From the NCBI RefSeq assembly GCF_020520425.1, contig NC_079491.1, forward strand, positions 4,947,143-5,011,142: a DNA stretch of 64,000 nt, given 5' to 3'. The position numbers were made by a program, and so were the translations under genes. Within the stretch, counting starts at the first letter, position 1. The number at the start of each line of letters is the position of its first letter. Shown one piece after another: positions 1 to 64,000 of the stretch. The stretch comes from Spinacia oleracea (Eukaryota; Streptophyta; Magnoliopsida; Caryophyllales; Amaranthaceae). Below the pieces are notes generated by a model. That model did no database searches. It had not been told where the DNA came from and worked only from the letters and a program-made list of their open reading frames with translations.

Positions 1-126
1 GGTTTTGACCCATTCCTTTTCGGGTTGCTCGGGTTCGGATAAAATCGGGTCACGGGTCACAAAATCTTGTTCAGGACCCAGTATTTTCGGGTCGGTTTTC
101 GGGTCGGGTCAATTTTTGACAGCTCC
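1..126. repeat. Truncated hAT-like element end (GGGTC-rich subterminal repeats)
   Basis: The window opens in a run of degenerate GGGTCGGGTC/TCGGGT repeats ending at TTTTGACAGCTC, after which composition returns to ordinary AT-rich DNA. The same kind of subterminal repeat array is present in the two hAT elements with clear 8-bp target duplications further right, so I read this as the end of another hAT-type element cut by the window edge. The other end and the target duplication are not visible. Confidence 0.4.
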
Positions 127-789
127 AATCATAACTCATAGGTATCCCACAAGTCATATGTGAGCTTTGAAAGCAAAAAATAAATCAAAGATTGTGTTAC
201 AAAGGACTTTACTTAAGAGTGAAAATATCTAAAATTACGTTTCCCTTATAAATTCAAAAACCTCCAACAATTAATTAGTCGTATGAAGTCATACCTTATT
301 ACCTTGTGTCCATTTTTTTTTAAAACCCAAATTTAACAAGCTTGCTGCCTTGTTGGAAGTACTTAGCATTGCAAGAATCTACTTTACGTAGCACTGAAGC
401 ACAAATCTAACATCAATCTCAATTTTGTTTTTAGAATTCCTAAAAGGATAAATATACCATCAATCACTTAAAACAACCAATTGAATTCAGTCCTAAACAC
501 CCAATTGAATTTAATTTCAACCAGTCATCAACAAACTTCCTATGTGACAAGATTAGGTGTTGAGAAAATCCAATCAATAAATTTCCTCAATTATAAAATC
601 AATTAAAGTAGAACAAACGATTAAAAGTTAAGATTTAAAATCACAAAATTCAGATCCGTTTATATTCCATATATCTGCACTGCAGTTGAACAGAGTAAAC
701 CCTAATAAAAAACCAAATGCAGAAACCAGAAATCCTAATTAAACCTTCTAAATACATAGTTTTCCAGAAATTCATAGCCAAAAGTCAAT
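127..789. other. Intergenic, 3' flank of H2B
   Basis: AT-rich sequence with no convincing coding frame. The last 100 bases would be the 3' untranslated region of the minus-strand H2B gene. Nothing else recognised. Confidence 0.5.
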
Positions 790-1236
790 CTAAGAGCTGG
801 TGAACTTGGTAACCGCTTTGGTTCCTTCAGAAACGGCGTGCTTAGCGAGTTCACCGGGAAGAACAAGCCTCACAGCAGTTTGAATCTCCCGAGAAGTGAT
901 GGTAGGCTTCTTGTTGTAGCGAGCAAGTCTGGCTGATTCCTGGGCAAGCTTTTCGAAGATGTCGTTGATAAAGCTGTTCATTATGCTCATCGCCTTGCTG
1001 GAGATTCCGATGTCAGGGTGAACTTGCTTGAGAACCTTGAAGATATAGATCTTGTAGGTTTCGACGCTCTTCTTGTGTCTCTTCTTCTTCTTGTCGCCGG
1101 CGGCTGCTCCGGCTTCTTTCGGAAGCTTCTTGCCGGCCTTTGGCTTCTTCTCTGCTGGTGCTTTCTCGGCGGCGGCGGCCTTCTTCTCCTCCACAGGCTT
1201 CTTCTCGGCGGGCTTCTTTTCTGCTTTTGGCGCCAT
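790..1236 (-). CDS. Histone H2B
   Basis: Encodes a 148-residue core histone H2B, which pairs with H2A in the nucleosome. The start is [13 protein letters not shown], the usual plant H2B N-terminus. An in-frame ATG 27 codons upstream (1315-1317) is rejected because those residues are not histone-like and the region should be 5' UTR. Residues 1-55 are a Lys/Ala/Pro/Glu-rich tail with repeated AEKKP-type motifs. The histone fold follows, with [20 protein letters not shown], then [20 protein letters not shown] and [19 protein letters not shown], ending [16 protein letters not shown]. The C-terminal AVTKF region contains the lysine normally monoubiquitinated in plants. Single exon, as is typical. 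The promoter carries a TATA box and a near-perfect plant histone type I element, so replication-linked expression is likely. Confidence 0.97.
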
Positions 1237-1355
1237 TGGTGATATAGAAAGAGGTTTTTTGAGGAGAGAGAATGTGAATTGGGGGTGATTTTCAGAGAAG
1301 GGAAAGTAAGGAGACAAATGAGAATAGGATAGAAAATGGTTGAAGTTCGGAATTG

Positions 1356-1363
1356 TTTATATA
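1356..1363 (-). promoter_or_regulatory. TATA box of H2B
   Basis: The minus strand reads TATATAAA, 120 bp upstream of the H2B start codon. This leaves a 5' UTR of roughly 90 nt. An ATTGG (CCAAT on the minus strand) lies about 25 bp further upstream at 1384-1388. Confidence 0.7.
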
Positions 1364-1402
1364 GGAACAAGAGATTTCTTCGGATTGGTTCATAAGTCTT
1401 CA

Positions 1403-1420
1403 CACGGATCGGTGACGTGG
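1403..1420 (-). promoter_or_regulatory. Plant histone type I element (hexamer plus octamer)
   Basis: The minus strand reads CCACGTCACCGATCCGTG. The known plant histone type I element is CCACGTCANCGATCCGCG, a combined ACGTCA hexamer and reverse-oriented octamer that confers S-phase, meristem-linked expression. Only one base differs, near the octamer end. It lies about 40 bp upstream of the TATA box, a normal position for plant histone genes. Confidence 0.8.
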
Positions 1421-1629
1421 ATAGAATTTTAGAACCGATACAGTTTTCAAAATTTTGGAGTTTGTGAAGCGAAATTTTGCGAAATTTTAAATTTCACCAG
1501 CTTCGCGCGTCTGTATCTAGGCTCAAGGGTTTTGATGGGCTTCCTTAACCCCTTTGGGTAAATATATTTGGGCTGGTAGATTTAAGTAGTCAAATATGGT
1601 GGTAGGCTATTGGGTGTGGAGTAGATTTT

Positions 1630-2330
1630 AGCCCGTGTGCGATGCACGTGTTCTATTAATTGTTAAGTCAAAATAAAAAAATTATGTATAGTAACTGCTA
1701 TAGTTTATATATTATATTATATTAGTTTTTTATTTTAGATTGAATTTCATTTTAGATTTATTTTTAACTATTAGAGTGTTATGAAGTTGTATATGCGTAA
1801 TATTAGTAATTAATTAATAAAAATATCTATGTGCCACCTAACTATTTATCTACGTGGCACTCGACTTTTTTATTTAAAAATAATTTTGAAATCTTATTTT
1901 TCATTGGTTGAAACCATTAAGATTACCTACGTGGCGCTCTAATAATGCATTAGTATTTGATTTTGGATTGAATTTTATTTTAGATTAGTGTTTGAGTTTA
2001 GATTAATTTTATTTTAGATTTACTTTTTAATTGTTAGAGTGTTTGATTTTGGATGGAGTTATATATATTTGATTTTGGATTGAATTTTATTTTAGATTAG
2101 TGTTTGAGTTTAGATTAATTTTATTTTAGATTTACTTTTTAATTGTTAGAGTGTTTGATTTTGGATGGAGTTATATATATTAGTAATTAATCAATTAAAA
2201 TATCCATGTGGTACCTAATTAATTATCTACGTGACACGTAATTTTTTTAATTTAAAAATAAATTAGAAATCTTATTTTTTATTAGCCGAAACCATTGGAT
2301 TTCCTACGTGGCGCTCTAATAATTCAACAA
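1630..2330 (-). repeat. Degraded Helitron-like element with internal tandem duplication
   Basis: On the minus strand a GTGC-ATC-GCAC hairpin near 1640 resembles the 3' hairpins of the better Helitrons in this window, but no clean CTRRT terminus is visible. Two related copies of an ACGTGGCGCTCTAATAAT segment (near 1930 and 2305) and a tandem duplication of about 117 bp (roughly 1953-2180, GTTTGATTTTGGAT units) fill the rest. Assignment to Helitron is tentative. Confidence 0.35.
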
Positions 2331-3060
2331 ACATGGAGGCGGAGTTTATTGATTTAGATCTTGCATAGCTCGATCTACCATGGAGGCGGAGTTCATTGCT
2401 TTAGATCTTGCGACGCAGGAGGTCGATTGGTTGAGAAACTTGTTAGCAGACATTCCATTATGGGGTAAGTCAACTCCTTCTGTACCTATTCATTGTGATT
2501 CACAAGCCGCCATAGCTGTTGCGAAGAACAAATTAAGTACGTGTATAACGGCAAGAAGAGACACATTTGTGTCAGACATGAGTCTATAAGACGATTTATT
2601 GTGAATGGAGTGATTTCTCTGGAATATGTGAGAACGGAGAAGAACTTGACGGATCCCTTTACAAAAGGGCTGGACAGAAGGAAGGTACTTGAGTCATCAA
2701 GAGGTATGGGTTTGAAAGATACTAAACCCGTGTGGTGAGCCATCCCGAAAGGGATGATGTATATGAGTTAAACAACTCTGGATGTATCAAGCCTCATAGA
2801 TCGAGGTCACTTGTTTAAGTGATGTCATGAGATGCTTTATAGATACAGTACTTCTTTGCTTAGCCTCGTAAACCGGGACCATTAAAGTTAATGGTGTCAT
2901 GAGAAGATCTATACAACTAACCTCACAGACATAGGTCACTCGAGTTAGTGGTGTCGTGAGATGACCGGTGAGTTGTATAGATAAAAGGTTGAACTTAAAT
3001 CTTCTTAATGTTCGCGGAACACCTACGGTGAATGTGAAGGGATGGCCTCCTTCTATGAAT
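2330..3060 (+). mobile_element. Ty1/copia retrotransposon fossil (RNase H end and 3' region)
   Basis: Fragment of an old Ty1/copia element. The coding part shows the C-terminal RNase H signature of copia polyproteins (EAEFIALDLATQEVDWLRN, then IHCDSQAAIAVAKN, and the terminal LTDPFTKGL-type motif). The polyprotein end is followed by several hundred bases of non-coding 3' sequence with repeated short segments. It is broken and much reduced: gag, integrase and reverse transcriptase are absent and no paired LTRs are seen. It looks old. Confidence 0.8.
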
Positions 3061-3855
3061 TTTTTTCAAAGTACTCCATGCTAGTATGCTACTCAAGCCT
3101 AGCCATAAACTTCAGATATGCTGCATCATCTTACAACTTAGACCGGAAGGCCACTGATTGCAGGTATTGATGTTAATACTTGCTTTTGTTTTAAAGTGAA
3201 GGCAATCTTGATTGTTTGTTGTCGGAGTTAAGAAGTGACATTGATATATGTCTTTCTATGAGTTAAATCAAAGATGTATCCGAGTCTATGAACTTAGACC
3301 ACTGTGTTGTTATTCTGCTATACGTAATGTCTATTGATGGCAGCAATTACAGTAACATCTTCCCAACAGAAACAACAACATTAACAAACACGAAAAAAAA
3401 CATCTTTTGGGTGATATGCTATTCGTCTATGCTTATAAAGTGAAACAATACAACATCTTGTAAGAGAACAAAAGAAGGAAATTCGTAGAACTTCACACTT
3501 GAGCAGTTCACAGTTCCAAAAGGCGCTACATTGCAGTGAGAGGAAAGGGATTTACTGGTTTGCTACATTTCAGAGAAAGCAAAGGGATAAAACCTCTACA
3601 CAACAGTTGTGTCTTTGAACATCTATATGTTTATTATGACAAGTGAGGAAATCATATACAAGGACTAGAAGTGTCAATTTTAATTAAATAATAACTGGAT
3701 TTTATGATAATAACACAAAACAACTAAGAAAATCATTGTGTAAAAATAAGATTGCATTTTTGTAACTTCCAGGAATCCAAGCATTCAAAAGACACAGAGC
3801 TAAAAATGTAAAGTTTTTACAAAGTTGTTACTGAAATTGAGAAGTTCAGATTAAC
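3061..3855. other. Intergenic, 3' flank of F-box gene 1
   Basis: No gene recognised. The left part may still belong to the copia fossil. The right few hundred bases should include the 3' untranslated region of the minus-strand F-box gene. Confidence 0.4.
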
Positions 3856-5307
3856 CTAAGTGGCTGAAAGCCAAGAAGGAGGCGGCCAAAACAAATCAGA
3901 ATAGCCTGGATATAACCTTATCAGCTTAGCACCATCAGTTTGCCCCATGTAGAATACACCTATCTTAAACTCTCTACTTGCTCTTCTAAAAAATCTCATG
4001 TCAGGACGACTGCTTTGTGTGTAAGAAGGTAAAGAATCTACAGGAAACACAATGCAATTCCCTTTCCACCCTGGACAGTCTCGAGAAGATACAAAGAAGC
4101 AAACATTAGGAGTTACAAACAATATCTTGTTTCCCAAACTTGTGACCTGATCCCATTTATGCTGTTCTTCATTCAGCTTATAAACACAGAAACTGATTTT
4201 CATCTCGGGACTGTATCTAGTAAGTACATATAATTCCCCGCGAAATTCCACCAAACGCTTGTGTCTATCAGAAGCTTGACCAGTTCCAATTGCATCATTA
4301 GTTATCCTACAAATGATTTGCTCATTGTAGGAAATGATATAAACTCTGCCTTTGCGATCAATACCATATACCTGTCCTTTGAAGTTGAGTATATCATCAA
4401 ACTTATAAACAGATCCACAACGCACCAACCAACAAGCCTTATCTGAGTGATTTCCTAGCTCCAATGCAACTAGACTCCCTTTAGTGCCTAAAATAAAAGC
4501 AGTTGTACCAGCAATTGTAGGAGGAGCCTTGTTTGAAAACAGAACCACTTTCTGGACAGAGTGAACACCACAATCAAAAGGGCAATCACTGGATGAAAAT
4601 TCACACCATCTTTCTTCTGCATTTTGAAAATTATACTCTCTGGATATTTCCGTCACATGTAAATCTGATAGGCTTAAAAACTTTGGGAAATTTTCAGGCA
4701 AATCTTTTATAGCTGCTCTTCTAAGAGGTAGCAGTAAGGTGAGCTTGCCTGGATTTAACTCTTCAATTGTAACCAACCAACTTTTTGAAGGAACAAGTGA
4801 TTGGCTACATGGATGGATAAGATAGACAATGCTTGTCACCAGATGAAAAGGACGGATTTTGCTAATAAAATCGGGTAAAGTGTTTGAGATCTTGTAAGGT
4901 AACATGGAACACAGTATACTTGAGTTCAGGGGAAGTGAAAAAGAAGCTCTCCAATTCGTACAGACTGCACGGGATACACAAACATCAGCGCGACTCTCTA
5001 GGTACTTTGCAATTTCAGTTAGCAAGTCTGAGGGAATGTCAGCCCAAGGTACATCTGGTCCTTGAAGTTGTTGGTCAGAAACACCAGTTTCAACAGGCTG
5101 CACAAAACATTGAAAGCTTTTAGGTAGGTAGATCAATCACCTTATTTCTGATGCAAGGAATTAAGATAGGTATGTCCATAAAAAATAGATGCAAGCTAGT
5201 TTTTAGAATTACCTGCTCTATAACATCTAATGCTGAAAAGTTGCTTAAAGAGGATGGGTGTATCTCATTATTGTTGAGATCGAGAGTAATCTCATCCTCC
5301 TCTCCAT
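3856..5307 (-). CDS. F-box/DUF295 (SKIP23-like) protein 1
   Basis: Likely substrate receptor of an SCF ubiquitin ligase; the substrate is unknown. The main exon (3856-5097) has an F-box near its N-terminus (PWADIPSDLLTEIAKYLESR followed by VCTNW). A KIB1-4/DUF295 beta-propeller-like region follows, with the family signatures YKFDDILNFKGQVYGIDRKG, KRLVEFRGELYVL, FCVYKLNEEQHKW and FVSSRDCPGWKGNCIVF, ending WPPPSWLSAT. A phase-0 GT-AG intron (5098-5212) fits: the minus strand has a TTTTGTGCAG acceptor before CCTGTTG and a GTAATT donor at 5212. An upstream exon (about 5213-5307) then reads in frame DGEEDEITLDLNNNEIHPSS...SALDVIEQ. That acidic exon is itself preceded by ATTAG, so a first exon or start remains unplaced. 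An ATG inside the main exon run (5134-5136) is the alternative, giving 426 residues. First of three paralogues in the same orientation. Confidence 0.85.
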
Positions 5308-5743
5308 CCCTAATCAAGAACAACACATTATAACTGGAAGTCAGTATTATTCCCAAATCCCAACCAAAACAACAAAGAACAGTAGAAAGAATATACAATA
5401 CTTTCGATTTCCTAGTGTTGCCAAACCATGAGTTCTCAGATAGTAAAAAATGTCAGACATGTTACAGTCGACAACAAGCAAATCAAGGGGTCCATGTCTA
5501 TAGGAAGCAGTGGTTGTACCAACACCTCAAAATCACTAAAGGTCTAAAAGACTAAAACCAAACACCAAAGCTAAAATTTCAAATTTGTGCAAAATTCATT
5601 CTTAATTACTATGAAGAACAAGAAAACAGCATATAGAGGAGGCCATTTAATACTCAATAGACAATAATACACAGCAAAAAGCATCAACATGGAAAAAGAA
5701 GAAACAGGGCAAATATAATGTTAAAGCCTAGAGGCTGAGAAAT

Positions 5744-6979
5744 TTACCATCCGGGAAAGAGCCACTTTGGTGGTGGCCATAGTAGGCTAGAATAGCCAGA
5801 GGAAGTTGACACGAGTTCGCTTTCACCATCATCCAAGTGGAAAACTCCAATTTCTAACTCCTTTGTAGCTCCCATGAAGTAATAGCTATCCGGATAAGTA
5901 TTGCCGTTATATGGCATAAACTGACCTCTAGGGAAGTAGATGCAATTCCTTCCACACCCTGGAAAATCTTCAGCATTACCAAAGAAACAGCAATCAGAAA
6001 GCACAAACAGTATCCTACCACCCAAACTATCAATTTCATTCCACTTGCATTCCTCTTCATTCAGCTTATAAACCCTAAACTTAATCCAATCTTCTTCATG
6101 ATACCTATCAATCATATACAACCCATCGGAAGATTCCACTAGACGCTTTCTTGAATCAGTATATAATTTCCTATTACAAATTGTATGATTCGAAAATAAA
6201 ACCAATTTCAAAACATCACTAAAGTGAACAACATACGGCCTACCTCTCCTGTCAATCGCCCAAACCATCCCTTTGTAGTTCACAATATCATCGAATTTCG
6301 AAACAGGATGACAACGCAAATCCCGATTATCATTCCCATCATTTAATCTCACATATACCAAGTCCCCTGCAGGACGAAGCATCAAAACATAACAATCATC
6401 TACACAATTAGGGTTCTTAAACAAAACCAGTTTATCATTTCCCGATTTCCAATACGGATCTGAAAAGTCAAGAAACTGCGAAATTAGTTTGGCGAACCTA
6501 AGATTATAACCCGTTCGAATTTCTCTAATACTAAAATCGGATAAATTCAAAGTTCTTGGAAAATTATCAGGGTAATCTTTAATTGTATCCCTAGTCAGAG
6601 GCTTCCTAAGTAAAAGACTACCTGGATTAAACTCCTCGACTGTGATCAGCCACGGTTTCCGCGGCGTGCAATTAGGGTTAGGGTTTTTGGGTTGAAGGAG
6701 AACTGTGGAGTTGGCGACGATTTTGACAGAATAACTGTATTTACGGAGGGACGATTGTGCGCTGGCATGACATAGATTGATAGAAATAGGAGATAATGTG
6801 TGAAGGAAGAGAGGGGACAAGTAAGGTAGGTTTTGATGAGGGAGGATTGATGAAGATGATCTCCAATTTTTGCAGACTGATCGGAAATGGTTGAAGTCGC
6901 CTCGAGTTTGGAGGCGGCTGGCGATGTTGCTTAGGAGTTCAGGGTACAGCTCCGACCAATCCGCTTTGCGACGAGCCAT
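5744..6979 (-). CDS. F-box/DUF295 (SKIP23-like) protein 2
   Basis: 411-residue single-exon gene, paralogous to its neighbours. The N-terminal F-box covers residues about 7-45 (ADWSELYPELLSNIASRLQT, then FRSVCKNWRSS). The C-terminal DUF295/KIB region includes SKFDDIVNYKGMVWAIDRRG, KRLVESSDGLYMIDRYHEED, FRVYKLNEEECKW, FGNAEDFPGCGRNCIYFPRG and the terminal LLWPPPKWLFPGW. The family is thought to act as SCF receptors. The start MARRKADWSELYPE sits just before the F-box as in family members, and a TATA box lies 44 bp upstream. It is about 430 bp upstream of F-box gene 1 in the same orientation, suggesting tandem duplication. Confidence 0.93.
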   Translation of the reverse strand: MARRKADWSELYPELLSNIASRLQTRGDFNHFRSVCKNWRSSSSILPHQNLPYLSPLFLHTLSPISINLCHASAQSSLRKYSYSVKIVANSTVLLQPKNPNPNCTPRKPWLITVEEFNPGSLLLRKPLTRDTIKDYPDNFPRTLNLSDFSIREIRTGYNLRFAKLISQFLDFSDPYWKSGNDKLVLFKNPNCVDDCYVLMLRPAGDLVYVRLNDGNDNRDLRCHPVSKFDDIVNYKGMVWAIDRRGRPYVVHFSDVLKLVLFSNHTICNRKLYTDSRKRLVESSDGLYMIDRYHEEDWIKFRVYKLNEEECKWNEIDSLGGRILFVLSDCCFFGNAEDFPGCGRNCIYFPRGQFMPYNGNTYPDSYYFMGATKELEIGVFHLDDGESELVSTSSGYSSLLWPPPKWLFPGW

Positions 6980-7022
6980 TGAAGAAGTTGGATGTTGAAG
7001 AAGATGGCAATTGAATTGGATC

Positions 7023-7028
7023 TTTATA
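7023..7028 (-). promoter_or_regulatory. TATA box of F-box gene 2
   Basis: The minus strand reads TGTATAAAGA, placing TATAAA 44 bp before the start codon. This would give a very short 5' UTR of roughly 15 nt. Confidence 0.5.
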
Positions 7029-7129
7029 CAGAGTTGACTCTGGTTTTAAATCTGGACGAGCCCTAAATTCGCGCGACTGTTGCCTGCCTCTTTTGGCGCC
7101 GTGATTGATCCAAAATCTTAGGATTTTAA

Positions 7130-7734
7130 ACAAAAGAATATTGACTCCTCCGTGTGAGTTGTGACCGTATCTATCTTCTCTTCACCTTTTAAGAAAAAAT
7201 AAATTTACATCTTTCCTCGTCAAAACTAGAGTACCTAACACTCTATTCGTTAATGGAATAATTTTAGTTTAAAAAACAAAAAAAAATTAAAAAAATAAGG
7301 CTTGTTTTTTATTTATTTTGAAAGTCATATAATTTTGATTGAACAATGACTTAAAAAATAGTCATAGCTATAGATCAAATTGATTTTGACTACCAACAAT
7401 AAAAAAAAATAAAGTTTTTATTTTATTTTATGGTTTTCATATTTAGATTTTTAGTTTTAGTTAACAATATCAAAGGGGCCCTACGTGCTACACCTTACAC
7501 TGGATTTAAATACTTAGTGCTCGTTCGGTATCACTGCCGATTTCCAGTATTTTGTTTTTCATTTATTTTGAAAGTCATGATTCAGATTGAATTATTAACC
7601 AAAAAATAGTCATGTCTATAGTAATCGTGTTGATTTTGAAAACTGACAACAAAAATCTGAAAATTACTACGTGTTGATTTTGAAAACTGACAACAAAAAT
7701 CTAAAAGTTACTTTTTATAGTAAACAAAGTTTTT
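7130..7734. other. Intergenic with local duplications
   Basis: Contains two related copies of an ATTTATTTTGAAAGTCAT...ATAGTCAT segment (from about 7305 and 7553). A 44-bp tandem pair (TTGATTTTGAAAACTGACAA, about 7629 and 7673) follows. No gene seen. The duplications look transposon-derived but I cannot name the family. Confidence 0.4.
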
Positions 7735-7850
7735 TTTATACAATTCTTAAAGTTGTTCAACTGTGCAGTGGTGGAATCATTGTCATCTATCGGGAAGACT
7801 TGGAAAAAAGATACTGTCTAGAACCTGGATATTTTCGGACTATCCTAAAT
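7735..7850 (+). pseudogene. Fragment of the 48/59 kb membrane-protein gene family
   Basis: Translates as ILKVVQLCSGGIIVIYREDL followed by EKRYCLEPGYFRTI. It matches the last exon of the two membrane-protein genes at 48.4 and 59.2 kb (ILKVVQLCIGGIIIIFLDEI and KKRYSLEYK in the first), and the DNA is recognisably similar over about 100 bases. Only this middle segment is present, without flanking exons, so it is a stray gene fragment in the opposite orientation to the complete copies. Confidence 0.65.
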
Positions 7851-7910
7851 TGCTTAAAATCGGTCTTGAAATTTTCATCTACTTCAACTAATACTTGATT
7901 ATGAGAGTGA

Positions 7911-7990
7911 GGGATAGCTCAATTGGTTAAAGCTTCAATCCCTTGTCCAGGTGATCCTGTAATCGATTCTCATCCCAGCCCAAAATTTGA
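7911..7990 (+). repeat. tRNA-like SINE head (degenerate)
   Basis: TAGCTCAATTGGTTAAAGC is a good polymerase III box A, and GTAATCGATTC about 45 bases later is a weak box B. It does not fold into a full tRNA and has no clear tail or target duplication, so a decayed SINE head is more likely than a tRNA gene. Confidence 0.35.
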
Positions 7991-8821
7991 TTATATGCAT
8001 CATTTTTCAACTAAAGGAAAAGAAAAAGTAGTTGTTAATTTTGAAAACATAGTATAATTGTTTTTATCAATTAACTAGTTATTTTCCTTATATGGAGTAC
8101 TAGTACTATATACTCCGTATTCCAATCGTTTTAAAATTAGAATAAACTAGTTAAGGGCCCGTGCAACGCACGACTACTACTAAAACAATTTATTTTTTTA
8201 ATAGTAACTAAAAGACTTGTGATATTAGGAAAACATGAAAGTAAAAAGGATATATATGAAAAAGTATAAATTCAAAGTTGTGAAAAAATAAATCAAATGA
8301 ACCAAATTTGCATATTACTATACAAAGTTAAAAATTATAGTCGTTTACTTGTATGTAGAATGATCTAACAACGTTAACCATACTCGAATGATTCAAGACT
8401 AATTTTCGAAAAGACCCGAGCATAACCGAGTTAGTCAAATACAACATATTTTGAATTGAGTAAAATCTTGATAAATAAACTTATATGTTAGTCTACTTAC
8501 CATGTATCATTATTTTAATTAACATTCTTACTTACCAGTTACCATGTATTATATTATTAATAGTAGACTAACATTAGAAGTTCATTTATCAATATTTTTT
8601 ATAATTCTTATCAGATTACAAAGTTATAATAATACATAAATAAAATTATATCATAAAGGAAAAAATAATATTGATTTAGCTTTCCTCCCATAATATATTA
8701 TGCAATACACATCTATGGTAATTAAAATATACTTTTATCTTAGTTTCCTTAAAAAAAACGTAATGTAATTTATTTATTTTAAAGTAAAAAAAATAAAAAA
8801 CATTTTGGTGAGAAAAAATCG

Positions 8822-8851
8822 CACCAGGAATGACACGTGTCATTCCTGGTG
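8822..8851. repeat. Perfect 30-bp palindrome with CACGTG core
   Basis: A fully self-complementary sequence whose arms read CACCAGGAATGACAC and whose centre is CACGTG, next to the outer Helitron 5' end. Comparable palindromes of different sequence sit beside the Helitron 5' ends at 53-55 kb, so this may be a subterminal hairpin used by the family. Confidence 0.85.
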
Positions 8852-8870
8852 TTTCTTTTAATATATAGTA

Positions 8871-9363
8871 ACTAGTATGTAACCCGGGCGATGCCCCGGG
8901 TTTTGACTTTTATTCGGGTTTTTTTTTAAAAATATGTGCACGTAGAGATGGTGCCATCATCAAATTACGGTGGTGACATAAGATTAGTGGCCGATCAACA
9001 ACCTCCCCGATTAAACCCCACATCCAAAAATCTAAACAAAGTCGGATCCTTTTCTTCAAAGTAATAATTGTACATTTATGAATTAAGTAATCATTCATTT
9101 TTTTGCATTCACTTTTATTCAATGTATTTTTATTATAAAACGAATATATAGAATTATATGGAAAGATATTACATAAGTTGTAGTTGGTTAAGATGGTAAG
9201 AAGTGTAACTTTTAACAAAGAGGTTTGGTGTTCGATCCTTGTTAGATGTTTTTTGTTGTAATAACGTATCATAATGCTAATAAGTGGTGACGTGGCGTAA
9301 TAATGAGAGATTTACGTGACACATATACATTCTTCAAAACGCCTTTTAATATATTAGTATAGA
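8871..9363 (-). mobile_element. Non-autonomous Helitron (inner, nested)
   Basis: 493 bp. The minus-strand 5' end is TCTATACTAATATATTAAAA preceded by A. The 3' end is a strong hairpin (AACCCGGG ... GCCCGGGTT) followed by TTACATACTAGT and a T outside. It inserted between A and T four bases inside the 5' terminus of the outer Helitron. It carries no protein gene, but near 9180-9245 the plus strand has a tRNA-like pair of motifs (GTTGGTTAAGATGG and GGTGTTCGATCC) that may be captured. Confidence 0.82.
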
Positions 9364-9659
9364 TAGATAAGGGCCAAACTCACCCAAGCCTAGTTCTAAC
9401 TTTTCGGAAGGTTTGAGAAAAATACGGGAACATAACCAAAGGAGTGCAGCTTGTAAGTTGTAACCATGACTTCATAGCCAGAACCTTGGAATCACTGTAA
9501 AGAGTGATAATGGTTCTCAGAAGTGAGAAAAGAGAGTCAAAACACCGCACGTATAAGTTTAATTTGGTCTCAAAAGAACCGAGGGCGGAGAGGCCCATAT
9601 CAGAGATGTGTTTCTAAACCCATATCCGAGGGCTAGACGGTAATTTAACCATTATCTTA

Positions 9660-9865
9660 AAAAAATTCAGTACCATATTTGAGAAATGAACACCGTTTTT
9701 GAACTTTGGAGTACCATTTTCAATCTTATGAGTACCACGTACCATTTTCGATCTTATGAGTACCACCATTTTCGATCTTATGAGTACCATTTTTAAACTC
9801 TTGAGTACCATTTTTGAACTTATGAGTACAAATTTTTAACTTATGAATACCATACTCAAACTTAT
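9660..9865. repeat. Degenerate minisatellite (GAGTACCATTTTTGAACTTAT units)
   Basis: About seven imperfect copies of a 24-30 bp unit of the form ATGAGTACCATTTTTGAACT. The open frames across it are repetitive (HKIENGT-type) and are not regarded as genes. Confidence 0.75.
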
Positions 9866-11182
9866 TTTGGTCTGATATAACATATCTAGATGGGAAAATA
9901 CTTCCTCCAAAAGAACTTAAGCTCATATGGCATTTCTGACAATTTTGCGCCTCCATTTTTCCTTGGTGAACTAATGTGGGTTGAACGTTGCCTGAAAGAC
10001 AAAAGAGAAGGGTTTTTCCAAGCTCTTGCCGGTACCAATTTATGCTGCAAAATTCATAGGATATCTCTATTATATAGATGAGCAACTCATAGTTTCAGTC
10101 CGGCATTTTCTGATTCTCACGAGCTTCCAAAAGTGCTTACATATTTGCACCAAATATATCGTTGGATTCTTGTATTGGTCAACTGTGTATTTTTCATTTT
10201 GTGTGAAGGCATAAAGAGTCTACAGACAACAGTACATGAATGGAGCAAAAGGTAACTAGAGGGGGTCGAAATCGTGATAAAAGAGACATATGGCCACAAA
10301 TATACAAGGCTATAATATGAGCACTCTGTTTTCAGTGTTAACAAGCTTAATCACAATGAGAAAGAATGAAAGATCACCTTTCAAACCTTCCTCGGAATAT
10401 AATGCTTCTTGTATAGAGGTAGGCCCTGATCTTTTGGGAAACCCGGCTTTAGGTCAACAATCTCCAGGGCTAGTTGGACATCGGGTTAAAGAAACACGCT
10501 TATGCAAGGGGGGATTCTGGGAAATGCAGCATAATAAGTGAGAAAAGAGAGTCAAAAGCACCATCTTTAGCATATACTTCAAAATTCAGTTAGGCAATTG
10601 TCTATCACACACAATGATTCTCAATATCATCCTAAAGAATTATGAATGTAAATACTCTGTGCAAGTTATACTCATCAATTTTCATAGAAGTTTCAACTGT
10701 TCCTCTGTTTTACATGTCTACTTCCAAGGCAGATGAATGAGTTGGGTGAAAATCCGTTCTGATTCATGAGTGACAATTGCATTTGCGGTCCTGAATAGCA
10801 GAGTTCTATAAAAACACCAGCAAATTTTGATAGCATATAGTGCATGCTCATCCAAGGGTTCCATTTTACTAGACACCCACAGAAATTTTACCCACATGTT
10901 ATCCAGAATCAACTCATAAGTGATATTCCGTATTTGAATATGAACAAATACTGTAATTTTTCTGATTCCAAAAACACACCAATTAAACTGTCAAAGTGCC
11001 ATGTAGCACATTTACAAAACATGATAATAAGTCTTAACTAAATTAAGATAACTCGAACAAATATTCAGCAAGCAAATGCATCAGCATATTCCATACATGA
11101 TACATATCATAGTTTGAAGTTGAAGGATTCAGTGTGGTAAACTTTACCCTGATCAAGTTTCAGGGGGTCCATTCTTCCAATT
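9866..11182. other. Intergenic, 3' side of F-box gene 3
   Basis: No complete gene. Around 9900-10070 the minus strand has a short open stretch (NVQPTLVHQGKMEAQNCQKC) that could be an exon-like fragment of unknown origin. A phrase AGTGAGAAAAGAGAGTCAAA occurs at both about 9523 and 10538. The right part should include the 3' UTR of F-box gene 3. Confidence 0.35.
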
Positions 11183-12388
11183 TCAGGACAAAGAAAATTC
11201 TGAATTGAACCATGCTGAAGGTGGCCACAATATGTCAGAATATCCAGGAAAAGCTGATATAGGTCCAGCATTGCCATCCTCAAAGTGGAATATAGTAACT
11301 TCCAATTCCTTGCTAGCTCCACGGAATGATGATTCAGTATATGAGGGGAATGAACCAGATAAAAAAAATATGCAATTACCTCTAAAACCGGGAAAATCAG
11401 CTACAGATGCAAAGAAGCACCAATCAACGCCCACAAACAATATTCTATCATCTCCAATGCCAATAACTTCATCCAATTTACAATTCCCTTCATCCAACCT
11501 ATAAACCTTAAAATGAATCTTCTCACCACAGTCAACATCCCTTTCAACCATATATAAAACACCAGAAGAATCCACCACCAACCGCTTCCTCCTATCACTA
11601 TAACGTCCACTAGAAATGGTATCGTTCACAATACATTCCATCTTCAATGTTTGTTGAGACTCCCCATCATAATGAACAACATAGACTCTTCCCATGCGAT
11701 CGACAGTGTAAACTCTCTTCTTAAAATTCACAATGTCATCAAATTTTGAGGTTCCCTGAAAAGATAAACACCCCCAATCATATCTCTGTGACAATCTCAC
11801 CCACGCAATACGACCGTGCTCAACCCTTACCAAAGCGGTGTAATCCTTAATTGACAAAGGCTCAAAACAAGCTGGGTTTCCGAACATAACCAATTTTTTG
11901 TCAATACAATGATTAATCCCCGGTGATCTTAGAGTGTATCCTCTTGCAATAACGGAGACATGAAAATCGGACAAATTCAAAGCATTGGGAATATGCACAT
12001 TTGCAGGTAAATTACCTTTAGCACTAATTCCAGACAAAGGTAGTCGAACACAGAGTTTACCTCGGTAAAATTCTTCTACAGTAACGAGCCAGGGTTTCGT
12101 AGATTCTGGAATGTTCCGGGGTCGGATGAGATAAACGGCGTCGGCGATCAGGTGGTGAAGGGTTCCACGAGATAGAGAAGAGAAGAAGTCGGGATCAACG
12201 GCGCAGAATCTGTGAGGAAACAGAGGAGAGAGATGAGGGAGGTTTCGTGGGATTCTGGCGAAAGAAAATCGCCAATCCTTGCAAACTTCTCGGAAATTGT
12301 AGACGTTGGGTCTTGTTCCGAGCCGATTGGCGATTTCCGAGAGGAGTTCCGGGCAAAGCTCCGACCAATTGCTTTCCTGCGGTTCCAT
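11183..12388 (-). CDS. F-box/DUF295 (SKIP23-like) protein 3
   Basis: 401 residues starting at MEPQESNWSELCPELLSE. An in-frame ATG seven codons upstream (12407-12409) is possible but less family-like. The F-box spans about residues 7-45 (ELCPELLSEIANRLGTRPN, then FREVCKDWRFSF). The DUF295 region shows TSKFDDIVNFKKRVYTVDRM, KRLVVDSSGVLYMVERD, FKVYRLDEGNCKLDEV and FFASVADFPGFRGNCIFFLS, and it ends with DILWPPSAWF plus a short tail. It shares family signatures with the two copies 4-8 kb to the left but is clearly diverged, so the duplication is not recent. The presumed role is substrate recognition in an SCF ligase. Confidence 0.92.
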   Translation of the reverse strand: MEPQESNWSELCPELLSEIANRLGTRPNVYNFREVCKDWRFSFARIPRNLPHLSPLFPHRFCAVDPDFFSSLSRGTLHHLIADAVYLIRPRNIPESTKPWLVTVEEFYRGKLCVRLPLSGISAKGNLPANVHIPNALNLSDFHVSVIARGYTLRSPGINHCIDKKLVMFGNPACFEPLSIKDYTALVRVEHGRIAWVRLSQRYDWGCLSFQGTSKFDDIVNFKKRVYTVDRMGRVYVVHYDGESQQTLKMECIVNDTISSGRYSDRRKRLVVDSSGVLYMVERDVDCGEKIHFKVYRLDEGNCKLDEVIGIGDDRILFVGVDWCFFASVADFPGFRGNCIFFLSGSFPSYTESSFRGASKELEVTIFHFEDGNAGPISAFPGYSDILWPPSAWFNSEFSLS

Positions 12389-12689
12389 TTTTGTGCAAAA
12401 CCCTAACAATCGCCGGCAACCCTTAGAAAAATTGGGGATTTTGATTGGTTCAATAGCCTCCGTTGACTAACTTTATTGTTCTCTCTCATAAGTTTACAAG
12501 ACGTGCATTCCTCATTTTACTCTCTGTTTTCTGATTTACATCATTTGCCCTTTTTCGTTGTTTTCAAAATTTATACAGAACACTTTCAACTGTTAAAAAA
12601 GGACCTGTTTATAAAAATAAAAACATGTAGTTAATTTTTTTTTTTTATAAGGAAAGAAAAACCAGTTTAATCCCTTTGTAACGCAATTT
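12389..12689. other. Promoter-side intergenic of F-box gene 3
   Basis: AT-rich sequence with no gene. It should hold the promoter of the minus-strand F-box gene, but no confident TATA box was picked out. Confidence 0.35.
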
Positions 12690-12943
12690 GGATTATACAC
12701 CCGGGTGCACAATGCTCATTGTGCACCATGTTGAACATTTATTGAAAACATAATGAACATTGAGAACGATTTCAATGTACATGTACTAGTGAAATATTTG
12801 AACTATATGTTCTATGAATTTGAACTATATGTTCATTGACTATATGTTCCTTGGGTATGAACAATATGTTCTTTGGGTATGAACAATATGTTCTTTGTAA
12901 AACAGGGTGCATAGTGAGCATTGTGCACCCGGGTGTATAAACC
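12690..12943. mobile_element. MITE with TTATACACCCGGGTGCAC inverted ends
   Basis: The two ends are inverted copies: left TTATACACCCGGGTGCAC followed by AATGCTCA, right the complement. The interior has tandem GAACTATATGTTC/GAACAATATGTTC palindromic units. A diverged array of similar GAACATATAGTT units occurs at about 60,650-60,760. No clear target duplication, so the superfamily is undecided. Confidence 0.7.
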
Positions 12944-12949
12944 ATATTT

Positions 12950-13197
12950 TGCCTTTGTAAGGGCAAACCTAAAGCATCCTTATGGATGACGAGGGAGAGA
13001 GAATGGTCAAAAGACGAAAACCACAACGACATAGAATTATAAGAAGTTCCTTTTGTCGCCATAAAATCCGCCACTTGATTAGCTTCCCGTAATAATGGTT
13101 GATCATAAAGCCTGATCAGATTTTTGTAACCCAACGCTAAAGCACACTTCACCCCTTCTCTTAGAGTCAACCTTTGGTATATCAATGATATAAACAA
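12950..13197 (-). mobile_element. LINE RNase H-domain fragment
   Basis: The minus strand encodes LREGVKCALALGYKNLI then LLREANQVADFMATKG, the central and C-terminal signatures of the RNase H domain at the end of plant L1-type ORF2 proteins. About 80 residues remain and sequence between the two motifs is missing. No reverse transcriptase is present. A dead LINE remnant. Confidence 0.7.
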
Positions 13198-14765
13198 CTA
13201 TATTTTGTAACTATTTTAACAGGCAGCTCGCAAAAAAAGAAGAAGTAGAAAAGGTAAATAAATAAAATTGTATATTAAATAAAATATTATAAGGAGCTAC
13301 CAAGTATTGTAGTCAACCAATATGAAACTTTGTAGCTTAAAAGCATTGTAACTAGAAATTTGATGTGGCAAATTTAGCTACAACACCTTGAAACTAACCT
13401 TTGGAATTGCTCTAAAACTTCTCCTTTTGACATAAAATTGTGGAGTAATTATTTATTGTTTATCCCTCCTATTTGCCCCGCTTGCATCAATTCATTAGTA
13501 ATACTCTATGCATGCGATGTGTGCAGATATTTTCAAAAATCTGATTTGATATATACGCAAGTAATGGTCCAACGTTTTATAAATTTGATTAACAATTTTT
13601 GTAAGTTTTAATATTTTATGTGGGCACCTAAGTGATAAGATACTACACTAAAGTTTTATCAGAATAAACAAAAATAATACTCTAGATTTTCTTTTCTAAT
13701 TTGTTAATCAAAACATAGTCCTATATACACGTTACGCGTGATTAAAAGTATGCACATTTGCTAAAACATGAAATAAATTTTATTTAACACTAAAGAAAAA
13801 ATAAACATATTTATATGTAACAAAATCTATTTAGGAAGTAAGGTAATAACAAATTAACTAAAATGAACGTAAAAGATTGTGTTTTTGACTTGTATATTTT
13901 ATTTTTTGCGTTTTTTGCCGCAAGGAGCTTGTATCACCTTATAAAATTACAAACTAGCTCTTAGATGCGTTCCCTAAAAAGAAATTAAATAAATAAAAAA
14001 TAATGTAATCCTAATTTCAGTTCAGGAGAAGACATGTAGCTTCCGTCCTCAATAGGCAAGTTTAGAGTTCTGCTTTGAAAAAGATGTGCTTGGTTCAGGA
14101 TCAGAGGATGACATCTCCTTTTCTTTTTGCAATATTTCCTACTTAAAGCTCGAACCCCATTCCATAAGATACAAAGGTAAGTATCCAGTATTCAAGGAAT
14201 CAAGACACATGGAGATGACATTCCAAGGGCGAAAAATATAGTTGACGCTGTCACTGATACAAGACTCGCCTTTCCTTATTGGTTCAATCCAATTCTTCAG
14301 CATCAAAAAAAAAAACTGATACAAGACTCGCAATCAAACCTGAACCAGCAGGAGCACATAATTTGTTCACCAAGTCCATTATTCTGAGAACTGAATTGAA
14401 CTTTTTTAAATAGTCTAGAAGGCTGGTCTTCTTATATCAAACAACCCCTGCAGAGAATTACTAATTGATAAGATGTTCAAGAAATACAATCTTAATCACA
14501 AAAAAAAAAAAACCAAATAATTAATATCTTTTATATATATAACATCAAGCTAAGGTTTGAAATGTAGGATTCTGACAAGTGAAGAGTAAAAAATAGATGG
14601 TCTTGGTAATAATAACAAGAGAAGTGCAATTATGCACTCTTTTCTCTTCTGAAACAAAATGATGTTCACCATTCTCTTTCAATCAAGATGGTTTCTTTAA
14701 GGGTTGAAAGCACTCAGCCCATGAGAGATAAGTTACCAAAACAAGTAATGAAAAAAGTATGCCCT
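13198..14765. other. AT-rich intergenic, possible exon remnant near 14,050-14,130
   Basis: Mostly non-coding. On the minus strand near 14,052-14,130 a short frame reads KEKEMSSSDPEPSTSFSKQN and ends KLAY-stop. It resembles a terminal exon but cannot be tied to a gene with certainty. Confidence 0.3.
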
Positions 14766-15167
14766 TTAAATCCGCACAAATTCTTATTTACAATGGTTGT
14801 ACAATAAATATTGTACACCGGAGTAAAAGTTAACTCAAAATGCTTAAAAGTTAAGCTTATATATGTAAAAGTTATCTATTTTTTTAGTGATAAATTTTTT
14901 CATTTTAATAAAACTTATTTCTTCAAAATCACTAATAAGGTATAAAATTAATCATTTAACCTTTTAAAATTTTTATCTATCAACGTTTATAAAAGTTAAT
15001 CAAAACTAGGTTAAAGTTACAAAAAAATGGTAAAAGTTATCTTGGTGTACAATAAATTTATTGTACACCTTGTGCGCGCAAGACCTTTTGTTAAATCCGA
15101 GTAGATCAGTAAAACCATTACTGCAACTATAATGACAAATTTTGTAATAGTGTCAAATTTGAAGGAC
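14700..15167 (-). pseudogene. Membrane-protein exon interrupted by the MULE MITE
   Basis: A strong acceptor (TTTTCTTCTTACAG on the minus strand, ending 15,168) precedes a frame reading SFKFDTITKFVIIVAVMVLL then IYSDL, which contains a clear transmembrane helix. The 9-bp MITE duplication falls in this frame. With the MITE and one duplication taken out, the frame continues KGILFSLLVLVTYLSWAECF to a stop near 14,700. This suggests a host exon that later received the MITE. The upstream exon and the gene's identity are unknown. Confidence 0.4.
14775..15090. mobile_element. MULE-type MITE with 9-bp target duplication (copy 1)
   Basis: 316 bp flanked by TTAAATCCG at 14,766-14,774 and 15,091-15,099. 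A 9-bp duplication is typical of Mutator-like elements. The ends are imperfect inverted repeats (CACAAATTCTTATTTACAA against CAAAAGGTCTTGCGCG), and each end holds a GTACAATAAAT...ATTGTAC palindrome. A related copy is at 23.5 kb. No coding capacity. Confidence 0.82.
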
Positions 15168-15546
15168 CTGTAAGAAGAAAAGCGATGAACACAATTCATT
15201 TCTGCTACTGTAAATAATTAACATACAAAACCCAAGCTTAACATTAATATGAATCTTTGACCACAATGCAAATGAGCCATGTTTCTACATATGGAATCGA
15301 AAAACGTAGAAGATAAATGAGTCCATAAACAATCGCATCGTAAACTATTAGGTCCTTAGATAAGGGGTAATACATAGTACATATTAATAACATAGAGATA
15401 GCAAACAACATTTACAGACCTCAAATATTCAAAATTGAATCCACATACCAAACTACTAATTAAAACAAAATAATTCAGACACTCCAATCAAAGTACGATG
15501 CAGAAACTTTTACAATGGCACCAAACCATGGTATTACACATTCAAT

Positions 15547-16262
15547 TTATCCTATCCCTCCCACAACCTGAAAAAAAATACAATTTTAATAATGCTAACC
15601 TAACCAAAACAATAATCTAACATGCCAACATTTCTGCAACAAACAAAAGACTCTTAAGAAAACATCCACACTTTTGACATCATCAACTTTAATTAATTCA
15701 GAAACTAACTAACAAATCAAATTACCCTATCCAACTAATTAGCACAAAAGAAATACATTATATGCTTTAAATTGATAGGGAGAGAGTAGAAATTGAAGTA
15801 TAACTGCTGCTTCTTATTTTTTTTATTCTCTTTCCAAGCTACAATCGCTCATCATATAACAATTGTTATTCAAAATCGAATCTAATTCAATCAATAGCAA
15901 CAAAATAAGGGAAACAAATAAACCCATTTGAGAAAATCATTAACAACCTAGAAATATTTTTTGTTCTCTTCCAATTAACATAAACACCACAACCTTCCTC
16001 GATAAACACTTGTTTAAAAAAAATTACAATTAATCTGTCAGTTGCTAAGACATCAGATCGAATTCAACATAATCTGTGGAAATAAAACTGCGCTAAAATT
16101 TTAGTTGGAAACCCTAGAATGCGTTCAGATTGTCATGAATTGTGGAAATAAACAAAGAAGATTGGAGAGAGATCAGTTGCGTACCTTCGTCACGACAAGA
16201 ACGAAGGGTTGTGGAGTGGCCAGCAGTTGGCCGAGGGAGGGATACATAGCGTAGTCTGCCAT
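15547..16262 (-). CDS. Possible two-exon gene for a 32-residue protein
   Basis: Exon 1 (16,262-16,185) encodes MADYAMYPSLGQLLATPQPF and VLVVTK, ending at a GTACGC donor in phase 0. A polypyrimidine tract and CAG acceptor lead into 15,567-15,547, encoding VVGGIG and a stop. GC content of exon 1 is higher than the surroundings and the 5' leader is C/T-rich, as in transcribed plant genes. I do not recognise the peptide. It could instead be the 5' exon of a longer gene, possibly joined to the membrane exon near 15.1 kb, but the phases I can see do not fit that. Confidence 0.35.
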
Positions 16263-16934
16263 CCAGCAAAAATTGAAGGGAGAGAAAGTGAGCGGCTGGA
16301 ATGATGGATGGGCAGGATGCCAAGAACAAAGGGAAGGTGAATTAAAGGGCAAAAGTGTATTTTCAAGGTTTATAAGGGTGATTTAGGCAGCACACTGTTC
16401 TTAAGAAAATCCTGAATTTTTTGAAGAAGGATTCTAGGGTTATTGTTGGCATTAATTGAAATATTAAATGACAATTTTTGGCTTTTTAAAGGGTATAGAT
16501 TTATTTTATTGAAGCTTTGGTGTTCATAAATTTGTGAAACTCGCATGCTTTATTTTCCTTGTTGAATTCATGTGGAGTTGAAAGTATCATCTTGTCTGCT
16601 AAACTCACATGCTTTATTTTCCTTGTTGAATTCATGTGAAGTTGAAAGTATCACCTTATTTGCTAAAAAAGATATGATATGGAATTGAATGAAAGTAGTT
16701 TCTAGCAAGAAGATGAACATAGATACTGAATATTAGTAGAGTTGTGTATGGAGGTGTTTTGATTTTATATTCACTTGAATCAATCTCCTAAGTAAATAAT
16801 TATTTTTAACTAGTTCCTATTTGAATTATATGTAATATCAAGGTTCTAAGAATGATCATAACGTTTATTTATAAGCAATTCCTATTATACGACGTATGAT
16901 ATATATCTTATTACTATATTAATTTCATATAGAT
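16263..16934. other. Intergenic with a 64-bp tandem pair
   Basis: Two copies of CATGCTTTATTTTCCTTGTT...GTTGAAAGTATCA (from 16,544 and 16,608, period 64) are the only clear structure. It would also hold the promoter of the putative small gene. Confidence 0.5.
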
Positions 16935-17125
16935 ATGGATACAAGTTGGATCGATCTACCTATTGGCCACCCTAAGTATGTCGAGGGTTGTATGCAATTC
17001 ATTGAGTTTGCTAAAGAAGATCTAGTCCATGGAATAATTAGATGCCCTTGTAAGAATTGTAAGGTGGAGAAATGGTTCCCAGTAAATGTAGTAGAGGGAC
17101 ATATTTTGTTTAAGGGGTTTATAAG
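16935..17125 (+). mobile_element. CACTA (En/Spm) transposase N-terminal fragment
   Basis: Reads MDTSWIDLPIGHPKYVEGCM, QFIEFAKED then IIRCPCKNCKVEKWF and VNVVEGHILFKGF. This is the transposase-associated domain found at the start of plant CACTA transposases, with its CPC..C motif. A TTTCATATAG acceptor precedes the ATG as in intact elements. The transposase body is absent. Confidence 0.8.
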
Positions 17126-17200
17126 TCGTATATTTATTTGGACTTCCTCCTTCCTCGTAATACCTCCCACATTTATTTCTCTCTCAGGTTTTCTTTCAAA

Positions 17201-17707
17201 ATGAATCGGACTCCTGCCATGGTGGCTCAATACGATGAATTGAGATCTTTGAGATTTGAAGCTGATAGACAGATTGATACCTTTCTTAATAACGCGAATG
17301 ATCTTATTACTTCCCTTCAGACACAGTTATTGACTCTATGCTTCGGCAACACAGTGATAAGCCTGATAACTCAGCATTCAGTAATATGTGGCAATCGCAA
17401 GCTTCTAATTGAGTTGGTACTGGTTAATTGTATGTTCTTCCTGATGAGTGCTTATCTGGCCTTCCTAAAGATTGGTAATCTTCAAATTTCTATGCGAAGT
17501 TGGAAAAGAAAGAACACATATCTTCGTAAATGGATGAGGTACTTGGAATACGCTGATAAGTACGAGTGCAACACTTTTAGCCGTGAAACGGATATCGACA
17601 TGATTAAGAAGGTGCTCTATAAGGCGTTGATAAGTAGTCTTATGTTTGGTCTCTGCTACGGGGCGCGCCGTGCTGTTTATTTGCTCATACAGTTTGTTTT
17701 GCCATGA
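17201..17707 (+). CDS. Unrecognised open frame of about 168 residues
   Basis: Begins MNRTPAMVAQYDELRSLRFE, continues ADRQIDTFLNNANDLITSLQ with a coiled-coil-like character, and ends hydrophobic. I do not recognise it. It directly follows the CACTA fragment and may be TE-captured or chance. A GTAAGC donor-like site (17,756) follows an open stretch beyond the stop in another frame. Confidence 0.25.
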   Translation: MNRTPAMVAQYDELRSLRFEADRQIDTFLNNANDLITSLQTQLLTLCFGNTVISLITQHSVICGNRKLLIELVLVNCMFFLMSAYLAFLKIGNLQISMRSWKRKNTYLRKWMRYLEYADKYECNTFSRETDIDMIKKVLYKALISSLMFGLCYGARRAVYLLIQFVLP

Positions 17708-17821
17708 CCCTGCAACTGGACCGGCGTCATCACCATCACCTGCACCTTGGTCTGGTAAGCTTACTTTAAACTGAATGCAAATAGCTGTTAGGTTGAAGAA
17801 CTCATCACGGTATCACTAATA

Positions 17822-17922
17822 AATAACTAATAAAGTCAAATTTTAAAAAAAAGTTTAATAATGTGAGTACATTACCCTTATTCATTGTCGCTCCTTTTTT
17901 AAAATTTGACTTTATTAGTTAT
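17822..17922. repeat. Perfect inverted repeat (23 bp arms)
   Basis: AATAACTAATAAAGTCAAAT at the left is matched by its complement ending at about 17,922, with a loop of some 55 bases. Probably a MITE remnant, family not determined. Confidence 0.7.
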
Positions 17923-18114
17923 TTATTTTTAAAATGGGGGATAATGCTTTTATTAAACTTTTTTTTAAAATGGGGGATAATGTTGATTGTTGATTTGTTA
18001 ATAATGTCGTTGTCTCTGCTCAAATTTCCACTTTGATTAATATTGTTTTATTGTTCACATTTTGATATTCTGATATCATTTTCAGTCTGACGGCCTGAAG
18101 ACGATGATGACACT

Positions 18115-18745
18115 TCAGTCTAATACCTTGTTGGCGTGACGAAGCTTAGCATAGGCATTGACAATATCCATTGGTACCTTGACATTCTCAATTGGCAAGA
18201 ACTCACCTTGGACCTGTGTAGCATTTGCTAGTTCCTCTGGAATAGAATCACCAGCCTGTAAAGTAACAATCAAGTTAGACAAATTAAATGCTGATTTACC
18301 TAACAGTGTAAAATGATTTTCGTGGAAAACAATTTACAAGAACAATTCTAAAATTAGGTTTCCGTAAATAGAAGTAAAATGAAAGGGGAAGGAAAGTAAG
18401 CAGGTAGTGAAGGGAGTGTACAAGTGAGATAAGGAAAAGGAAGTAAAAAAGTGTTCCCTTCAGTTCTGAAGGGAAAATGGTTTTACATCATTAGGAGAGC
18501 AATTTTACTCCTAAGGAAAATGATTTTACACTTCTTTGCCAACTATACAATGTAAAATTGAAAAGAGAGGAAAAATGTTTTTCTAAAAACAGTTTTACGT
18601 CCTACCAACCGGGGAATTGATGGAATAAAGATAGGTAGAAAAATCCAAATTTACCTTGAACTTCCTGGCGTGCCTTGGGAAGACAACAAGTTTAGCCTTG
18701 TAGGTCTTACGCCTCTGCACATTAGTTTGCAGACCTGGCTGAGAT
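18115..18745 (-). pseudogene. Ribosomal protein L13 (eL13) gene fragment
   Basis: Two exon-like pieces on the minus strand. The first (about 18,745-18,655) reads [20 protein letters not shown] then HARKFK and ends at a GTAAAT donor. The second (18,255-18,115) follows a TTTACAG acceptor and reads AGDSIPEELANATQVQGEFL then PIENVKVPMDIVNAYAKLRH and ANKVLD-stop. The [20 protein letters not shown] and GDSxPEELANATQVQG motifs are those of eukaryotic L13. The N-terminal half and the normal C-terminus are missing and the last third is diverged, so this is a partial, probably non-functional copy with its intron retained. Confidence 0.75.
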
Positions 18746-19274
18746 CAATGAGTTCCAACACGTGGGACCATCCAACAGCGAGGATAAAACCGTAGTAAAG
18801 AGTTAGAGTTGGGGGCAAAATCGTAATAGCACTATTGGATGAATAGTATAAATCAACTCCTCACTTTTAAAGGTTGTAAGATAATGAAATTTGTCTAAAA
18901 ATTAACGGACTTTTTGAACAAAAATATGAGACAATGTTCTTAATATCGGAGGGAGTAGTATGAGAAAACTTCCGCTCGTATTCTTTGAAGCTAAAGGACC
19001 GGGCCGCACGTTATGTTGCATCCACTGGTCGTACCTTCCCTTTACAAAAAAATGTGTTGGGTAGCTAAAGAGATTAAAGCCTATACAGAGGCATAGGTGA
19101 TAAGCAACAGGGAGTATGGTAGGCGCCGTGGCAGATATATGGACAAGACCCATCAAGCAAGTACTTTGCATTTACTCCCCATTCTAGATGTTAATCCAAC
19201 ACACACCATTCAAACTCAGAATTTGAAAATGGGTCAGTCATCGGCTCCGATCACCGTGGTTGGAACTGAAGTAA
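18746..19274. other. Intergenic with a Stowaway-like end
   Basis: Contains CGGAGGGAGTA at about 18,951, the usual right end of Stowaway MITEs, without a clear left partner. No gene. Confidence 0.4.
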
Positions 19275-19800
19275 CTTGGACTCTTGGTGTATTATGAAAT
19301 ATTATTTCTAAAGTTGCATTAAGTTTACAAAGTCGTCTTGAAGAAGAGGGTATTGGAGTTGATTAGAGTCATTAGGAAATACGAATTATTAGTCGAATCC
19401 TTATTTTGGGACGTCTATAGTCAGTAGTCTTGAATGTTGAATCCATTCAAGCCTTATGCAGGCTGACCACTAGCGTCATAGTCCCGTTGGATCACTAGTG
19501 AAATTGGCTAAGTAAGGAAACTTGTAAGAAAGAGTGTTTGGAAAGGTTTTTGTATTGCTTGAGAATGATAAGAATGTGTTGGTTGGCTGTACAAATGAAC
19601 GGGGAAACCTATATATAAGCACCCAATTCCCCAGAGCCTTCTACTCGAGAACATTCTCACCACTTTTTACATACAAGAGCCTACAACATTATAGATTGTT
19701 CCCACCTCCAAGGGAACTTCCTATACAAGGAGGTATCTAGAAATATTTGTAAAGAAAAGTTCTAGACTCACCCTAGCTAGAACCTTCAAGAAACAACATG
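19275..19800 (+). mobile_element. Probable LTR fossil
   Basis: About 500 bp with a promoter-like CTATATATAAGCACC near 19,610. The first 190 bp resemble a diverged segment at 47,150-47,340 (GTTGCATTAAGTTT..AAAG, GAGGGTAT..TGGAGTTGA). A dispersed repeat with a built-in promoter suggests an old LTR. Ends and family are uncertain; it is broken and looks old. Confidence 0.35.
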
Positions 19801-21550
19801 TTATAATGCTCAAGACCCATCCGTAGCACTCTAGAACGTTCTGGTGCGCAACCGGACTGACCTGCTGCAAAACCAGACTTTGCAGGCCTCAAACCCAAAA
19901 TATCGACCAACCATTGTCTTTATTGGCACAAAATACGTGGGACCCCCAAGTTTCATCCCATTTGGATATCCTTTGGTCCCCCGAACGACCCATTATTACG
20001 TTATTGTCATGTGAGTTCACTAGGAATTTATGCTCTATTCAAAATAAACCTCAATAGGGGGTGGGTGCACTTGGTGCCAGCGCCCAGGCACACTCTTACT
20101 GCCCTCGTTGTTTCCTAGCACCCATATCCATGCCCCATGATGCACTCCGATGCCTCATCGACCCACACGACCCAACTTCCGATGGAACACCGTGTTGCCC
20201 GGTGGTGCTCAACGACCTTGCCGCCACGCTTGACGGTGCACCACGTTGCCTTGCGATGCTTGTTGCCTAGCATGCTGTTGGCCTGGTGCATGCGATCGAT
20301 GGTGTGGGAGGTCATCCATGACAGTGCGCAAAGGCAAGGTGCAGGCAATGCCAGGTAAATGATAATGATGTGTTTTAGTGTCCAAGATCAATCTATCTTC
20401 GGCAAAGAAACTTCGAGCAGTCATTGGAGGGGATTAGACTAATAATTTGATTATTCTAAGTATTTTGTTAACTTGGGAAAAATGACATTTTACCAGTAAT
20501 ATCTATTCCGTATTTTTTTACTAAAAATCTTTGATTGCAAGGGAGCCGAGTAGGATGAATAATAAGTGTGACATCGGGAGTTTCTTTTGAGCATTATACG
20601 GGAGGCAAAAAGAACATTTTGCTAACAACTGTTCATCTATTGCAACAAATATGTGTTCTTGTATTAAGTTCAAACTCAGTTTTTTGTGCTCCCCCAACTT
20701 TTGTACAAATTATTTGCGAAAATGATAAAGGTCGAAATATGCGACCTTTAAGTCGAGTCACAATAATGACATGTCATGTTTATGTGTCCTGATTTAAATA
20801 GAAAACTAAAATATTTAACTTATATAATCTATTATACATGTTACAAAAAAAAGGTCGGAAAATCTTAATATTATAATTTTTTTTTTATTGACTACCTTGC
20901 TTTTATAGTAAAAATATCGCATTAATAGTAAAAATACTGATGGCGTATATCTCACGTGACGCCTATATGTACCAATTAAACATAGTAGCCTAGTAAATGC
21001 ACCCATGGAAGTTTAGGGTAGAAGTTAACAAAACTGCTTCAAATTAGAGGTCCATGTCTTTACATATATTTGTTTGTCACCATTTTCTTTCCGTCTTTCT
21101 TCAGTTTTAGGTCCTTTAGCATGGTGGATATGTGGAGCTGTTGGCTAATTTGCATTGTTTGAGGCTTGAGGTAGGTGTGATTCTTCCTATAAAATACTCT
21201 GGATTATGTGGTGATTGTGCATTCGTGCTTGATTGATTTGTTAGATTTGTTTCAAATTATGGTCAACCTTTTTTTTATTTTAACTACATAAAAAAGTACG
21301 AGTAGTTGTTTTCAAAAGGCGATATTTCGTCTTCTTATTCTTGCCTAGATCTGCAATTTGAAGTTTTTTTTCACTGGATTTTTGTGCTTGAATGCAAGAA
21401 GGGGGGAGATAGTTGTGCTTGAATGCAAGAATGTATACGAAAAAATGGAGGAATCTTCTTATATTAAAAACCCGATGGATTGCAAAAAATTTGCATAATT
21501 TTTGTTCCAAATTTACCCCTTTATCCCTTTGTTCATTACAAGCTTTTTTA
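19801..21550. other. Intergenic; GC-richer patch at 20,060-20,350
   Basis: No gene recognised. The 20,060-20,350 patch is distinctly GC-richer than its neighbourhood, has overlapping open frames in several directions and may be an old repeat. The rest is AT-rich. Confidence 0.4.
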
Positions 21551-21751
21551 GCTAATTTAATTATTTTATTTTTGTTAGCATGATTGTCAAGCGTTTATTA
21601 AGAATCAGGTTAAGTAAGCTAATTTAATTATTTTATTTTTGTTAGCATGATTGTCAAGCGTTTATTAAGAATCAGGTTAAGTAAGCTAATTTAATTATTT
21701 TATTTTTGTTAGCATGATTGTCAAGCGTTTATTAAGAATCAGGTTAAGTAC
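21551..21751. repeat. Three-copy tandem repeat, 67-bp unit
   Basis: Three nearly identical units starting GCTAATTTAATTATTTTATT at 21,551, 21,618 and 21,685. The near-identity points to a recent expansion. Confidence 0.95.
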
Positions 21752-22606
21752 TTTCCTATGTTTCTTAAACATTGCATCATGGTTGATTTTACGTTCTTCA
21801 ACACATGACTTTGACGTACCTTAATGTCTCAAATTAAGTGTAAGAAATTTGTTTAAAGTTGATATTTATATATTGATACTAATCTAATAAGACCGCACAT
21901 GACTAAAAATTTTCATACGTACTAATCACAAAAAATGACTAAATGTCTATTGTGAATAGTGTAAAAATCTAAATGGTGCTATATTTAGGAAACTGAGGAA
22001 GTATGTTAGATTGGTAGTAGTTTACTCCGTTTTAGATAAGAGTTCATAGTTTTATACAGGAAAGCTCGTATGTTGTAATTAATTATCAATGTAATGTAGG
22101 AAGTTCTTATATTAGTTTCGAGGTATTATTTCTAGCATGTTGCCTAACTAACGAAATTAAATGAACTTGCAATCTTGATTATTTAAAAATATCCGACTAT
22201 GCATGCAATGACAAATCCATAAACTTCATATATGGTATGTACAATTTGCTCAAAATAATATTCAAATAATTATAACACCTACACATGTCATTGAAGCGTG
22301 CATTCATAAATTTAGCTTGCTATAAGCTATAACTATGTAACTGTAGATTTTAATGCATGTCCTCCTATAAATACTACTCCCTCTCTTTCTTTTTACTTAG
22401 ACCGTTACACTTGCCATTACATCATTATGACCATTAATTATCTTTCATTTTCTATTTCTAAAAATTATAAAAGGTTGTTATAATTAAAATAGGATCGTGA
22501 CTAATTAAACAACATTTTATAACAACATTTGATTTTTATAAATTAGTAAAATATCCAAGTCAAAGTCAGTACATAAATTACTGTGAAATTTATAGTGATG
22601 CATCTA
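21752..22606. other. AT-rich intergenic
   Basis: No gene or defined element seen. A CTCCCTCTCTTTCTTTTTAC segment near 22,378 looks like a decayed Stowaway end. Confidence 0.4.
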
Positions 22607-23165
22607 AAAAGAAACGGAGATAATAGATATATAATAAATTTTTTGTAAATGTAAACATCTTCATGTGGCTTTTTATAGAGATGGGGATATACACTTCTTA
22701 ACTTTTTTTTTTTGAGGGAAATACACATCTTAACATGCAAATAAGAATGATAATTTTTCTAGATGTAAACAGTTAAAAAACCGTATCTTTTATGTTATAA
22801 AAAAAATCTTAATTAATTAATACGAGTAGTAAAATTTATAATTGTACGTCGAGCCAACACGTGCATCTGGCTAGTATTATATTTATATAAAAAGAAACGG
22901 AGATAATAGATATATAATAATTTTTTTGTAAATGTAAACATCTTCATGTGGCTTTTTATAGAGATGGGGATATACACTTCTTAACTTTTTTTTTTGAGGG
23001 AAATACACATCTTAACTTGCAAATAAGAATGATAATTTTTTTAGATGTAAACAGTTAAAAAACCGTATCTTTTATGTTATAAAAAGAATCTTAATTAATT
23101 AATACGAGTAGTAAAATTTATAATTGTACGTCGAGCCAACACGTGCATCTGGCTAGTATTATATA
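22607..23165 (+). repeat. Tandem duplication of about 280 bp, each copy ending in a Helitron-like CTAGT
   Basis: Two nearly identical copies (about 22,607-22,884 and 22,888-23,165) begin AAAGAAACGGAGATAATAGA. Each ends with AGCCA-ACACGTGCATC-TGGCT, a short hairpin, running straight into CTAGT. That is the form of a Helitron 3' end, and tandem Helitron 3' ends are known, but the 5' terminus is not seen. Few differences separate the copies. Confidence 0.7.
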
Positions 23166-23484
23166 TATATATATACCTCCGACCGCCTCTTCACCTACAA
23201 TTTATATCACTTTCTCCTCAAACTTTCCTACTATGATTGTTCTCCCTCTTCCCATTTTGATTGAATTTATTGTTCTCTTTACCTTTTATATCTCTTTATT
23301 TTATGGATATTAGTTTTGAGGATTGTTCTATAATATGAATACGTTGTTCTATAATATGGATTATATTTTGTTAATGGTTTTCACTGTTAATATGCATTTT
23401 CTGTTCGTCTTTTGGTAAAATAGTGTGGTGGCCGGTTTGTGCTATATTCGAAAAATTATAGTTGTGTTAAGCTAAAATCGGAAA
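23166..23484. other. AT-rich intergenic
   Basis: No gene seen. Starts with a short TA run. Confidence 0.35.
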
Positions 23485-23815
23485 CACAAATTCTTATTTA
23501 CAAAAGGTGTACAATAAATATTGTATACCGGAGTAAAAGTTAACTCAAAATGTTTAAAAGTTAAGCTTATATATATAAAAGTTATCTATTTTTTAGTGAT
23601 AAATTTTTTCATTTCAATAAAACATATTTCTTCAAAACCACTAATAATGTATAAAATTAATCATCTAACCATTTCTATTAACTTTTTTTTTACTAATATA
23701 AAAGTTAATCAAAACTAGCTAGGTTAAAGTTACAAAAAAAAATGGGTAAAAATTATCTTGGTGTACAATAAGTTTATTGTACTTATTGTACACCTTGTAC
23801 GCGCAACACCTTATA
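23485..23815. mobile_element. MULE-type MITE (copy 2)
   Basis: Diverged copy of the element at 14,775-15,090, in the same orientation. It has the same CACAAATTCTTATTTACAA start, the GTACAATAAATATTGTA palindrome and the GGTGTACAATAAGTTTATTG end. No target duplication could be recognised, suggesting an older insertion. Confidence 0.75.
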
Positions 23816-24630
23816 GCGTGTAGAGTTGAAAAACGCCTCTATGGCGATCTATAAAGCATGTTTTAACAATACTCTTTGTTCTTTTTTGTAGTAGTGATAT
23901 GTGAAGAAATTCCATAAGAACTAGGAAACTTGGCAGACAAGTATATCGCAATACTAACTCCATAAGACGGTAATACTAGTATTAGAATTGTTAGCCAATT
24001 CTAATTACCTAATACTAGTTGATAATTATTTCCTAATAGGTACACATACCAATCAAGTGAATACTAATTATGTACGAAATAAAAGATTAAGACTTTTCTT
24101 GTACCGAAAATACTTCAATACAATTCGAAGAGAAAAGACTAGCTAGCTTGTAAAAGACTTTTCCTCAAGTTTGGCATTGGTACAATTTTTTTTACAAGGA
24201 TATAATGGCAATTGACATCATCGGATGATTCTGATCAACATACAATATGAAATGACAATAGTGAGAGTAATTCTTCAATCTTGTAATAGCTCAGTTATAA
24301 AATACCCAATAGAGGTCTCTTAATAAGTGGCTTACTGAAGCCCAGTTAAGATTTAAAATGGACTATGATAACATGTGAAATTTCAAAGAATATGAAATGA
24401 TCGTGGTCCACTTATCAATTATCACTTATAAGTCCAATGGAGTTTCACGCCAAAACTAATTGACAGTAACTCCTCGATCAAGCTTATAAGTTGGTATTTC
24501 TTTCATCTTTCTTTAATGCACTTAACTAAATTACTCAAGGCCGGGCTACAAGGAAGGTGTTCACAATGCCTTAATTATTTGTTCTTAATTATTGCAGAGT
24601 TACTCGACTGTCAAAGTGTCAAATTTAAAG
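23816..24630. other. Intergenic
   Basis: No gene or defined element recognised. Confidence 0.35.
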
Positions 24631-24638
24631 GATTTGAT

Positions 24639-25182
24639 TAGGGATGGAAATATCTAGTGAATGATCCATTAACCCGATCATACGCTATGAATTAACGGGT
24701 GAACACCCGAATTAAATGGATGAAAAGCGGGTGATGGATGCGGGTCGGATACGGGTGATGTTTTTTTATCCATCACCCGACCCATCACCCATTTATTTTA
24801 AATATATTATTTATATTAATATTTAAACATAAAATGTGTTGATAAGTCCATTATTTATTAAAATTAGTGCTTATTTAATTTTCTTTGGGTTATAAGTTAT
24901 GCGTGATAAGAACTAATTATATGTTGCGGAAATAAGTGAATGTATGTAACCTTTTTATTTTCGTTAATTATTAGGCATATTATTAGATGGTGAATTTTTA
25001 ATAGTTAATAATTTTCACCCGAATATCACCCGATCCACCCGGTTCACCCGCGGGTGATGGATGGACGAAATGCTGGTGATGAGTAAAGCGGGTGACGGAT
25101 GGACCGGGTGAAGCGGATGGAAGCGGGTGATGGATGCGGGTGATGCTCCACCCGACCCAAATCCCATCCATTTCCATCCCTA
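24639..25182. mobile_element. Non-autonomous hAT element, 8-bp target duplication
   Basis: 544 bp with ends TAGGGATGGAAAT and its complement ATTTCCATCCCTA, flanked by GATTTGAT at 24,631-24,638 and 25,183-25,190. The subterminal regions are packed with CGGGTGATGGATG-type repeats in both orientations. The interior has no coding capacity. The exact duplication and TIRs suggest a moderately young insertion. Confidence 0.93.
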
Positions 25183-25190
25183 GATTTGAT

Positions 25191-26246
25191 ATTAAGTCTA
25201 GTCATGTGGTCAAACCATAAGGGTTTGATAGAGAAAATATCACCATATATCCGCAATGTTGATATAGTCGAAGAATTAGACCAACTGTATAAAATGGATG
25301 TTGATTTGGAGGAAGAATTGGCCAACATGTCATAACTGATTCCTTCTTCTGAAAATGTTGATTTGGACAAGCCATTAGGGGATGAGTTATTGTCATGAAC
25401 TAAGTGGTTATTGTTTATACACTTTTTAACTTTGCATGGATGTTACGTAGTATATTGTTAGTTGCATTTTTGTGTACGGCAAGTGTAATAGTTCCCCTAA
25501 TGCAGTCTTTTTAAGGAATGAACTAGCTTTTGTTTGACCAGACGGTTGTACAGTAGTTGTTCATCTGTTTTTTTAAGTTTTAATTAGTGAGGATTTGTGA
25601 TTTTTTGGTAATATATGAATTAAATAGAGGTGTAATTTGAAAGTTGAAAAAAATATATAAATTATATGTTGAATTAATATTGAATATTGGGTGAAGTGGA
25701 AGAGGTTGATAAAGTTGTAGCAAATGTTTAGCAAATTTGAAGAAACTAGAGGGGAAGAGTAGTTAAAGTTGAATCAATGAACATTCTTGCTTTTACTGAT
25801 TGTTTTGATGTACGTAGCTTTAAATTTGCTAGAAGAAACTGTAATAAAGAAGCTCATGCCATGGAATGGCAAACTCTTCTCTCACCTTTCAGGAGGAATT
25901 AGTTTGGCTAGAAGAGTGCCCTCCTGATGTTTTAAATGAATCTACAACTAAATTTCTCCGTCAAAAAGAAAAAAAAAAAAAAAAAAAACCTATTGTGAAA
26001 AATGTGATTTTTGGTCCTCTATTTACTACTATATGCGACAAAAAAAAAACAACCAAATATTACACTCCATATGAAACCCATAGCCTAAAAATATTCTATC
26101 AACCTATTTCTCTTTCGCTTTCTCTCGTCGGTTATGATGGTTGATTATTGTTATATATTTCAATATTTTTTTTTGAGAGCTGGAACCTTTTTCGGCTAAG
26201 TATTTATATGTGTAAAAACATATTGATATTTGAAATTATATCTGAT
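25191..26246. other. Intergenic
   Basis: Short open stretches near 25,200-25,400 and 25,866-26,144 lack recognisable domains, and a poly-A run sits at about 25,968-25,988. No gene supported. Confidence 0.35.
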
Positions 26247-26884
26247 GTTTAATAGCTATTTATTTTCCCTTAATAGAAGAGCGACTTGTAATAATAGGTG
26301 TTAAAGCATTTCGTACCAAATATTTAATACTCGTGTATTTTATTTTACGTGTCAGAGAAGTTAGCCGGTTACAGTATATTTGCATTTATGTTCGAACCAT
26401 TGGAGTTTAATTTTTTTTTTTTAAAAGTCTTTTTTCTAAAAAAAATTGGATCGGATTGGACTGGATTCAGACTCAAGAAATTTTTATGAATCGGATTGGA
26501 CCGGACTCGGACTCAGATATAGCTCCAAATCTAAAAAAATTTGGAATGAATTTGGACTTGGCTAAGTCCAATCCTGTCCATCCAATTTACACCCTTAATC
26601 ATATTTACTAACACATAAGTTAGACCATAAATATCTATAATTATTCATAAATAAATACATAGTAAAACTATAAAATATTAACATTTTGAAAAAATACATT
26701 AAGACGTATATAATTTAACAAGATTCTACATTATTATGTTTGTAACCATGTACCTTTGTGATATAAGATATCAAGTGAATACACAAGCTATGGACATAAC
26801 AAACATTTGCGAAAACATATTCACAGAAGGCTTGAGTGAGTTTAATTGGCCCTTATTTATTCTAATTTTAATGCGATTATGCAT
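26247..26884 (+). repeat. Dispersed 0.64-kb repeat, copy 1
   Basis: From TGTTTAATAGCT to TTTTAATGCGATTATG it is closely matched by 41,723-42,358 in the same orientation. Both copies contain a GGATCGGATTGGACTGG-rich block that resembles hAT subterminal repeats. No coding capacity. Family undetermined. Confidence 0.8.
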
Positions 26885-27260
26885 GGAAAACGTTGTACAT
26901 TTTGTAATTTCGAAATTAACAAGTGTACTAAATTCTCGATATAATCTGTATGGTGTTGCATTGCTTCAATCTTAATTCACATCTCTACCTACTGAAGTAC
27001 TGATCTACAAGTAGTTTTTATTTTGTAGTCTCTGTTAATGTTTCCATTAAAGGTAATATGGATTAGTCTGTTCTATACATGAATTAACAGATGAAAATTC
27101 TTGCAGTAAATTCTGAATTTAACAGATGAACTAGAATTTCTGAATTTAACAGAAAGTAGGTGTTTGATTCAGCTTCCAGATTCTCAAGAGATACAGTATG
27201 TAACAATGGGAATGCTCAAAATGCTAGATTTCGATTACAAGATCAATTCACAATATTACT
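26885..27260. other. Intergenic
   Basis: No gene or element recognised. Confidence 0.35.
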
Positions 27261-29371
27261 GTTAGTTTAGATGAACAACACAAGAGGGGGGGTGAATTAG
27301 TGTTTGTAGATGTTGGATCTACTTTTTCGCGGAATTAAAAACATTAAGAGATTGCAAGAGAGATTTTAGCGTGGAAACCTCTCTACCCTAATAGAGAGGA
27401 AAAACCACGGCCCCGTAGGGACTTAAACCCTTTTACTAATTAGGAAAATCACAGTTCCCTAAACTCAACTCCCTTAGGAACAGTCCCTCAACCGTTCCTT
27501 CTCAATGATCTCTCTAGAGATCTTCTCTCTCAACTCTTCAGCTCGACTCAAGCTGATTCTCTCAATTACAAGGTTCACTCAAACCCCTTCCCAACTCTCA
27601 AGTATAAAAGATAGAATAACAAATAGAATCTGGAATTCTGCTGGAGCAGGAACTACGTACGTGGAACAGGAACTGACGGTACTGACGTGTGTTATAATGT
27701 AGATTTAACTTAAGCACGTAACACCACTAAGTCAGACAATTTTTCCTAGACTTATGAATGCAGTATATATAGTGATGCATGTTACCTATTAACCCTAGAA
27801 GATATATTTTATGTTTATCTTTTATTTAAGAATCCTAGACCTAATAGAACTCTATCATGATAGACTTTTATCCTAAGACTCTAACAAACATATGATCGAA
27901 TAATAACTCTTTATGCAGTAGATATATTAATGAAAACTCTATCTAAACGACACTCCTTTCCTATCATGAATCTTAAATAAGATAAACATTATTTAACCAT
28001 TAACTAATGCAATCCTAATTACTATCAAACACATAATCCTAACTATACTAAAACTCCTTAGTACATGACTTAGTATTATTATGTTTATACTTCTATTAGG
28101 ACACAAACTCTAAGGTAACGAGATCTAAATACTATACTCATGCAATCCTATATACTACGTGCAGACTAGGATCAGTACCCTCGTCATTGACACCGTTCCA
28201 CGTACGTTGTTCCACCAGCTCCGAACTTTCAGTTTCTAAAACAAATCTATTAAGCACACTAATGCTACTAGATTTTCTTCTCTTCTCTTTCTCTGTACTT
28301 GTACTCTTAATTCTCCTCGAGTCCAAGTTTCTCTTCTCGGATTCTCTAACTCTTGAATCCTCGTTCTTCCTGTAAGTCTTTGGGTCTTCTTCAAAGTCTT
28401 ACCTACACACGTCATTTATCATTTCTTTGCATGCATAATAAACCACGTTAGATATTGAGTCAAGTATGATAGATATGCATAAATCATATATTATAATATT
28501 TGCTTGACTAAAATACACATAGGATAATATGGAATATAATATATTAATACATAAATAATATTCCTACCCTAATAAGAACTTTAATATGTATGGCAAATAT
28601 TATGTGACTCAAATACCTAAAATACAGTGAATCTAAACAGTCCTATATTATGCATAATACTAATTATGAAAGCTTAAACTCTAAGCATTTAATATTTCCT
28701 AAAATGCTTATGCAAACTAAAACTCTTAGACTCCTGAACCGTCTACAATACATCATAATATATGATAAATGACACCAGCTATGATATGCATTCCTAGAAG
28801 ACTCCTAATGCATATCTAACTATATGAAGAGTCCTAAGCACATACAACTATATGTACTTATGATAGGATAATATGAGAGACCTAGACTAATGCAAAATCC
28901 TACGTCTAATAAACAACTTATCTCAATATGGACTCTTACCTACAATATAACAAACATATTAGGATGCAAATATGAAAGTATTATATGCACTCCTAAACTC
29001 TATTAACGCATACAAGTACATGTCGTACATGTGACTAGGAACAGGAACAGGAACAGTCAGACAACTAGGAACTCTGATAAACAGTTTCTGATCTCTTTCT
29101 GGTTGTTCCTGCTGGACCATATAAAGTATCATTTCGTTCTTCCTTTGTCACTGTACTTACCACATGAAGTTTACCAATGTAAATGCTAATTTACGTATAA
29201 ACAACATGTATGACGTAGCCATCTTCACTTTAGTGAACAATAACTTCTCATTGCTCGTGTTACTTGTTTCTTGTTTCAATCATAACTTGTTCATCCTGCG
29301 CGCATCTTGACACACATGTTAAATAGATAATCATCATTAGTTTACAATCATCAAAACCTCATTACTCAACA
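27261..29371 (-). mobile_element. LTR-retrotransposon fossil, probably Ty1/copia LTR and flank
   Basis: At 29,360-29,390 the minus strand reads AAAAAGGGGGAAATTGTTGAG preceded by TTTGTCATCATC, the polypurine tract and LTR start of many plant Ty1/copia (SIRE/Maximus-like) elements. The 2.1 kb to its left, with no host gene and recurrent GGAACAGGAAC motifs, would be the LTR. Related motifs continue to about 30,500. It is broken, with no polyprotein remaining in the window. Confidence 0.45.
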
Positions 29372-29462
29372 ATTTCCCCCTTTTTGATGATGACAAACTA
29401 ATGATGCTTATCACACTTTAAGCAATAAAAGATTTAGATCTATTCCCCCTTAATTTTGTAAA

Positions 29463-29730
29463 CACTATAAGAATTTGTATCTTTAACGACAACCTAATTA
29501 CGACGGGTCAAAAATCCCGTCGCAAAATCCTTTTGCGACGGGGCTAACAACCAAACAATGACGGGAATAACCGTCGCAAATGTATTTTACGACGGGTTTA
29601 CGACGGGATTTCTATTAACGACGGCCCCCTTTTATGACGGGTCCGCGACAGGAAATCCCGTCGTTAATCAACGATTACTGGCCTTTCGCGACGGGATTTC
29701 CCGTCGTTAATAGTACAATTTTTTGTAGTG
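29463..29730. mobile_element. Non-autonomous CACTA element (268 bp)
   Basis: Ends CACTATAAGAATTTGT and ACAATTTTTTGTAGTG, flanked by AAA on both sides (3-bp duplication). Packed inside are inverted copies of GCGACGGGATTTCCCGTCG-type motifs, as expected for transposase-binding subterminal repeats. It is inserted in the copia-derived region. Confidence 0.88.
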
Positions 29731-30659
29731 AAACCAACAACTAATGAACAAGTAAAATGATAGAGTAAGAGCAATACTGATAAACACCAATTAGATAAGG
29801 ATTTAGACTGTATTATATCAAACAATAAGCATCATACATACTCTTCCCTCTTTTGGCATTATCGAAAAGGGTTATTGTGCACACAATCTTTTTAGGTTAA
29901 CCATACACCCTCTGAGTTTATATGTCACACACACCACCTTATAGGTTAGACACTTGTTTGTCCCAAAAGTCCTCGAGTTTCCAATTTTGAACTAAGGATG
30001 TTGTTGCTACATAATTCCAATTCACAATCCAAAGACCCAATGTTAGAAGCGATGAAGTAACTTGACAAATAATAACAAAAAAGTTAGAAGAAATGGTTTC
30101 AATGTTAATTGCCAAGGGCGAGAATTAAGTAGAAATGGTGTGAAGAAAAGGCTTGGTGAATAATCGAGTAGAGGGAACCAAGGGTAGATAATGTGTTTGT
30201 GGTTTCTTCTTTTAAATGAGGTCCTCAACAATCATTAGAGCTTTTTAATGAATATGAAACCAAACCCAACACACCTCCATCTCTTTGTATGTAGCACCTT
30301 ATCGTACCAAGTTCCCATATATCACCAATCTTCCATAAGGAACTGACATCATAGTGAAACGTGGACTGACTGCTGAAATCAGTGCCTGCAGTGGCTGTAC
30401 AACTTACCAAGTTTAGTGAAACAGGAACTAACATTAGTGTAGCTTCCTTTTCCTGTTCCTGATCCTAGAACCGTTTGTTCCTTTACTGCTCAACGAGTGT
30501 ATGAGTTTAAATTTTTTGTAACTCATTGATATTCTGCATAATAATGGAATTCTAGGAGAAAATAATAAGAATTGAACACCTTTGCTTCAATTTTTTTTTT
30601 TTGATTTTTTGATTTTTTTTTAATATTTTTTTTGGGATGAACAAGGTGGCGGTGAGAGG
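29731..30659. other. Copia-derived or intergenic DNA
   Basis: No gene. GGAACAGGAAC-like motifs near 30,420-30,470 match those of the LTR fossil on the other side of the CACTA insertion. A T-rich stretch sits at 30,590-30,640. Confidence 0.35.
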
Positions 30660-30905
30660 GAAAAGAGACGGGTCCGCCTAAGCAAGAAAGTTTTCCTAGT
30701 CGCTGAAGTCACCGGCGCCGACAATTGAGTCAGAGGGTGAAGGAAGTGGTGGTTGTTGTGAGATAAAACACTGACTTGCGGCGAAGTTGGAGCTGGTGAA
30801 GTTGAGGTGAACGGCGGAGGTAATGGTGGCGGAGATTGTAATGAGGAGAGAGAAAAAGAAGATTGAAGCGGTGGTAGCCATTGAAGCAGGCGTTAAAAAT
30901 TGAAG
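30660..30905 (-). repeat. Dispersed gene-fragment repeat with signal-peptide-like N-terminus
   Basis: The minus strand reads MATTASIFFFSLLITISATI then TSAVHLNFTSSN..., a typical signal peptide, ending in a DSIVGAGDFSD segment. The right end of the window (63,862-64,000) carries a related segment with the same GGCGCCGACA..TTGAGT block. A duplicated gene fragment carried by repeats is likely; the parent gene is not recognised. Confidence 0.45.
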
Positions 30906-30909
30906 CACC

Positions 30910-32151
30910 GTCCACAAATATTGTTGTTCAATTCTTTTTAAGGTAGTCAATGATAAAAATGAAATTTTGTTACATTATTCAGGTCCACCAAAACTTCCGC
31001 TAAAAATTGAATACCGGAGATCCAAGGCATGAAGAGTTATAAGATTTGAAGAAATTATGGAACATAGCAAGAGAAGAAGAGGTAAGTGCTAAATCTGAAT
31101 TTTGTTAAAGTAAATAACAAAGATGGAAAAATTTAAACGAGAAGAAAAAAATTTATGGAGGAAAATGGAGAAAATAAAAGTTGATGGTAAAAATAAGGAA
31201 GGATGAAAAGAAATTGTAGAAGAAAATATGTTTTGAAGAATAAATTATTTGAACGATGCTAATGAGTAATGACAAAGGCATTAGCAGAGTAGATTGGTGA
31301 CAAAAAAAAGGAAAGAAAAACAAAATTCACAAAGAGAATTTTGGAGTTTGCTAATGACATGAGCATTAGTAGTGATGGGCGGTGACATGAGCACCACACC
31401 AAAAGAAAAAAATTGGAGAAACAATAACAATGGAGAAAATGAAGAAGAAAATTTTGAAGCTTGCTAATGACAAGAGCATTAGCGGGATGGTTGGTGACAT
31501 GAGCACCAATAACAAAATAAAATTTAAAGAAAAATTTCAGGAGATGACTGGTGACATGTGCATCAGTGGGATAGTTGGTAACATGGATACCAATGAGAAA
31601 ATGATCAAGACTAATAAAAGGTATCGAGAAGATGGAGGTTGGTAACACGGGTGCCAACAATAATGAAACTCGAGCGTTCATGTCGATTGGTGGTTGGTGA
31701 CAAGTGCATCAACGAGATTTTCGAAATATGAAACATTTTTGAAGTACAAAATTTTTCTAGATTAAGGGGGAGTATTAGAGGTTACTCTGGAAAAAATTAG
31801 ATGAGTAATGAAAAATCAAGTGATGGTGTATCTAGAAGCATCTAGGACATGTGATGTGGAATTATGTAAGATTAGATAAGTGTAGAAAAATCTAGAAAGT
31901 AGGATACATCAACTATAAATAAGTTGTATGCATAAGTTGAGAGATTGAGCCAATCAAGAGAGCTCCCACCAAAACATGAGTGAGGGGTAGAAACAAGAGT
32001 TCTACCAAAGAGATAAGTGAGAGACATGAGCTCTCCCAAAGCAAATATTGTTGTACAATTCTTATCAATATAATCAATGTTAAAAATACAATTTTGTTAT
32101 ATAATTGAGGTCCATCAAAATTTCCGCGTACGTCCTCAAATTTCTATCAGG
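30910..32151 (+). mobile_element. Small non-autonomous LTR-element fossil (TRIM-like)
   Basis: A 3' LTR of about 380 bp (31,773-32,151) is preceded by a polypurine tract (AAGGGGGAGT). The tail of the 5' LTR matches at about 30,910-31,010 (CAAAACTTCCGCT against CAAAATTTCCGCG). The roughly 760-bp interior has no polyprotein but holds repeated TGGTGACATGAGCAC motifs. A solo LTR of the same family lies at 44,528-44,868. The element is reduced and broken. Confidence 0.6.
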
Positions 32152-32436
32152 CATAAGTTCAAAATGTGATGAGAATCTCAGAAAGAATGAGAAAAATTCT
32201 GAGATTATATAAGGCTAGACCTTCTCTAACGTTCTGTTACAACAAACCTGAGTTTGTTATTGGGTCCGGATTTTTAATCTATCAGATTTTTAATTTAATT
32301 AATGAAAAAAAATAATCTATCGATTAATAATTAATGAAATAAAATTTAATATAAAAAATAAAGCTTCTATTCGTGATCGATTAAGTTAGCTTTTGGTTAC
32401 TAATCAATTAATACAACAAAAGGCCAAAAAGTAAGA
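32152..32436. other. AT-rich intergenic
   Basis: No gene or element recognised. Confidence 0.3.
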
Positions 32437-32444
32437 GTAGATAA

Positions 32445-33701
32445 CAGGGGTGTCAATTCTCAATCCGACCCAGTGAATCTGATGGGTTTGTCCGACTGTT
32501 TAGAGTCTGAACCGTTTAGAACCCGCGATCTAAGATCCGATCCGGTCCGATTATATTCAACCCGAATCCGACTCAACCCGTTAATATTGATCCGATTAAG
32601 ATCTGAATCCGATAACAGACCGATTCGTGACAATCCGAATCCGTTTAATCTGAACCGAAGCGGTCCGAAACCCGTTTATGATCCGATCCATTTGAAGCGA
32701 ATTCGTTCCAACCCGAGGAAAATATGTATAATCCGATCCGTTTGTAATCCGTGACCCGTTTAATCCGAACTGTTTCAACCCATGACCCGTTTAATCCGAA
32801 CCAATTTCGATCTGAACCCGTTTAACCCAAATCGTTCACAACCCATAAGAGAACATTAATTATGTTGTACTACCAATTAAGCGTATGACAATTAGTTATA
32901 CGGTGTACTTGTACTTCATTCTCCCTTTAAATTATATACTATGCTCAAATGAAACTTGTAATTGATGTAGATTTATGGCGTAAAGAACTTTTAGGAACGG
33001 ATGTAGCATTAAACTACCAATTAAGCGTATGACTATTAGTTATATGGTGTACTTGTACTTCATTCTCCCTTTAAATTATATACTATGCTCAAATGAAACT
33101 TTTTAATTGATGTAGATTTATGGCTTAAAGAACTTTTAGGAACGGATGTAGTATTAAACTAAGTTATATACTATATACTCACTAACTTATATTAATGATC
33201 TTAAATGCTTATTACTTTTAAAAGTTAGTTATCATTTTCATCTCCTAATTAAGTCCTCGATATTATAATTATATAATTTGGAACCAAATGGACCCGCGCG
33301 ACTCGGATTCCAACCCGCTACCTAATAACCTGATCCGATAATAACCGATCCGACCCGTGTTAGTCCGTTACCCGATTAATCCGATCCGATATAAATCCGA
33401 TCCGACATGAATTCGACCGATATGAATCCGAACCCGTTATAGTCCGGATAAATCCGTTAACAATCCGTCATGTTCCAATCCGAACCGCTCCGACCCAACC
33501 CGACTACAATCCAACCCGTTTACAACCCGATCCGATATGAACTCGTGCATAAAAAATCCGACCTGATCCGATCCGTTAAGTTTTCTATCCGATCCGATCC
33601 GACCCGTTAGCCAAATTAATCCGCTCCAATCCGATCCATTTCAACCCAAATCCGATGTGTCCGACCCAAACCCGATACGTTGATCCAATTTGATACCCCT
33701 A
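32445..33701. mobile_element. Non-autonomous hAT element, 8-bp target duplication
   Basis: 1,257 bp with ends CAGGGGTGTCAA and TTGATACCCCTA, flanked by GTAGATAA at 32,437-32,444 and 33,702-33,709. Both subterminal regions are dense in CCGATCC/CCGAACCCG motifs. The interior holds a direct duplication of about 145 bp (from roughly 32,870 and 33,016, AATTAAGCGTATGAC). No transposase. Confidence 0.93.
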
Positions 33702-33966
33702 GTAGATAATGAAGATCAGATTTTTCAAAGAAATTGAAGCTCGTATAAACATGCAGTTGAAACTCAAAACCAATTAATTAATTAAATCACATTAAATCAC
33801 CAATAATGAACAAATAATGTCAAATATGGTTTGGTCAAATAATTAGGAAGTTTTATTTCTCTTCGGATTTACGTAACGTTGTTGCGTTCTTAATTTCTCA
33901 TGGCTCGAACTCGAACTCGAGACGGGTTAACTTGATTATTAACTTGATTTGGCATAAATTATGTTA
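33702..33966. other. Intergenic left flank of the mariner element
   Basis: Ordinary AT-rich DNA with no gene. Confidence 0.4.
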
Positions 33967-33968
33967 TA

Positions 33969-33995
33969 CTCCCTCCATTCCTTTTTGTTCTTCCC
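33969..33995 (+). repeat. Left terminal inverted repeat of the mariner element
   Basis: CTCCCTCCATTCCTTTTTGT followed by TCTTCCC, directly after the TA duplication. It matches the right end with a single difference. A second copy of the inner motif (CTTTTTGTTCTTCCC) occurs about 35 bp further in at 34,014-34,028, so the left end may carry two transposase contact sites while the right end shows one. Confidence 0.95.
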
Positions 33996-34186
33996 ATTTC
34001 CTTTTTTAGCATTTCTTTTTGTTCTTCCCCTACTGAATCTTTACTATTTTTGGCCATAGTTTTTTTACCAATTTACCCTAAGATTCCCCACTATTTACAA
34101 AAAATACCCTAAGATTCTACCCTTTCCCACCCACTTTTACCCCACCCACCTTATTTAATTAATTAACCTAACCCCACCCCCCTCCC

Positions 34187-34193
34187 TTTATAA
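34187..34193 (+). promoter_or_regulatory. TATA box of the mariner accessory gene
   Basis: TTTATAA followed by a C/T-rich leader with CTCTCTCT runs and the AAACCCTAGG motif common in plant 5' leaders. It lies 330 bp before the ATG at 34,525. Confidence 0.6.
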
Positions 34194-34524
34194 CCCGTCC
34201 CAATCTCACAATCCCTCCCTCACCTCTCATTCTGATTTCTCTCTCTCACCTCTCATTCTGATTTCTCTCTCTCACCTCTTCGGATCTCTCTCTCTCTCTT
34301 ATTTCACTCTCTCTCTCTCTTAAAATTCCTCCCCTGTTCTTGAGAAAACCCTAGGTTTTCCGCCTCTGATCTGGGTTTTCCTCTCCAAATCTCGCAAATC
34401 TGAAACGTTTTCGCCGAAAAACGTTCATAAAAATTACTCGGAATCATTTTCCGATCAGATCCCCTCTATTTTTGTCCCCTTTTTGGTCCCTAATCGTCGC
34501 TGATCTCTGTTTTTCTGGTACTTT

Positions 34525-35814
34525 ATGGGTTCTTCTTTGTCTAGAACTCGAGGTGATTCTGGGGTGGGAACTTCTGGTCAAAGAATCCCCGATTCCAACT
34601 GTGATTGGGGATCCAAGTGCAACTGTCCCAATAACGAGCATTCCTACTCCGCCGAATATAAAAACAATCTGTATTTGGCCCAAAAAGAAAATACGAGTAC
34701 TCGAAACTATTTGGAAGAATGGTTTCGGAAGAGGGAAGTGGAGCCAGGAGAGGAGGTTGAGTCAAAATATGACGATCGGAAACCCACTCCCTCAGATCTG
34801 CGTTTTTTCGGTGAAGGAGATTCCGATGAGGTATTAATTTTGATTTTTTGCGATTTATTTAGGGTTATTGATGTCGGTTTTATTAAAATGGTTTGATGAA
34901 TGTTTGCATGTCTAAAAAAGTGGGATTTGATAAATGTTTGATTTATTTGGAGTATTGTTCATTAAACTCGGATTATTTTCTGGAGTAGTTGCTCTGATTT
35001 CCCATTGCATGTGTTAAAAATGCAGATCTGGTATTATTTCGAATTTTTTGGGAATTTTTTGGAGATTTGTTGGATTCATTCGGGCTTTTTATGTTATTCT
35101 TTGCTCTGTTTTCTCATTGCATGTTGTTAAAATTGAGTTCTGATTTTATTTTGTGCTCTGTTTTTTCATTGCATGTTGTTAAAATTGAATTATGATTTTA
35201 TTTTGTGCTCTGTTTTTTCATTGCATGTTGTTAAAATTGAGTTTTGATTTTATTTTGTGCTCTGTTTTTTCATTGCATGTTGTTAAAATTGAGTTCTGAT
35301 TTTATTTGGAGCTATTTGGAAATTATTTGAAGAAAATCGGAATATTCATGTGTTTTGTTGATCTGTTTTCCCATTGCATGTGGTTAAAAATGGGATCTGG
35401 ATGTATTTGGGATATTATTTCACATTTTTTGGGTAAAAATGGGATCTGGATGTATTCGGAAAATTAGTTGGATTTTAATGGAATTATTGTGTGATTTGCT
35501 TTCATTTATCTCATTGCATGTGGTAACCATGGTGATCTGAAATTATTTGGAACTTTATTTTGAGTTGTTTGATTAAATCTGATTTTAATTCATGGTCCCC
35601 TGTTATTTTATGATGGCACTAATCATGTTGTTTGTCCCCTATTGATTGCAAGGAACCAAGTGGGTCTGATTCATTTGATCTGGTGTATGTTGGAGAGTGT
35701 GAAAATGAGAATGGTGATGCTGTTGGGTCTCCAGGACAACTTTCATCTGGTTATCCCTCCTCAAAGAAAGGAGAAAAGGGAAAAAAATCGGCTTCAGCAT
35801 CTGATGATGCTTAG
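34525..35814 (+). CDS. Mariner accessory gene, unknown 155-residue protein (two exons)
   Basis: Exon 1 (34,525-34,830, 102 codons) begins MGSSLSRTRGDSGVGTSGQR. It includes a C-x5-C-x-C cluster (NCDWGSKCNC), a helical NYLEEWFRKREVEPGEE segment and the acidic end FFGEGDSDE. Exon 2 (35,653-35,814) reads EPSGSDSFDLVYVGECENEN and ends KKGEKGKKSASASDDA. The intron (34,831-35,652) has GAG|GTATTA and ATTGCAAG borders and is phase 0, keeping both frames open. The protein is hydrophilic and no family is recognised. I know of no plant mariner with a second gene like this. An overlapping frame from 34,472 is open for 121 codons but lacks a matching exon 2. The function is unknown. A regulator or transposition helper is only a guess from context. 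Confidence 0.65.
35102..35305 (+). repeat. Four-copy 52-bp tandem repeat in the accessory-gene intron
   Basis: Units starting TGCTCTGTTTTTTCATTGCA begin at 35,102, 35,154, 35,206 and 35,258, differing by only a few bases each. Diverged GCATGTGGTTAAAAATGGGA-like segments continue after them. Confidence 0.93.
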
Positions 35815-36336
35815 ATAAGTCTGTCTCCTTTCTCCCTTTTTTCATTTTATTGAATGCTGGCTAGCTGTGGAGTCATAAGGTGGATGCCAACAACTGTGAT
35901 CTGTTGTTGGCCAGGGGTGTTGTTGTTTGGATGATGATGTTGTGATTAGTTGTATGGATGTTGATGTTAGATATTTTAAGTTATGATATTGATATTGATA
36001 ATGATGATTGGATGATGGTGTTTCCATATGGTTATGAAATTTTGTGGAATGTTGTCTGTGTGATGAACATGATTTGATGGCTTAATGTCCCCTGTTTTAT
36101 GGTATGTTTTGTGTATGATAAATATGATGCTTTGGTGAGTATGAGATTTGATCAGTATAACTATGTTTTGGATTAGTAAAGGCATGAAATGAATATAATT
36201 TGGGGATAGGGTTTGAGTTATTTCAGTCCTCTCAGTGTGGCCTGGTGTTGAATGCTTAATGTCCAAGCATGTCCCTTTAGGATACAATAATGTCCCTTTA
36301 TTTATTGTGATCGATGATGAGTCTTTTTTTTGCTGA

Positions 36337-36430
36337 GGAACAAGTCCAACTAACCACAAATGCTCGTGCTGCCATTAGTATCAGTAATGATATTTCTCGG
36401 GCGCTAAGTGTTTGTGGTTTGGAGTTGTTT
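36337..36430 (+). repeat. Hairpin 1 (family C)
   Basis: The 5' arm includes GTCCAACTAACCACAAATGC and the 3' arm GTGTTTGTGGTTTGGAGTTG. The loop is about four bases between TATCA and TGATA. Stem about 43 bp with several mismatches in the middle. Confidence 0.75.
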
Positions 36431-36529
36431 TAATGATGCTTGGGGACATTCTGAGATCAATATTAGGAGGTTTGTGATCTTCAATGATGTGATTGTTGAT
36501 ATTCTGAGATCTTTGTTTTGATAATTGTC

Positions 36530-36619
36530 CTTTAACTTCTTTTGTCGAACGGAGTGAATGTCATTTCACACAATGGAATGTGAATATCAATCATTCCGTT
36601 CGGCAGAAGAATGTTAAAG
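36530..36619 (+). repeat. Hairpin 2 (family D)
   Basis: The 5' arm CTTCTTTTGTCGAACGGAGT pairs with the 3' arm CATTCCGTTCGGCAGAAGAA, and the outer CTTTAA/TTAAAG ends also pair. About 40-bp stem, eight-base loop, few mismatches. The best microRNA-like candidate with its duplicate, hairpin 4. Confidence 0.82.
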
Positions 36620-36857
36620 ATATGATAGTATTGAAACTACTTGATCAATGATGTGTGTCAATATGTCTGAGAAATGAAACCCTACATGTTAATGATCTGT
36701 TTAATGCTTCATGTCCCATGAATCAGTGGAGGTCTGTGATGAGTCTTTCATTTGATGAGGTTCAAACCCTATGTTTTGATCAGTTCATGGTGATCTGATG
36801 CATTGTTGATTGTTATTGTTATGCTTGATCTGTGATGAGTCTTTCATTTGTTGAGAC

Positions 36858-36943
36858 TCAAACCCAATGTTCCAATAACACTTGTGCACCATTAGCATCA
36901 TTGATGCTCTTCCGGAGCTAAGTGTTAGGGGATAGGGTTTGTG
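36858..36943 (+). repeat. Hairpin 3 (family C)
   Basis: Arms TCAAACCCAATGTTCCAATA and TAAGTGTTAGGGGATAGGGT, with GTGCACCATTAGCATCA facing TGATGCTCTTCCGGAGC. Very small loop. Confidence 0.75.
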
Positions 36944-37087
36944 TCAATGATGTTTGGGGACATTCTGAGATCTTATGTCAGGTTAGACAGGAGAGGCAAT
37001 TCATGTCTTGCAAAACATGTATAATGTATTTCTGATATTCAATGATGTTAGTGTTGATATTCTGAGATCTTTGTTTTGATAATTGTC

Positions 37088-37177
37088 CTTTAACTTCTTT
37101 TGTCGAACGGAGTGAATGTCATTTCACACAATGGAATGTGAATATCAATCATTCCATTCGGCAGAAGAATGTTAAAG
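37088..37177 (+). repeat. Hairpin 4 (family D, duplicate of hairpin 2)
   Basis: Identical to hairpin 2 except that the 3' arm reads CATTCCATTCGGCAG, turning one G-C pair into a mismatch. It lies exactly 558 bp downstream of hairpin 2. Confidence 0.82.
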
Positions 37178-37415
37178 ATATGATAGTATTGAAACTACTT
37201 GATCAATGATGTGTGTCAATATGTCTGAGAAATGAAACCCTACATGTTAATGATCTGTTTAATGCTTCATGTCCCATGAATCAGTGGAGGTCTGTGATGA
37301 GTCTTTCATTTGATGAGGTTCAAACCCTATGCTTTGATTAGTTCATGGTGATCTGATGCATTGTTGATTGTTATTGTTATGCTTGATCTGTGATGAGTCT
37401 TTCATTTGCTGAGAC

Positions 37416-37500
37416 TCAAACCCAATGTTCCAATAACACTTGTGTACCATTAGCATCATTGATGCTCTTCCGGAGCTAAGTGTTAGGGGATAGGGTTTGT
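37416..37500 (+). repeat. Hairpin 5 (family C, duplicate of hairpin 3)
   Basis: Near-identical to hairpin 3, 558 bp downstream, with GTGTACC replacing GTGCACC in the 5' arm. Confidence 0.75.
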
Positions 37501-37652
37501 GTCAATGATGCTTGGGGACATTCTGAGATCTTATGTCAGGTTAGACAGGAGAGGCAATTCATGTATTGCAAAACATGTATAATGTGTTTCTGATATTCAA
37601 TGATGTTAGTGTTTCTGATCTGTGATGTATGTGTTGATAACCTGAGATATTT

Positions 37653-37771
37653 GATTCTAAACATGTCCCTCACCACCAATCACCAAAGGGAATACAGATC
37701 ATGTCACATCATTGATTGATCTAGTATCCCCTTTGGTGAATTGGTGGTGAGGTTGTAAATCATTTAGAAAC
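37653..37771 (+). repeat. Hairpin 6 (family E)
   Basis: The 5' arm CCTCACCACCAATCACCAAA pairs with the 3' arm TTTGGTGAATTGGTGGTGAG with one bulged base. The inner AGATCA/TGATCT and the outer TTCTAAA/TTTAGAA also pair. Longest stem of the array. Confidence 0.82.
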
Positions 37772-37870
37772 AAATCTGTCAATGATGTAAAACAACTTAA
37801 CTGAGAGTCAATGATGTTGCCTTGTTCATTGCTTCCTTGTTTTTGCTGCTTTGTTCTTGTTTCCTTACCA

Positions 37871-37974
37871 TTACATCTTTTGGCACATCGGCATCCAATG
37901 GGGAAGAATTTCCATCTGAAAATGATGTGATATGCATTCTTTCCATTTGGATGCCGATGTGCTTAGAGATGTGA
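37871..37974 (+). repeat. Hairpin 7 (family F)
   Basis: The 5' arm GCACATCGGCATCCAATGGG pairs with the 3' arm CCATTTGGATGCCGATGTGC, flanked by further pairing (TTACATC with GATGTGA). The loop of about 20 bases holds CATCTGAAAATGATG, itself partly self-complementary. Confidence 0.82.
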
Positions 37975-38034
37975 TGTGAAGAAGTTTTTGTACTTATGCC
38001 TTGTGATCTGTGATGAGTCTTCATTTTATGAGTG

Positions 38035-38121
38035 TCAAACCCTTTGTTTTTCAATCAAACTCATGCACCATTAGCATCCATGATGTTTTTCAGGAGCTAA
38101 GTTTAATTGGAAAGGGTTTGA
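38035..38121 (+). repeat. Hairpin 8 (family C)
   Basis: Outer arms TCAAACCCTTTG and AAAGGGTTTGA, inner GCACCATTAGCATC facing GATGTTTTTCAGGAGC. Diverged from hairpins 3 and 5 but with the same plan. Confidence 0.75.
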
Positions 38122-38220
38122 TTCAATGATTTTTGGGGACATTCTGAGATATTTATGAATCTTTGTTTATGTGAGGCATATTCCATGTGTTATCAATGAT
38201 GAATTGATTGTTTTTGTCAA

Positions 38221-38333
38221 AATTACATCTTTTGACGCATCGGTTTCAAAATGGGAATAATTTCCATCTGAAAATGATGTGATATTATTATTTATTTCCA
38301 TTTTGAAGCCGATGTGTTTAGAGTTGTGATATT
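38221..38333 (+). repeat. Hairpin 9 (family F)
   Basis: The 5' arm ACGCATCGGTTTCAAAATGG pairs with the 3' arm CCATTTTGAAGCCGATGTGT. The loop has the same CATCTGAAAATGATG phrase as hairpin 7, showing descent from a common hairpin. Compensating changes (GGCATCC to GGTTTC/GAAGCC) largely keep the stem. Confidence 0.82.
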
Positions 38334-38700
38334 GCAAATGCTGCCTTGTTCTTAAGAACCCAATGCTGCCTTGTTTATAGTGTTGCCAATGCTGCCTTAC
38401 CTCTTGTGCCTTGTACTTTTTCTGCCAATGCTGCCTTGTTCTTGTTATGTACTCATTTGATGTTTATTGCCTTGCCTTGATTACTCTACATTGATGTGAA
38501 TAAGAATGATGGAAAAAAACTTTACTAAACTTAAACATGAGATTCATTCATTGATGCTTCCAAAAGATATGCTTACAAAATGTTTTGCCTACATGTTATG
38601 CTTGCATTTAAGCTTACAAAAGTGACACATTGGTTTTACTTGTCAATTTAAAAACATGTCCCCAAAACACAAAAAGTTATCTAATTGTTTTCACCTTGCT

Positions 38701-40347
38701 TCACTGGTTTGCTTTCCATTCATCATAGAGTTGCATGCATTCATTAACTGCCCATATAGGTGCCTTGACTTGCTCTGGCAGTCTGCCTTCATCTTCTAAA
38801 ATCTTCTTCTTGTTGTGTGGAAGTTGGTAATCATTGTTGCCTTTGTGTTTTAGAATCTCATTAGAAACAAACTGTAATGTCATCCACACATTAGACAATG
38901 TCTTAGGATGCAACTCATTAAAAGAATCATACACTGCTCCACTTAAGTCCTCCACAGTTTTAGGCATTTTCTTGTGCATAAGTGATTGTATTGACCTGAA
39001 AAATCCCAAGTCCAAGATGTTGCAATCTGGACTGTTTGCTGGCTGTTGAGTCAACACAAAAGTGAACCCATCTTGTTTGTAGTGTAGTTGCCATTCAGGA
39101 TCATTTTGCAATATATGTGCCTTTGCATTATCTTGAATGATATAGATGACCTTTTCCCCTTCATGTGGTGGCCACTTTGCCTTGATTGCTGGAATTAGCA
39201 AGTTGATCATCATTGCCCTTGTTTCAATTTGATTCACAGACTTCACTGGCTTTGTTTCAATGGTCCCCTTTACTCTGTTTTTTGATGTCCTCTTGGCTGC
39301 AACTGCATTTGTGAATGGAAATATGCCTATTTTACCATCAAATTCACAATTCCCATTTTCACCCCACCTTGGTCTGGCTACTGCTGCCATGAACATGAAT
39401 TTTGGTATCTTGGTTCTTGAACTTGCACTTCTATGTGGATAGGGTTCATTGTTTGCAAGATAAACTCTCTGGTTTTTTTGAGTCAAATAAAACCACTTCT
39501 CATCAATATGAATGAAGTCATACATGCTGTAATATGTTGGTTCCTGTGGTATAGTGTAATCCATTATTAGTCTGAGTACCCACCTCATCCTTGCCATTTT
39601 GCATGCATCTGAAATGCCTGGATGCAAGGGACTTGAGTGTGGCTTAATAATTTTCCTCTTGATGAGCCTCCATACTGTTGTTGGTCCCAAATTGAGCATT
39701 CTTGCAAGATCTACAATGCATGTTCTGTCCCCCATGGCTATTTGTGCAATAGAGTCATATGTGACTTGAACCTTTTTCCTGCCACACTTGTGATACTTAC
39801 TTTCCACCACATATGAATTCATTGCTGCCTTCTGCTTCTTTGCTTTGTCCCATATTGACCCTATGGTTTTTCTGTTGTAATCAAATTCTATGGCTGCATC
39901 CCTTATTGTCCCAAACAAAAGAGTTTCTGAATCTGGAATTTTTCTATTCAGCAGGTACACCAAAATTTCAAGCCTCAATTCATTATTTATTCTAGGAGTC
40001 CTAGGCTTATGATGATCTGTTCTGGGTGTTGCTGTTTGATGATGAATTGGTGATGCATTTTCTGATGGTGGTGGAAAGTTCAAATCAAAAAGAAATGGTA
40101 CCTCTTGAAAGTTGGTAGTTTGCTGGTGCCCTTCCCCTTCTACTTCTGGTACTTGCTGTACATATTCAGTGCTGTTTGGTACATCTTCATTAAACCCAAT
40201 GTCCCCAAAATCAGCAGCAGTATTTTGAGAAGCTTGTACCAAGTCAGCAGCATCATCACCTACCTCTGAGTCAGAATCGGAGTTAATGCCATCGCCTTCA
40301 TCATCAGAAAATCCGAGGAAATCGTCATCCTCTTGATCTGAAGCCAT
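38701..40347 (-). CDS. Mariner-like transposase (DD39D)
   Basis: 548-residue intact transposase that would cut and paste the element at TA sites. Residues 1-60 are strongly acidic (EDDDFLGFSDDEGDG). A helix-turn-helix DNA-binding region follows (about 115-245: RINNELRLEILVYLLNRKIP, FDYNRKTIGSIWDKAKK, ARMLNLGPTTVWRLIKRKII). The catalytic triad is visible: first D in FIHIDEKWFY, second in YIIQDNAKAH, third in CNILDLGFF, with 39 residues between the second and third, the DD39D spacing of plant mariners. The single exon has no interruption, and the length is near the plant family norm. Start MASDQEDDDF; the TATA box lies 120 bp upstream. It is convergent with the accessory gene. Confidence 0.96.
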   Translation of the reverse strand: MASDQEDDDFLGFSDDEGDGINSDSDSEVGDDAADLVQASQNTAADFGDIGFNEDVPNSTEYVQQVPEVEGEGHQQTTNFQEVPFLFDLNFPPPSENASPIHHQTATPRTDHHKPRTPRINNELRLEILVYLLNRKIPDSETLLFGTIRDAAIEFDYNRKTIGSIWDKAKKQKAAMNSYVVESKYHKCGRKKVQVTYDSIAQIAMGDRTCIVDLARMLNLGPTTVWRLIKRKIIKPHSSPLHPGISDACKMARMRWVLRLIMDYTIPQEPTYYSMYDFIHIDEKWFYLTQKNQRVYLANNEPYPHRSASSRTKIPKFMFMAAVARPRWGENGNCEFDGKIGIFPFTNAVAAKRTSKNRVKGTIETKPVKSVNQIETRAMMINLLIPAIKAKWPPHEGEKVIYIIQDNAKAHILQNDPEWQLHYKQDGFTFVLTQQPANSPDCNILDLGFFRSIQSLMHKKMPKTVEDLSGAVYDSFNELHPKTLSNVWMTLQFVSNEILKHKGNNDYQLPHNKKKILEDEGRLPEQVKAPIWAVNECMQLYDEWKANQ

Positions 40348-40466
40348 TAAGTCCCCTGTTTTTTTGCTATTTAATGCTGAATTGAGGAAGAAATTTTGGT
40401 GTTTTGCTTGTATTTATTGAACTTGGTAAAAGTCAGATTTTGGTCTTTTGTGGGGGGAAAGTGACC

Positions 40467-40475
40467 CTATTTATA
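40467..40475 (-). promoter_or_regulatory. TATA box of the transposase gene
   Basis: The minus strand reads TATAAATAG, the textbook plant TATA form, 120 bp before the transposase ATG and about 420 bp inside the right end. Confidence 0.75.
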
Positions 40476-40867
40476 AAGGGAATTCACTATGTCAACCCCT
40501 CAAAAATTTGGAGGGAAATTAAAAATCCCCTGTTTTTTTATTTGGGGGGAAAATTTGGAGGGAAAACTGAAATCAATTGTTTGGGCTTAATTTCCAGCCA
40601 AAAAAAACGTGAGTCATTGTATGATTAAATCTGATTGGTCCATGTAACAGCTGATGGGTCCCATACCCCATGTGACTGAATTTTTTTGCTGATTTCTTTC
40701 ATTACTTTAATAAAATATCTACTTTTCTCCCTATTAATTAAATACTTTCTCTCTCTTTACTTTATTCAATTTCTTACACCCAATCATTATTCTTACACCC
40801 AATCATTACTCATATCCCAATACAAACCAAGATTCAGTTTTCTTAAACCACACCCAACATTCTTTAG

Positions 40868-40894
40868 GGGAAGAACAAAAGGGAATGGAGGGAG
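40868..40894 (-). repeat. Right terminal inverted repeat of the mariner element
   Basis: On the minus strand CTCCCTCCATTCCCTTTTGT then TCTTCCC, directly next to TA at 40,895. One difference from the left end. Confidence 0.95.
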
Positions 40895-40896
40895 TA

Positions 40897-41722
40897 GGAA
40901 ATAATTCACATGCTACATTACATATTACTGCTACGTGAATAATGTGGACCATTTGCATTTCAGCATTTATATGGTGTATGATTGTAACATGATCGAAAGG
41001 ATTGAACCCTTGAACCCATGTGCATGAGTTAGAACTTTAACTACTAATCCAATGACACAACTTATGATATTTAAGAAATTCAAAATATATATATTATATT
41101 TATTAATACCTTGTATTAAAACTTTAATGCCTACAAAAATTATACATTTTAATTATTTCTTATGAAACTAAACTATACTTACATTTCTTTTAACCAAATT
41201 TTATATTGAATCACCCTTACATAAATAAAATATAAAAATAAATTATGCACCAATATTTATCGCATATTATATATAAGTAGCCTAGCTAGTAGTAAAAATT
41301 GCGTAATTTGCATGTATTTGTGGCAACGGGCAAGTGTAAGCATTTTGACTTTCATATTGTTCTCAAATGTAATTATATAAAATGTCCTTTGAGCAATCGT
41401 GGGTATGCCTAGCTTCCATAAGATTTACGGAGTAATAATTTGTTGCTCTTACGAGTTACACATAATGTTGGAATTTGTTGCTCTTACGAGTTACACATAA
41501 TGTCGGAATCTCAGGACTTAAAATTCATTTATTCGTAAATAATTTGTTGTTAAATCTGCTGAACTCTCTGGTGAAATGAACATTTGGTGTCGGAAATACT
41601 TTGCAATTAATCATCACTTTGCCTACGTATTCATAGAATTCTGTATTTTTCCGTGTGTAACATATGTTTAGAACTTGATATTATTAGTTCAAAAATATGA
41701 AATTGTCTAAAGGAAATATATA
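40897..41722. other. Intergenic
   Basis: No gene. A short direct duplication (TTTGTTGCTCTTACGAGTTA) occurs near 41,440 and 41,475. Confidence 0.4.
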
Positions 41723-42358
41723 TGTTGTTTAATAGCTACTCGTATTTATTTTCCCTTAATAGAAGAGTGACTTGTAATAATAGGTGTTAAAGCATTTCAT
41801 ATCAAATATTTAATACTCGCGTATTTTATTTTACGTGTTAGAGAAGTTAGTCGGTTATAGTATATTTGCATTTTTGTTCGTACCATTGGAGTTTAACTTT
41901 TTAAAAAAAAAGTTTTTTTCTAAAAAATCGGATCGGATTGGACTGGAATCGGAATCAAGAAATTTTTATGGATCGGATTGGGTCGGACTTGGACTCAGAT
42001 ATAGCTCAAAGTCAAAAAAATTGGAATGAATTTGGACTTGGCTAAGTCCAATCCCGTCCATCCAATTTACACCCCTAATCATATTTACAAACACATAAGT
42101 TAGACCATAAATATCTATAATTATTCATAAAAAAACACGTAGCAAAACTATAAAATGTTAACATTTTGAAAAAAAAAACATTAAGACGAATATAATTTAA
42201 CAAGATTCTACATTATTATGTTTGTAACCATGTACCTTTATGATATGGGATATCAAGTGAATACACAAGCTATGGACATAACAAACATTCGCGAAAACAT
42301 ATTCACAGAAGGCTTGAGTGAGTTTGGCCCTTATTTATTCTACTTTTAATGCGATTAT
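41723..42358 (+). repeat. Dispersed 0.64-kb repeat, copy 2
   Basis: Direct counterpart of 26,247-26,884, with scattered substitutions and small indels. Unlike copy 1 it is followed by GGAATACATACGGAGTA. Confidence 0.8.
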
Positions 42359-42789
42359 GGAATACATACGGAGTAGTACATTATAACATTAGTAAAAATT
42401 ATAAAATTGGAACGGGTGGAGTATTTCACTTACCAAATTTGTATTTCATAGTTTTAAAATTGCTCGGATTAATACTCATAAGTCGTAACAAATTCGTATT
42501 TTTAGTATTGCTCGGATTAATACTCATAAGTCGTACTCCTCCCATTTCAAAATATTCTTTATGATTGGTATTTTACACGTGATTTAACGACTACTTAATG
42601 TGCATTTAGATTTCTTTACTTTTTTTTTAGTTAAACAAGCCAAATTAAGTCTATTTAAAAATGTTTTCACTTTTATCAAAAATCTAATATTGGGAAAATT
42701 GAAAAAAAATTAATGATTAAGTTACTACAATGCATTTAATTGGTTAAAATAATACTTGATAATTTTTTTGATAGAATACTAAATCATTT

Positions 42790-43510
42790 ATGTGATACTA
42801 GGAAACACGGATACGTCGTTTGACTCGCGTGTCCCCTGTCGGACACGTATTGGACACGGATATTTCGTGGATACATGAAATAAGTGCCCGACACGCGAAA
42901 TCAAGTGTCCTGCTTTTTTTGAAATATTTGGACACAGGGACACGAAGCGGATACACGGTGGACACACTTGTTGGACACATGTTTCGATATTAGTCAAATT
43001 TTCATATTTTACTTTCTACTTTCAATTATTCAAAGGTCCAATGCGTTTTTATAAGTCCGCAAACTCATTCTCAAAGACTCAAACCCTCACATTCTCTGTT
43101 GTTGTGCTACATCTGTCAACACTTCAATATTCAGATATATAACCAAATTTCTTGTTGTTTTCGTTGTCTTAATTTGTAAACATATATTTGTTTTCTAAAT
43201 ATAAAAGGTCGATTTATGATATATGCAGTTTCGCATGTGTAATTAATCAATTATGTTACTCTAAAGAAGATGTATCTCTTTTTAAAATACAGAGGGAGCC
43301 TTTGGTGATTGCAATGGGAAAGTAAGATAAAAAAATATTGTATTAATAGTAATATAATTATTATTTTGTTTTTAATTAATGATTGTGATTCTTTTTATAT
43401 ATTACTAGTATATATTTTATTGTCCACATGTCCGTCATTTTTAAGATGACGTTTTCTCATACCTGTATCGTGTCCGTATCCGTTTTGGTACAAATCTAGA
43501 TATGATATAC
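42790..43510. repeat. Element bounded by inverted ACACGGATACG motifs
   Basis: Left GGAAACACGGATACG and right CGTGTCCGTATCCGTTTT are inverted, and the left part is rich in GGACACG/CGGATAC units in both orientations, as in hAT-type subterminal arrays. No target duplication was found, so the boundaries and class are uncertain. No coding. Confidence 0.35.
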
Positions 43511-44295
43511 TTATACATTATACAGATGGTCCAAATAAAATACACACCCGGCCCATCACCATAACGACTACAATATTTATACCTATCACTTGATAAACCT
43601 TTCCCGTCCCAGTCTACTTGCTAATAGGTCGATAGGTCATAAGTTAGAATCTAGTCATCTACCCGTTGTAATATTCGCGCCCAACAAAAAAAAAAAAAAA
43701 AACAATGATTCCGCTTGAGTATTGCTATGAGTGAGCAAAGCAAATCACAGGAGAAATCTTCTGCAATTTCGCTTCAACATATACTTCAACTACAAGCTGC
43801 TATGGAAAAAATTGTTTTATCTTGCCATAAGATTGAAAATGAAACCGTAGAATTGCTAGCTTTTTGAAATTAATCATCAAAGGATTGACTGTAAATCCAG
43901 GAAACTTAAATTAAACTTTTTTTTAGGTTGAAACTGTAATTTGATAGTGGTCACCAACTGTTCGATGAAATGTTTAGTAGAAAGTTTCACAAATTAGGAG
44001 GAGAGCTAGTTGTTTTTGTCATTTTTAAGTCATAATATGGCATTTTAAGTGATGGTAATGGTGAAATTAAGTCTTGAAATGTTCGAATTACCACCTGCAC
44101 CTATTCGACGAAGGTTATTTGGTCAAGTATGCTATGGAATTGGCCAAGGTGTGCTCAAAACAGCAAAATTGGTATATTAATTAGACTGACTATCTATATG
44201 TGGTGGTTCATTGCAAACTGTCTGTTTTAGGTTGGTACAGATTTTAGATTTCCATTTTAGGCTTCCAGAAGCCAATTTAACTCTTCATTTCACCT

Positions 44296-44421
44296 ACCAA
44301 TGATGTCTTGGCCTAGTGGTTAAGACTGAGGGCCTGTGTACAATAGGTCTCAGGTTCGAATCCCCCCGCCCCCATTTGTAATTTATATTGCCCTTGTGGC
44401 TCATTCGCACCAAAAAAAAAA
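44296..44421 (+). mobile_element. SINE with 17-bp target duplication
   Basis: 126 bp. Box A (TGGCCTAGTGGTTAAGA) and box B (GGTTCGAATCC) of a tRNA-derived head are intact, and the tail is A-rich. Flanked by AACTCTTCATTTCACCT at 44,279-44,295 and 44,422-44,438, so the ends are certain and the insertion is fairly young. Confidence 0.93.
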
Positions 44422-44527
44422 AACTCTTCATTTCACCTCAAGTACCAATGTCGGATAACACTTGGACATTGTTGACACTTGAACACACGCCCTTAATTGG
44501 CTGACACTATTAGCCAAGTCTGAGCAA

Positions 44528-44868
44528 TGATAGAAATTTGAGGACGCACGCGGAAGTTTTGATGGATCCGAATAATATAATAAAATTGTATTTTCATCAT
44601 TGATTACATTAATAAGAATTGTACAACAATATTTACTTTGGTAGAACACTTGTTTCTACCCTTCATATATTGTGGGAGCTCTCTTGATTTGCTCACTCTA
44701 AACTTATGCACATACAACCTATTTATAGTGGGTGTATCCTACTTTCTAGATTTTTCTACACTTATCTAATATTACATAATTCCACATCACATGTCCTAGA
44801 TGCTTCTAGATACACCATCACTTGATTTTTCATTACTCATGCAGATTTTTCTAGAGTAACCTCTAACA
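44528..44868 (-). mobile_element. Solo LTR fossil (same family as 31,773-32,151)
   Basis: 341 bp, TG...CA on both strands, flanked by AGCAA at 44,523-44,527 and 44,869-44,873. It matches the 3' LTR at 31.8-32.2 kb in inverted orientation over its length (AGAGGTTACTCT start, TCCGCGTACGTCCTC-like end). A solo LTR left by recombination. The intact 5-bp duplication suggests moderate age. Confidence 0.9.
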
Positions 44869-45478
44869 AGCAACATTACAATTGGATTACCAATTTTCCA
44901 TTCACCAAGCCTCACTATTGATCACTTCAAGTAGTGATACTCAATTACTCATACAGGTTCCCATGCCCCCTTCTTCATGAGGTCAGTTAACCTTTTGTAG
45001 TTAGAATTTTAATGGAGTGGACCTATTTTTCCAAATGTTTTATTAACTGTTCAGTACGGCACTTGTTACTTTACTAGGAAATTGTTATATAGCTGGTCGT
45101 GTTTGTAATTGATTTCTGCTGGACGGGAGAAGGAAGCTACATCGAATTTCATAATCTTGTGTAGAGTACTCTACTCCTGTTATTTCTCCTTTATTTTTAG
45201 GTTGAAATTTTCATGCTTTCCGTTTCTCATTTTTGGGCTTCTGACTCCGGTTCAGAGAGATGTTAATTGGCTAGTTTAGTGAATGAGATTGAGTGCAAAA
45301 TGCCATAACACCAACAGAATATGAATTAGTCCGTTCTGGCCTGTTCCCCAGGCCTGTGAATTTGAGTGCAGTCACTTAAACTGATGGTGTGAGATAACGT
45401 GTATTTAGTGTCCTTTAATTGATTAGATTGCAATCAATCATAGATATATCGGATGTTAGGAACATTTCAGATTTTGTA

Positions 45479-45852
45479 CTCCCTCCGTTCCTAAATAAGT
45501 GTCCAGTTCCCATAAATAGCGTTTCCTTATAAGTGTCCAGTTTCCATTTTTGGACATACATCTTTCCCTCTTTTCTATACACTTTTCCCACTTTTCCACA
45601 CACTTTTCCCACTTTTTCACACACTTTTCCCACTTTTCTATAAATCATTATTACTTTTTCTTACACATTCTATATTTTCTCACTTTTCAATCCCCACATC
45701 CCTTTTATTTGTACTTTTAACATTAAACAATTATCTACTTTTTCCTTTCCCCAAATAAAACATTCTCAATCATTACCTCTTACACACAATTCAGTTTTAT
45801 TAAATCCCCGCGTAAATATCAAAAGTAGACACTTATTTAGAAACGGAGGGAG
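45479..45852. mobile_element. Stowaway MITE (374 bp)
   Basis: TA on both sides, with TIRs CTCCCTCCGTTCCTAAATAA against CTCCCTCCGTTTCTAAATAA. The interior is C/T-rich with CACTTTTCCCACTTTT units. The first 13 bases of the TIR agree with the mariner element at 33,969 except for A/G at position 9. Confidence 0.95.
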
Positions 45853-46404
45853 TATTAAGGATGGTATTTGGCTGTCATAAAAGGAGGATTCATTATATCA
45901 ATTGGAGCAGTTATTAAATGAAAATCAAAACCTGGACGGCTTTTGAATGTTTGAATTTCCAAGTGGTGGCTTGAAGCAGAACTCGACATTACTGTCCTAG
46001 GTCTCCTAAGGAGTGATGACTTTGGGATTTCCTTTGTACTTGTTTTAATATTTTAAAGTGGATGGTGGAAATGTGGAATGTTCTTATTGCCTGTAAGATA
46101 TATGCTTCGTATTAGATTAACATTTTGTTCTGTATTTGATACTTGTATGAAGTCACATATACCAATTCATAATATTTGGTACATTCAGGTACTTTGGCTA
46201 AGGGAAGTGAAACAGGAATATGCTAGTTTTATGGAGAAGGTGAAGCGAGTTTACCTTGATAGTTGATAATCTCTCACCCCAGGTTACTGATGCAGTCATC
46301 AAGACTCATTTGAGCAATATGGTACCGCGACCAAAGTTCAACACTTGTATCCCCGTTTGTTTAATTTACTTATTAAAATATGTATCCCAACTCCACTTGT
46401 GTTA

Positions 46405-46720
46405 CTCCCTCCGTCCCGGAATACTCGCAACGATTTGACTTTTTGCATTATTCACATAATTCTTAGTTGCTGACATTTTATTTTTTTCATCTAGTTTCTT
46501 TATACTCCCTCCGTATTTATTTAAGGATTACACCTGACTTTTACGGCCGTATTTATTTAAGAGATACACTTGTATCCCCATTTGTTTAATTTACTTATTA
46601 AAATATGTACCCCAACCCCACTTGTGTTACTCCCTCCGTCCCGAAATACTCGCAACGGTTTGACTTTTTGCATTATTCACATAATTCACTTTGACCCTAT
46701 TTTATTTATAGTATATGAAA
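46405..46720. repeat. Broken and repeated Stowaway-like ends
   Basis: CTCCCTCCGTCCCG(G/A)AATACTCGCAACG occurs at about 46,407 and 46,630, each followed by the same TTTGACTTTTTGCATTATTC phrase. CTCCCTCCGTATTTATTTAAG lies between at 46,505. Probably a nested insertion that duplicated part of the surrounding element. Confidence 0.6.
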
Positions 46721-48420
46721 ACAAGTGTTTATCTTTGAGTATAAATGTTGTTGCTTGAAGCATCTTGTAGAACATGCCATGTTGATTTTGTCTATAAGAT
46801 ACAAATGGGCATTGAGTTTATAGTTTTTGCTACAGTATCTTCAGGTGAATCATGTTTATTGCATGCATTTATTTAGGATCCTGCATTCTAGCTTTGTGTT
46901 GAAATCAAAATACTTTCTTATTCATTGACATGTGGTCATATTTTTATCCTTTCAGTTCACTCTTGATGTATTGCATTAAGGTGGACAGATAACAAGGTAT
47001 CTATTGTGCTAGGATCGTGCATTCTAGCTTTGTGTTGATGTTTGATGGCAATTGGGCGGAGAGCTATGCAGGGGCGGATTTAGGGGTACAAGGGGTACAC
47101 TTGCCCCTCCCCCATTCCCCGAGGAAAAAAAACAAAGTTGATATAACCAAGGTATATTAGTATTGTATGAAATATCATTTCTATAGTTGCATTAAGTTTT
47201 TAAAGTTGTCTTGAAAAAGAGGGTATACTGGAGTTGACTTTAGAATCTTCAGGAAATAAAATCAGTCAAATGTTTATTTTAGGACAATTATAGTCGGTTG
47301 TCTAGAATCCTTTTGTTCTGGTGCACAATTATGGACATGTTATTAATAGACGAAATACAGAGTCAAGTGCACATCATTTGTCTTGCTCCATGGACGTCAA
47401 AATTCCTTAATTATACATCTTGCTTGTACAAAAGTAGTGATTGAATTACCTGTAATTGTTATGCTTGCCTTTGATGTGTTAGTCATCGAGACAATGCAAC
47501 ATGGCTCATGTGAATTCATATTAGATTGATGGCCAAGTTTGTTGTCCTGGTGTCTTGGTACCTTGAAGTGTTGCATGCTACTTGATAGGACCCTAGTAGT
47601 ATATCAACTACCCACAAGGATCACCTCCAAGACAATCAACCAAACAATACAACTCCAATACACCACAAATAATCCACCAAACAAATAACCTAACAATCAA
47701 CCAATAATGGACAACAACAATAATCAAATGCGGAAGAACAAAATGCAATCAACAACGCACTAATTATACGTGGAAAACCCCTTCGGTGTGAAGAGTAAAA
47801 ACCACGGGACTTATGAGGAGTCCACCCTTGTCACCTATCCATCACTCTCTCTCTCCTTTTTTAGTGTGTGTTTTGATCTGATTTTCTTATTCAGCTAACC
47901 TAACTCCCTTTAGGTCATAACTAAACATCAAAACACTCAAAGACTTCTAAGTTCTAACATAAGTCAACCCATTTAGCCCCAAGTGGACTAAAAACATAAC
48001 CCAACATTTTGGGCTCAGAAACCCAAGATAAATTACTTACTTGTGCAACAAGTGGGCTGGACCCACAACACTACTCACCTTTGTTCTGTTTTTTCTTTTG
48101 TTACCTTGTAGATACTCACCTTTGTTCTGTTCTTGACTTCTTTCTGCTCGTATTGTTATGTAACTAGCTGCTTTATTGTTAATATAGACATCAGTTTTCA
48201 TCACTTCTTGAGTATCCTCTGCTTTAGTACAGAGTTTGAAACCAATTTGCGTTCTCTTAGTAATTTGAAACTGTGCACCCCTGGAAGTCGGGGGCAGAAA
48301 GTAACAAATACTTATTTTTTGGTGAAATAATATGCATATATTAAAATTAAGCTTTAGTATATACCTTCTTACAAAAGATAAACGTCTATGCAATACAATA
48401 GGGAGAAGCGAAATTTTCCT
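46721..48420. other. Intergenic with repeat debris
   Basis: 47,150-47,340 resembles the LTR-like repeat at 19,275. 47,560-48,060 contains GTGGAAAACCCCTTCGGTGT and AAAAACCACGGGAC phrases like those near 27,370-27,410 and is probably LTR-element derived. No gene. Confidence 0.4.
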
Positions 48421-48422
48421 AG

Positions 48423-50734
48423 TTACATTAATTTCTTTTTCTCTGATTTCTTCAAGAAAATTAAACATAACGCCAACAAAATCAAAAGCACGAGACTTAG
48501 ATTTATTGGCCTCGTGAATTCTTCGACCACTTCTTCGACCACCAAGTTGGCGGTTGCGACGATTCCATCTTGATAGACTATGAAGACTACCAAGACTATC
48601 AAGACTCCGGCAAGTACGCTGGAGAGAAGTAACTCAAATAAACAGATCATACGAACAGTAACAGTTTTAAACAAGGAGGATATTTCTTTATATTCTAGAC
48701 TGTATCTCTTTTTAATTTCGTCCAGGAAGATGATAATGATTCCACCAATGCACAGTTGAACAACTTTAAGAATTGCATTGCCAACACCCAGCTCGTCAAC
48801 ACTTCCATACACCCCACAAAGAACACATGCTACAGCCATACTAATAGCTATCAGAGTTCCCAACAACTTCTGTGCACGATTCCTAATCAAGATATTAAAA
48901 CAAACCAGAGTCGTTATAGATTCAAATTCAGATTCATAAATAGAAATAGTATAGGATACAAAACCAAATATAGCGTAGTTGATCAATATGCTACCACAAT
49001 ACCACAATAATGTTCTAATTTCTACTTTTCAAGTTTGATTATGCACATTTTATATCCGTTATATATCTCTAATTTTAGTGTTTTAGATTAGTAAAAAAAT
49101 ATACTCCGTCCCACTATTTTTTTTTGTCTCCACATCCCCTCTCATTCAATTAAAAAAAATACCCCACTAACTCCTATCACATTGAGATGTAATGAGTAAT
49201 TTGGGACGGATGGAGTATTAAATACTCATTGAGATGAATCACTTGTACCCCCACTAACTCCTGTCACATTGAAATGTAACGATTAATTTGGGACGGATGG
49301 AGTATTAAATACTCATTGAGATGAATCACCCTCACAAGAATATGTTTTTTTTCAAAAATATGTTTTTTCCTTAGGTATTGGAAATATTTTAGAATGTTTT
49401 TTCAATTGTAAATAGTGTCAAAATTCTAAATTTTATCATCGTATAGTAATGAGTAGGGATGCTAATGAGCCGAGTCGAGCTCGAGTTTGGCTAAGCTCGA
49501 CTCGAACTCGAAAACTCATAGTCAAACTCGACTCGACTCGAAAACTCGCGAGCTTAAAATTTTCAAACTCGACTCAAACTCGAAAACTAAACCCGAGCTC
49601 GAACTCGACTCGAAATCGGCTCGAAATCAGCTCGAAAACTCAAAGCCGAGCTCAAAAACTAAACTCAGCTTGAACTCGACTCGAAGTCGGCTCAAAAACA
49701 CAAGCACTCGAGCTAAAACTCGACTCGTAATCAACTTGAAAACCCAAAATTGAGCTTAAATTCAACTTAAATCAAATTTAAATCTTATAAAAAGTAAGTT
49801 TATACCCCAAATCAATATATCCATTAGTCCAAATGAAAGCCCAATGGAATTGATTTGTACACTTTCATACTCAAAGAGTAATACTTATAACCCTTTTTCC
49901 CTTTCCTCCCTCACTTATTTACCAATGTGGGACAAAGTTAAAATAACATTTTCTTCTTTCCCCCTCACTTATTTACCCATGTGGGACAAAATGAATATAC
50001 TTATTTCCTTCTTTCCTCCCTTATTTATGTACCAACGTTGGAGTAACGGTAGAATGAAGACATTTTGACTGCCAAATAGTGTAATCCATATGGACGAATT
50101 AGATTTTTTTTTTGTCCTTAATAACTTATTCATCCATTTTAGGAAGAAAAAAAATATTTTTATTAAAGAATTAAAAAACATAAAATGATGAATAAAAATG
50201 ATAAAATAAAACATTTATATTTTTATAACAGTTTTTATTATGTATATATAATTCGAGCTTCTCGAGCTATTCGAGTCGAGTATCAAGTTGCTCGACTCGA
50301 CTCGTTAAATTTTCGAGTCGATCTCGAGCTCGAGTCGAGCCGATTCGAGTCGAGTTTTGACCGAGCTTTGACTGAGTCGGGTTCGAGTAGCTCGCGAGTT
50401 CGGGGAGCTCATAAGCACCCCTAGTAATGAGACGCATGGAGTATTTCACTTACCAAAGTGCACGGTCCTCTTCGACGTTTTGGTCAAGTTGAAGAATTTT
50501 AAACCAAACCAATAGTTCCATCACCAACATAGACATGATAACGGGGAAGAAGAAAATGAAAGTTATGCTGACACTGGTGGGGAGAATGCAGCTCAACCCA
50601 ATTACTACTCTCAACCCAATTTCTACTAACAAAAGTAACCACCCAATAACAGAGTGGATAAACTTTATCCAAAAGGGCGCCTTCTTATCTGCCTTTTGTA
50701 CCTCATCAACAAACGGTCGCGCCAAATCTCCCAT
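48423..50734 (-). CDS. Small multi-pass membrane protein A, unknown family
   Basis: Two coding exons. Exon 2 (50,734-50,454) reads MGDLARPFVDEVQKADKKAP then FWIKFIHSVIGWLLLLVEIG and ends at a GTAAGTG donor in phase 2. Exon 3 (48,990-48,423) follows a TATTGTGGTAG acceptor and reads ILINYAIFGFVSYTISIYES, later VYGSVDELGVGNAILKVVQL and a basic end LKKSEKKKLM. The joined product is 282 residues with about seven or eight hydrophobic stretches. An untranslated first exon ends at 51,483. The 1.46-kb intron contains a Stowaway and a 970-bp hAT element. A sister gene lies 10 kb downstream on the same strand and a fragment at 7.7 kb. I do not recognise the family. The terminal KKSEKKKLM could be an ER-retrieval-like lysine tail, which is speculative. 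Confidence 0.8.
49104..49215. mobile_element. Stowaway MITE in the intron of gene A
   Basis: 112 bp between TA dinucleotides, ends CTCCGTCCCACT and TTTGGGACGGATGGAG. A partial second copy of its right half (CACATTGAAATGTAACGATT..GGATGGAGTA) follows directly to about 49,300. Confidence 0.8.
49454..50423. mobile_element. hAT element in the intron of gene A, 8-bp target duplication
   Basis: 970 bp, ends TAGGGATGCTAATGAGC and GCTCATAAGCACCCCTA, flanked by GTAATGAG at 49,446-49,453 and 50,424-50,431. Both subterminal regions are crowded with CTCGACTCGAACTCG motifs. No transposase. Absent from the equivalent intron of gene B. Confidence 0.93.
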
Positions 50735-51482
50735 TCTGAAAACTTGTCAACCAAATATATCATTAGTGTAATTAATTAAATTGGTCCAACAAATCAGAGT
50801 TCTTACAATCGAGAAATTTCAAAACCATTCTCTTGATTGACATATTTAGTGGCATTCTCGTAGTTACAATGAACACCTATACAATCTAGAAATTGCAAAT
50901 TTGAGATGTACAACATATTTGATATTTAAAAAAATAAAAATAAAAGAAAATAATTTTAATATAAAAGTATATGTAGATTGTTTTTTTTGACAATTTATTT
51001 ATGAAAATACCCTTAATATATTTACTCGCCAATCAAGGAGATTGGGTGGGCGGAGCTCCTTACAACCTACCAAAACAATTTCCACGTAATATACGGAGTT
51101 ACTCGTAAATTTTCAAGGAAGATAAAAAAAAAAAAAAAAAAAAAAAAAAATGTGTATATTCTTCCTACAAATCTCACGAATTGTAATTTAGTTTCTATCT
51201 AAGATACCAAAAGAAGAACTAATTAATACTTCCAAAATTTGTTCATTCATGAAACGTATTATATCTGTTCATACTCGTATAAAATTTAGATAATTTGTTC
51301 ATTCATGAAACGTATTATATATTTTTAAGGTAATTTTTTACTTCATAATGCATATTTAATTTTTAAATATACAATTTTATACCTAATTCCGTCCATGGGT
51401 TTGACTATAAAAATCAACCGATAACAAAGATCGATAAACAATTTAAATCAAGAACTACACATCAAATCAAATAGAGGCATAC

Positions 51483-51600
51483 CTGGGAGGCTGGGAAAGT
51501 GAAATTAAAACTGGTAGTAGAGAGAGAAAGCTAGAGCGAGAAACTCAGAGATTGACGAGGAGATGACGGGAAGGGTTAGACTGTGAGAGGAGTTGGGGTA
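51483..51600 (-). other. Untranslated first exon of gene A
   Basis: The minus-strand leader is C/T-rich (TTCTCGCTCTAGCTTTCTCT) and ends CCCAG|GTATGCC. The same leader precedes gene B at 61,068. A TTTTCAG acceptor just before the ATG at 50,734 completes the intron. The 5' limit is approximate. Confidence 0.65.
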
Positions 51601-52685
51601 AATAGAAGTATTACGGAGTATATGTAAGTATTCTACTGTCGTTCGGATTAAGATATACGACTATACGAGGAGTATCAAAAAAACAAAAAAACTAAAAGGT
51701 GAGGTTATTTTAGTAAATCCCCTCTTGGTGTTCCTCTTAGATTACTAAAATACCCCCACACTTATAAAATAAAGAATATATTGACAACATAATCAATAGG
51801 AAAAGCCCAAAAAAAAGTTGTCTTGTTTTTTTACGGTCAAATACTCGATCTTAAGACCCTAATGGAGATGATGACGAAAAAATATCATATCCTTTGTCTT
51901 GTTTTGACTTGTTCATATATTTACTTCTTTGATTGTATAATCAATATCCTTTGCATCTAGGTGAATTTCAACATCTAACACCCAATACAAATAATTCTTT
52001 CCAGTAATATTAAAGGCCGCAAAATCAAGTTTTAAGATTCGACATAATTCACTATACAAAATATTACAAATTAGGAATTATCTACAACAATAAATTAATT
52101 AAAAAAACCTTGTGTTTACCCAGATAATACAATAGACCGTAAAATACTTGACCAGTTAAACAAAACAAACACAATAAGAGAATCAATTGCAATATACATT
52201 GCGCATATAATAGTTGTAGCATAATACAATTGCCACAATAAGAGATTAATTAAATGACCGACTATACAATTGCGGCAATATATGTTTGTGTAATTGTGTT
52301 TGTGTTGGACAATTGCGACGACAATATTCACCAACTCCCCAAAAATAAGTCACAACGCAATTAAATCGTATTAACTTGAAGGAATTGGAAGAATTTTGTT
52401 TATAAATAATCAGATCGAGCAATAAAAAAAATAGTCGCCAAATAAACCTGGACCGCATGTTCCCGTTAACTCAGTCGACTGGGGTTTGGTGTTGATAACG
52501 TGTTGTGAAATATAGAGAAAAGAGAAGAGAATTTGGGAAAGAACAACTGTGTATTTTATTCCATGAACAATGGGGTATATACACGTACAATAGAATAGGT
52601 TCGCTTGGGGAACAATAAACCCTAAGATTTAGAATATTCCGGAAATATACTAGGGATATAATGGGCATCCACCCAATATTTCATA
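51601..52685. other. Promoter side of gene A and intergenic
   Basis: No further gene. The phrase ATAATGGGCATCCACCC at about 52,657 recurs at 59,089 downstream of gene B. Confidence 0.35.
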
Positions 52686-52695
52686 ACAATTTTAA

Positions 52696-52855
52696 TCTTT
52701 TTTTTGGTGTACCACCCGGTTCACCCTTAGGGATAATCCGGATTCGGAGCGAGTTCTGAGTAGATAGGTTCCAGTCCCTCACAATTGTTGTTGCGGGAGA
52801 TCGAACACGGGGTCCTCCCTACCAAGTCAGTCTCAATCATCACTGAATCAACATG
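52696..52855 (-). mobile_element. SINE, minus strand
   Basis: On the minus strand a tRNA-like head with box B GTGTTCGATCTCC is followed by a body (ACTCAGAACTCGCTCCGAAT, GTGAACCGGGTGGTACACC) and an A-run. A possible short duplication (ACAATTTTAA/ACCATTTTAA) flanks it with one mismatch. Confidence 0.65.
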
Positions 52856-53025
52856 AAATTCTTACCATTTTAACTAATTAGTTTATATGCGTTCGGCTCT
52901 ATCTAACTTATATGTTTAATCGCATTTATATTATATTTTTTTACATGTTATTCCAGGTTTAAATGTGATAACACAATATATTTCTTATATTCGCACGCAT
53001 ATCGTGCATATAAGATTAGTATCTG

Positions 53026-53290
53026 CTTCCTCCATTTTTTTATTATTGCACCATCTACATTGGACACAAGAATTAAGAAATGAGGTAAAAGGTGATAGAT
53101 TGACAAAAATACCAATGTGACTTAGTACAAGTTTTGATGTAAAGAACAAGTGGGGTTTGCTCTCCACCACACATATAAGGATAGGAAATGTCATTTCAAG
53201 GGGTAAACTTACTAAAAAAGGAAATGGTGCAATTAATATTCAACTTCTGAAAAAGAAAAATGGTGCAATAATAAAAAAAAATGGAGGAAG
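53026..53290. mobile_element. Stowaway-like MITE (265 bp)
   Basis: Inverted ends CTTCCTCCATTTTTTTATTA then TTGCACCAT; the right end is the complement, followed by TA. It sits exactly between a Helitron-like 3' hairpin (GCACG-CATAT-CGTGC near 52,993) and a Helitron 5'-type palindrome. Confidence 0.75.
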
Positions 53291-53296
53291 TATATA

Positions 53297-53369
53297 ATAC
53301 TAAAAGAGAGGAAATCAATGTGGTGATGACAAGTGTCACTCATTGATTGGCCTCTCTTTTAATATAGAT
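53297..53369. repeat. Helitron 5'-type palindrome, copy 1
   Basis: Arms TACTAAAAGAGAGGAAATCA and TGATTGGCCTCTCTTTTAAT form a hairpin around TGGTGATGACAAGTGTCA. Copies lie at about 53,785-53,850 and 55,002-55,070. On the minus strand the end reads TCTATATTAAAAGAGAGG, a Helitron 5' terminus. Confidence 0.7.
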
Positions 53370-53761
53370 CATTAAATTTAATAAAAAAATTAAAGCAACA
53401 AAATTTTCAAATACCAATAATATAATGTAATTTGTGATTAACTTCCCAAAAATAGGGCTGAGATTTACATAAAAAAAATATATATAATTTGTAAATTGAT
53501 TGTGTAATTATTTTGTTAACTTTAAGATTCAGTTATATACATGGAGAATATCTGATAAACCACATTTTCTATAGTTTGGTAACAAATCTAAGATTATCTT
53601 TTTTATAAAACTTTAATCCATTATAAAAATTTAAGCGTATACATAATTAGAAAAAAGAGTGTATACAAATCTTCATATAGTACTCTATACGGAGTACTAT
53701 TTTAACAACTAAATTCGATAAGTATAACCGCAATTGATCGTACTATTTTATACGCAATATA

Positions 53762-55070
53762 TCTATATCTATATAATACGGAGTATACTAAAGGAGAGGA
53801 AATCAATGTGGTGATGACAAATATCACTCATTGATTCGCCTCTCTTTTAATTAAAATAGTATATTAAAAAATTTCTATATAACATAATGACTAATCTCAC
53901 TAAAAAAATAGTTAAAGAAAAAAAATATTAGAATCTTAAATAAGGTGCAAAAATTTTATATTACATAGTACGGAGTATACGCATATCGTTTTCCTAACTT
54001 ATATTTATTTTGTAGCAATTATATATACGGAGTACTACCCATAAATAATATATATTTTTCAATATTATAACTAATAAAATCAATTTTGAAACTTCGTAAA
54101 AAACTTAAGTCAATACATTTAAAATTTATTTAAAAGGAAAATTGGATTATTTATCGAATATAGGGATGTCAGATTGTTAGTGGGGCGGATTTTTTGGGAG
54201 ATCTCCTTGTGCATCCGCCCCAAATGGGCGGCTATGGACGAAAGTTTATTGGGTAATGGGGTCAAAAAATGTATTTGTCGCGGGTGAAGGGGACGATGAT
54301 GGATTTCAGATTGAATCGTCTAAGCCGCTAATCTTTCATTTAACTTTATAATGTTTTGTTTATTTACTCAGTAACTCTAATCAGACAGACGGATTTTCAG
54401 AGGATGTATAATAGAGTTTTAAAATTCAAAACTCCCTTACCAAAAAAAAAAAATCGAGTCTAGAGGTTGGTGTGGATACACGGGGATGGGGGTGATGAAG
54501 AGGTGATGAATTTTATTTTGTACCTCTCGAGACGGGGTTGGGAAGGGTGGCTATCTTTCTTATCATGGATGGATAGGATGAAGATGAGAATTGTAGGTGG
54601 GTGCTGGTGTGCAGGTCTTGCCTCGCCTCAAAGTCATCTCTAGCTCAATAAAGTACTTGATCTAGATAGCTGTTAAGTGACCGTTAACCAGGTTGACGAG
54701 TGATTGTGCGAGTATTAAGTGAGTATTAAAAACGAAGTGAAAGGCGGGTGAGATAATTTTATGCTTGACACACATGGTGAATGAGAATGAAAATAATTTT
54801 ATCTATGTACCTTTATTTGTTTTAATTATTTTAATAAGCAAGGCACCGAATAAGCAATAACAAATTTATCCATTATTAATTATTTTTTATTTGAAAAATA
54901 TCTATAAACTTTATATTGATCATAATTTCTACCAGATTTCATAATAATTTATATTTAGATTATAAATCGTGCATCGCATGGGTACTATACTAGTTTATTA
55001 TACTAAAAGAGAGAAAATCAATGTGGTGATGACAACTGTCACTATATGATTCGCTTCTCTTTTAATATAA
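53762..55070 (+). mobile_element. Outer Helitron 5' end, split by the nested Helitron
   Basis: Removing 53,768-54,994 joins TCTATA (53,762-53,767) to TTATTATACTAAAAGAGAG, a Helitron-type 5' start preceded by A, followed by the 5'-type palindrome. The 3' end of this outer element was not found. Confidence 0.5.
53768..54994 (+). mobile_element. Non-autonomous Helitron nested in another
   Basis: 1,227 bp. The 5' start TCTATATAATACGGAGTATA is preceded by A and followed by the family palindrome. The 3' end is a CGTGC-ATC-GCATG hairpin, GGTACTATACTAGT and then T. No helicase is present. Confidence 0.6.
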
Positions 55071-55799
<729 letters not shown>

Positions 55800-56742
55800 A
55801 AATAAGTCCTGAAACTGAAATTAAGCCAAAAAGAACAGGGCCTAACTTCTCCCAGATTATCCACATCAACATCAAGGCAGCACAATTCCATTTCCCAGTC
55901 AGACTTCAAAAACGCCAAACAGGCTCATCCGGATTAAAGCTACAAAATACGGGACCACTATCAGTTGAAGCAAGTAGGAATCACGGAGTAAAATCCCTGA
56001 CAGCAACATTATTACGCAGAAACAGACGAACATCACCACAAATTCTTTGAATGTCAACCCTAGAAAATCAATGCATCGTACGGGATAAAATCTAGTCAAG
56101 AAATATTTCCAAAAGGCCCAGAATAGTATCAAACAAATCAAGAAAGAATTCCAGAATAGTATCGGACAAATCCATATACGCTGAAGGCGACGACAGAAAA
56201 CTCTGAATGCCCTATTCTATCGTGAAACGAAACAATTTTATGGCTGCTTCATGGACCTTGAGGTGGAGAGTGTAATTTGCGGGAACTCAATATCAATATC
56301 AGACATTTCATAATTTTTATAAGTTTAGAGAAATTTAAGGTGATAATTTTTAAATATTGTTTTAAGATGGTAAGTTTGAAATTTTACTACTGGGTATGCT
56401 ATTATTTTAAATTTGTATCTCATATTTTTTCATCAAATATAACAAAGTCCAAATAAATTTTATTTCGTTAAAAATAATTTCTTATTTATAAATTATTGTT
56501 TACAATTAAATAATAATACTTCGTAAACAAATTAGTAACATATATGTTTGTTGCAGGGGTCCTAAACTAATTGTAAACAAGAAAGTAAGACTAGCTTTAA
56601 CATCATTTCGTTTCACCACTTTAATTTCATTTCGACAAATAGACAAACCAAAAAATGAAGATGCAATAACCCGTATTTTTATTATTTAATATATATAGTT
56701 TCGATATATTTATGATTTAATCAAGCATTTCAAAAGCATTTA
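55800..56742. other. Intergenic
   Basis: No gene supported; short frames near 55,900-56,140 lack recognisable domains. Confidence 0.35.
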
Positions 56743-57306
56743 GTCCATCTGTATTTATTTAAAAGATGCACTTTTCTTATTCGGTCGTGTTTTATTAAAA
56801 TATATACTTTACATTTTTGGCATATATGTTATAGTCCTCACTTCTAATTATATTAATATTTCACTCCCTATAGTAGTCCCTATAGTTACTCACACACTCT
56901 TTTAACTATAATAAATAATTCACCCACTATCAATTTCTTACAAAAAATAATAACTCAATACTCACTTTCATCTTACTTTCTCTGTTTCAAAAAGATCTTT
57001 ACACTTACTATTTGCACGGACTCCGGTGCAATGTTTGACCGTTAATATATTTAATTTTATATGGAAAAAAATTATAAAAATTTAATATTCTCAAAATGAA
57101 TAACGAGACCAATCTAACAAGATCTTACATGTAACATTTTGATGTATATAATAATGGTAATTTACGGTCAAAATTTTCATACTTTGGACACATTTTCCAA
57201 AGCGTAAAGAACTTTCTGAAACGGAGGTAGTATTTAATAAATTCAACTCATCATCCTAAAAGCACGTGTCGGTCAAAGTGTATCTTTTAATAAAATATGG
57301 AGGGAG
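56743..57306. mobile_element. Stowaway MITE (outer) containing another
   Basis: Flanked by TA. Ends GTCCATCTGTATTTATTTAA against CTCCCTCCATATTTTATTAA (right end read on the minus strand), then AAAGAT(G/A)CAC. Interrupted by the element at 56,976-57,230. Confidence 0.8.
56976..57230. mobile_element. Stowaway MITE (inner, nested)
   Basis: Flanked by TA. Ends CTTTCTCTGTTTCAAAAAGA then TCTTTACAC, against CTACCTCCGTTTCAGAAAGT then TCTTTACGC. Confidence 0.8.
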
Positions 57307-57630
57307 TAAATGATTATTAAATCATATAAATAATAAAAGAGATTATAAAATTCAATTAATATTTATTAATTTTATTAAATTTATTTTAGAAAAGAAAAGT
57401 TTTAAATATGTACGGCTACTCCTCCGTATTCGAATTCTTAAAAAACATGTATTCCGTATTCAAATTGCCAAGTTATTTGTCGTTTGTTCAGTCGTAATTT
57501 CCTTTGATTTCCATCAACGGTTAGCAATGGTGCAAATAACGTATTATAAAATAGGGAGGAAAGGGAGAGAGGGGAAGAGAGAAAAATAGAAATTGTCAAT
57601 TATGTTATTCCAATCAATAGGTATAATATA

Positions 57631-59039
57631 GGTTGCTTATTTCACGTCTACTCCGAGCTCGTTGCCCTCATCTGTCTCTAGTTGGTTCGCGCTCGTTTGG
57701 GGCTCGTCCTTCTTGGGGCTTTCGGAGTCTTTCAGAAGGGTTTCACGTTCTTGATCAGGGGATTGCTTGGAAGCCTGGTGCGGGGAGTGATATTCGCATT
57801 ATCCATGATACTTGGGTTTCAGATTCCTTGATTCAGTTTAAACAATCTGGTAATGAGTTGGTTAAGCCTACTCATGTTTCTTCGTTAATTGATCCGCGTT
57901 CTTACGCGTGGAATGTTGAGTTGGTCCATTGTCTTTTCGACAATTCCACGTGAGGCAGATACTGACCTTGGAACGTCCTTCGACCCCGACAGACGACTTT
58001 GTGTACTGGAAGCTCTCTCCTGATGGTTTGTTCTCGGTCCGTTCAACGTATGCTTTGCTCATGCGAAAGCATAATAATGTCGCTTCTTCTGTTTCTACCC
58101 CTTCGGCGACATGGTGGAAACAGTTTTAGGGTCTTCAGGTTCATCATAAGCTTAAAGTGTTCCTTTGGAAGTTACTTCGGCATGGGCTTCCTTTGGCTTC
58201 GATTTTGTATGCTAGGGGTATGCCAGTTGACCCTTTATGTTCTTTTTGTCATCTGCTTCTAGAAGATTCTGAGCATTTGTTTAGGGATTGTCCTAGGGTC
58301 CATTGAAAATTGGTGTCTGGAGTTTATGGATAATTGTTCTCCATCTAGGGTTCGTCATACTTTGTTGGACTTCTTTATCTCTCTGTTATGATCCGCTTGG
58401 AATCTTCGTAACAATATCAGGTTCAGGAATGCGGCCTGGGATCCTGGAGCGCCGAGGGGTCTTACGGAGTCTTGGCATGTTAGGTGTTCTATGGCTCGTT
58501 TTGTCTTTCGACGGTCTGGTTCTCGTATTGGTCCTTCGCATCAGAGTCCTAGGCCAGCTAGTCAAATAGGCCAAGTGTCTGCTCCTTGTGCTTCCTTAGC
58601 TCCCCCAGCCTGCATGGATGTTTGTCTTATCTTTGACGGTGCTTGGATGTCTAGTTCCAATGAAGCTGGTTTGGGTTGGATCCTTCAGGATCCCTACTCT
58701 CTTTCTCAGATAGGAGGTGGGGCTCAGGCGTGCATTCTAGCTTGGCTTTTCAAGCTGAGTTATCAGCTTGTCTTTGGGGTCTTCGGTTGGTTATTCAGCG
58801 CGGTTTTCTAGGATGCTTTTATGGCCTGACTCAGCTTCGCTTGTTGCTTTGCCTACTACACATCTCAGCGGGGGCCCATCTCGGTTTGTTGGTCTTTGCA
58901 GGAGGTTCGTCGTATGTTGCGTTCCTTGGTTTGTTTCTTATTCGTCTTATGTTTTAGTTAGTTTGTTTTTGTTTGGTTTTTTCTCTGCTTCTGTTGTTCT
59001 CTTTGTTTCTAGTCCTCTTGTCAAAAAATAAAATAAAAT
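57631..59039 (+). mobile_element. 5'-truncated LINE (L1-type), zinc-knuckle and RNase H end
   Basis: 1.4 kb flanked by the 17-bp duplication TCAATAGGTATAATATA (57,614-57,630 and 59,040-59,056), ending AAAAAATAAAATAAAAT. The coding remains give the end of a plant L1 ORF2. WKPGAGSDIRIIHDTWVSDS and FVYWKLSPDGLFSVRSTYAL belong to the zf-RVT region, and DVCLIFDGAWMSSSNEAGLG is the start of the RNase H domain. Several frameshifts separate the pieces, so it is dead. The insertion lies about 150 bp past the 3' end of gene B. Confidence 0.9.
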
Positions 59040-59195
59040 TCAATAGGTATAATATATACCCTTATAAACATCATATAGGAGTAAGGGTATAATGGGCATC
59101 CACCCTAATATATTAATATTAAGCTTTAGTTATATACCTTATTACAATCCAAAAGATAAACGTCTATGCAATAGGGAGAAGCGAAATTTTCCTAG

Positions 59196-60422
59196 TTACA
59201 TTAGTTTCTTTTTCACTGATTTCTTTAAGAAATTTAAAAATAACACCAACGACAAAATAAAAAGCAAGAGACTTGGATTTTTTGGCCTCGTGAATGCTTT
59301 GACGACCAAGTTAGCGGTTGCGGCAATTCCATCTCGATAGACTAGACGGACTAGGAAGACTCCGACAAGTACACCGACGAGATGTAAACAGATCCAATAA
59401 ACAGTTTTAAGCAAAGAGGTTCCTTTATATTGTAGACCGTATCTCTTTTCAAATTTTTTCAGGAAGATGACAATGATTCCACAACTGCACATTATAACAA
59501 CGTTAAGAATTGCGTTGCCAACACCGACCTCGTCAACACTTCCATAAATCTCACAGAGAACCCATGCTACAACTATACCAACAGCTATCAGAATTCCCAA
59601 CCACTTCTGTGCATATTTCCTAATCAACATTAGAACAAACCAAAGTCAACATAGATTCAGATTCATAAATAGAATAGGATACAAAACCAAATACTACCAT
59701 AAATAATGATCATGTTCTAATGTCTACTTTTCAAGTTTGCATATGCACATTTTATATCCTTTATATATCTCTAATTTTAGAGTTTTAGATCGGTAAAAAT
59801 ATATTATTAATGTTTATCGTTAATATTTTCACGAACTTCAATTCAATATTTAACTACTAATATATCCAATTTCGTATATGTAAAAATTATGTATATAATA
59901 GTGAGAATTTACCGTCAAAGTTTTTATACTTTGTGTAGTCACCTTCTCGTATTGGGATGCTTTTTTGTTTGTCCCTTTCAGAAGAATTTTTCCTTATTTA
60001 TTCAACAATTATTTCCCTTTTATCTTATATTACAATTGTAATTTCCTTTTCATCCCAATTAAATAGGCAAGTGGTCCATTTATTTTCTAACTTAACAACA
60101 CTACTCATAAACAACAAGAAAGATGAATCAGACCCTCACAAAAATATGTTTTTTTCTTAGGTATTGAAAATAATTTAGATTTTTTTTTTAAATCGTAAAT
60201 AGTGTGAAAATTTTGAATTTGACGGATGAAATATTTCACTTACCGAAGTACACTAGTGGGGAAGAAGACAATGAAAGCCATGGGGACACTAGTGGGACGA
60301 ATGCGGCGCAACCCAATTAATACTAACAACATCATAACAAACCATATCAACTTTATCCAGAAGGGCGCCTTCTTATTTGTATTTTGCGTCTCATCAACAA
60401 ACGGTCGCACCAAATCTCCCAT
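59196..60422 (-). CDS. Small multi-pass membrane protein B, paralogue of gene A
   Basis: Exon 2 (60,422-60,244) reads MGDLVRPFVDETQNTNKKAP then FWIKLIWFVMMLLVLIGLRR and ends at GTAAGTG in phase 2. Compared with A it lacks about 34 residues before the donor. At the position of A's acceptor (59,694) the frame closes after ten codons. An in-frame acceptor further on (TGTTGATTAG, exon 59,619-59,196) joins to give a 200-residue product: KYAQKWLGILIAVGIVVAWV, VYRDGIAATANLVVKAFTRP and ending LKKSVKKKLM. So B is either a shortened functional gene with a moved splice site or an early pseudogene. The C-terminal half is well conserved with A. Confidence 0.6.
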
Positions 60423-61067
60423 TCTGAAAACTTGTCTATTAGTATCCTCTATTAAAAATAATCAAATTGGTCCAATAAATCACAGTTCTTACAAACTACC
60501 AAAACAAACGGGATAATACTACTAAATATATGAGTAACTCGTAAATTTTCGAGGAAGATAAAAAAGCAGTAAAATTTTCCTACAAATCTCAAAAGAAGAA
60601 CTAATTAATACTTCCAAAAAATTGTTCATTCATGAAACGTATTATATCTGTTATTTTAAAAGAATATATAGTTCAAATGCAAAAAACATATCATTCATAT
60701 CCATAGAACATATACTAAATAAACTTATAGTTCAAACCCAAAGAACATATAGTGCAAATATTTCAATTGTATATACATTGAAATCATTCTTCATATTACC
60801 CGGATATATAATCCAAATTGTGGTTGATAAGTTAATAAAAATAACAAGTGTATCTCTTAAATAAATACAGATAAAGTACCTGCAAACTTCTAACTTTTAA
60901 GCTAAATTTATACTTTATTATGCATATTTAATTTTTAAACATACCATAGAAACCATGACCCACCTAAATCCTTCCTTCCATGGGTTTGACTATAAAAATC
61001 AACCGATAAGAAAGATCGATAAACAATTTAAATAAAGAACAACACATCAAATCAAATAGAAGCATAC
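60423..61067. other. First intron of gene B
   Basis: Runs from GTATGCTTC at the leader exon to TTTTCAG at 60,424. Holds a diverged array of GAACATATAGTT units (about 60,650-60,760) like the interior of the MITE at 12.7 kb. Confidence 0.55.
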
Positions 61068-61160
61068 CTGGAAAAGTGAGAGAGAAAGCTAGAGCGAGAA
61101 ACTCAGAGATTGACGAGGAGATGATGGAAGGGTTAGACTGTGAGAGGAGTTGGGGTAATT
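61068..61160 (-). other. Untranslated first exon of gene B
   Basis: Same C/T-rich leader as gene A, ending CCAG|GTATGC. A TATATATAAT lies just upstream near 61,175 and may be its TATA box. Confidence 0.6.
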
Positions 61161-61576
61161 AATATAAGTATTATATATATAATACAAATTCCGAATTTCC
61201 TAATTCTAATCGGATTAAGATACACGACTATACGAGGAGTAACCTATAGTCTATAGAAGACCTCAAAATCCCCGACTATACTTTAGGGAGAGATTTGGAA
61301 AGGAACGTTAACTGGTTTTTTTGTTTCCAAAAAAACACGTAGTGTTGTACTTCAATGAGATTAGGAAAGCTAAAGTACTCCGTATTTAATTCTAGTGTAA
61401 GGGGTAGCGCGTATGGCCCATCCGGCATCTATTAAGAGAAACTTAACGTGGAGCTAATAAGCGTTACTTTTTTATTTGCCTCTCTTATATTAAAATAATA
61501 TTTCTAAAAAAAAGTCATCTATATTATTATATGTATATATGTAGAATAATATCTAAATCTTAATTATAGAAAATTA

Positions 61577-61612
61577 ACTAGTTTGATGCCCGTGCGATGC
61601 ACGGATTAATTT
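61577..61612 (-). mobile_element. Helitron 3' terminus
   Basis: The minus strand reads CCGTGC-ATC-GCACGG then GCATCAAACTAGT with T outside: a clean hairpin plus CTAGT. The element would extend to the right, but no matching 5' TC end was found, so only this terminus is annotated. Confidence 0.65.
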
Positions 61613-61831
61613 AATTATTTTTTTATATTTTATATATATTATTGCATTCCAATTTTTTATTACAAGGTTTGTATTTATAAAATATCAAATTCAAATAATA
61701 CAGGATAAAGGTTAATTTATATTTGATTTTATCTTTTAGCAAAAAAATCAAAAAGATATTTATCATATTATATCTTTTACATATTCGTTTAATCTTATCT
61801 TTTCATCCTAAACGTATTTATCAAATAAAAA

Positions 61832-61832
<1 letters not shown>

Positions 61833-61909
<77 letters not shown>
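61833..61909. repeat. (TA)n microsatellite
   Basis: About 38 uninterrupted TA units. Confidence 0.97.
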
Positions 61910-61913
<4 letters not shown>

Positions 61914-62329
61914 TTATAGCCTATATACTCATAAAATATTTTTGACTTTATTAATTACTAATGTATCTTTCTATTACATTATACTCGGGCCGTGCCTGAA
62001 TTAGACCAGATTTTTCTTTGTTTGAGCTGTTCCCACGCGATCTAACTAAAGATTTTAATTCCAGTTGGAACTGCTATGATCATGGTAGTTGCTGATGTTA
62101 AGAATTTTATACCCATCGAATGACTTTCATAAGATGCAAAATAGTGGGCTTCCTCCTTCTATGAGTCGAAGACAGCCTCGAAGCGCTCCTTCTTATCCCG
62201 AGTCTTGCTAGTCTGCTCCTTCGGACTAACTCCCAAATCGGGTTGCCTTCCCGGGTCTCGCCGGTGTTACTTGTAGGTCGTGATGTGCCTTGAGATAAAA
62301 ACATACACTAGTAAAGACACGTGCCACTT
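61910..62329. other. Intergenic
   Basis: A GC-richer stretch at 62,130-62,290 has no identified gene; possibly repeat-derived. Confidence 0.3.
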
Positions 62330-62642
62330 CACTACTACATTTTTTATCAAATGCAACGGTCAAGAAAAGGCTAATGCGACACCTTACCGAGAACCGTTGC
62401 AATAGAGAAGGCTAATGTAACGGTATCTTGTATAACATTTCAGAAATCTGGGCTAATGCGACGGTGCGTCTAATGTCGTTGCATTAGAGGGTCAAATGCG
62501 ACGCATATTAGGCTAATGCGACGGGTGTGCCAATTTACTTTATTCCCTCCCATTTTACTTTATGTCTGCGCCTACCATTTTTGTTTATTCCCTCCCATTA
62601 TTTCCCAAAAATTTCAAAACCTGGCCACACATTTAAATTTTC

Positions 62643-62679
<37 letters not shown>

Positions 62680-63782
62680 CTAAAACACACACCAAACACT
62701 GCCTTTAGAAAATATAGGAGAAAGCCTAAGAGAAAATAGGATCGATTTTTTAGGGTTTCATCAAAATTTTGGCACATTCTAACGATTTGGTCTGGAATTC
62801 GCAATTAGGCTCCAGATTAATCGAATTTCTTGGCTGCGACATTCTCTCTTACGTTGCTTGCTTGCCGTTCATCGAGCAGGAGGATGGAATTGGTGTTTCG
62901 CATAATAATTCGAACAAGTTAAGAGGAGGTATGTAATCTGTTCACAATCTGATGTTATTCACGGTATGTTATCGATGTTTGTATGGGATTCGTCGCGTTC
63001 TTTACAAGCATTATGTTTGATAGATGTGAATCATTTGTGAGGTTGAAATTTGGACGTTTGGTTTGTATTGTGGTAGATTATTGTTGCAATATTAGCTATT
63101 TTCTTCGATTTTGTTTTGAATGAGTGCAAAATTGACTGTGCTCGATGAGATTATCGATGTACCGGATGGTCGAAATTGATTAAAACATCGAATCCTAGTT
63201 ATGAGATAGATTAATTAGGGGTTTTGCAGAACAGCCTTGCAGGGTCAAAATGTTGCTGCTATGTGAATGTGGTGATAGTTGTAGCTGAATAAAACTAGGC
63301 TCTGTAACACTCAAAATTAATACTCTATCTGAGAATTACCTTTTGATGTCTTCATTTGCTGCTATTAAGCTTCTGTAGTATACTACAACGCACTAGATTT
63401 TCGTCTATAGTTCAGTTCGTGTTCAACTTGTTCTCCCCATCCCCCGTGTTTAGCTTAAGTAACTTGCGTTGGTACCTTAAGGCTTAGATGACTGTTGGTT
63501 GTATGTTGGATTTCTTATAGTCGGGAGGTGCATTCCATGCACCCCCTTCTAGGTACCGCTCCTAACAAAACAATTAAGACTTCTCATAACTTGCGAATCT
63601 GCGATAGTGAGCAATATCACTCGTACTTGTTCCAATCAATTTATGACTCTGCAGGCCCGGATATAAGCCTGTGCAGGCTGGGCTATAGCACAGGGCCCAA
63701 ATTATAAATGAATTAAAAGGGCCTCTAAATTCTGGATATATAATCAAATATGTAACAAAAGATAGTTAGTACTGTTTGTTAT

Positions 63783-63850
63783 AATGGTTGAGAGTTATCT
63801 CTTTAGCTCACATGATCCGGGTTCGACTCCAATGGTATGTAACAAATAGA
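63783..63850 (+). repeat. tRNA-like SINE head
   Basis: TGGTTGAGAGTTATCTCTTT (box A-like) and GGGTTCGACTCC (box B) about 45 bases apart. No full tRNA cloverleaf, no clear tail. Confidence 0.4.
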
Positions 63851-63861
63851 CGGGTCAGCCT

Positions 63862-64000
63862 CAGCAAGAAGGTTAGCCCAGTTGCTGAAATCGTCGGCGC
63901 CGACAGTTGAGTTGATGATGGAGTTAAATTGTTGTTGTTCGCGTGAATTTTGGAGGTGAATCAACGGTGGTTGCCAGAGGTCAGAGAATGAAGGAATTGG
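63862..64000 (-). repeat. Second copy of the 30.7-kb gene-fragment repeat
   Basis: GACGGGTCAGCCTCAGCAAG and GGCGCCGACAGTTGAGT match 30,667-30,735 in the same orientation. Cut by the window end. Confidence 0.5.

Follow-up and report, generated by a model that had tools for sequence, protein, structure and literature searches.

DNA transposons are usually viewed as a pair of ends plus a transposase. Some plant transposons carry RNA elements as well: the ENE of the Evade retrotransposon engages the poly(A) tail in a triple helix and has been shown to protect RNA (as outlined in PMC12501189), and rice miR820, which lies in CACTA transposons, targets OsDRM2 (as summarised in PMC3459959). RNA units bearing C and D boxes occur in tandem in plant polycistronic snoRNA and sno-miRNA genes (outlined in PMC4660826) and in the TIGR-Tas arrays of prokaryotes and their viruses, which are associated with Nop-domain proteins (as introduced in PMC12045711).

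The locus described here lies in a window of 64,000 nucleotides of Spinacia oleracea DNA (the whole stretch that was analysed) and comprises an array of nine hairpins inside a mariner-like element, MLE1. The array is best described, from modelled folds and sequence comparison, as a box C/D-type structured RNA that has been conserved, predicted to be read from the + strand, sense to a neighbouring gene, gene A. Like box C/D snoRNAs, and like the plant genes as PMC4660826 outlines them, it has the order C, D', C', D and a terminal stem; with the plant genes it also shares tandem units on one strand and hairpins nearby on that strand. It differs from box C/D snoRNAs in its long D'-C' hairpin, its mutually paired spacers and its DNA-transposon carrier, and from plant snoRNA genes in promoter and family matches: the Site II promoter motif was absent from 4/4 upstream regions, two of which belong to a single family, every Rfam match for MLE1 and three relatives (L033–L035) fell short of gathering, and no Rfam snoRNA family matched the array at E up to 1. 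The sequence AAACCCTA was present in the window element and, as its reverse complement, in L033 and L034, with neither form in L035.

With miR820 precursors, as summarised in PMC3459959, the array has in common a hairpin RNA inside a DNA transposon, but it is multi-unit, bears boxes and has no known target. The ENE of PMC12501189 is likewise a structured RNA in a plant transposon, although RNA protection is only proposed here, and the array differs from it in having kink-turn-like boxes and repeated rods. The TIGR-Tas arrays, as PMC12045711 introduces them, similarly place tandem C/D-box RNA units beside a protein gene in mobile DNA; the likeness is one of analogy only, and the unit pattern was found in none of the viral and prokaryote contigs searched, as expected for a plant element. 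Among the literature titles and abstract openings covered, none described such an array, a statement that extends to those titles and openings and no wider.

Nine hairpins in four families

The nine foldbacks reported in a preliminary description of this DNA are real. Taken at the best 110-nt window of a sliding scan, each was more stable than 100/100 dinucleotide shuffles (z −3.94 to −12.45), and both the family order C-D-C-D-C-E-F-C-F and the duplication of a 558-bp module were confirmed. RNA of the + strand folded better for 7/9 hairpins, the − strand being slightly better for hairpins 6 and 8. The two F hairpins are as follows.

37862..37985, + strand: hairpin 7F, with D'/C'-like CTGAAAATGATGT in the apical loop and no outer C/D pair seen
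38212..38340, + strand: hairpin 9F, partner of 7F with compensatory changes

These two were said to have diverged while keeping their pairing, and the alignment agrees: 21/112 aligned bases differ, and of the 41 pairs that the two hairpins share, 4 carry substitutions in both partners, 2 in a single partner and 35 in neither. In both, D'/C'-like letters occur in the apical loop only and the outer boxes are absent.

Hairpins 1–6 and 8 form the D'-C' arm of box C/D-like units

The other seven of the nine hairpins lie within longer units, all on the + strand.

36309..36458, + strand: unit 1C, type a; GATC stem, C, D', hairpin 1, C', D
36480..36673, + strand: unit 2D, around hairpin 2
36827..36972, + strand: unit 3C, type b; D' is TTGA
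37038..37231, + strand: unit 4D, 558-bp duplicate of 2D
37385..37530, + strand: unit 5C, duplicate of 3C
37617..37809, + strand: unit 6E, around hairpin 6
38005..38151, + strand: unit 8C, type b; D' is ATGA and C' is ATGATT

The C, D and E hairpins are each enclosed in the order C, D', hairpin, C', D. The closing stem of the hairpin begins right after D' and stops one base short of C', and the terminal stem (GATC/GATC in C units) is placed likewise against boxes C and D, a spacing which we take to be that of the kink-turns of box C/D snoRNAs. Predicted folds join the two spacers of one unit in a helix, GTCTTT against GGGGAC in one example, so that sequence left free as a guide in a canonical snoRNA is here partly taken up by pairing.

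These motifs were concentrated in the array and on one strand. The + strand of the array contains 8 occurrences of ATGATG-(8–18)-CTGAGA, compared with 0.02 per shuffle (maximum 2 in 500 shuffles); its − strand and both strands of the window outside 36,001–38,700 contain 0. A looser motif pair occurred 10 times on the + strand of the array (0.66 per shuffle, maximum 4) and 2 and 1 times on the two strands elsewhere in the window. A strict scan for C..D'-stem-N-C'..D, devised after the C, D and E units had been seen, recovered 1C, 2D, 4D, 5C and 6E, from three stem families, plus one overlapping variant, against a mean of 0.004 in shuffles (maximum 1 in 1000); it returned 0 on the − strand, elsewhere in the element and in the rest of the window. 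Box C/D snoRNA geometry is thus present at five units, while 3C and 8C were missed because their D' is changed (in 8C the C' is altered too).

The array is carried by a mariner element with two convergent genes

33,969–40,894 (no strand assigned): MLE1, mariner-like element with CTCCCTCC...GGAGGGAG ends and TA on either side
34525..34830, + strand: gene A exon 1, encoding a small Cys/His-rich protein with an HSYSxE motif
35653..35814, + strand: gene A exon 2, containing the stop codon; splice sites assigned by eye
38701..40353, − strand: intact DD39D-type transposase gene; catalytic residues from the translation, spacing counted by eye

The element consists of two convergent genes, gene A on the + strand and the transposase on the − strand, with the array between them. 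Its TA-flanked CTCCCTCC-type terminal inverted repeats and its intact DD39D-type transposase bear out the mariner context first proposed for the hairpins. Mariner/Stowaway-type ends with TA at both ends were found at 17/20 MLE1 loci, with differing flanks; the search pattern itself demanded the TA, and the remaining 3/20 loci were cut or truncated. The transposase matched Pfam DUF7769 below cut-off only and matched no PDB sequence. The genome measures 894 Mb, with six large contigs of 115–189 Mb; in the 79 places scored out of 694 candidates the transposase was encoded at 94–100% identity, 70/79 being without an internal stop.

Gene A comprises two exons and 155 codons, with the splice sites set by eye. 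Its protein gave nothing above Pfam cut-off and no PDB match. Homologs of gene A also lie upstream of the array in two related families, MLE2 and MLE3 (see below), and share the pattern C-x4-C-x5-C-x3-H-SYS, of which the MLE1 protein lacks the first Cys; from this spacing alone, a zinc-binding, RNA-binding domain would be a guess. The intron of gene A is full of 52-bp and related T-rich tandem repeats at 34997–35600.

C units were present at 20/20 MLE1 loci (four at 13 loci, three at 7), a count that holds partly by construction because the loci, among them the window's own copy (L009), had been picked via an array search. Further MLE1 copies chosen by their transposase also carried units in 4/4 cases (three, three, three and four), so that the array belongs to the element, as a comparison of other copies had been expected to decide. 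The gap in three-unit loci was 2288–2314 bp (6 of the 7 measured), as against 2865–2872 bp with four units, consistent with a single copy of the 558-bp module in the three-unit loci. A search with the left end gave 40 places, of which two new ones were inspected; one copy had an internal deletion and had kept two strong units, and the other was L044, a palindromic derivative lacking the array (see below).

Units are conserved between mariner families

PF24964 led to further mariner families in the same genome. Their transposases are distant from that of MLE1, with 49% identity for MLE2 (L029) and 45% for MLE3 (L032), and only 47% and 40% of fourfold sites, respectively, equal to those of the MLE1 gene; MLE1–MLE2 transposase nucleotide identity is 58.7%. 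Both families nevertheless carry similar cassettes on the same strand, between left end and transposase. Homologous units were found in MLE2 (L033, L034, L037 and L040) and MLE3 (L035 and L041), antisense to the transposase at 6/6 loci, and the box motifs were one-stranded in L033, L034 and L035. Among 8 further PF24964 regions, units occurred in L037, L040 and L041, and none in L036, L038, L039, L042 or L043. L042 is related to MLE2, and a short unit of it lies just beyond the region examined. The other four unit-free regions showed neither units nor similarity to the MLE1–MLE3 elements and may be other families or fragments; since L036 adjoins a transposase (L031, 39% identical), some mariner lineages may lack the array.

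MLE1 and MLE2 units were 78.6–81.1% identical for type a and 80.1–85.6% for type b. In a blastn comparison of MLE1 with one MLE2 copy, C units matched at up to 83% over their full length, and the matches began or stopped within about 15 bases of the GATC stems, apart from 38,002–38,201, which matched about 50 bases longer. The other matches were the transposase (66%), part of its downstream flank (75%) and three short stretches further left (72–73%). We also weighed transfer of an entire array between families as a source of this similarity; the patchy alignment, mostly within units, speaks against it, and for MLE1 and MLE2 the pattern favours purifying selection on the units. At a blastn E of 1e-3 the MLE3 array gave no alignment to MLE1, the transposase alone matching, and the MLE3 units were recovered by motif and covariance model only.

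Of 21 long units scored with the model, 14 were aligned together, and the alignments by type used 6 rows for type b and 5 for type a, with the L037 units, two from L040, two from L041 and all 123–124-nt and 85-nt units left out. Invariant across the 14 were TG-TGA (C), TGAT (C'), TGGGGACA and CTGAGAT (D).

This distribution of conservation bears on the preliminary interpretation of the hairpins as microRNA precursors, and on the wider idea that Dicer cuts them into microRNAs or siRNAs acting on the host or on other elements, on the model of rice miR820 in CACTA elements. Several features of the hairpins suit such a role. In hairpins 2, 4, 6, 7 and 9 the best 21-nt duplex leaves 0–1 bases unpaired in each arm, so they would pass a plant-miRNA rule as far as structure goes; their z scores are −7.6 to −12.5, and hairpins 7 and 9 have the 4 compensatory pairs. 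Rfam matched hairpin 9 to MIR6288 (E 7.9e-5) and MIR5649 (E 9.4e-5), at 37–38 bits against gathering scores of 74 and 100, that is, about half or less. Precedents are a transposon-borne miRNA (as summarised in PMC3459959) and plant genes combining snoRNA and miRNA (as outlined in PMC4660826). However, conservation between families spans the boxes and spacers of C units rather than miRNA-sized arms, the invariant blocks being the boxes and the box D spacer; the C hairpins form poorer duplexes, with 2–5 unpaired bases in one arm; and the D, E and F hairpins gave no alignment to the one MLE2 copy used. Because the whole C unit is conserved and 7/9 hairpins lie inside box units, microRNA production is not our main reading and, as an account of the array, is unlikely. 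On their duplex structure, hairpins 2, 4, 6, 7 and 9 may still be small-RNA precursors.

The same invariant blocks raise the prospect that the units are guide snoRNAs that would target 2'-O-methylation to rRNA or snRNA of the host, or to RNA from the element itself, acting through the TGGGGACA spacer upstream of box D. That spacer does not vary across the 14 aligned units, and MLE2 has in addition a unit of 85 nt, a usual length for a snoRNA (see below). Potential targets within the element are in excess, GTCCC on the + strand numbering 12 vs 3.6 in shuffles for MLE1, 12 vs 2.4 for MLE2 and 12 vs 1.7 for MLE3, where one element was counted per family (33967–38345 on the + strand, L033 and L035) and five of the MLE3 motifs fall in a coding repeat. 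On the other hand, both spacers pair with each other in the folds, and complementary stretches within the element are mostly short; we regard guide function as quite unlikely. The GTCCC excess is about 3–7 fold, with GGGAC on the + strand found mainly inside units, and GTCCC, being complementary to the conserved GGGGAC, may pair with it within the element's own RNA.

The 85-nt unit stands at the head of the MLE2 array (L033, L034, L037 and L040), lacks a long hairpin, is of the size of an ordinary C/D snoRNA and was full length in 14/24 matching places. On the − strand of L034, 42-bp tandem repeats with AAATGTCCC were seen by eye at about 1940–1790, just before the first short unit. MLE2 also has a hairpin type of its own, TGCCAGT...ACTGGCA, seen by eye between C units of L033 (about 3965–4025, 4310–4370 and 4655–4715) and not seen in MLE1.

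Partial covariation in type b units

In the six type b rows, 96.8% of cells pair, compared with at most 48.6% once partners were slid. Double-change cells numbered 9 vs 3.2 in shuffles, and the covariation score was 0.132 vs 0.062, values that 0/500 shuffles reached in either case; one pair occurs as UA, CG and AU. Weaker measures gave 4 pairs with a double change vs 2.4 (21/500 shuffles reached this) and 10 pair types vs 8.2 (47/500). These figures are to be read with the caveat that related rows can beat shuffles without structure. The five type a rows showed 1 double change, reached by 99/500 shuffles, and for that reason are neutral on structure, speaking neither for nor against it. RNAalifold on all 14 units gave a weak consensus (−2.36 kcal/mol) in which 6 of the 14 pairs carry double changes. 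The proposal that selection acts on the fold thus finds some sign in hairpins 7 and 9 and in type b covariation, and hardly any in type a.

A covariance model was built from the six type b units of MLE1 and MLE2, with no MLE3 sequence. Five MLE3 units were among its matches, the best four having E values of 4e-6 to 3.5e-4 and the fifth 0.02, and it recovered the type a units at E below 1e-15. Among the 85-nt units, it found those in L037 and L040 at E 2e-4 and that in L033 at 0.02, and it did not find that of L034. Across the window, at E up to 1, its matches were confined to the array. Half C units were seen by eye near 36,730–36,810 and 37,290–37,370, the first matching the model at E 0.67.

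Might the units simply be neutral remnants, palindromes and nested insertions in decay? Type a covariation is slight, and among young MLE1 copies the units are not clearly less variable than their surroundings, with 36/1397 variable sites in units vs 44/1473 in the remainder (19 distinct, nearly identical copies in 20 rows, the window being present twice). We read this lack of lower unit variability as reflecting the youth of the burst and record it as a negative result. Yet units are 79–86% identical between MLE1 and MLE2 while fourfold transposase sites agree at 47%, and most sequence between units does not align between these families; decay of neutral remnants is highly improbable.

Proposed function of the array

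That distantly related elements keep similar units suggests, on comparative grounds, that the transposon produces its own structured RNA. This reading rests on predicted fold, box geometry, cross-family conservation and partial covariation. Each unit would form a rod in which a GATC-type terminal stem leads to a kink-turn of boxes C and D, then to a short spacer-spacer helix, a second kink-turn (D'/C') and a long hairpin whose sequence is family-specific. The array might be transcribed as part of the gene A transcript, or its RNA cut from that transcript, and the unit RNA could be bound by host kink-turn proteins of SNU13/15.5K type or by the gene A protein. The resulting RNP would protect the transposon RNA or hold it in the nucleus, to the presumed benefit of the element. 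An RNP serving RNA stability or nuclear retention is our best guess at function, favoured by analogy with the ENE of Evade (as outlined in PMC12501189). Taken together, a transposon-encoded structured RNA of tandem box C/D-like units and this RNP role make a proposal whose chances we judge to be even.

A wider proposal is offered more tentatively, as one that we think somewhat more apt to fail than to hold: that plant mariners carry an undescribed RNA family of tandem double kink-turn rods, in which exchangeable hairpins are set on a shared box C/D framework, and a gene for a Cys/His-rich protein, which jointly form an RNP that borrows or replaces host snoRNP proteins and keeps the RNA stable and unsilenced. 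If true, an RNA kept better than the transposase sequence would mean that plant mariners depend on RNA function, and transposon survival could be tied to the nucleolar RNA machinery. The covariance model offers a concrete handle for seeking this family of units in other plants.

The position of the array admits a different role, as a DNA or 3'-end device: a barrier or terminator between convergent genes, or a region bound by the transposase. In MLE1 the array does sit between convergent genes, and in MLE2 and MLE3 between the gene A homolog and the transposase. Against such a device, the box motifs are one-stranded, the double changes of type b units keep pairing, and one MLE1 derivative without the array (L044) is bounded by two TA-flanked left ends. 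Its form suggests that the array may not be needed in cis for movement, transposition of L044 being presumed. We consider a DNA or 3'-end device very unlikely and prefer the structured RNA.

L044 (L044:84-4080, at C5:19464700-19468900) is itself a palindromic MLE1 derivative, consisting of two left halves head to head with the left ends outermost and flanked by TA. The halves include gene A and are about 95% identical to the window. Mu killer, a long inverted repeat, makes dsRNA against MuDR; by analogy, the long inverted repeat of L044 could give rise to dsRNA against gene A.
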